Below, in pieces: positions 1 through 33,074 of a stretch of 33,074 nt of DNA. The notes beneath the pieces are model-generated. The model did no database searches, was not told where the DNA came from, and saw only the letters and a program-made list of their open reading frames with translations. The stretch is from Armatimonadota bacterium (GTDB taxonomy: Bacteria; Armatimonadota; Chthonomonadetes; Chthonomonadales; JAMCWF01): contig JAMCWF010000037.1 in assembly GCA_023481295.1 (NCBI GenBank), positions 1 to 33,074 on the forward strand, in the 5' to 3' direction. The translations under genes and the position numbers were made by a program. Each line of letters begins with the position of its first letter. Position 1 is the first letter of the stretch.

Positions 1-1
1 G

Positions 2-841
2 GTTGCTTTCACCAACGACATGATGACCAAGACGGAAGACCGCAACCTATTCATTGATGGAATTTGGGTGGAGACAAGCAATCACCAACGAAGCGCCGTA
101 TCGGTTATTAATCCGACCGATATGATGCATCTGCTGGCCAGCGAGCCATCCGCATTCGCCAACCGCTTTCAGGCGGTCCGCCAGGCCATTCACCGGTACG
201 CACCCATGAGGGCCGGACATATCCATGTTTTCGTCACCGAGTTTAACGCCATGTACTCCATGAACGGCAATTCGCCTCATCAAATTCGTCAGCTTAAGAG
301 CGCATTGATGGTGGATGGAATTCTCCAGCGGATGCTAACTGAGCCTCTGTGCCAAGAAACCAATTATTGGTGTTTGAACTCTTGGTACTTTCAGATCGTG
401 CAGATGGGGCGTAACGGCTCTTTCTTCTATTCACCACAGGGCTTGGTCTACCGAATTATGCAGCCGCTCTATCATGGGGAGGTGGTTCGATCGGTGGTGC
501 AAAGTCCCGATTTTCCACCTCCTCATGCGATGCCGATACCGGCCGCAACCAAAGTTACGGCGGTGGCGGTTAGAAATGGAAGGCAGCTTGCGGTGAATCT
601 GGTCAACTACGACGTGAGCGGCACGGCGCGCATCGCCCTGCGGATCAGCGGGAAATTCGCAGCCCGGCGCTCCCGGTTACTCCTCTGCACCGGGCCAAGC
701 GCCGACTCTGAGAACAGCACCGCTGATCCGCGACTGGTTCATCTCACGGAACAAACGCCGAGGATTACCGCTCAAGCCGTTGATTTCAATCTGCCGGCCC
801 ATTCGTGCGCAACGTTGATCCTGTCGGAAGGCGCGAAATAG
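2..841 (+). CDS. Clan GH-A glycosidase, C-terminal part (alpha-L-arabinofuranosidase / GH51-GH39-like), 5' truncated by window
   Basis: The reading frame is open back to base 2, upstream of the ATG at 20 (VAFTNDMM...), so this is the 3' part of a longer gene cut by the window edge. The first ~150 residues resemble the end of a TIM barrel. The strand HVFVTEFN carries a Glu (residue 74 counted from the ATG) that fits the clan GH-A nucleophile, and Trp/Tyr-rich segments follow (NYWCLNSWYF). Residues ~180-273 look like the C-terminal beta-sandwich of GH51/GH39 enzymes (AVRNGRQLAVNLVNYD, then HSCATLILS). The inferred role is cleavage of arabinofuranosyl or xylosyl linkages in plant polysaccharide. 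The acid/base Glu lies outside the window, so the exact family is unresolved. It converges on the next gene with only 15 bases between stops. Confidence 0.7.
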   Translation, partial: VAFTNDMMTKTEDRNLFIDGIWVETSNHQRSAVSVINPTDMMHLLASEPSAFANRFQAVRQAIHRYAPMRAGHIHVFVTEFNAMYSMNGNSPHQIRQLKSALMVDGILQRMLTEPLCQETNYWCLNSWYFQIVQMGRNGSFFYSPQGLVYRIMQPLYHGEVVRSVVQSPDFPPPHAMPIPAATKVTAVAVRNGRQLAVNLVNYDVSGTARIALRISGKFAARRSRLLLCTGPSADSENSTADPRLVHLTEQTPRITAQAVDFNLPAHSCATLILSEGAK

Positions 842-856
842 GGCGCCATTCGCCAT

Positions 857-2023
857 CTAGCCGGAAGAGCGCCTGCCGCCGTCACCACCTGCCAGCGATG
901 TCATCGGGATGACCCCCATCGTTGTCTCCTCGCGTTGAGCGAAAAATGTTTTGCAAAACTGATCGCATGAGGCGCAGGTTTTACTAGGCGGCTCATTCCG
1001 TAGGGCCAGCTCCCGATTACGCTGGAACAACTCGTTGTTCCAGATATCCCAAAAGTCGTGCTCTAAAAGATTTCCGTAGGAATAGGTCTCTTTGAAGGGA
1101 GTGCAGCATCCCAGCGTTATATCGCCGCTGTAGGTGACACGAAACTCCTCACCCCAGAAGAATGGGCAGAAGAAAGGCTTAGTGGGGTCGCTCCAACCGG
1201 CGTTTTCGTCGGGAAACGATTTACAGCGGACGCCCAACTGCTCCATTCGTGCCTTTGCCTGCTCCAACTCGGCGTGGTAGGATTCCCGGCTGCGCCGATT
1301 CTTAAAGCCCCAATCGTAGGCGGCAAAGGTTATGCAATTGATAAAATCAACTCCGAACTGATGCGCCTGTTCCACGAAAGGAACCAGCTCTCCCTCGTTT
1401 TCATTCAGCATGACGTAATTGATGCCCAGCATCGGGAAACGAGCGCCGGTCTGGTGCTTGATGCGAACTAGTCGGCGGATATTCTCGTGGAGCACCTCCA
1501 GGTTGCCTCCACGCCTCACTCGGCGATAGGTGTTGGGAAAGGCGGCGTCAATGCTGATGTTCAGCTCGGTGAGGCCGCAATTCATCAGCCGCTCCGCCTT
1601 CTGCTGATCGATGAGCATTCCGTTCGAGTAGATGCCGATTTTACACCATGGGCGCTCTTTGCGGGCATAGGCGACCACGTCGAAAAACCGCTTATACATC
1701 ATCGGCTCACCAAAGCCGTTGAGCGAAAGGTTCATTGCGTAGGGGAATTGGGCCAGGATCCGCTGGAAATTTTCGTACTCGATGTCGCCCAGCTTATAGG
1801 GTTTCAATCCCAGCGACCTCAAGCATTGTATGCAGGCCAGATTGCACCGGTTTGTCAACTCAATCTCAATTCCGGGCGGCTGGCTCTTCATAATCAGTGG
1901 GCGCTCGCGGTACTCCTTCTGATAAAGGTGATAGTTCTTGAGCACCGCCGGGTGAATCAGTATGGTAAATGCGTCATTTTCCTTTAATCGGCGATAGTTG
2001 TCCAATACACTCATAAAAGCCAT
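857..2023 (-). CDS. Radical SAM protein with SPASM-type C-terminal domain
   Basis: 388 aa. The radical SAM cluster motif C-x3-C-x2-C is seen as CNLACIQC (Cys60, Cys64, Cys67), preceded by the usual strand IEIELTNR and followed by the GE motif region LNGFGEPMM. The C-terminal third is Cys-rich (CPFFW, GCCTPF, CASCDQFC), as in SPASM domains that bind auxiliary Fe-S clusters. The WDIWNNELFQ segment before the last cysteines is also typical. It sits 54 bases downstream of another radical SAM gene on the same strand, so co-transcription is likely. The substrate is unknown; SPASM proteins modify peptides, sulfatases or small molecules, and nothing here identifies a peptide substrate. It is not an obvious anaerobic sulfatase maturase. 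ATG at 2023 follows AGAGGTG; an in-frame ATG at 2014 is an alternative. Confidence 0.85.
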   Translation of the reverse strand: MAFMSVLDNYRRLKENDAFTILIHPAVLKNYHLYQKEYRERPLIMKSQPPGIEIELTNRCNLACIQCLRSLGLKPYKLGDIEYENFQRILAQFPYAMNLSLNGFGEPMMYKRFFDVVAYARKERPWCKIGIYSNGMLIDQQKAERLMNCGLTELNISIDAAFPNTYRRVRRGGNLEVLHENIRRLVRIKHQTGARFPMLGINYVMLNENEGELVPFVEQAHQFGVDFINCITFAAYDWGFKNRRSRESYHAELEQAKARMEQLGVRCKSFPDENAGWSDPTKPFFCPFFWGEEFRVTYSGDITLGCCTPFKETYSYGNLLEHDFWDIWNNELFQRNRELALRNEPPSKTCASCDQFCKTFFAQREETTMGVIPMTSLAGGDGGRRSSG

Positions 2024-2077
2024 TTTAGCACCTCTTTCCCATGGCCAACTTAGAATAGGGGGTCTTTATGCAATTCA

Positions 2078-3652
2078 CTAAGGCTGCTCGACCTTAATTG
2101 GAGCGGCAACGGGTCTGGTTTCCGGCTTGCGTTTGGCAAATCGGGAGTGCCACCAGACATATCCTCTCACGCATGATCGTACCAACATATGGGGGATGTG
2201 GTGAAGGTAAGTTCGAATGACGGCCTGCCGCCCCTGCGCTTGCGCTCGTCGTAATCGGTAGGGAATGATGGTCTCCAGCCTTGCCCATAGCCGCGCGTAA
2301 TCCAGATCGCGGGTTGTCAGGTGATTGGTGCGCATCGTGGCGGTGTAGCTGTTCCAATCCGAGTAGCGCATCCTCTTTGGCAGCAATCCTTCTGAGAGTG
2401 CGCGCCAGTACATGGGCGTACCGGGGAAGGGCGTCATAACCGTAAAGCCGCTCTCAACATCCAGTTGTATAGCGAACTCCCACGTTTTGCGGACGGTATC
2501 CCAATTCTCCTCCGGCGTCCCGAGGCAAAAAGTGCCGTAAATATGAAAGCCTAGTTCGTGGCAATACTTTATTCGTTGCGCCAATTTCTCGTTGACCGAT
2601 ATCTTCTGGCCGATGCTTTCCATGCAGGCGGCGTCCGCGGTCTCAATTCCGGTGGTGATGGTTGAGATGCCGGCATGCTTCATAATTCTCAGTGTATCCT
2701 CATCGAAAACCTCAACCGAGGTCTCCACCGTTGCCTCAAACTTGACGCCTCGCCGAATAATGGCTTCACAAAGTTCGCGGGCATATTTTCGATTAAAACC
2801 GAAGTTGGGGTCCCGAAACCGCATCTTGTAAATGCCGTAGGTCCGGTTTAAATACTCGATCTCGTCCACCACCTGCTCGATGGGATTGGCGCGCCACGGT
2901 TTGCCCTCCAGCAGCATGTAGGGGCACATGGTGCAGCCGATCGGGCACCCCCGGCTTGCCTGGATGTAGACCCCAAGTTTTTCGAGGCGGCCGCCGGGGG
3001 CGTAGCGCTCCAGTGGAAGGAGGTGCCAGGCCGGACGCGGCAGCTCCTTCAGCTTGTCCTGCTTCACCCAATCGCGGTATTGCTCCTCGTTTTTCCTACC
3101 CATATAAAGCTCATCAGATCGAAGCGGGACCCAATTCTTGGGGCAAATCACGCCCACCACACGGCGGTAATCTGGTGCGTCCAGTATGTCGCCGATAACC
3201 GCTTCCGGCTCGCCGAAAATCAAAAAATCAACGTCGCACTGATGAATCCAGTGGTTGACGGTGGTCATAATCACACTGCCGAAGACGAAAACCTTGGCGC
3301 CGGGCAGCAGCTCCTTCATTCGATTGGCAAAATCGAGGTCAAGCAGCAAGGATGGAATGGATAATCGGATGCCGACCCACATATCGCGGCTGCATTCCGG
3401 ATCGATGTGGTTTAACACGAACCGTTCCGCGCGTGGGCCATGCCAGCGGTCCAGCAACAGGTCAACAATATTGACTTTGCATCCCTTTTGCTCTGCTACC
3501 GCCGCCGTATAGAGGATGTCAATGGGCGGCAATACGATTACATCACGTTCGAAAGGCTTCAGCTTTCGGGAAACGCCGATCCCCCCCGAATAGGTACGCT
3601 CATTGGTGTAACCCTTCAATTCGGGAGGGTTAACTAACAAAAGTTGTCGCAT
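2078..3652 (-). CDS. B12-binding-domain-type radical SAM protein
   Basis: 524 aa. The N-terminal ~200 residues look like the Rossmann-like cobalamin-binding module of class B radical SAM enzymes: it starts RQLLLVNPP, PIDILYTAAVAEQKG follows, then an FGEPE turn near residue 147. The usual DxHxxG cobalamin His is not visible, as in many family members. The cluster motif is SRGCPIGCTMC (Cys236, Cys240, Cys243). The rest has standard core strands, including GIETAD and the FCLGTPEE segment. The basic tail (FAKRKPE) may sit at the membrane surface. A strong GAGGAG precedes ATG by 5 nt. It leads the two-gene unit with the SPASM protein. Known relatives methylate unreactive carbons or rearrange natural products and lipids; the substrate here is unknown. 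Confidence 0.87.
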   Translation of the reverse strand: MRQLLLVNPPELKGYTNERTYSGGIGVSRKLKPFERDVIVLPPIDILYTAAVAEQKGCKVNIVDLLLDRWHGPRAERFVLNHIDPECSRDMWVGIRLSIPSLLLDLDFANRMKELLPGAKVFVFGSVIMTTVNHWIHQCDVDFLIFGEPEAVIGDILDAPDYRRVVGVICPKNWVPLRSDELYMGRKNEEQYRDWVKQDKLKELPRPAWHLLPLERYAPGGRLEKLGVYIQASRGCPIGCTMCPYMLLEGKPWRANPIEQVVDEIEYLNRTYGIYKMRFRDPNFGFNRKYARELCEAIIRRGVKFEATVETSVEVFDEDTLRIMKHAGISTITTGIETADAACMESIGQKISVNEKLAQRIKYCHELGFHIYGTFCLGTPEENWDTVRKTWEFAIQLDVESGFTVMTPFPGTPMYWRALSEGLLPKRMRYSDWNSYTATMRTNHLTTRDLDYARLWARLETIIPYRLRRAQAQGRQAVIRTYLHHIPHMLVRSCVRGYVWWHSRFAKRKPETRPVAAPIKVEQP

Positions 3653-3801
3653 AACTTCTCCTCAAACGCCCATCACCTTCCAGGTGAAGCCGATAAAACG
3701 TTCTCCTTAAGACTTACCGGACATCTTAACCCGAGCTCATCGGTGCTTGAAAAGGCATCCATCGTTGATTTCAACCGCTTCTCATCGCCGGTTAGGTGAG
3801 T

Positions 3802-3891
3802 CCACCGCCAGTAATCACCAGGAAAAGACGTGTCTTGTCAAGAAATTCTGAGGCATCCTTGTACCACCGCCAGTAATCACATGGAAAAGAC
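3802..3891. repeat. Pair of 28-bp direct repeats
   Basis: Two 28-bp units (3802-3829 and 3864-3891) begin CCACCGCCAGTAATCAC and end GGAAAAGAC, differ only at two adjacent bases, and start 62 bp apart. The first unit runs into AAGACGTGTCTT, a small inverted repeat. They lie in the 251-bp gap between the GT4 gene (3' side) and the radical SAM gene (5' side). Role unknown: possibly a paired regulatory site or a fragment of a dispersed intergenic repeat. Confidence 0.75.
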
Positions 3892-3903
3892 ACTCATTCC
3901 TCG

Positions 3904-5154
3904 TCATTGCCGGCAAATCCGGCGGTATATCGTAGCCATTGCAGCAGCCTGATGACGTGGGCTGAAATGGTTGATCACCTTTTCCCGGCCGAGACGACCC
4001 ATCTCCCTACGCCGGTCCGAGTCTCCCAGCAATTCGCGCAGTCCACGAGAAAGTTGTTCCACATTTTTCGGCTCCACCAATAATCCCTCTTTTCCGTCCT
4101 CAATGATCTCGGGAAGAGCCCCCGAACGAAAACCGACGACCGGCTTCTGTATCGCCATCGCTTCCGTAACGACCAGCCCGAAAGGCTCCTCCCATGATGG
4201 AACCGCCAGTATATCCAGGCCGGCCATCACCTCCGGCATCTCGTTAATCCAACCGGCCCAGATAATGGATTGCTCGATGCCCAGTTCCTTTGCCCGCGCC
4301 TTCACCTGCTGATCATAGCTGTCCGGACTGGTCACCGTATCCGGTAGGCCGACAACCAGCAGCTTCACATTTGGATGCTCATTGCGAACCAGCGCAAGTG
4401 CCTCGATAAGCTCCCGATGTCCCTTCCAAACCATAATTCGTGCCACGATTCCGATCAATGGCGCACTTTCGTCAATGCCGAATCGCCGACGAATGTGACA
4501 GCCCTGAAACCGCACCGGATCATACTCCTCCGGATCGGTGGCGTTATACACTCGATAAATTTTCGAAGCCGATATGCCGCCCTCGATCAACGAATCCCGA
4601 ACAAAATCCGAGATAGCGATCACGCCGGTCGCCTTTTGCAATGCCCAATCGGTCAGCCGGCCGATTTCGGGATACCACTTGATATGCACATGAATCAAAT
4701 TCGGTCGGCCGGACGATTTTGCCAGCAAGGTTGATAGCAGGGCATCCCGCGGCCGGTCGGTCGAATGAATGATCTCAATTCGATCCCGTTTGATCCGTCT
4801 TCGCAGCTCAGGTAGCGCCTTTACCAGCTCAAATAGGTTACCAATCACGCCGGCGGCACGACTGGCTCGATCGCGCCGATTTACGAGCTCATAGCCCAAC
4901 CGCATCGGAATTACGTTCACCTTGCCGAACGATTGTAATTTTTCAATCGTAATTGCCGCATCGGGAGCCCGGCAATTGGTGATAAAGGTGGTATTGCACT
5001 CCTCGATCGGGTAGTTTTTGGCCAGGGTGAGGTGAACGGCAACATCCGCCCCCAACGCACTTCTCGTATTTAAGAACAGAACTCGAATCGGCTCCTCCGC
5101 CGATTGTCTCCTTTGCCTACCTCGTTGCACCTTGCTAACCAAGTTCAAATCCAC
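3904..5154 (-). CDS. Glycosyltransferase family 4 (GT-B fold)
   Basis: 416 aa. The N-terminal Rossmann half starts at IRVLFLNT. The C-terminal half carries the GT4 hallmarks IGIVARIMVWKGH, LLVVG and the E-x7-E nucleotide-sugar motif (EEPFGLVVTEAM), then PEIIEDGKEGLLV. It should transfer a sugar from a nucleotide donor to a glycan, lipid or metabolite at the cytoplasmic face of the membrane; donor and acceptor cannot be read from sequence. The listed start is GTG at 5154, which has only a weak ribosome site and lies where a sigma-54-type promoter would begin transcription, so the mRNA may be leaderless or the true start may be further in. A 216-bp AT-rich gap separates it from the upstream DUF309 gene, so it probably has its own promoter. 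Confidence 0.88.
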   Translation of the reverse strand: MDLNLVSKVQRGRQRRQSAEEPIRVLFLNTRSALGADVAVHLTLAKNYPIEECNTTFITNCRAPDAAITIEKLQSFGKVNVIPMRLGYELVNRRDRASRAAGVIGNLFELVKALPELRRRIKRDRIEIIHSTDRPRDALLSTLLAKSSGRPNLIHVHIKWYPEIGRLTDWALQKATGVIAISDFVRDSLIEGGISASKIYRVYNATDPEEYDPVRFQGCHIRRRFGIDESAPLIGIVARIMVWKGHRELIEALALVRNEHPNVKLLVVGLPDTVTSPDSYDQQVKARAKELGIEQSIIWAGWINEMPEVMAGLDILAVPSWEEPFGLVVTEAMAIQKPVVGFRSGALPEIIEDGKEGLLVEPKNVEQLSRGLRELLGDSDRRREMGRLGREKVINHFSPRHQAAAMATIYRRICRQ

Positions 5155-5164
5155 TTTCTAAACT

Positions 5165-5181
5165 TGCAAGAATCGTGCCAA
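5165..5181 (-). promoter_or_regulatory. Sigma-54 (RpoN)-type promoter upstream of GT4 gene
   Basis: Read on the minus strand the site is TTGGCACGATTCTTGCA. It matches the -24/-12 consensus TGGCAC-N5-TTGCA, with GG and GC separated by exactly 10 bases. It is in an AT-rich intergenic stretch just upstream of the glycosyltransferase and correctly oriented. The predicted start site falls about at the annotated GTG. No RpoN or enhancer-binding protein gene is visible in the window. Confidence 0.55.
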
Positions 5182-5198
5182 AATCCCTTAGATACACT

Positions 5199-5213
5199 AA
5201 ATATCCGATATTT
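5199..5213. promoter_or_regulatory. Perfect 15-bp palindrome, possible operator
   Basis: AAATATC-C-GATATTT is a perfect 7-bp inverted repeat around one base. It lies 18 bp upstream of the -24 element of the sigma-54-like promoter of the GT4 gene. It could bind a regulator; in an AT-rich region chance is also possible. Confidence 0.35.
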
Positions 5214-5370
5214 TTCCATTTTAATTAAGATATTTCCACATTATGTTTGATTCCGTGCAATCATTTACCCGCCCGCCTGCCGGGATTCCGGTGAAAAATG
5301 CTTCCTTCATCCTTTCAGCCCTGGCATACCGATTCCATTCAATTGATCTGTTCTTAGAATTGAGGCCTGA

Positions 5371-5787
5371 TCACAACGAAATAAAGGGTTTCCTGGGCAG
5401 GAAACTCTCATCGTACCGGGTCACCCGGTCTGGTCCGATCTGTTTTAGATGAGCGCTGAGTTTCTCTGCCTGTTCGATCAAGGGTTCCAGGCTGAAATGG
5501 ATGATCTGCCTTGATTTTCGAAGCCGCTCGGCGCCGGCATCCAGCTTATTGGTCGCGCCCACCCAGTTGTGACGCTTTACCAGGTGATAGCAGCCCACCG
5601 CAATTTGGAGCACCCCCTGATAGACCTCTCGGAGGGGGCCTTTTTCACCACGCCACATTACTTCCAACGTCTCGTGGCACTCGAAGTAGTGCCCTTGATT
5701 CAGTTGATCCAGCCCCAGCCGGAACTGAGCCGGCAACGCGGATAGGGGATCTATGGCGTCTTGTCGATCCATTTCAAGTTGGGACAA
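5371..5787 (-). CDS. DUF309 family protein
   Basis: 138 aa from a TTG start; an in-frame ATG at 5772 is an alternative. The signature of this small helical family is clear: FRLGLDQLNQGHYFECHETLEVMWR, then LREVYQGVLQIAVGCYHL and the KLDAGAERL helix. The His/Glu-rich HYFECHETLE motif (residues ~33-42) suggests a metal or polar active site, but no function is established for the family. It follows MogA by 33 bases on the same strand and is probably co-transcribed. The 216 bases downstream hold no gene. Confidence 0.85.
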   Translation of the reverse strand: MSQLEMDRQDAIDPLSALPAQFRLGLDQLNQGHYFECHETLEVMWRGEKGPLREVYQGVLQIAVGCYHLVKRHNWVGATNKLDAGAERLRKSRQIIHFSLEPLIEQAEKLSAHLKQIGPDRVTRYDESFLPRKPFISL

Positions 5788-5820
5788 TGATCCAATAGCG
5801 GGTGAATGGCCGGCCTGCTG

Positions 5821-6315
5821 TCAGTGATCAATCGGCTCATTTTTCATCAATGAGATGATATGCGGCAGCAGCGGCAAAATCACTTCGAGGCCCTCCGAGA
5901 CCGCTCTGGTGCTGCCCGGTAAATTGATGATCAGACAGCTTCCCCGCGTGCCGGCGATACCCCGCGAAAGAGCGGCGCGCGGATTTTTTGAATATCCGCT
6001 CCACCGTAGCAGCTCGGATAATCCAGGCGCCTCCCGCTCAATCACTCTCCTTGTCGCTTCGGGCGTTACATCGCGGGGCGCAAAGCCGGTCCCGCCGGTT
6101 GTGAAGATCACATCGCATAGAGTGTGATGCAGCATAAGCCACTCTTCGATCTCATCCGGTTCGTCCGAAACGATATTCCGAAAAACGACCGCATGGCCTT
6201 CTTGTCGTAACGCCTGCTCGATCAGCGGACCGGAATGATCATCGGCGATACCGGCCGCGCAGCGGTCGCTGATCGTCAAAATGCCGGACCTAATCTCATC
6301 TGCCATAAAAGTCAT
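5821..6315 (-). CDS. mogA: Molybdenum cofactor biosynthesis protein MogA/MoaB family (molybdopterin adenylyltransferase)
   Basis: It is expected to adenylate molybdopterin before molybdate insertion. The MoCF-binding domain fills the protein: SGILTISDRCAAG at the N-terminus, the TTGGTGFAPRDVTPEA phosphate-binding loop in the middle, and the conserved GTRGSCLIINLPGS near the C-terminus. The open frame extends to 6408, but family length (~160-170 aa) and lack of conservation in the first 31 residues favour ATG at 6315 (164 aa) or 6306. No other Moco genes are in the window, so it acts apart from its pathway partners here. It is first in a likely two-gene unit with DUF309 and is divergent from the glycosidase at 6506. 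Confidence 0.9.
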   Translation of the reverse strand: MTFMADEIRSGILTISDRCAAGIADDHSGPLIEQALRQEGHAVVFRNIVSDEPDEIEEWLMLHHTLCDVIFTTGGTGFAPRDVTPEATRRVIEREAPGLSELLRWSGYSKNPRAALSRGIAGTRGSCLIINLPGSTRAVSEGLEVILPLLPHIISLMKNEPIDH

Positions 6316-6505
6316 ACCACCAACTGTTGGATTCCGGGAAATGAAACTTTCACCCACTTTTAGTTGAATGACCGAAAAAAACCGTGTATCAATTCCGGCA
6401 GGATTCACGCCTCAATGAAGCGAATTAAATTCCGCCTATCCAGTTAATTTGTCTCGATCATTCGCCGATGTGCCTGTATAACGGCCATCGGCTAAGGAGT
6501 AGAGA

Positions 6506-8869
6506 ATGCTGCTGATTCTCCACCTTTTATGTTTGTTGGCGCCGATTCAATCGAGTCCCTCCATAACATCACAAGCGCCGGACAACGTTTTTTTGCAAGG
6601 GGAGGCGATTCGGTTTCAGCTTTCCGGTTATCCCACCCTTCCCACCGCCTACACTCTAACTGATTATAGCGGAAAGACGGTGAAAAGCGGGACTACCGGC
6701 GCCGATTTGAATTTGGGGCGGTTGCCAGTCGGCTATTATCGCCTGACGGTAGGAACCGGTGGCGAAGCCGTTACGGAGCCGGTCGCGGTGGTATCTCAAC
6801 CTAAGCCGGGTTATCACGGGCCGATCGCGACCGACACCGCCAGCGCCTGGCTGGTAAAGCCGGATCAGTTCGATGCCACGGCCGCATTGTTGCAGCGTGC
6901 CGGTTTTGGGTGGGTTCGCGAGCGCCTTTCGTGGAGCGAGGTGGAGCCGCAGAGGGGACATTTCGTTTGGGGCAAATACGATCAGTGTATCGATGCGGAA
7001 GTTGCCCATGGGCTGCACGCCTACGACATCTTCCACGCGATCCCGGCTTGGGCGAGAGCCGACCACGCTACGAATCGCTTTCCGGATGATCTGCGGGATG
7101 CCTATCAATTCACCAGACGGTTGGCGCAGCATTATAGTGGTAAAGTTCATGTCTGGGAGGTGTGGAATGAGGCCGACGGTGGCTTCTCGGTGGATTTAGC
7201 AGATCAGTATGCCGCCTTTTTGAAAGCCTGTTATCTCGGATTTAAGGCAGGGGATCCTCACGTCAGAGTGACCCAGGTTTCAATGGCGATGCCGGCCGGC
7301 CGTTACGAGGAAGACCTCTATCGAAATGACACCGAGGCTTATTTCGATATATTTAACTACCATATCTATGCCGACCCACTGGACTATCCCGCGCGTGCGG
7401 AGGGGCATTTCTCGTTATTGAGGCGTTTTGGCATTGGTGGAAAGCCGGTTTGGGTTACCGAAGCCGGCATTCCTTTGCATGAGGTTAAGGGCGGCCTGCC
7501 TTGGGACGAGCAAAAACAGCAGGCCGATTTCATTCCCAAAGCCTATGCGATGTCACTGGCATCGGGTGTTACCAAGCATTTCTTCTTCGTCTTTCCCCAC
7601 TACATCGAGCCGGGAGTCGAATGGGGCGTATTGACTCCTGATTTACTGCCATATCCCGGCTATTGCGCTCTGGCTGCATCGGTGCACCTGCTTAGCCAGG
7701 CGCGGTACATGGGTCGGATTCTAATTGACGGTGATCCCAAGGTATTCGCGGAAGCGTTCGACAATGGCCCCTCAGCTACGATTGTCATTTGGAGAAACGG
7801 GCAAGACCGGCCGGTCAAACTGCCGGCTAAGTTGGCTCAATCTCGAGTATTTAATGCGGTGGGCAGCACAATGCATCCGATCAATCCCTCCTCGCTCACC
7901 CTATTATTAGGCCAAGCACCCCTCTTTCTGGTGGTTCCGCTGCAAACGGCAGAGCGATTCGCACAGAACATAAATCCGATATCGCCGCCAAGAAAGCAAA
8001 CTACCCGCCCGCCGGCTTTGCCGGATATCGTGCTGCGGATTGTGATGCCAAACTCCACTATTAACAAGGGGCGTGAAACCTACGAAATAGCGGCGGGGCA
8101 ATCGGTGAGCGTTCGGGTGCAGGTTTATAATTTCAGTAAGAAATATTTCAGCGGGCATGTGATTTTCCGTATGCCCAATGGTTGGAGCATTCACTTGCCG
8201 AATAACACCATTTCAATTGCTCCAATGGGGTTGGTTAATCTTTCAGGTTCGCTAACTGCGCCCTCAACCGGATCTATACAACGAGTCCGGATGATTTGTG
8301 TTGCGTCCATTAGCAATCATCCCAATATGACCAGCAGCCCCGCCAATCTTTATCTGGCGCTACGGCTTGCATCGGTTAAGCCGAGCGCTATCCGCCCGCT
8401 GCACTTGAATCAGGAGTCTGATTGGATCAATAACATTTCAGGCAACGGGATGATGACAATCGCCTCAGCATCGTCGGGTGCGGTTCGGTTTAATTTTCAG
8501 TTCAATACGCCTGGTGATCGTTGGGCCTATCCGAAAACTTATTTTAATCCACCGGCCGATTTCAGCCACTATGAGGCGATTCGTTTTGAATATCGTACCA
8601 GTGTGGCCGGCACCGAAACCCGAGTGCGCTTGATGATTGGCAAGCAGAACGGTTCGGCCTACTATACCGAGAGTGGGTTTCCAGCTACAACGCAATGGGC
8701 CTGGGCAGCCATACCGATACGAACCTTGACTTGGGGATCGTTCAGTCCATCCGATCCGGCAGGCGGGTTACACGGAGGGCATCACGTTGCTTCTTTAGCG
8801 ATCGGGTGTAACACCAAGCGGAACATGTTGACGTTGTGGATACGTCACGCTCAGTTGGTGCGGTATTGA
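6506..8869 (+). CDS. Secreted clan GH-A glycoside hydrolase with C-terminal carbohydrate-binding-like beta-sandwich
   Basis: 787 aa. Residues 1-17 form a signal peptide (LLILHLLCLLAPIQS). Residues ~20-95 look like a small beta-sandwich (GYYRLTVG). The TIM barrel spans ~105-400: VRERLSWSEVEP is the typical early strand, WEVWNEAD supplies the acid/base (Glu222) and VWVTEAG the nucleophile (Glu319), as in GH39/GH5/GH42-like enzymes. The region after ~500 is rich in beta strands. The last ~150 residues (YEAIRFEYR, RVRLMIGKQNG) resemble a carbohydrate-binding module. AAGGAG sits 6 nt before the ATG. It is probably exported to act on hemicellulose or a related glycan; substrate not predictable. It ends 46 bases from a convergent thioredoxin-like gene. 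Confidence 0.82.
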   Translation: MLLILHLLCLLAPIQSSPSITSQAPDNVFLQGEAIRFQLSGYPTLPTAYTLTDYSGKTVKSGTTGADLNLGRLPVGYYRLTVGTGGEAVTEPVAVVSQPKPGYHGPIATDTASAWLVKPDQFDATAALLQRAGFGWVRERLSWSEVEPQRGHFVWGKYDQCIDAEVAHGLHAYDIFHAIPAWARADHATNRFPDDLRDAYQFTRRLAQHYSGKVHVWEVWNEADGGFSVDLADQYAAFLKACYLGFKAGDPHVRVTQVSMAMPAGRYEEDLYRNDTEAYFDIFNYHIYADPLDYPARAEGHFSLLRRFGIGGKPVWVTEAGIPLHEVKGGLPWDEQKQQADFIPKAYAMSLASGVTKHFFFVFPHYIEPGVEWGVLTPDLLPYPGYCALAASVHLLSQARYMGRILIDGDPKVFAEAFDNGPSATIVIWRNGQDRPVKLPAKLAQSRVFNAVGSTMHPINPSSLTLLLGQAPLFLVVPLQTAERFAQNINPISPPRKQTTRPPALPDIVLRIVMPNSTINKGRETYEIAAGQSVSVRVQVYNFSKKYFSGHVIFRMPNGWSIHLPNNTISIAPMGLVNLSGSLTAPSTGSIQRVRMICVASISNHPNMTSSPANLYLALRLASVKPSAIRPLHLNQESDWINNISGNGMMTIASASSGAVRFNFQFNTPGDRWAYPKTYFNPPADFSHYEAIRFEYRTSVAGTETRVRLMIGKQNGSAYYTESGFPATTQWAWAAIPIRTLTWGSFSPSDPAGGLHGGHHVASLAIGCNTKRNMLTLWIRHAQLVRY

Positions 8870-8915
8870 TTGCCCGGAAGCGGAGATCGTTTCGGTCCGG
8901 CAGTATTTATTGTAA

Positions 8916-9455
8916 TTATTGTGAGAGGAGCTGCCGGATATATTGTTTCAGGTTTTGATCGGTACTTAAACTGTAGCCATCTTGGTGCCACCGTATCCGC
9001 CCATTTTTGTCAATCAAGAAGAAGCTCGGAATGGGGCTGACACCGTAGTCGGCAGGGATGGTTGTTTTTACGCCCATTACGATCGGATAGGTCATGCCGT
9101 TTTGCTTGACGAAATCCCTCACCATTGCGGATCCACCTTCGTCTAGCGAGACCCCCACCACGTCAAAGCCATCCCGATGAAACTTCTGGTAGAGCTTCTC
9201 AGTGCCGGGAATTGACATCCGGCAAGGAGGGCACCAGGTCGCCCAAAAGTCGAGCAGCACGACCTTGCCCTGAAGCGATTGCAGGGAGATCGGCTGGCCG
9301 GTAAGGGTGGTTGCTTGGAAATCGGGAGCTGGTCTGTTTTCAACTATTGCCGGTGCCTGTGAAGATTTCAGCAACAGCACGATGAGAATGATGAAAAGCA
9401 CCACCCCCGCAATTCGCGAAGCGCCTATACGAACCAGTCTCTGTTTTAATGTCAT
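8916..9455 (-). CDS. TlpA-type thiol:disulfide redoxin, membrane-anchored
   Basis: 179 aa. A basic N-terminus (LKQRLVRIGASR) is followed by one hydrophobic helix (residues ~16-29, VVLFIILIVLLL), giving a signal anchor that places the domain outside the membrane. The thioredoxin fold shows the start PAPDFQATTLTGQ, the active site WATWCPPC (Cys75, Cys78) and a cis-Pro loop at GVSPIPSFFLIDKNG. It should reduce disulfides in extracytoplasmic proteins, e.g. for cytochrome c maturation or protein repair. It lies 92 bases downstream of a second paralogue on the same strand. No cytochrome maturation genes are adjacent. Confidence 0.9.
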   Translation of the reverse strand: MTLKQRLVRIGASRIAGVVLFIILIVLLLKSSQAPAIVENRPAPDFQATTLTGQPISLQSLQGKVVLLDFWATWCPPCRMSIPGTEKLYQKFHRDGFDVVGVSLDEGGSAMVRDFVKQNGMTYPIVMGVKTTIPADYGVSPIPSFFLIDKNGRIRWHQDGYSLSTDQNLKQYIRQLLSQ

Positions 9456-9547
9456 GGTTTTTGCTGCTAATGCTTATTCAATATTGGTCGGCTCTACTCC
9501 TGTCCGGAAGCGGTCACTTCAAGTGGTTGATATCCCGATATCCCTTA

Positions 9548-10090
9548 TCAACGCCGGGCGATTTTCTCCTTGAGCAGCTTTGCAATCAAGTGATGGAGGA
9601 CTGGCACCTCTTCAGACCCGTATCCAACCTGTGAGAAGCGGATGATACCCTTTTTATCTATGATGTAGGTGGTGGGCATTGCGTTGAAATCAAATCGTTC
9701 GCCGATCCGCATCGCGACCTCTTGTGGAGCATAGGCAACCGGATAGGTCAAATGATTGCTTTGAACGAAATTCTTCACCGCATTGATGTTCTGATCGCCG
9801 ACCGACACCCCAAGTACGATCAAGCCCTTCTTTGCGTTTTGTTTATACAACGATTGCAGATGGGGAATTTCCATGCGGCAGGGTGGGCACCAGGTCGCCC
9901 AAAAATCAACCAACACAACCTTGCCCTTGAGCTGTGAAAGCTTAATGACCTTACCCTTGAGAGTGGTAACCCAGAGAGCCGGCGCTTTGGTGCCGGTGGG
10001 GATCTGAGCCGATGCAGCTAATGGAAGGACTGACAGTAGCAGCATCGGGACCAGGATTTTATTGAAAAAACGGACATGTGCTTTGATCAA
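9548..10090 (-). CDS. TlpA-type thiol:disulfide redoxin with cleavable signal peptide
   Basis: 180 aa. The N-terminus (KILVPMLLLSVLPLAASAQ) looks like a cleavable signal peptide with an ASA-Q site, unlike the uncleaved anchor of its neighbour. The active site is WATWCPPC (Cys68, Cys71), with a cis-Pro segment at FNAMPTTYIIDKKG. The start is TTG preceded by GAGGTGA at 4-5 nt, which supports it. The two TlpA genes are tandem and share the LKGKVVLVDFWATWCPPC-type core, so they derive from duplication, but with different membrane topology. The 181 bases upstream, before the hydrolase gene, hold no recognisable gene. Confidence 0.9.
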   Translation of the reverse strand: MIKAHVRFFNKILVPMLLLSVLPLAASAQIPTGTKAPALWVTTLKGKVIKLSQLKGKVVLVDFWATWCPPCRMEIPHLQSLYKQNAKKGLIVLGVSVGDQNINAVKNFVQSNHLTYPVAYAPQEVAMRIGERFDFNAMPTTYIIDKKGIIRFSQVGYGSEEVPVLHHLIAKLLKEKIARR

Positions 10091-10271
10091 TTCATCACCT
10101 CGATCGGTTAGTACGGGATGGGATTCGCAGAGCTTCGGTCGCTCAGTTCGACGAAGGCCACTTGATTTCAGTATACGCCTTACATTAGGAGTGAAGTTGC
10201 GTTATTCAGTCAACCCGCTCTTATTTTATACCAGATTAAAGGAGTTTTGTACCGATTTCGAGTAGCTTCGG

Positions 10272-11354
10272 TCATCCTGATCGAGGATGCGAACTGGGTG
10301 CAAGGCCGCTTTTCAATCCGAGGGCTTGCGTCAGAAACGGATAGGCCACCCGACCGCTGATCCGGTGAACATCATCAAAGAACTCAGTGGAAAAGCGATC
10401 GTCGCGACCTAATTTCTGATAGAGGGTTGCCAGTATCTCAGCCGTTTTCCGGGTCGCATCAATCGGGAAAATCGGGTCTTGAATGCCCGATTCCACACAA
10501 AGCCATCGAGGTGCGATGGTCGCCGCATAGTCAGCCATTTCAGCATCGGCCAGCAGCCCATGGGCATAGTTACAGATGCAGTGTTCGATGGATAACACGC
10601 TGGATCGGAAGGTATTGAGGTAGCCGCTGATGCAGATCGCGCTTAATCTTTGATCCAGCGCTGCTGAAAACAGGGTTACCATCCCACCGCCCGAGATGCC
10701 CATTATTCCAATCCGCTCCGGGCTCACCTCCGGCCGAGTGGCGAGGTAATCCACGGTGCGCATGACATCCCACAGTCGCACCGCCAGGGGCGAGCTTCCC
10801 ATCATGAGCGACCAAATGAAGAGATCCTTGCATGAGCTGGCTGAACGGCTGTCCGTAATGGCAGCCATTTCACGCCGCCGACCAAATCCGGCCATTTCCG
10901 GCGCAATGACGACGAATCCAAGTCGGCAGAGCGCCAGACCGAAATCCCGGTGGTAAGTCTCCGGCTCCTGGCGCCGGCTCCCATCCTCCCGAATACCAAC
11001 CACGTCATCGGCGCCGTATCCGTGGCCGTGAACCGCGATAACGGCGGGGCGAGCCTCTTGAGCATCCGGCAACAACAGGTGAGCGGGAATTCGATCTCCC
11101 GGCGCGCCGATATAATCTACAAGCTCGTGGACGTAGCCGGGATGTTTTGATCGCGAAATAAGGCGCGGCTTCAGCGAGGTGCGAGGGGGCCACGGACCAA
11201 GCCGCCGTTTGAGATGGCTACGGGCTTTTACCTGCCAGCGGTAAAAATGTGCCGGGTCGGACCAATCTGGCAATCGATAGGGGCGCTGGTCGCGATCGTA
11301 ACGACGGATAAAGGGGCCGATTGCACGATACTCGGATTCCATTTTTTCAGGCAT
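10272..11354 (-). CDS. Alpha/beta-hydrolase, acetyl-xylan-esterase / dienelactone-hydrolase-like
   Basis: 360 aa, no signal peptide. The alpha/beta-hydrolase core shows PAVIAVHGHGYGADD (oxyanion strand), the nucleophile elbow GIMGISGGGM (G-x-S-x-G), an Asp-bearing strand ESGIQDPIFPID and a late catalytic His in FFDDVHRISG. The N-terminal ~80 residues carry a basic/aromatic cap segment. Such proteins often deacetylate xylan or other sugars, which would fit the glycosidases around it, but the specificity is inferred. It is on the minus strand upstream of the TlpA pair. A CATCCT/AGGATG hairpin overlaps the stop codon but has no T tract. Confidence 0.8.
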   Translation of the reverse strand: MPEKMESEYRAIGPFIRRYDRDQRPYRLPDWSDPAHFYRWQVKARSHLKRRLGPWPPRTSLKPRLISRSKHPGYVHELVDYIGAPGDRIPAHLLLPDAQEARPAVIAVHGHGYGADDVVGIREDGSRRQEPETYHRDFGLALCRLGFVVIAPEMAGFGRRREMAAITDSRSASSCKDLFIWSLMMGSSPLAVRLWDVMRTVDYLATRPEVSPERIGIMGISGGGMVTLFSAALDQRLSAICISGYLNTFRSSVLSIEHCICNYAHGLLADAEMADYAATIAPRWLCVESGIQDPIFPIDATRKTAEILATLYQKLGRDDRFSTEFFDDVHRISGRVAYPFLTQALGLKSGLAPSSHPRSG

Positions 11355-11456
11355 TGCGGAGTGGCCTCACCTCTAATTCGATTCGTTCAGTGCTGACACT
11401 ATTATTCCCATAAAATATGGCTTCCTTACATTTTCATCGAACGATTATAAATAAAC

Positions 11457-11699
11457 GTTCAGTTCCGCGGGAATTTTTTGAGGGCGCTGGATTTCACCAC
11501 CGTCCTGATTTTCCCCCTGAGAGGTGTTAAAAAGATAGGGTCAAGCCTTGAAGGACAGCCGACGCCCCCCATCCTCACCTTCCCCCTAGGAGGGGGAAGG
11601 GATTCACTCGTGGATAATCTAATCTCCCTCCCCCTATGAGGGGAAGGGTTAGGGTGGGGGTGGGTTGTATAATCGAGAATGATTCCCGCAGAACTGAAC
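11457..11699. mobile_element. MITE-like 243-bp element, copy 1
   Basis: It begins GTTCAGTTCCGCGGGAAT and ends in the complement of GTTCAGTTCTGCGGGAAT: 18-bp terminal inverted repeats with one mismatch. A second copy of exactly the same length is at 31158-31400. The interior has hairpins (CCTTCCCCC-TAGGA-GGGGGAAGG) and a GTTAGGGTGGGGGTGG tract. No transposase is encoded; the track ORF across it (HPHPNPSPHRG...) is a typical artefact of such G/C tracts. No clear target duplication was seen, although both copies are followed by TCAT. It fills most of the gap 11355-11773. A TATAAT at 11668 lies near its right end, upstream of the metallopeptidase. Confidence 0.85.
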
Positions 11700-11773
11700 T
11701 CATTCATGATCGAACCTGCCTGCTGAAGGCAGGTAAAATGGAGATACATTTGGATTGAAGGGGGAGATTCGAC

Positions 11774-13384
11774 ATGCCTTGTGATAGAGAAATTGAACAA
11801 TTTTTAACGCATCACCTGGAAGTCATCGAGCCGCTCAATCGGGAAACCGCATTGGCGTGGTGGGATGCCGCGCTGACCGGCTCCGATGAGCATCTCAACC
11901 GCAGCGCCGAGCTTTCGGCCCGACTTTGGAAAATCTACGCCGATCCACAGGATTATCAGCGTATTCTACGGATGAGCGAAGATCCTCCCACCGATCCGCT
12001 ATTGGCCCGCCAGCTTAAGCTGCTCCTACACGCCTATCAAGGCAGCCAGTTTCCGCCCGACGTGATTGATCGGATCGTGAACATCGAAAAGGAGATCGAG
12101 GCCGAATACGATAACTTCCGGGCGCCACTGCGGGGTGAGCCGGTATCCGATAATCACCTTGCCGATATTTTGCGGAGCTCCAACGATGGGGAGTTGAGAA
12201 AAGATGCTTGGGAGGCGAGCAAGCTCATCGCGCCCAGAGTGGTGGATCGAATTCAGGAACTGATTCGACTGCGGAATCGCGAAGCGCAGCGCCTCGGCTT
12301 CACCGATTTTTATTCGATGTCGCTCCATCTTTCGGAGCTGGATGAAGAGGGTCTTTTTGCCGTTTTGCAGGATCTCTACCGGCAGACGGAGCCGCTTTGG
12401 AAGCGTTATAAATCGGAGCTGGATGACCAGCTCGCCGCTCGCTTTGGAACAACCAGCGATCATATCTACCCCTGGCACTATAGTGATCCCTTTTTCCAAG
12501 AGGCGCCACCGGATGACTTGGCCCTGGATCAGCTTTTCTCCTCCGCGGATTTGGTTGAGTTGGCCGGCCGCTTTTATACCGAAATCGGGCTTCCGGTGGA
12601 TGATATTCTGGCGCGCAGCGATCTCTATGAGAGGCCCGGCAAGTCTCAGCATGCCTTTTGCACCGATATTGATCGAAATGGTGATATCCGCATTCTCTGC
12701 AACTTAAGGCCCGATGCGCGCTGGATGACCACCCTCTTACATGAGCTGGGGCACGCGGTTTACGATAAATACAACGACCTACAACTACCTTACCTGCTGC
12801 GTGAGCCGGCTCACACGCTCTTCACCGAAGCGATCGCGGAGTTGATGGGACGGTTGAGCACGAATCGGAATTGGCTGGAGCGGTATCTTGGTTTGGATGA
12901 GCAGCAGGCGATCTCCATCGGCCGAACGACGGACCGGGCGCTGGGCTCTCATCTGCTGGTCTTCACCCGTTGGTGTTTGGTGATGATTCACTTTGAGCGT
13001 GAAATGTATCGCCAACCGGACCAAGATTTAAACCGTCTCTGGTGGGATCTGGTGGAGAAATATCAGGAGATCCGTAAGCCGGAAGGCCGCAGCGCACCCG
13101 ATTGGGCGGCAAAAATACATCTGGCTCAGGTCCCGGTCTACTATCAGAACTATCTGCTGGGCGAGATGGTGGCCTCACAGCTACACCAATTTATCGTTTC
13201 TAAGATCACCGCCGATGAGGGTGAAAAAGCGTTCGCGAGCAGCCCGAAAGTCGGTCATACTCTGCAGGAGCGGGTTTTCAAATTGGGCGCCACCCATCCC
13301 TGGGATGAGACGCTGAAGTTGGCAACCGGCGAGCCTTTGATGGTCGAATATTTCGTCACCCAGATGGGGGTGGAAGTGGGTTAA
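11774..13384 (+). CDS. M2/M3-like zinc metallopeptidase (gluzincin oligopeptidase)
   Basis: 536 aa, no signal peptide. The zinc site is LLHELGHAVYD (His323, Glu324, His327), with a downstream Glu352 in LFTEAIAELMG as the third ligand, 25 residues after the second His, as in MA-clan M2/M3 enzymes. The N-terminal ~300 residues are mostly helical (IEKEIEAEYDNFRAP, RNREAQRLGFTDFY), as in the prolyl-end-capped helical fold of ACE-like and thimet-like peptidases. It should cut short peptides in the cytoplasm. GGGGGAG lies 8 nt before the ATG. The stop abuts the stop of the convergent gene with no spacer. Assignment between M2 and M3 is uncertain. Confidence 0.8.
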   Translation: MPCDREIEQFLTHHLEVIEPLNRETALAWWDAALTGSDEHLNRSAELSARLWKIYADPQDYQRILRMSEDPPTDPLLARQLKLLLHAYQGSQFPPDVIDRIVNIEKEIEAEYDNFRAPLRGEPVSDNHLADILRSSNDGELRKDAWEASKLIAPRVVDRIQELIRLRNREAQRLGFTDFYSMSLHLSELDEEGLFAVLQDLYRQTEPLWKRYKSELDDQLAARFGTTSDHIYPWHYSDPFFQEAPPDDLALDQLFSSADLVELAGRFYTEIGLPVDDILARSDLYERPGKSQHAFCTDIDRNGDIRILCNLRPDARWMTTLLHELGHAVYDKYNDLQLPYLLREPAHTLFTEAIAELMGRLSTNRNWLERYLGLDEQQAISIGRTTDRALGSHLLVFTRWCLVMIHFEREMYRQPDQDLNRLWWDLVEKYQEIRKPEGRSAPDWAAKIHLAQVPVYYQNYLLGEMVASQLHQFIVSKITADEGEKAFASSPKVGHTLQERVFKLGATHPWDETLKLATGEPLMVEYFVTQMGVEVG

Positions 13385-16036
13385 TCAAGGCTCATTCCTC
13401 ACCAGTACCCTGACCTGATAGGGTTTCATCGAGAGGCTGCTGCCATCCTTTAGGCGAATTGATTGATCTGCAAGACGGTCTTCCCAAAGGCCGCCCAGCT
13501 TGGCGGGCATGCGAAGCTCAGTGGTGATCGGATCGGGGTTGAAGCTGATTAAAACGAGTGCCTGCTGCATTCGATACCCCCGGAGACAGGTGAAGATGCC
13601 GTTAGTTGCCTTTAACATATCATAATGCGCGGAACCTCGATTTAAGGCCGGAGTGCGGTTCCTCAAACCATAGATGCGCGAGAGATAATCTACGTTATCC
13701 ACCCCCTTACCACCGTAAATTGCCGGGTTTTCGTCACCCTGATAGAGCATCGGCACGCCTGGAATATAGGCGCATAACGCCCATAACGCCCGTAATTTCG
13801 GCACGCCGTAAATAGTGGCCGGCCTCGCCTTTTGAAAAGTCCATGAGACGGTATCATGGTTGCTGACCCACCGCATCTTGATCGCTCCCGGCGGCAGCGT
13901 CAACTGTTGATCGTGAAGAAAAAGGCCAAGAGAGTGCGCCCATTCCGGTGGATCAGCGTTTCGATCCTGCAGATCCATCATAAGGTAGTAGAGCTGCGCA
14001 TCATAGGTCAAGTCGGCGGCTCGATAGTAGATGTTATCGCCAGTGTATTCCTCCGGCAGCAAGATAGCCCGGTGATTCACCGATAAAAATCCGTCCCGTA
14101 TCGCGCGGTTCATCTCCAAGCCGCCGCCTAAGGTCGGAAAGCTAGGTCGATACTTGACATCCGGATTCCAGTTAGGTGGGCTGCCGTTTCCACAATCCAC
14201 TCTGGCGCCCACCGCACCGTACTGTTTCGCATCCCAAGCCGCCACTCGCCGCATATAATTCTGCCAGCCCGGCTGCGCGTAATCAAAGCTGACCTGACCC
14301 CATTCGTAGTGAAATGAGCCGTCTTGATTGTGGCATATCCACTGAGGGTGATCTTTCGCCAGCGGGGTGAAATCGGGGGGACCGTGCGGAACCAGGTCAA
14401 AAATGAGCCGGATCCCGTCCTTTTTTGCATCACTTGAAAGTTTTTGTAATTGTTTTGGGGTGCCGTATAATGAGCTGACCTTGAATTGATCGAACGGCGC
14501 GTACAGGTTCCAGCGGGGATCCAATCCGTGATCCCAGATCGGCAGCATCCAGAACAGGCTGATCCCCATCTTTTTCAGCGTGGGCAGATATTTATCCAGC
14601 GCCTTAAAGCCGCCGTATCCAATAAAGTGCATCTCGGGGGTTCCGCCTGGATGTCCGCAATAGAGAATCTTCCGATCCAGATGTTTATACTGCAGGTTCG
14701 GTGAATGTAGTCCGATACGTCGGTATACCATCTGGACGCCCGCCAGCGCTGCATCCCGGCTGCCATGTGAAAGCCAAAAGTACTCTCGGCTGAGCGCCAC
14801 CGTATCCGCCGGCTTCAAGGAATCAATTAGATTCTGATAAAAGCTGATTCGGGCGCCATCGCCGTCTCTGCGGACCGATGCGTTCGCCATCTCCTGTTCG
14901 CTGTCATACCAGGCGCCCAATCCGATATTCGTGTCGCGATCCCAGAGCACTGCCAGCGGATTTTGATCTCGTGCGTTCAGGGTGGCGCCGTTTTTCAACT
15001 TCTTTAGCGGGTTATTTCCAACCGGCAGCGTGCCGGGGAAGATGATCTGTTGGTTGGACCCGAGCTGAAAGGGTGGAGTAGGGCAGTTAATCCCATCAAT
15101 GATCTGCATGCTACCGGCTGAGTTTTGAACAATTAGCTGCCGCCAAAAAAGGGGGCGGTTTTTGCTCAACGTGTACCGGTAAGTACAGCGGTAGGTGCCA
15201 TAATGCGCGGTCAAATCGAGGGTGGCTCGGCCGTTACTTTGATGAATGGAGTAGTTGGAGAGGGCAGGCCCTTGCAGCAGAGGCTCTTTCAGCGCGGAGG
15301 CGAGCGCCACGACTTCATGACCCGCCGTAATTCCCCCATCGAAGGCGGCATTAGTGACTTTAACTAAGAGCCGATTGGACCGATCGGTATGGATAATGCG
15401 AGCCGGAACGTGATAGAGACGCGGCGTTTCCCAGTTGAAGGGGGTGCCAAGACCGGTCTCGCCCACTTCAACCCCGTTCACATAGGTGACATCGAAATCA
15501 TCAACCGCACCAAGGATCAGCAGCAGGTCTTTACCCTTCCAATCGCCCGGTATCTGGAACTCGGTTCGATACCAGAAGACGCCGATTCGGTTGTGCAGTC
15601 GATCATCGCCCGAGCCAAGACGACTCGGTATCGGAGTAGGCAGCCAACTCAGCCCCTGGTAATCACCGTGAAGCAGCTTGCTGGCGAACCCAGTGCCGGT
15701 TGGGTTTGGCGCGAACTGCCAGGTCGCCGGCAGTGTGATGGCGTGACGGCGGGCGATCGCCTGGTCAATCAGCTTTTTATTTAGTTTCGGCGGCCACAAG
15801 CCAGGGGCCATCAGCCTTTCATTGCCCGCTCGGATTAAATTCTTTCCTGTTCGGCGGTCAATCAGCTTAATCCATGCTCCGGTCTGGCGGTCGAAACCAA
15901 GCTCAACATAACGATTCTGTATCGTAATCGGGTTTGCACTGCCGGCACCAAGGGCTGCGGATATCGGACCGAGGGTCATCAGTAATATTCCAACTCCAAG
16001 CACGAACACCGGCGATCTGAATAGGACTATTTCCAT
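13385..16036 (-). CDS. Secreted GH13-like (alpha-amylase clan) protein with N-terminal GH2-like jelly-roll
   Basis: 883 aa. The signal peptide spans residues 1-~31 (VFVLGVGILLMTLGPISAALGAG). Residues ~130-245 look like the sugar-binding jelly-roll of GH2 enzymes (GVFWYRTEFQIPGDW, YVNGVEVGETG). A beta-rich segment follows (~245-440). The amylase-like barrel starts ~455: GGFKALDKYLPTLKKMGIS, region I IFDLVPHGP (normally DxxxNH), region II GARVDCGNG with Asp614 as likely nucleophile, region III LLPEEYTG (Glu662/663) and region IV VSNHDTV with Asp728. A C-terminal beta domain (MKPYQVRVLVRNEP) closes it. It is probably an alpha-glucan or sialic/polysaccharide-active hydrolase of an unusual GH13-related group. 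Its ATG overlaps the upstream sulfatase-fold gene by 10 bases, implying translational coupling. Confidence 0.82.
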   Translation of the reverse strand: MEIVLFRSPVFVLGVGILLMTLGPISAALGAGSANPITIQNRYVELGFDRQTGAWIKLIDRRTGKNLIRAGNERLMAPGLWPPKLNKKLIDQAIARRHAITLPATWQFAPNPTGTGFASKLLHGDYQGLSWLPTPIPSRLGSGDDRLHNRIGVFWYRTEFQIPGDWKGKDLLLILGAVDDFDVTYVNGVEVGETGLGTPFNWETPRLYHVPARIIHTDRSNRLLVKVTNAAFDGGITAGHEVVALASALKEPLLQGPALSNYSIHQSNGRATLDLTAHYGTYRCTYRYTLSKNRPLFWRQLIVQNSAGSMQIIDGINCPTPPFQLGSNQQIIFPGTLPVGNNPLKKLKNGATLNARDQNPLAVLWDRDTNIGLGAWYDSEQEMANASVRRDGDGARISFYQNLIDSLKPADTVALSREYFWLSHGSRDAALAGVQMVYRRIGLHSPNLQYKHLDRKILYCGHPGGTPEMHFIGYGGFKALDKYLPTLKKMGISLFWMLPIWDHGLDPRWNLYAPFDQFKVSSLYGTPKQLQKLSSDAKKDGIRLIFDLVPHGPPDFTPLAKDHPQWICHNQDGSFHYEWGQVSFDYAQPGWQNYMRRVAAWDAKQYGAVGARVDCGNGSPPNWNPDVKYRPSFPTLGGGLEMNRAIRDGFLSVNHRAILLPEEYTGDNIYYRAADLTYDAQLYYLMMDLQDRNADPPEWAHSLGLFLHDQQLTLPPGAIKMRWVSNHDTVSWTFQKARPATIYGVPKLRALWALCAYIPGVPMLYQGDENPAIYGGKGVDNVDYLSRIYGLRNRTPALNRGSAHYDMLKATNGIFTCLRGYRMQQALVLISFNPDPITTELRMPAKLGGLWEDRLADQSIRLKDGSSLSMKPYQVRVLVRNEP

Positions 16037-17439
16037 AGCTCGATCGCATCCTCGCGCATCTTGGCGGCGGAAAGGGTCTCGGTAAAGAGGCGGCGGGCAT
16101 GATCCAGCACATCGGGATGCTGTTCGGCCAGGTTTTGTTGCTGGCCTGGATCGGCTGTAAGGTCAAAGAGCAGGTCGTTGGAATGCGCGGTACCACCAAG
16201 TCGCTTTTCGGAGCCGTCCACCGCCGCATCGCTTTCACGTACCTGCCCTGGAAGCCGGCCGCTCAAAACGGCTGACCAGCGGTCGAAGGTAACCGTTGCT
16301 TGTGCAGATGCGGCGCCTCCTTCCAACGCATACGGCGAAGCAACTGCATAACTGCGGGCGGTGTCCTCCCCCTCAATAACGGGGCGAAACGAGACACCGT
16401 CCACCGGATCAGTGGGTTTCAAGTCGGCAAAATCCAGCAAGGTCGGCAGGATATCGGGCGGTTGCACGATAGCGGAGGTTCGCCGAAACTTGACATTCGG
16501 GTAGTGAATGATCCAAGGGATGTGATTGATCTCCTCATAGAGCGGAATGTATCGGAAACCCGATGGCTGAATCAACGACTTTCCAATGATGCCGTGTTCG
16601 CCGTGCAGGAACCCATGGTCGCTCGTCAAGAGAACCAGCGTGTTTTCCAGCAGCCCCAAATCCTCAATTTTTTCGAGCAGGCGTCCAACCCAGCGATCCA
16701 CCAGCGTTACTTCAGCGGTATAGAGAGCGCGGCAGTGCTTCAACTCCTCCGGCGTGAGGAACTCGTCCACATACTCGTAGCGCGGGTAGTCCACCACATC
16801 GCCGTGGTAATTCGGGTCGAATTTGTCCACCAGCCATTGCGGGGGGTCCCATGGCTCGTGCGGATCAAACGCATCCACATACAGGAAAAACCGATCCAGT
16901 TCGCGGTTATCTTCCAGCCAGCAACAGGCAGTGGACATCGTTCGAGCGACAAAACGATCTTCTTCATACCGCCATTGGGTGGACAGGCGGTGGTGGGAGG
17001 CGGTCAATGAATGGGGCTGGCGCAACTTTGACGGATCGCATGGATAAGAGAGCGATTTCGGCGAGAGCTTCCAGCGATCCGATTCCTGCCCGCGGACCCA
17101 CTCGAAGGCATCAAATCCGCGATCGAAATGATAACCGTTTTCCAAGATATGCGGATTATCTGCGATCATCATGCTGGTATAGCCAGCCTTCCGTAGCATA
17201 TTAGATAGAACCGGCTCCTGTTGCGTCAGCGGCGCCCAAGGGGTATAGGTAAAAGTGTAACGGCCGGTCATTACATCGCGGCGGTGCGGCACGGTGGGAA
17301 AGCTGGCCGAATAGGCTCGATCAAAAACCAACGAGCGGCTGGCAAAGGCATCGATATGGCGGGTATCCGCCTCAGTGCCGCCGTAGCAGCCCAAAAAACC
17401 TCGACGTAAGGTGTCGCTGACGATCACGATAAAGTTCAT
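16027..17439 (-). CDS. Sulfatase-family (alkaline phosphatase superfamily) hydrolase with Thr at the formylglycine site
   Basis: 470 aa from ATG 17439, which has GGGAG about 7 nt upstream; the open frame begins at 17460. Sulfatase-fold signs: the metal Asp in FIVIVSDTLRR, HIDAFASRSLVFDRAY, and a late DH pair in LLTSDHGFLHGEHG. The sulfatase signature C/S-x-P-x-R reads T-V-P-H-R (PTVPHRRDVMTGRY; Thr56 by open-frame numbering), so no formylglycine can form. Thr nucleophiles are known in phosphodiesterases and phosphoglycerol transferases of the superfamily, so this may be a phosphodiester/phosphonate hydrolase or a non-standard sulfatase. No signal peptide is seen, unlike its operon partner. 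It is followed by the GH13-like gene with a 10-base overlap. Confidence 0.85.
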   Translation of the reverse strand: MNFIVIVSDTLRRGFLGCYGGTEADTRHIDAFASRSLVFDRAYSASFPTVPHRRDVMTGRYTFTYTPWAPLTQQEPVLSNMLRKAGYTSMMIADNPHILENGYHFDRGFDAFEWVRGQESDRWKLSPKSLSYPCDPSKLRQPHSLTASHHRLSTQWRYEEDRFVARTMSTACCWLEDNRELDRFFLYVDAFDPHEPWDPPQWLVDKFDPNYHGDVVDYPRYEYVDEFLTPEELKHCRALYTAEVTLVDRWVGRLLEKIEDLGLLENTLVLLTSDHGFLHGEHGIIGKSLIQPSGFRYIPLYEEINHIPWIIHYPNVKFRRTSAIVQPPDILPTLLDFADLKPTDPVDGVSFRPVIEGEDTARSYAVASPYALEGGAASAQATVTFDRWSAVLSGRLPGQVRESDAAVDGSEKRLGGTAHSNDLLFDLTADPGQQQNLAEQHPDVLDHARRLFTETLSAAKMREDAIELWK

Positions 17440-17741
17440 TGAATGCTCCCAAATTCGCAAGGATGGATTTGTTTGATGAGCGATTCGTTACATCAAATGA
17501 TGGGAAGTGCCCGAATTGCAGCATTGTATTGTAAAAGACAGCTACATCTGAATGACGACGACTTCCGCCTAGACATTTATTTTCTAATTCATTGATCCCC
17601 TTAAAATTCGATACCCAGCCTGATTTTCCTGCCGATTTTCCGGACTGGCCCGTCTAGTTGAAACACTCGGACATAAAATTTCCGTACACAAAAATTGTTG
17701 TGTCTGGATTCGCACCGGTTATTAATCCGGCGATAAATACC

Positions 17742-17824
17742 GTCATGCCGGACTTGATCCGGCATCCAGAGCCTTCTGGATTCCCGCTTTCTCCCCGCCT
17801 ACGCTGGGGATGACAGGGAATGAC
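17742..17824. repeat. REP-like palindromic intergenic element A
   Basis: The 83-bp unit starts GTCAT and ends ATGAC, with an internal hairpin TGCCGGA-CTTGA-TCCGGCA. It resembles the widespread GTCAT...GGAATCCAG-type extragenic palindromes and has a second copy of the same type at 28503. It sits in the 474-base gap between the sulfatase start and the PAP2 start; apart from it I see no gene in that gap. Confidence 0.6.
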
Positions 17825-17913
17825 AAATTCGGGATATTTAGTTACCGCGTTAATAATACCGGTTCGTCGTGCGGTGCATTCAGTCGGCAAAAGAGCATGG
17901 GGAGGAGCTGATT

Positions 17914-18468
17914 GTGGATTTAGTCCTATTTCACGCTATTAACGGTCTGGCGGGGGAGAATGATATCGCCGATGATCTGATGGCTTTTTGTGCCGTTTAT
18001 ATGCCGTGGGTTTTCATTGCACTGCTGGTGGGGTTATGGTTTACTCGTAAACCGATAGCGCAAGGCACCGTTCTAATTACCGCTGCCGCAACCTCGATCG
18101 CCCTCGCAATCGGCCAAGCCATCGGGTGGTCCATTCAGCGCCCGCGACCCTACGTCCACCATTCCGTTATCCTGCTGGTCGGCCGAACGACCGACTTTTC
18201 TTTCCCCAGTGACCACGCGACTTTCGCCTTCTCGATCGTCTGGCCGGTATTGGCGCAGCACCGTAAAATGGGCTATCTAATGCTGGCGATGGCGATCTGG
18301 CTCTGCTTTGCACGGGTTTTTGTCGGCGCCCACTACCCGAGTGACGTTTTTGTCGGCGCCGTTTTGGGCAGCGTGGTCAGCTTGAGCCTTTTACGTTTTT
18401 TACGGGACCGACGGGAGGATGTATTAGCTCCGGTTATCGGTTTCTTCCATAATTTGCACCTTGGATAG
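17914..18468 (+). CDS. PAP2-family phosphatase, probable undecaprenyl-diphosphatase (BcrC-like)
   Basis: 184 aa. The listed ORF starts at 17869, but GGGAGGAG lies ~7 nt before an in-frame GTG at 17914, giving VDLVLFHAINGLAG, the usual BcrC/YbjG start. The three PAP2 motifs are present: QRPRPY (motif 1), FPSDHATFA (motif 2, His as acid), and ARVFVGAHYPSDV (motif 3, His nucleophile). Several hydrophobic helices make it an integral membrane enzyme. It should dephosphorylate undecaprenyl pyrophosphate for lipid carrier recycling. It is followed within ~270 bases by UppP, an unrelated enzyme for the same reaction, and then by a PBP4-type protein, so the cluster is devoted to the cell wall. Confidence 0.88.
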   Translation: MDLVLFHAINGLAGENDIADDLMAFCAVYMPWVFIALLVGLWFTRKPIAQGTVLITAAATSIALAIGQAIGWSIQRPRPYVHHSVILLVGRTTDFSFPSDHATFAFSIVWPVLAQHRKMGYLMLAMAIWLCFARVFVGAHYPSDVFVGAVLGSVVSLSLLRFLRDRREDVLAPVIGFFHNLHLG

Positions 18469-18739
18469 ATCGAGGCGACCGGCCGAGTGAATCCGACCAG
18501 CCGAAACCACAAATCGCCCGACCCTATGTGGATGAGATATTTCGATCTGGGAGAACGGGCCGGTGCAAAGTTGAAAGCTCAGAATTCATTAACGGCTCAC
18601 GCATCGTCGTCCTTGCTAACGGGGGTACAATCATTTCCATCAGCGGGCGGGGTTCAACCGGTGTTTGCGAGCACTCAATCCAACCCGAAAAATGACTACC
18701 CGGCCCGCAGTACCAATTTTTATGCAAGGAGCGATATGA
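18469..18739. other. 271-base gap between PAP2 and uppP with no recognised gene
   Basis: Both strands stay open for long stretches here (track ORFs at 18487+ and 18524-). A third frame reads ...IVVLANGGTIIS... and stops before the uppP ribosome site. None has a ribosome site or a family signature I recognise. It may hold a small fossil reading frame or an RNA leader of uppP. I assign no function. Confidence 0.4.
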
Positions 18740-19744
18740 ATGCCGAGTTACGGGGTTGTGCACATCAACTACCTGCAGGCGGTTTTACTGGGATTGCTTC
18801 AAGGGCTAACGGAGTTCCTCCCTATCAGCAGTACGGCGCATATGGCGGTTATTCCTCAAATATTGTTTCGAATGCGCGATCCGGGTGCCGCATTTTCAGC
18901 CGTGGTGCAGTTGGGGCCGATCGTCGCGATCTTCGCCTATTTCTGGCAGGATGTAAAGAATTACCTCCGCGGGATTCTGGAAACCAAGACACCGATGAGG
19001 GGGTTAAAGGGCGGCAGTCTGGATGCAAAACTGGGTTGGTTCACGATTTTAGGAACAATCCCCCTCATCATATTCGGAGTCGCACTGGAACATAAAATAG
19101 ATACCTCCTTCCGCAGTCTGAACTACATTGGGGCAAGCCTGGTTCTGCTCGGTCTCATCCTCTGGTGGGCCGAGAAGGTGGGCAAGCGGATCCTTCCACT
19201 GGAAAAAATTACCTTCAAGCAGAGTCAGGTCATCGGCTGGGCGCAGGTGCTCTGCCTAGTGCCAGGTGCCTCACGCTCAGGCGTAACCATTACGGCCGGC
19301 CTTTTCGAGGGCATGGACCGCGAAAGCGCGGCCAAGTTCAGTTTTCTATTGAGCATTCCGGCCATCACGGCAGCTGGAGTGTACAAGTTACAAGAGGTGC
19401 TTCGCAAGTCTCACCTGGGCCCGATGGTATGGCCGTATTTGTTGGGCTCACTGGTGGCGGGAATATTCGCCTATATCGTTGTCCGCTGGTTTATGAGCTA
19501 TATGAAGGAGCACAACACCGGCATCTTTATCGCTTACCGGATCGTGCTGGGGGCTCTGGTGCTCGTTCTGCTTCACTCCGGATACGTGAAGGAGCGTGGG
19601 CCTAAAGTGGATAACCCAACGCCGGTCACTTATAAGATTTCGTATCCTGCGCGCTCGCTTCACTCTCAAAATCCCCCAATCCGTCGTATGTCCGGGAGAG
19701 CGGGAGTGGCGTTGCGGTCGGAAGGAGTTGTTCCGAGGAGCTAA
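18740..19744 (+). CDS. uppP: Undecaprenyl-diphosphatase UppP (BacA family)
   Basis: 334 aa with multiple membrane helices. Family signatures: LLGLLQGLTEFLPISSTAH near the N-terminus (E/Q-rich active-site motif) and VPGASRSGVTI in the middle. It hydrolyses undecaprenyl pyrophosphate to the monophosphate on the outer membrane face for peptidoglycan lipid carrier recycling and gives bacitracin tolerance in known cases. AAGGAG at 18726-18731 lies 8 nt before this ATG; an ATG four bases earlier is in another frame. The C-terminal ~45 residues after the last helix are polar (PIRRMSGRAG) and longer than usual (family ~260-280 aa), so the tail may be unstructured. Confidence 0.93.
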   Translation: MPSYGVVHINYLQAVLLGLLQGLTEFLPISSTAHMAVIPQILFRMRDPGAAFSAVVQLGPIVAIFAYFWQDVKNYLRGILETKTPMRGLKGGSLDAKLGWFTILGTIPLIIFGVALEHKIDTSFRSLNYIGASLVLLGLILWWAEKVGKRILPLEKITFKQSQVIGWAQVLCLVPGASRSGVTITAGLFEGMDRESAAKFSFLLSIPAITAAGVYKLQEVLRKSHLGPMVWPYLLGSLVAGIFAYIVVRWFMSYMKEHNTGIFIAYRIVLGALVLVLLHSGYVKERGPKVDNPTPVTYKISYPARSLHSQNPPIRRMSGRAGVALRSEGVVPRS

Positions 19745-19795
19745 TTCTCATTAAATCCAGCAAAGCTGCCAATGTAGGGTTCCCGTGTCATTTCA

Positions 19796-21385
19796 GTGGC
19801 AGCCGATCTAAACATTGACGATAGCGCCCATTCTGACTATAATGACACCAACATGTTCATGAAATCATCATCTCGGGTACACCGAAGTCATCGGAAGATG
19901 CCGGCAGTGTCACGATGGCCGTTCGCCCTCTTTTCGCTCATCTTGTTGCCGCACCTCCGCCCCGCAAACCTGATTGCCAATGATCTCAATGACCTATTCA
20001 GTTCCCATCCATTACCCGGCGCAACCGTCGGTGTGATGGTTCAATCACTGCTGGACGGACAGGTATACTACCGGAAAAACGCCGATGCCGATCTGATGCC
20101 GGCATCCAATTTAAAGCTGCTGGTCAGTGCGGCGGCGCTCCACTGGTTGGGTCCCGCCTTTCGCTATCAAACTCAACTGCTCTACACCGGAAAAATAACG
20201 TCCCGGGGCGTACTCGAGGGGAATTTAATCCTGAAGGGCTCCGGTGACCCCAGTTTATCCACTGCTGATCTCATTCAGTTGGCGAACCGCGTAAAGAGAG
20301 ACGGCATTCATCAAATCAGCGGTCGGATTGTGCTGGATAATCACATCTTTGACGATCGGCGTATCGGCTACGGGTGGGAATGCGATGACCTACCCTACTA
20401 TTACGCGGCCGGTATAGACGGGCTGAACGTCAATCATAATCTGATGAGCGTTCAGGTGCTGCCCGGTCGGCGGGCGGATGACCCGGTACGCGTCTTGACG
20501 AAGCCGCTGCACACCTATTTTACGGTGGTGAATCATGCCGTTACCGTTCAGGCGGGTGACCCCTCTCACCTGGTGGTCACTCGTAAGCTGGGGCGCGATG
20601 TGCTGGTTGTGTCGGGCCAATTGGCCATGAATTTAAGTCCGAACCTATACCGGCCGACTGTCATTACAGTCAACAATCCAACGCGCTACATCGGCCTGTT
20701 GTTTCGCCACATCCTTATTCACGATGACGTTCGGGGATTGGTGAACCGATCTCGAAATAAGCCCTCCTTTGTGATCGGCACCACCCCGGTAGGCGCCAAA
20801 CCGCTGGCGACTCACTATTCGGTGGCGCTTTCGAGATTGCTGCAGCTTATGAACCGCCCCAGCGATGATTTCATTGCAGAGTGCCTCTTGAAAACAGTAG
20901 GCACGGTTGTCAGTCATAAAGGCTCTGACCCGAGCGGAATTGCGGATGAAATGAGTTGGTTCAGCACATTGGAGCTGCCGGTTGATCAAATAAACGTGGT
21001 GGACGGGTCAGGACTGTCTCGTCACGATCTGGTGACGCCGCACTTTTTCTGTGACTTACTGAGCGATATGCGATTTTCATCCAACGTATTTACTTACGTG
21101 GAATCGCTACCGGTTGCCGGCCAATCGGGAACACTAAAGTACCGAATGCATGGGACACTTGCAGCCGGAAACTGCACCGCCAAGACCGGTTCGCTAGATC
21201 ACGTCAGCACGCTCTCCGGTTACGTAACCACCAAAGATGGCGAGCCGCTCTGCTTCAGCATTCTGCTCAACAATTTTCTAACCAGTGACCGGCAGGCTGA
21301 GCGATTAGAGGATCGGGTGGTTGAAAAGTTGGCCGAGATTGATCGCTTTGTTTCAAGCGATTCGCACAAGGCCGGTTCCAAATAG
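19796..21385 (+). CDS. dacB: D-alanyl-D-alanine carboxypeptidase/endopeptidase, PBP4 type (peptidase S13)
   Basis: 529 aa from a GTG; ATG at 19853 or 19859 may be the true start, since the region before the signal peptide (PAVSRWPFALFSLILLPHLRPA) is poorly conserved-looking. The S-x-x-K box is MPASNLKLL (Ser104, Lys107 by open-frame numbering), the S-x-N-like box is VDGSGLSRHD, and the K-T-G box is CTAKTGSLDHV. The S13-specific insert lies between (GRIVLDNHIFD). It trims or cleaves peptidoglycan cross-links outside the membrane. It starts 51 bases after uppP on the same strand, consistent with a cell-wall cluster. Confidence 0.9.
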   Translation: MAADLNIDDSAHSDYNDTNMFMKSSSRVHRSHRKMPAVSRWPFALFSLILLPHLRPANLIANDLNDLFSSHPLPGATVGVMVQSLLDGQVYYRKNADADLMPASNLKLLVSAAALHWLGPAFRYQTQLLYTGKITSRGVLEGNLILKGSGDPSLSTADLIQLANRVKRDGIHQISGRIVLDNHIFDDRRIGYGWECDDLPYYYAAGIDGLNVNHNLMSVQVLPGRRADDPVRVLTKPLHTYFTVVNHAVTVQAGDPSHLVVTRKLGRDVLVVSGQLAMNLSPNLYRPTVITVNNPTRYIGLLFRHILIHDDVRGLVNRSRNKPSFVIGTTPVGAKPLATHYSVALSRLLQLMNRPSDDFIAECLLKTVGTVVSHKGSDPSGIADEMSWFSTLELPVDQINVVDGSGLSRHDLVTPHFFCDLLSDMRFSSNVFTYVESLPVAGQSGTLKYRMHGTLAAGNCTAKTGSLDHVSTLSGYVTTKDGEPLCFSILLNNFLTSDRQAERLEDRVVEKLAEIDRFVSSDSHKAGSK

Positions 21386-21448
21386 CGGTTGCAATCCACG
21401 CTTGATCGATTGTGAATTTATTCCAGAGTCCATCATAAGGAGAATGAT

Positions 21449-22456
21449 ATGAAGCCTCGCGCTGATGCCAAATATGTAATTGGGGTGGATCTGGGCGGCA
21501 CGAACGTTCGGGCCGGTGTGGTGGATCGGAACGAGAAGATCATCGGCCAGGATAAGCAGCCCTCCGATGCGAAAGCAGGCACCGACGTTGTGGTGGGTCG
21601 CATCGCCGACACCATATTGAAGGCGATAACAAAGGCGAATCTGCATCCGGAGGATATCGCAGCGATCGGTATGGCGGTACCGGGTCAGCATGATGTGGCA
21701 AACGGGGTGGTGCGGTGGGCGCCCAATTTCGGCGCGATGATGGATGACAAATTTCAGATGTGGCACAACGTGCCGTTGAGAAAGCGGTTGGAAGATCGCC
21801 TTTCCATATCGGTTGTTTTTGACAACGATGCCAATGTAGCTGCGCTGGGCGAGTTTCGTTACGGAGCCGGTCGCCAGGTACAAACGATGGTCATGTTCAC
21901 GCTGGGAACCGGTATCGGCGGCGGAATCATAATCAATGGCAAGGTGGTGCAGGGAACGACCGGCGGCGGCGGTGAAATCGGGCACATGGTGATAATGCCG
22001 GGCGGGCGTCGTTGTGGGTGCGGAACTTACGGTTGTTTGGAAGCGATGACGGCGCGCGATGCGATCAGCGATCGGGCCGCGCGAAAATTATCGGAAGGCC
22101 GCCCCAGCCTGCTCTGGGATTTGGTGAAAGGGGATAAGCTCGCCCTCACGCCGGCCATCATTGATCAGGCAGCACGAGCGAACGATCCGATTGCGGTCGA
22201 GACGTTCCAGGAGACGGGTTACTATCTGGGTATCGGCGTGGCGAACTTAATCAACTTGATCAACCCGGAGATGGTGGTGGTCGGAGGTGGGATTGCGGCT
22301 GCGACCGGTTTGCTGGAGGCGACTGAGCGAAGCGCACGCGCTAACTCGATTCGCAGCATCGCGGAGGCATGCTCGATCGTGCGAGCGGAGCTTGAGGATG
22401 AAGCCGGCATCATGGGCGCCGCCGAGCTGGCGTCCCAATACGTGGCGGCCGGTTAA
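21449..22456 (+). CDS. ROK-family sugar kinase (glucokinase-like)
   Basis: 335 aa. The ATP phosphate loop is VIGVDLGGTNVRAG, the second loop VMFTLGTGIGGGI, and the ROK zinc/His signature is GEIGHMVIMPGGRRCGCGTYGCLEA, with Cys-x-Cys-Gly-x2-Gly-Cys. FDNDANVAALGE supplies the catalytic Asp. It should phosphorylate glucose or a related hexose at C6. AAGGAG precedes the ATG. There is no HTH domain, so it is an enzyme rather than a NagC-type repressor. It is the first gene of a plus-strand group leading to GalT and the sugar-acid dehydratase. Confidence 0.92.
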   Translation: MKPRADAKYVIGVDLGGTNVRAGVVDRNEKIIGQDKQPSDAKAGTDVVVGRIADTILKAITKANLHPEDIAAIGMAVPGQHDVANGVVRWAPNFGAMMDDKFQMWHNVPLRKRLEDRLSISVVFDNDANVAALGEFRYGAGRQVQTMVMFTLGTGIGGGIIINGKVVQGTTGGGGEIGHMVIMPGGRRCGCGTYGCLEAMTARDAISDRAARKLSEGRPSLLWDLVKGDKLALTPAIIDQAARANDPIAVETFQETGYYLGIGVANLINLINPEMVVVGGGIAAATGLLEATERSARANSIRSIAEACSIVRAELEDEAGIMGAAELASQYVAAG

Positions 22457-22515
22457 TTCATCGTTAATTTGCAGGGGCCAAAGCGGTTGTATCGGTTGAG
22501 AGGAGAGGTTGGTCA

Positions 22516-23766
22516 CTGAGCCGCGAAACAATTGCAATCGCTGTCTTCATCCTGACCTATTTTATCATCCTGGCCGGGGAAAATTCTCCTCGCAAATTGG
22601 ACCGTCCGGCTGCCAGCTTGATCGGCGCCGTCTTGATGGTAGTGACTGGCGTCCTGACCCGCCACCAAGCGGCAGCCAGCATCGATTTGAGCGTCTTGAG
22701 CCTTTTGCTCGGGATGATGCTGCTGATCAGCTATTTCGTTCGTTCCGGTCTCATCTTATGGATGGCCGGCCGCCTGGTTTCCCTCAGCTCAAACCCGATA
22801 CAGCTCTTATGGGTAACTGTCTGGGGCGCCGGCATCCTCTCCGCACTGTTCGTTAACGACACGATCTGTCTCCTGATGACCCCCCTCGTGATTGCAGCAG
22901 CCCGTTTTCGGCGGCTCAATCCAGAGCCCTACCTGCTGGCGCTGGCCACCTCCAGCAATATCGGTTCGGTGATGACATTGACCGGTAATCCACAAAATAT
23001 GTTGATCGGGCAGTCTTCCGGCTGGTCATGGCCTGGCTTCGCCCTCTTTATGATGCCGATCGGTCTGGTGTGCCTAACCATCAACGGCGGTGTGATCCAG
23101 CTTTTTTACCGCAATGAGATTTCTCATCAACCATTCATCCAGCATCTGGATGAGCCGGTGGAAGTGGATCGCCACTTGGCGGTGAAAGTCGTCGTGGTGG
23201 TGGCTTTGCTGCTCATCGCCTTTTTGTGCGGCGCACCACTGGATATCAGCGCGCTCACCGCCGCGGTCGTCATTTTCGTTTGGGCGGGAGAGCCGCCCGA
23301 GAAAGCTTTCAGCGATGTGGATTGGTCCTTATTGATATTTTTTGCCGGGCTTTTCGTCGTAATGGGCGGCGTCACGCGGGCCGGCAATCAATGGATCCAT
23401 CACATGATGCCGTTTGTTATCGGGGGGAATAGGGGGCGTCTGCAGCAGATCGCCGTGTTTTCCGCGATCAGCACCATCGGCAGCAATCTTTTCTCCAACG
23501 TTCCCTTTGTGATGTTGATGAAGACCTCCTTGATCAAGCTGCATCACGCTTCCCTGTTTTGGCTGGCATTAGCGGCCTCCAGCACATTCGCCGGCAATTT
23601 GACGATGATCGGCAGCGTCGCCAATATGATTGTGGCTCAGCGGGCAAAGGACGATTGCCCGCTGAGTTTTTGGGTGTTTTTACGGGTTGGGCTCGCCACC
23701 ACCCTTCTGACAATTACCGCGAGCGTCTTGATGCTGTGGGTTGGGGCTAAGTACGGTTGGGTATAA
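22516..23766 (+). CDS. SLC13/ArsB-type anion permease (start extended to CTG)
   Basis: The track ORF begins at a TTG (22597), but the frame is open upstream with SRETIAIAVFILTYFIILAGENSPRK, an obvious first membrane helix. GGAGAGG lies 7 nt before an in-frame CTG at 22516 and no ATG/GTG/TTG is closer, so a CTG start is likely (416 aa). Two pseudo-symmetric re-entrant motifs mark the ArsB/NhaD/SLC13 superfamily: TGNPQNMLIGQSSG (first half) and AGNLTMIGSVANMIVA (second half). About ten helices are visible. Substrate uncertain: dicarboxylate, sulfate, arsenite or a sugar acid are all possible. Context with a galactonate dehydratase-like enzyme would fit a sugar acid, but this is inference. Confidence 0.85.
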   Translation: MSRETIAIAVFILTYFIILAGENSPRKLDRPAASLIGAVLMVVTGVLTRHQAAASIDLSVLSLLLGMMLLISYFVRSGLILWMAGRLVSLSSNPIQLLWVTVWGAGILSALFVNDTICLLMTPLVIAAARFRRLNPEPYLLALATSSNIGSVMTLTGNPQNMLIGQSSGWSWPGFALFMMPIGLVCLTINGGVIQLFYRNEISHQPFIQHLDEPVEVDRHLAVKVVVVVALLLIAFLCGAPLDISALTAAVVIFVWAGEPPEKAFSDVDWSLLIFFAGLFVVMGGVTRAGNQWIHHMMPFVIGGNRGRLQQIAVFSAISTIGSNLFSNVPFVMLMKTSLIKLHHASLFWLALAASSTFAGNLTMIGSVANMIVAQRAKDDCPLSFWVFLRVGLATTLLTITASVLMLWVGAKYGWV

Positions 23767-23773
23767 TAGGGTA

Positions 23774-23792
23774 ATATTTTTTCAAAAAATAT
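23774..23792. promoter_or_regulatory. Perfect AT-rich palindrome after the permease gene
   Basis: ATATTTTTT-C-AAAAAATAT is a perfect 9-bp inverted repeat with a one-base centre, eight bases after the permease stop. The T and A runs could make it a weak two-way terminator, or it could be an operator for the small-protein/galT unit. A TATAAT overlaps the end of the permease gene just before it. Confidence 0.4.
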
Positions 23793-23846
23793 CCCCAGGG
23801 CTCCAATATTCGGTCAAAATACTTTATCTATCCTTAGGACAATTCG

Positions 23847-24035
23847 ATGGTGGAACCACAAATTTCGTTTAAGAACATGCGTAAAGAGCGTATAGTAAAG
23901 GAAGATGGGCGCTTTCTCTATCTTTATCACTTTGATGAGAACGTCTCGGACAGTGACCTGAATCGCCCCGCCCCCTCCAGCGCATCGGCCGAGGATAAAA
24001 AGAGTTCGAAATCGCAAAAGACCGCCGGCGATTAA
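23847..24035 (+). CDS. Small conserved-looking protein preceding galT
   Basis: 62 aa. The N-terminal half is a compact charged/aromatic segment (NMRKERIVKEDGRFLYLYHFDE) that looks like a folded beta-hairpin; the second half is a low-complexity Ser/Lys/Ala tail. From memory, similar short proteins with a ...ERIVK.DGR.L..Y pattern precede galT in some other bacteria, but I cannot verify this. Its TAA stop directly abuts the AAAGGAGG ribosome site of galT, so the two are probably co-translated. AGGA is the only ribosome-site-like element upstream. Function unknown. Confidence 0.7.
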   Translation: MVEPQISFKNMRKERIVKEDGRFLYLYHFDENVSDSDLNRPAPSSASAEDKKSSKSQKTAGD

Positions 24036-24049
24036 AAGGAGGAGTATCA

Positions 24050-25045
24050 TTGTCCGAGCTGCGTTGGAATCCACTGCTGGAGGAATGGGTCATCACGGCA
24101 ACCCATCGCCAGGAGCGAACCTTCTTTCCCCCGCGTGACTATTGTCCGCTCTGTCCCACTCGCCCCGGCGCTTTTCCGACCGAAATCCCGGCGCCGGACT
24201 ATCAAATCGCTGTATTTGAGAACAAATTTCCCTCACTGCAGCGGAAGCCGCCAGCCCCATCCTTGGCCGATGACGATTTTTACCCGATAAGGCCCGCCGC
24301 CGGTGTCTGCGAGGTGGTTTGCTACACCTCCAACCATGACGTCGAGATGGCCGATCTGCCGTTGAACAAGATTGAGAACCTGATTGCGGTGTGGGTTGAC
24401 CGATTTGTGGAACTGGGAGCGCGCGATGACGTCTCTTATATACTGATATTTGAAAATAAAGGCAAGGAGATCGGCGTTACGCTCTCTCATCCGCATGGCC
24501 AGATCTACTCTTATCCTTTCGTGCCACCCATCCCGGCCAAAGAGCTGGAGGCTGCCAATCGTCATCATGAGAAAACCGGTCGCTGCTTAATCTGTGATAT
24601 TATGGGACGGGAGCTGGCCGACGCCAAGCGAATCGTATATGAGAACGAGGGCTTCGTCATCTATGTGCCGTTTTTTGCGCGCTACCCCTATGAAACGCAC
24701 TTAGTAGCTCGGAACCATCAGCCTTCGCTTGCCTCACTTTCAATTAAGGAGCAGCATCATTTGGCCGTCGCACTGAAGACGATCACGACCAAATACAATC
24801 ATCTCTGGGGCTTTTCGCTCCCCTACATGATGCTGATGCACCAGGCTCCTACCGATGGGAAGCACTACGAAGGAGCCCATCTGCACATCGAATTTCAACC
24901 GCCCTATCGAACGCCCGATAAGCTGAAATATCTGGCCGGATCGGAGGCGGGCGCCGGCGTATTTATCGTGGATACTCACGCCGAAGATACCGCCGCGACC
25001 CTGCGGAAATCCGAGCCGCAGTCGCTTCTGCCGATTGACCGGTAA
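24050..25045 (+). CDS. galT: Galactose-1-phosphate uridylyltransferase
   Basis: 331 aa from a TTG start with AAAGGAGGAG 6-7 nt upstream. It transfers UMP between UDP-glucose and galactose-1-phosphate in the Leloir pathway. Visible signatures: LRWNPLLEEWVIT at the N-terminus, CPLCPTRPG (zinc Cys pair), HPHGQIYSYPFVPP with the catalytic HPH (His nucleophile), and the second HIT-like half with LMHQAPTDGKHY and LHIEFQPP. GalK and GalE are not in the window; the ROK kinase upstream could supply phosphorylation only if its specificity allowed. It is followed 38 bases later by a galactonate dehydratase-like gene. Confidence 0.94.
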   Translation: MSELRWNPLLEEWVITATHRQERTFFPPRDYCPLCPTRPGAFPTEIPAPDYQIAVFENKFPSLQRKPPAPSLADDDFYPIRPAAGVCEVVCYTSNHDVEMADLPLNKIENLIAVWVDRFVELGARDDVSYILIFENKGKEIGVTLSHPHGQIYSYPFVPPIPAKELEAANRHHEKTGRCLICDIMGRELADAKRIVYENEGFVIYVPFFARYPYETHLVARNHQPSLASLSIKEQHHLAVALKTITTKYNHLWGFSLPYMMLMHQAPTDGKHYEGAHLHIEFQPPYRTPDKLKYLAGSEAGAGVFIVDTHAEDTAATLRKSEPQSLLPIDR

Positions 25046-25083
25046 CCGCATTACAAATTGGAGCAAACAGGAGGGGGTGCGCC

Positions 25084-26199
25084 ATGAAGATCGTTCGAGT
25101 TGAAACCTTCACCGTGGAGCCACGCTGGGTTTTCGTAAAAATAACCACTGACGAGGGGATTCACGGCTGGGGCGAATCGCTGGGCGACAAAGCACCGGTC
25201 ATTGCCGCAGCGGTTCACAGCTATGAGGACGGCTTGCTCGGTCATGACCCTCGGCGGATTCAGCATCTCTGGCAAACTCTCTATCGAGGTGCATTTTGGC
25301 GCGGAGGGCCGGTGCTCAATGCTGCCATCAGCGGCATTGAAATGGCACTGTGGGATATTCTCGGCAAATCGCTTGGGGCGCCGGTCTACCAGTTGCTCGG
25401 CGGGGCGGTTCGCGACCGCATCCGCGTCTACTCCCGTCCCCATGGCAGCACACCGGCCGAGCTGGCTGAAAGCGCCTGCAAGCTGGTATCTCAGGGGTTT
25501 ACCGCCTTTAAGCTCTGTCCGTTTGATCGGGTGAAGATGGTGGACCACTATCAGGTGGTGGAAGAGGCGCTGAGTCGGGTGAGCGCCATTCGCGAGGCGG
25601 TGGGATCCGGCGCTGATATCCTGCTGGATTTTCATGGCCGGGTGACGCCGGCGATGGCCGTCTGGCTGGAGGAGGCTTTACGTGCATGCCATCCGATGTT
25701 CATTGAAGAGCCTGCGCTGCCCGAAAATGTGGACGCGATGGCTAACTTGGCGCGCCAGTTTAAAACCCCGATCGCAACCGGCGAGCGCCTGTTCACCAAG
25801 TGGGGCTTTCGGGAGGTACTGGAGAAGTCGGCGGCCGCCGTTTTACAGCCGGATCCATGTATCTGCGGCGGCATCTTTGAGGCCCGCGCCATTGCGGCGA
25901 TGGCCGAAGCCTACTATGTGGCGGTTGCACCGCATAATCCATACGGCCCTATCAATCTGGCTGCCGCCCTTCAAATTGACGCCTGCACGCCCAATTTTCT
26001 CATTCAAGAGTACGTACATCTCGGCGAAGGTTATCTGAAGGCGCCTTTTGAGGTGAGGGACGGCTACATTGAGCTGCCGAAGGGGCCGGGGTTGGGCATC
26101 GAGATGAATGAAGATTTTTTGAAATCGCGCTCGCTCCAGCTCAAGCCGGATGTGGGGCGTTGGTATCACGCCGACGATGGCTCGATGGCGGATTGGTAG
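25084..26199 (+). CDS. dgoD: Enolase-superfamily sugar-acid dehydratase, D-galactonate dehydratase-like
   Basis: 371 aa. The capping domain (MKIVRVETFTVEPRWVFVKITTDEG) is followed by the barrel. Metal ligands are in LLDFHGR (Asp), IEEP (Glu) and GERLFTKW (Glu). The DFHGR His and the late APHNPYGPI His are the acid/base residues typical of DgoD/mandelate-racemase-subgroup dehydratases. It should convert D-galactonate to 2-keto-3-deoxygalactonate or act on a close sugar acid. AGGAGG precedes the ATG. Its place right after galT suggests galactose can be routed both through UDP-sugars and through oxidation (De Ley-Doudoroff). The kinase and aldolase for the product are not in the window. Confidence 0.78.
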   Translation: MKIVRVETFTVEPRWVFVKITTDEGIHGWGESLGDKAPVIAAAVHSYEDGLLGHDPRRIQHLWQTLYRGAFWRGGPVLNAAISGIEMALWDILGKSLGAPVYQLLGGAVRDRIRVYSRPHGSTPAELAESACKLVSQGFTAFKLCPFDRVKMVDHYQVVEEALSRVSAIREAVGSGADILLDFHGRVTPAMAVWLEEALRACHPMFIEEPALPENVDAMANLARQFKTPIATGERLFTKWGFREVLEKSAAAVLQPDPCICGGIFEARAIAAMAEAYYVAVAPHNPYGPINLAAALQIDACTPNFLIQEYVHLGEGYLKAPFEVRDGYIELPKGPGLGIEMNEDFLKSRSLQLKPDVGRWYHADDGSMADW

Positions 26200-26222
26200 G
26201 TCTCAGCTTAAGGGTAATCGGA

Positions 26223-26708
26223 TTAGTTCCGCTGAAATAGGTCACGTCGACGCTCACGCTCCGTGTCGCGCTCCGCGATATCTTTGCGGCGGTCGTAAAT
26301 CTTTTTGCCTTTCGCCAACCCGATCTCAAGCTTCACGAATCCGCGCTCGAAGTAGAGGGAGAGGGGGACGAGGGTCAGCCCTTTCTGTTCGGTATGGGCG
26401 CGCAGACGGTTGATTTCCCAGCGGTGCAGCAGCAGTTTTCGGCGGCGAGTCGGCTCTAAATTAAAGCGGTTCCCCTGTGGAAATGGCTGAATATGCATCC
26501 CGTAAATCCAGGCTTCATTACCTTCGATACGGCAGTAGGCTTCCTGCAGGTTGACCTTACCGCTCCGAATTGATTTCACCTCGGTACCGGCCAGTGAAAT
26601 CCCAGCCTCGTACGGCTCCAGAATCTCGTATTCATGCCGCGCGCGACGATTGGTAACGACGAGATGTTTTGCTCCGCGCTCGGTTGTGGTGACAGGATGC
26701 TTGGGCAT
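26223..26708 (-). CDS. smpB: SsrA-binding protein SmpB
   Basis: 161 aa from ATG 26708 (MPKHP...), the usual family length; the track start at 26741 adds 11 unlikely residues. It binds tmRNA and rescues stalled ribosomes. Signatures: RARHEYEILEPYEAGISLAGTEVKSIR at the N-terminus, EAWIYGMHIQPF, PTRRRKLLLHRWEI, and the basic C-terminal tail GKKIYDRRKDIAERD that enters the mRNA path. The ATG lies 6 nt after a TATAAT box, so the message may be leaderless. It converges with dgoD, 23 bases between stops. Confidence 0.95.
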   Translation of the reverse strand: MPKHPVTTTERGAKHLVVTNRRARHEYEILEPYEAGISLAGTEVKSIRSGKVNLQEAYCRIEGNEAWIYGMHIQPFPQGNRFNLEPTRRRKLLLHRWEINRLRAHTEQKGLTLVPLSLYFERGFVKLEIGLAKGKKIYDRRKDIAERDTERERRRDLFQRN

Positions 26709-26714
26709 GGCGAA

Positions 26715-26741
26715 ATTATACCCCCACGTGAATCCCATCAA
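26715..26741 (-). promoter_or_regulatory. Sigma-70-type promoter of smpB (possibly leaderless)
   Basis: Read on the minus strand: TTGATG, 15-base spacer, TATAAT. The -10 box ends 6 nt before the smpB ATG, which would place transcription start at or next to the A of the ATG. There is no ribosome site in between. Confidence 0.5.
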
Positions 26742-26891
26742 TCGGTGAATTCAGGCTAAAGGCAGCCGTAAGCGGTAAGATCGGCACTGGGTATGTCGAC
26801 GGGTTGCAAAATGATGGATTCGCAAACCGGATTGCAAATTAAGTGACTTGTAACAATAACCTTTCGAAACGCATTAACGCACCGATGTCTT

Positions 26892-27560
26892 TTATCCGCC
26901 GATGTGATGGATTGTGGAAGGCTTGTTCATCTTGGTGTTATGCTGCAGTGCACGAGGGCGAGGCGTGGTGCGGATGTGATCACCATTATTGGCGGTCAGC
27001 AACCGTCGCAGCATTTGCCGCCCGCGATGTATTCGCGAGCGAACGGTACCGATCGAGGTGCCCATCGCGTTGGCGATCTCTTCGTAAGACATTTGATCCA
27101 CATCACAGAAGAGAACCGCCAGCCGGAAGTCTTCCGGCAATGAGGCGAGCGCATTTTCAAGCGGCTCCGCCATGTGGGTGGTCAAAAAAGACTCTTCCGG
27201 ATTGGGTGTGGGATCGGGGATATCGAGCGCCACGCCATCTTCCTCGTTCGTTTCACTGACCGGCTGATCCAGCGAAACCACCTTTTGACGCGGGCGGCGC
27301 CGCAGGCCGTCAATGAACAGGTTCGACAAAATGCGGTAGAACCAGCTTTCGAACGGCATATCTCGATGATAGGTTTGAAACGACCGGTAGGCTCTCAGAT
27401 AAGCTTCCTGAAGCAGATCCTCGGCATCGTCCCGATTTCCGGTCATTCGATAGGCCATGTTGTAGGCTTTTCGTTTGGTGTTGGCTATAAGGCTCTCAAA
27501 CTCCTGTTGCAAAGCCGGAGTTGATGTATTAGCGTTTAATGCGATTTGCTGCACACTCAT
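26892..27560 (-). CDS. ECF-type RNA polymerase sigma factor
   Basis: 222 aa. Region 2 is NMAYRMTGNRDDAEDLLQEAYLRAY with the ensuing FESWFYRILSNLFIDGLRR; region 4 is LPEDFRLAVLFCDVDQMSYEEIANAMG and the recognition helix TSIGTVRSRIHRGR. It directs RNA polymerase to a specialised promoter set. GGAGGT lies 8 nt before the ATG. The C-terminal ~30 residues are a polar tail. No anti-sigma gene follows: the 135 bases downstream up to the smpB start are empty. Upstream, between it and the tetR gene, lies a site nearly identical to the one before tetR, so TetR probably controls it. Confidence 0.93.
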   Translation of the reverse strand: MSVQQIALNANTSTPALQQEFESLIANTKRKAYNMAYRMTGNRDDAEDLLQEAYLRAYRSFQTYHRDMPFESWFYRILSNLFIDGLRRRPRQKVVSLDQPVSETNEEDGVALDIPDPTPNPEESFLTTHMAEPLENALASLPEDFRLAVLFCDVDQMSYEEIANAMGTSIGTVRSRIHRGRQMLRRLLTANNGDHIRTTPRPRALQHNTKMNKPSTIHHIGG

Positions 27561-27615
27561 ATCGCTCTACCTCCTTCACTTGGCTCAAGTACATACAACC
27601 ATTAACGTATAAGTG

Positions 27616-27638
27616 CTAGGTAGTACCAGTCCGTCCTA
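27616..27638. promoter_or_regulatory. Predicted TetR operator 2 (upstream of sigma gene)
   Basis: The 23-bp sequence starts CTAGGTAGTAC and matches the site at 28373-28395 at 20 of 23 positions, with three changes to C that break its palindrome. It lies 56-78 bases upstream of the sigma ATG, close to the 82-104-base distance of the other site from the tetR ATG. A TTGCCA lies 20 bases upstream on the minus strand as a possible -35, but a good -10 is not seen. Confidence 0.65.
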
Positions 27639-27670
27639 TTTTCTTAGACGAGTGAACTGGCAAAAAGGTT

Positions 27671-28291
27671 TCATTGCGTCGGTAATTTATCGGATATCGC
27701 CAATGTCTCATTGGACAGTAGCTGCCGGAAGACCTTGGATACGCTCAGATAGGGGGACAGGCTCTTGCTGGTTTTGGTCAATACCAGCATCCCTTGCCAG
27801 GTTGCCAGCAGAAAGAGAGCGGTATCGTCCACCGGCAGGTCGTCCCGAAAATCTCCGGTACCCATCCCAGCCTGAAGGCATTGAGCCAGCTCGTCCTGCA
27901 GTTGCCGAAAGACGTCGGCGATGCGGCATCGGAACAGGTCATTATGCTCGCTCATCTCAACCGACAGGTTGCCGAACGGGCACCCCCCTTTGTTTAGGAC
28001 CTGAAGCTGTTCCTGCGCAATGTTATCGAAAAAGGCAGCCAGTCTCTCCTTCGGCGGCCGGCTGCCGTCCTTTAAGGTTTCACCCAACGAACGCGAAAAA
28101 TTGCAGAGTCTCTCTTCCAACACCGCAAGGCCCAGATGTTCTTTACTCTTATAATGGTAGTAAAAATTGCTTTTTGATACTCCGCTTGCGGAAAGTACCT
28201 CATCCAGGCTGGTCGCACGATAACCCTTGCGGTAGAAGAGATCGGTTGCCACTCTCAGGATTTTCTCTTTATTGCAGCAGCCATTTGCCAT
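27671..28291 (-). CDS. TetR/AcrR-family transcriptional repressor
   Basis: 206 aa from ATG 28291, which has GAGGTGA 5 nt upstream; the track start (28309) is 6 codons earlier. The N-terminal HTH domain reads KILRVATDLFYRKGYRATSLDEVLSASGVSKSNFYYHYKSK. The ligand domain contains GGCPFGNLSVEMSE, common in AcrR-like regulators that bind small ligands, and a Cys pair near the N-terminus (ANGCCNK). It probably represses itself and the ECF sigma gene downstream, since the same operator-like site precedes both. Inducer unknown. Confidence 0.92.
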   Translation of the reverse strand: MANGCCNKEKILRVATDLFYRKGYRATSLDEVLSASGVSKSNFYYHYKSKEHLGLAVLEERLCNFSRSLGETLKDGSRPPKERLAAFFDNIAQEQLQVLNKGGCPFGNLSVEMSEHNDLFRCRIADVFRQLQDELAQCLQAGMGTGDFRDDLPVDDTALFLLATWQGMLVLTKTSKSLSPYLSVSKVFRQLLSNETLAISDKLPTQ

Positions 28292-28372
28292 TCGACTCAC
28301 CTCGCCCATCTAGACTTTCAAGAAATAGGAAGTATACCGGCGTCGGGACCTCCATAACCGCGCTCCAAACGA

Positions 28373-28395
28373 CTAGGTAGTACTAGTACGTACTA
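28373..28395. promoter_or_regulatory. Predicted TetR operator 1 (upstream of tetR)
   Basis: It starts CTAGGTAGTAC and ends with the perfect 12-bp palindrome TAGTACGTACTA; the overlapping GTACTAGTAC is also perfect. It lies 4 bases downstream of the -10 box of a strong promoter facing tetR, so bound repressor would cover the transcription start. The related site is at 27616. Confidence 0.72.
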
Positions 28396-28399
28396 AATT

Positions 28400-28428
28400 A
28401 TTGTACCACCCATTTCAATATTTATCAA
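28400..28428 (-). promoter_or_regulatory. Sigma-70 promoter of tetR
   Basis: On the minus strand: TTGATA (28428-28423), exact 17-base spacer, TACAAT (28405-28400), one base off the -10 consensus. Transcription would start inside or at the edge of the operator. Confidence 0.65.
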
Positions 28429-28502
28429 TACAAATCAACCCTTTCATAAAATTTTTTTCGCACTTAGGGGCTTGTTGAAAAATCGCTGGAGTGTGCCGCT
28501 TC

Positions 28503-28602
28503 GTCATTCCCGCGAAGGCGGGAATCCAGCCCCTTGCCTACCGGCAGGCAAGGATGCCAAAGCACTGGTGTCCAGGTTCCGTTTTGAGGCCTCGGAATGA
28601 CG
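28503..28602. repeat. REP-like palindromic intergenic element B
   Basis: The 100-bp unit starts GTCAT and ends ATGAC, with hairpins TTCCCGC-GAAG-GCGGGAA and GCCTACCGGCAGGC. It is the same type as the element at 17742. It lies in the 452-base stretch between the tetR promoter and the GH92 gene, which otherwise shows no convincing gene; the track ORF at 28491 is a shadow over it. Confidence 0.6.
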
Positions 28603-28880
28603 GACCGAGGGTATTGCAGTATTTTTTATCATTCTTAATGGCCTTCTATTTCACCGAATTCAAAAAAGTAATACGAGAAATTAACACCTTATACCGAACA
28701 TCGACTCGCACGCGACTCACCTCCTCCATCTCGAAAGCGATTTGGTCGTTTTATTCAAAAGTGACAGGATTTAACCGATTGAATGGTTAATTAATTGTTC
28801 ACAGTTTCAAGCGGGCTTGCGTTGGGTTGATATAGGCTGATTGGCAGGCGTTAATTTGATTTAGGAGGAGAAAAACGTAA

Positions 28881-31106
28881 GTGAAGATCGTAACGATTAT
28901 CGCCGCCATCATTGCCATGTCGTCACTGGCAGTTGGTCGCTCAATCGCGGAGCCGTTGGTGGACTATGTCAATCCGTTCATTGGCACCACCAATGGCGGC
29001 AATATGTTTCCCGGCGCCAGCGCACCGTTCGGGATGGTACAGTTCAGTCCCGACACCAGAGCGCCATCGGTTGGGTACGACTACAACGATCATCAAATTC
29101 AAGGATTCAGCCTAACCCATATGAGTGGAGTGGGGTGCACCGACTACGGTGACGTGTTTTTAACCGCCACCACCGGGCCGATTGAAACGAACGACGTTTC
29201 CGATTACGAATCGGGATTCAGCCACTCCACCGAAGCGGCGTCTCCCGGTTACTACCGGGTTCGACTGGACCGGTGGGGAGTAGGTGTGCGTCTTACTGCA
29301 ACCACCCGCGCCGGAATGGCCGAGTTCCGGTTTCCTGCCGGGAGAACTGGCAACATTCTAGTTCCCATCAGTCACACTTTAACCAGAACCCTAGTGAGTC
29401 GGATTAAGATCGTCAACTCTACAACCATCGATGGATCGGTTACCAGCCAGGACTTTTGCGGCGCTCCGAGCCACTACACCGTTTACTTCGTGATGCAATT
29501 CAATCAGCCCTTTCAGCATCAGCAGGTTTGGGGTCATGGGAATGCGTCGGTGACTGGCAATTCGGCGGTTCAAAATAATGAGGTCGGCGACGTTGGGGCG
29601 GCCGTAAGCTGGAACTGCCCGCAGCCGAGGACGATCATCGTTCGAATCGGTATCTCATATGTGGATATTGCCGGCGCAGTTAAGAACTTACATCACGATA
29701 TAAAGGGCTGGAATTTCAATCAGGTTCGGCTGGCCACGCTCCACCGCTGGGATAATGCTTTAGGCGTGATTAAGGTTCAAGGCGGCGACCACCAGACATT
29801 GACCAAGTTCTACACCAGCCTCTACCACGTGCTGCTGATGCCGAACACCTACAGCGACGTGGACGGCCGATACCTCGGTTTCGATGATAAAATACATCAC
29901 GTGGCGCCCGGCCATATTATATACGCCAACTTTTCGGGCTGGGATATCTATCGAACCGAGGTGCCGCTGCTGGCCTTGATTGAGCCGCGCCGATTGGAGG
30001 ATATGTGTCAATCCATCGTAAAGATGTATCAGTACGGCGGCTGGATCGACCGCTGGCCGCAAGACAATACCTATACCAACGTGATGTGCGGCAGCCCGCT
30101 CACCACCGCGATGGTTACCGCCTGGACCGCGGGCCTGCACCGATTTGACATCCACACCGCCTATCAGGGTATGTGGAAGGATGCCACCGAACCGGCGCCT
30201 CCCGGCCATCCCTACGCGGGTGAGACCGGAATTACCTACCTCAATCGGTTGGGCTATATCCCCTATAACCGGATCGGCTACGGGGCGGTTTCACAGACGG
30301 AGGAAGATTGCTACGCCTACTCGGCGCTGGCTTTACTCTCGTCGGAGCTCGGCAATTCGGGTAACGCCCGTATTATGGCGCACCGCGCACTTCTGTATCG
30401 CAATCTGTTTGATCCTAAAACCGGCTTTATACGGCCGAAAGCGGCCAACGGTTCCTGGCTGTCGCCGTTTAACCCGAACAGCGGCCACGGCTACGTCGAA
30501 GGGTCGGGATGGGAGTATCTCTGGTTCGTACCGCAGGATGTGGCGGGCCTGATTCACCTGCTGGGCGGCGATAAGCCTTTCAACGCAAAGCTGGATGAGT
30601 TCTTTAACGGGCATCACTATGATCCCTCTAATGAACCCGATCTGCAGGCGCCATTCCTCTATGACTATTCGGGCGAGCCCTGGAAAACGCAGGCGCTGGT
30701 GCGTGCTCTGGTCTCCAGTGCTTACCATAACAATCCAGCCGGGTTGCCGGGAAACGACGACTGCGGCACCATGTCGGCTTGGTATATCTTTTCAGCGATC
30801 GGCTTCTATCCGACCGACCCGGCTCGGGATGATTATGAGCTGGTCAGCCCGATCTTCTCTCAGGTGGAGATGCGGGTTGGCTTGAACCGGCATCGAATGA
30901 TCGTAACCGCCTATAATGTATCGAAGCGGGATCGGTACATCGAAAAGGTCTCTCTCAACGGTAAAGCGTGGGAACGTCCATGGATTTCCTTGAAGGATAT
31001 CGAGGATCGAGGAAGGCTTTACTACCGGTTAGGTCACAACCCAAATAAGTCCTGGGGCGTATCGGAGAAGGTGAGACCACCGTCCCTTTCCACGAGTGGT
31101 GTTTGA
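28881..31106 (+). CDS. GH92 alpha-mannosidase, secreted
   Basis: 741 aa from a GTG with AGGAGGAG upstream. The signal peptide is residues 1-~24 (IVTIIAAIIAMSSLAVGRSIA). The N-terminal beta domain shows the GH92 opening VDYVNPFIGTTNGGNMFPGASAPFGM, and the (alpha/alpha)6 barrel carries the catalytic acid segment GYVEGSGWEYLWFVPQ (residue ~537) and the water-activating aspartates in GNDDCGTMSAWY (~623). GH92 enzymes are calcium-dependent exo-alpha-mannosidases that remove mannose from N-glycans or mannans outside the cytoplasm. It fits the glycan-degrading context. The gene stands alone on the plus strand, with MITE copy 2 51 bases after it. Confidence 0.93.
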   Translation: MKIVTIIAAIIAMSSLAVGRSIAEPLVDYVNPFIGTTNGGNMFPGASAPFGMVQFSPDTRAPSVGYDYNDHQIQGFSLTHMSGVGCTDYGDVFLTATTGPIETNDVSDYESGFSHSTEAASPGYYRVRLDRWGVGVRLTATTRAGMAEFRFPAGRTGNILVPISHTLTRTLVSRIKIVNSTTIDGSVTSQDFCGAPSHYTVYFVMQFNQPFQHQQVWGHGNASVTGNSAVQNNEVGDVGAAVSWNCPQPRTIIVRIGISYVDIAGAVKNLHHDIKGWNFNQVRLATLHRWDNALGVIKVQGGDHQTLTKFYTSLYHVLLMPNTYSDVDGRYLGFDDKIHHVAPGHIIYANFSGWDIYRTEVPLLALIEPRRLEDMCQSIVKMYQYGGWIDRWPQDNTYTNVMCGSPLTTAMVTAWTAGLHRFDIHTAYQGMWKDATEPAPPGHPYAGETGITYLNRLGYIPYNRIGYGAVSQTEEDCYAYSALALLSSELGNSGNARIMAHRALLYRNLFDPKTGFIRPKAANGSWLSPFNPNSGHGYVEGSGWEYLWFVPQDVAGLIHLLGGDKPFNAKLDEFFNGHHYDPSNEPDLQAPFLYDYSGEPWKTQALVRALVSSAYHNNPAGLPGNDDCGTMSAWYIFSAIGFYPTDPARDDYELVSPIFSQVEMRVGLNRHRMIVTAYNVSKRDRYIEKVSLNGKAWERPWISLKDIEDRGRLYYRLGHNPNKSWGVSEKVRPPSLSTSGV

Positions 31107-31157
31107 AAATGATTAGGCTGGAATTTCGGCTTTAATCACATAGGTCGTTACGAAACA

Positions 31158-31400
31158 GTTCAGTTTTACGGGAATTTTTGGAGCGCGATGGATTTCACCA
31201 CCGTCCTGATTTTCCCCCTGAGAGGTGTTAAAAAGATAGGGTCAAGCCTTGAAGGACAGCCGACGACCCCCATCCTCACCTTCCCCCTAGGAGGGGGAAG
31301 GGATTCACTCGCGGATAATCTAATCTCCCTCCCCCTAGGAGGGGGAGGGTTAGGGTGGGGGTGGATTGTGTAATCGAGAATGATTCCCGCAAAACTGAAC
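31158..31400. mobile_element. MITE-like 243-bp element, copy 2
   Basis: It begins GTTCAGTTTTACGGGAAT and ends in the complement of GTTCAGTTTTGCGGGAAT. By eye it differs from copy 1 (11457-11699) at about 13 of 243 positions with no indel. Hairpins with TAGGA loops (CCTTCCCCC and CCCTCCCCC stems) lie inside. It has no coding capacity. A transposase-like remnant lies about 380 bases away but its ends were not matched to this element. Confidence 0.85.
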
Positions 31401-31470
31401 TCATACGCTGTTACCGGTAGTACATTTCCCAACTGGCGAAAGGGTACAATTCAAATCAGCGTTAACAACC

Positions 31471-31797
31471 TCATCGTTTGGGTACTGGGTCATAGGTTCC
31501 TAAAGGCACATTTGCACGGCAAGACCATATTCTTCGAATTGTTAGGTTAAGGCCTCGAAATATGCCAAAGCGATGCACTGCCTCTATTGAGTACTCAGAA
31601 CAGGTCGGACGATACCGGTATTCGACATAGCCTTTAAGATGCGGACTAATATGGACTTGGTAGAGGCGTACTGTTGCAATGTAGAGTCTGACCGTTACTT
31701 GATCTGATGGCTTCCGGCAAGCATCAATTCGGGTTAATAATATTAGTAATAGGGAAAATGTTAGCCATGTTTGTGGCCTTTTCAGGGATTTCCGCAA
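31471..31797 (-). CDS. yidD: Membrane protein insertion efficiency factor YidD
   Basis: YidD signature: YQVHISPHLKG, the YRPTCSEYSIEAVHRFG core with its conserved Cys, GLNLTIRRIWSC and the terminal VPLGTYDPVP. It helps YidC-mediated insertion of inner-membrane proteins. This version has an N-terminal hydrophobic segment (LTFSLLLILLT) before RLYIATVRLYQ, as seen in some lineages. There is no ATG in the frame; the track start is TTG 31848, but TTG at 31797 puts a basic stretch (RKSLKRP) directly before the hydrophobic segment and is preferred (108 aa). No ribosome site is clear for either. It is not next to rpmH, rnpA or yidC as is usual. It may overlap the end of the transposase-like remnant. 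Confidence 0.82.
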   Translation of the reverse strand: MRKSLKRPQTWLTFSLLLILLTRIDACRKPSDQVTVRLYIATVRLYQVHISPHLKGYVEYRYRPTCSEYSIEAVHRFGIFRGLNLTIRRIWSCRANVPLGTYDPVPKR

Positions 31798-32048
31798 TGG
31801 GGGTATTTTGCACTTGCCTGTAAACGACCATTTCGGCAATGTGGGCAACGTACGATCCGAGCCTTGTAAGTAGTCGTGAAACGACGCCGACCCCTCTTTT
31901 CAGACACCTTAGGATCGGGAGCCGCCACCTGCATCGTCGCCGGTTTGGTGGACCCTGCGCTCCGATCGGCTTCGCTGCGCTTTGCCTCACTTCGCTCAGG
32001 CCCCACCAAACCCATCATCTCTTTAAACTTCAAACCACTACCGTTCAT
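31782..32048 (-). pseudogene. Transposase-like N-terminus fused to a degraded zinc-ribbon tail
   Basis: ATG 32048 has GAGGAGG 8 nt upstream. Residues ~42-66 (APDPKVSEKRGRRRFTTTYKARIV) resemble the start of IS3-type transposase HTH proteins (..PEV..K.RRRFTAEYKLRIL). The match stops at 31851, and the frame then runs into RCPHCRNGRLQASAKYPHCGNP, a CPxC zinc ribbon in which the second pair lost its first Cys. A 67-bp palindrome-bounded insert lies in the N-terminal part. It is probably a dead chimeric remnant of an insertion sequence. The ~145 bases further upstream, before purH, hold no gene. Confidence 0.6.
31944..32010. repeat. 67-bp palindrome-bounded insert inside the transposase-like remnant
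   Basis: It is bounded by TTTGGTGGACC and the complement of TTTGGTGGGGCC. The body encodes PERSEAKRSEADRSAG in the remnant's frame, a Ser-Glu-Ala-Lys-type pattern common in small palindromic repeat insertions. Confidence 0.5.
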
Positions 32049-32195
32049 CTTGAAACCTCCTCGCCCTCTACACGAATTGTAGCAGAGAGGCTGTTTCACT
32101 CATGTTGACACAGAGGGAGTACATTTTTCAGTAATTGCATGGAGCCCCTCAATTCAATACATAACGACATTTATTTTTCTATGTTGGCATTGCTC

Positions 32196-33074
32196 TCAGT
32201 GCAGAAAGTGCCGAATTCCGGTAAATACCATCGCAATCCCATGGCGGTCGGCCACCTCGATAGTCTCCGCATCCTTCACCGAGCCACCGGGCTGGATGAT
32301 GGCGGTAATTCCGGCCACCGCCGCCACCTCCGGCCCGTCCGGGAAGGGAAAGAAGGCATCGGAGGCCATCACCGCGCTTTTTGCCTTTTCACCGGCCTGG
32401 CCAACTGCCAGCCGAACCGATTGAACCCGATTCATCTGACCCGCTCCCACACCGATCACCTGCCGGTTTTTGGTGAAGACAATCGCGTTTGATCTCACAT
32501 GCTTGACCACCTTCCAGGCGAAGAGAAGCTCGGCGATCTCCTCGTCGGTCGGCGGTCGTTGAGTCACCATCTTCAGATCGCTGGCGGTTAGCACGTGATG
32601 ATCCGGGTCCTGGGCCAGCAGTCCGCCGGTAACCCGCTTCAAATCCACCGGCTCGTGACTTCCATCCCACTCCTGCAGGGAGGCAACCTCCATCAAACGA
32701 AGGTTTGCGCCCCATTTTTTCTTCTCGGTCAAGATCGGCAAAGCGGCCGGCTCGTACCCCGGCGCGATAATCGCCTCAAAAAAGGTGTTTTTGCCGGTAA
32801 TGAACTCGGCGGTGGCGGTATCCAATGTGCGATTCACCGCCAAGATTCCACCGAATGCGGAGACCGGATCGCCTTCCCGCGCCCGTTGAAATGCCTCGGC
32901 CAGTGTGGCTGCCACCGCCACCCCGCATGGGTTGGTATGCTTAATGATCACCGCGGCCGGCTCATCCTTTGCCCACTCCTTCACTGTTTCCAGGGCCGCG
33001 TTGATGTCGTAAATGTTGTTAAACGAAAGATCCTTGCCATGAATTTGTCGGGCATATGGAGACCTTGAATCAAC
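32196..33074 (-). CDS. purH: Bifunctional purine biosynthesis protein PurH, C-terminal (AICAR transformylase) part, 5' truncated by window
   Basis: The frame is open to the window end: upstream of the track start (a GTG at 32984) it reads [25 protein letters not shown], the conserved lead-in to the AICAR transformylase domain. Visible motifs are [11 protein letters not shown] (active-site Lys/His region), [37 protein letters not shown] and the terminal [29 protein letters not shown]. It performs the last two steps to IMP; only the formyl-transfer half is in the window. No other pur genes are seen. Confidence 0.94.

Follow-up and report, generated by a model that had tools for sequence, protein, structure and literature searches.

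ECF σ factors are mostly viewed as being held by an anti-σ factor and triggered from outside the membrane. Some are instead regulated through their transcription, without an anti-σ, namely SigE of S. coelicolor, under the CseBC two-component system, and HrpL, under HrpRS (PMC8999054). The same paper, citing the 2021 ECF reclassification, states that σ factors of the ECF203 group are possibly regulated by neighbouring TetR repressors. On the repressor side, the TetR family includes E. coli NemR (PDB 4YZE), AcuR and LmrA/YxaF, which share the TetR_C_13 domain. NemR-type repressors act at a dyad over their own promoter, and the targets of NemR, nemA and gloA, encode enzymes.

The locus described here, a tetR gene followed by an ECF σ gene, shares features with each of these systems. 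As with SigE and HrpL, control is apparently transcriptional and without an anti-σ; however, SigE and HrpL are switched on by activators (PMC8999054), whereas here a one-component repressor is predicted to act on an apparently self-activated σ promoter. ECF203 (Streptomyces SCD72908.1), as described in PMC8999054, is alike in having no anti-σ, a TetR gene conserved alongside and a proposed repression by TetR. There the regulation is a possibility raised from gene neighbourhood for an actinobacterial model protein, whereas the Armatimonadota loci show the operators and two promoter classes, and the operator is missing from genomes that lack TetR. Because of the ECF203 remark in that paper, the idea of a TetR-regulated ECF σ factor is itself not new. 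New here are the two operators, the self-type promoter, the absence of the operator where TetR is absent, and the status of the σ factor as an apparently anti-σ-free sister of an anti-σ-bound paralog, all in a different phylum. A literature search for TetR together with ECF in Armatimonadota returned no paper, and only the ECF203 remark was found.

The window, i.e., the whole analysed stretch of 33,074 nucleotides, carries the two genes in tandem on the minus strand, with tetR first and a gap of 110 bases between them. The tetR gene (27671..28309, minus strand) encodes a protein of 212 aa that is NemR/AcuR/LmrA-like by Pfam, NCBIfam and alignment. All Pfam scores exceed the curated cut-offs (TetR_C_13, 67.8 bits against 27; TetR_N, 50.2 against 24; TetR_C_13_2, 50.1 against 27), and with both domains present the regulator belongs to the TetR_C_13 or NemR-AcuR-LmrA branch of the TetR family. 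Its best NCBIfam match is AcuR, but the score of 105.9 bits lies below the equivalog cut-off of 247, so the protein is an AcuR relative only and not AcuR proper. The true start of tetR is likely Met7 (28291), judging from the ribosome site that precedes it, GAGGTGAG. The σ gene (26892..27560, minus strand) encodes a SigE/SigW-like protein of 222 aa, identified by the same three approaches. Specifically, this small protein consists of Sigma70_r2 and Sigma70_r4_2 only and scores 106.7 bits with TIGR02937 (cut-off 42.9), as is characteristic of an ECF σ factor.

On the other side of tetR, between it and a divergent GH92 gene, lies a dispersed element, TTCCCGCGAARGCGGGAATCCAG (window 28507-28529), for which the 1.23 Mb genome yields 64 matches when up to 3 mismatches are allowed, compared with 0 for the reversed control. 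The element falls in a stretch without alignment to the same-genus genome G001. The stretch TATCAATACAAATCAACC occurs upstream of the tetR promoter, and G001 has a second, partial copy of it (L033:5623-5665).

The pair is conserved within the order. The same-genus genome keeps the whole unit at 87% DNA identity, both operator sites included. A TetR ortholog is found in 20 of the 31 genomes of the order, and in all 20, which represent three families, an ECF σ gene lies directly downstream on the same strand. Outside the genus, identity to the window proteins is 30-44% for TetR and 59-68% for the σ factor. What flanks the pair varies with the family (SmpB in f1; TatD in f2; GNAT and a xylose-isomerase-like gene in f3), so that the unit of conservation is the tetR-σ pair itself. 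Elsewhere in the phylum, no σ gene adjoins the TetR relatives, which have about 30% identity (next best E about 1e-35).

Two predicted operators lie in the window, both on the minus strand. Operator 1, CTAGGTAGTACTAGTACGTACTA (28373..28395), is located 4 bp past the −10 element of the tetR promoter and contains the predicted transcription start. Operator 2, CTAGGTAGTACCAGTCCGTCCTA (27616..27638), is located 6 bp past the −10 element of the ECF-type promoter of the σ gene, and the predicted start coincides with its first bases. The two agree at 20 of 23 positions, as the sequence-only reading had noticed when it placed one 23-bp site before each gene. With 3 mismatches allowed, a joint pattern for both sites matches nowhere else in the window and gives 0 matches in 100 shuffles. 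Scanning the 1.23 Mb assembly for more copies also returned only the two sites of the pair, although a further copy could be missing, the assembly being 64.6% complete. A dispersed repeat was considered as an alternative origin of the sites and ruled out: scattered copies were looked for and not seen, with two copies in the genome and, beyond the pair, no excess over control in 12 genomes.

For the whole order, an iterated matrix was built from 37 sites (21.9 bits; approximately TAGKACGKACYRGTMCTAMCTA), which describes a 22-bp dyad centred on ACYRGT. Each locus was scored with a matrix trained without it and its close relatives, and its best site was compared with 60 shuffles. The site exceeds all 60 shuffles before tetR at 17 of 19 loci and before the σ gene at 18 of 20, so the pair and the site, both followed into related genomes, are retained together. 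A clear tetR site is absent at L014 and L015, the latter of which runs into a contig end, and a clear σ site is absent at L014 and L018. With a predicted operator at both promoters, the comparative evidence points to a TetR-controlled ECF σ factor. It likewise upholds the earlier proposal that a repressor governs the σ gene through operators at both genes, with binding and repression as predictions.

The earlier proposal of graded control fares worse. It held that the tetR copy is palindromic and that the σ copy has lost symmetry, and that the latter may bind more weakly and give graded control. Short palindromes that are perfect, GTACTAGTAC and TAGTACGTACTA, are indeed present in the tetR copy; measured around ACYRGT, the conserved centre of the dyad, however, its symmetry is 8/11, compared with 7/11 for the σ copy, and the tetR copy of the same-genus genome has no perfect palindromes. 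Across the order, mean symmetry over the 37 sites is 5.83 (tetR) and 5.89 (σ) of 11 pairs. In the window the order-wide matrix scores the σ site slightly higher than the tetR site (32.9 and 30.8, respectively). Because mean symmetry is equal and the window σ copy scores no lower, the idea of graded affinity is unsupported.

The two operators are associated with different promoter types. The tetR gene has a σ70-type promoter, TTGATA-N17-TACAAT, with an extended TG before the −10 element (28400..28428, minus strand); its distance of 4 bases to the tetR site was correctly read before. The sequence-only reading overlooked the ECF-type promoter of the σ gene, GAAAC-N17-CGTCTA (27645..27672, minus strand), the −35 element of which overlaps the tetR stop codon. 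Order-wide, TTGACA-N17-TATAAT-like promoters occur upstream of the tetR operators (mean 10.76, largest shuffled mean 8.68) and GMAAC-N16/17-CGTC upstream of the σ operators (mean 8.95, largest shuffled mean 6.76). The converse does not hold: as a group, tetR sites have no ECF-type promoter beyond shuffles (6.09 vs 6.09), and σ70-type promoters do not stand out upstream of σ sites across the order. Of 19 orthologous loci, 16 have an ECF-type promoter that scores at P<=0.01 relative to shuffles. The gap from the −10 element to the operator is 0-10 bp at most loci, and the σ site lies 30-40 bp downstream in some f2 genomes. Being just past the −10 element, the operator covers the predicted start at both promoters.

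The σ factor has a paralog in these genomes, 51-57% identical, which forms a canonical pair with a zinc-finger anti-σ. The paralog also has its own ECF-type promoter, GGAAC-N17/18-CGTAA, which is highly regular and present in 14 of 14 genomes examined (L195-L208), and an HxxxCxxC (zf-HC2) anti-σ gene adjoins it, providing a positive control for the anti-σ search. The TetR-linked σ factor has neither this promoter nor a linked anti-σ. Although zf-HC2 proteins are present in 5 of 5 genomes searched, the contig of the pair carries no zf-HC2 gene in G000, G001, G014 and G019, and in G003 the one present is 12 kb away. By neighbourhood inspection and the zf-HC2 model, no anti-σ gene adjoins the TetR-linked σ gene anywhere in the order; the locus is thus not a canonical ECF/anti-σ module, in agreement with the earlier remark that this σ factor has no visible anti-σ partner.

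Sister σ factors that each have their own conserved promoter type form the pattern expected of self-activation, which is an indication and not proof, and each σ factor probably drives its own gene. Alternatively, TetR could repress both genes while another ECF σ factor, e.g., the anti-σ-linked paralog, reads the promoter of the σ gene, giving a cascade without self-activation. ECF promoter specificities can overlap in general, and the genomes of the order do contain further ECF σ factors (40-57% identity). We nevertheless regard this arrangement as unlikely. The gene of the closest paralog has a distinct promoter in all 14 genomes, with GGAAC, a longer spacer and CGTAA, and the GAAAC/GACAC-CGTC-type promoter mostly stays with the TetR-linked σ factor even after TetR has been lost, since most TetR-less genomes retain GAAAC or GACAC-N16/17-CGTC/TGTC before the σ gene.

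The TetR-less genomes also bear on the role of the second site. Nine genomes of the order have the σ ortholog without TetR, and their best upstream operator score is 4.1, compared with at least 16 in the 18 positive loci. An operator before the σ gene is thus found in 18 of 20 genomes with TetR and in 0 of 9 without it (Fisher P about 5e-6, with relatedness ignored). It is well known that TetR repressors generally autoregulate and that neighbouring genes may be incidental, so TetR could act on its own gene only, with the second site a leftover of local duplication and the σ gene a passenger under its own promoter. This is improbable, as the second site holds a similar position relative to the ECF promoter in three families despite changed flanks and diverged intergenic sequence, and is missing where TetR is missing. 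Some TetR-family members activate, and TetR could be an activator at both promoters or at one of them with repression at the other, but this is the least probable reading, because both sites are placed past the −10 element, within the start region, a repressing position, and even the f2 σ sites 30-40 bp downstream are compatible with a roadblock. The nine σ orthologs without TetR or operator also lack an adjacent anti-σ (L069, L070, L073, L074, L077, L078, L082, L084 and L092). Because the σ factor persists in such f2 lineages, TetR is not its sole possible control.

Taken together, the comparison reveals a gene pair with two predicted operators, two promoter types, an operator that accompanies TetR only, and no linked anti-σ. 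Our preferred reading, which we hold to be probable, is that the NemR/AcuR-like TetR is a repressor of both its own gene and that of a self-activating ECF σ factor, the two genes forming an autonomous regulatory module. A TetR dimer, or a pair of dimers, would occupy the 22-bp operator over the start of its own σ70-type promoter, as NemR-type repressors do, and TetR would also bind the second copy over the start of the ECF-type promoter between the genes. The σ factor most likely recognises the latter promoter, which drives its own gene, and TetR would be the brake on the σ factor in place of an anti-σ. The tetR-σ gap has no terminator-like site on the genes' own strand, so read-through from tetR into the σ gene is possible. 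Once a signal frees TetR, such read-through from the tetR promoter would supply the first σ molecules, the self-driven ECF promoter would then amplify them, and autorepression and rebinding of TetR would shut the system off.

Residue C110 is invariant in 17 TetR orthologs and K179 is conserved in at least 90%, and both align gap-free with Cys106 and Lys175 of NemR (PDB 4YZE; chain numbering minus 2), residues between which a bond that senses HOCl has been reported (PMC7464077). Given this alignment, a redox or electrophile signal is a fair guess. TetR has the residues of a NemR-type Cys-Lys switch, and release from DNA through Cys110, with the near-invariant Lys179, would be the predicted response to oxidation or electrophiles; the wider family shares both residues, and they are no proof of redox sensing. 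We consider such a cysteine switch no less plausible than the small-ligand trigger suggested earlier.

With 2 mismatches allowed, the strict operator pattern matches 12 pair sites and 10 other sites in 12 genomes, compared with 24 matches of the reversed-pattern control; G020 has 3 matches and 0 in the control. As the non-pair matches are not above control, TetR has no apparent targets beyond the pair, and no larger TetR regulon was found with the strict motif in these 12 genomes. Apart from its own gene, TetR thus appears to target the σ gene only, unlike NemR with its enzyme targets. The σ promoter motif shows no excess over its reversed-pattern control in G001 (strict, 2 vs 8; relaxed, 41 vs 60). 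In 20 genomes, 10 of 26 strict matches are the σ gene itself, the other 16 compare with 15 in the control, and the genes downstream of these 16 have nothing in common. A GAAAC-N17-CGTC site upstream of an uncharacterised gene is kept in G000 and G001 (L110/L134); as a σ target it is a weak candidate, since the distance from its end to the ribosome site is too short to be convincing. It would be unusual for a σ factor to have next to no regulon, and this counts against our preferred model.

More tentatively, and with somewhat less than even confidence, the locus may represent a portable conserved module in which a cysteine-switch TetR has replaced the anti-σ on a self-activated ECF promoter, producing a one-component, switch-like cascade that responds to a cytoplasmic signal. 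Such a module would have arisen by duplication from an anti-σ-controlled σ factor, with diverged promoter specificity separating the two circuits. On comparative grounds, the locus is a clear example of an ECF σ factor under a cytoplasmic one-component repressor, and its operators and promoters can be seen in the sequence. Its operator and promoter pairs are defined and suited to testing in E. coli, and the module may serve as a natural orthogonal amplifier switch. For the σ family, the locus shows how a σ factor may change masters after duplication.
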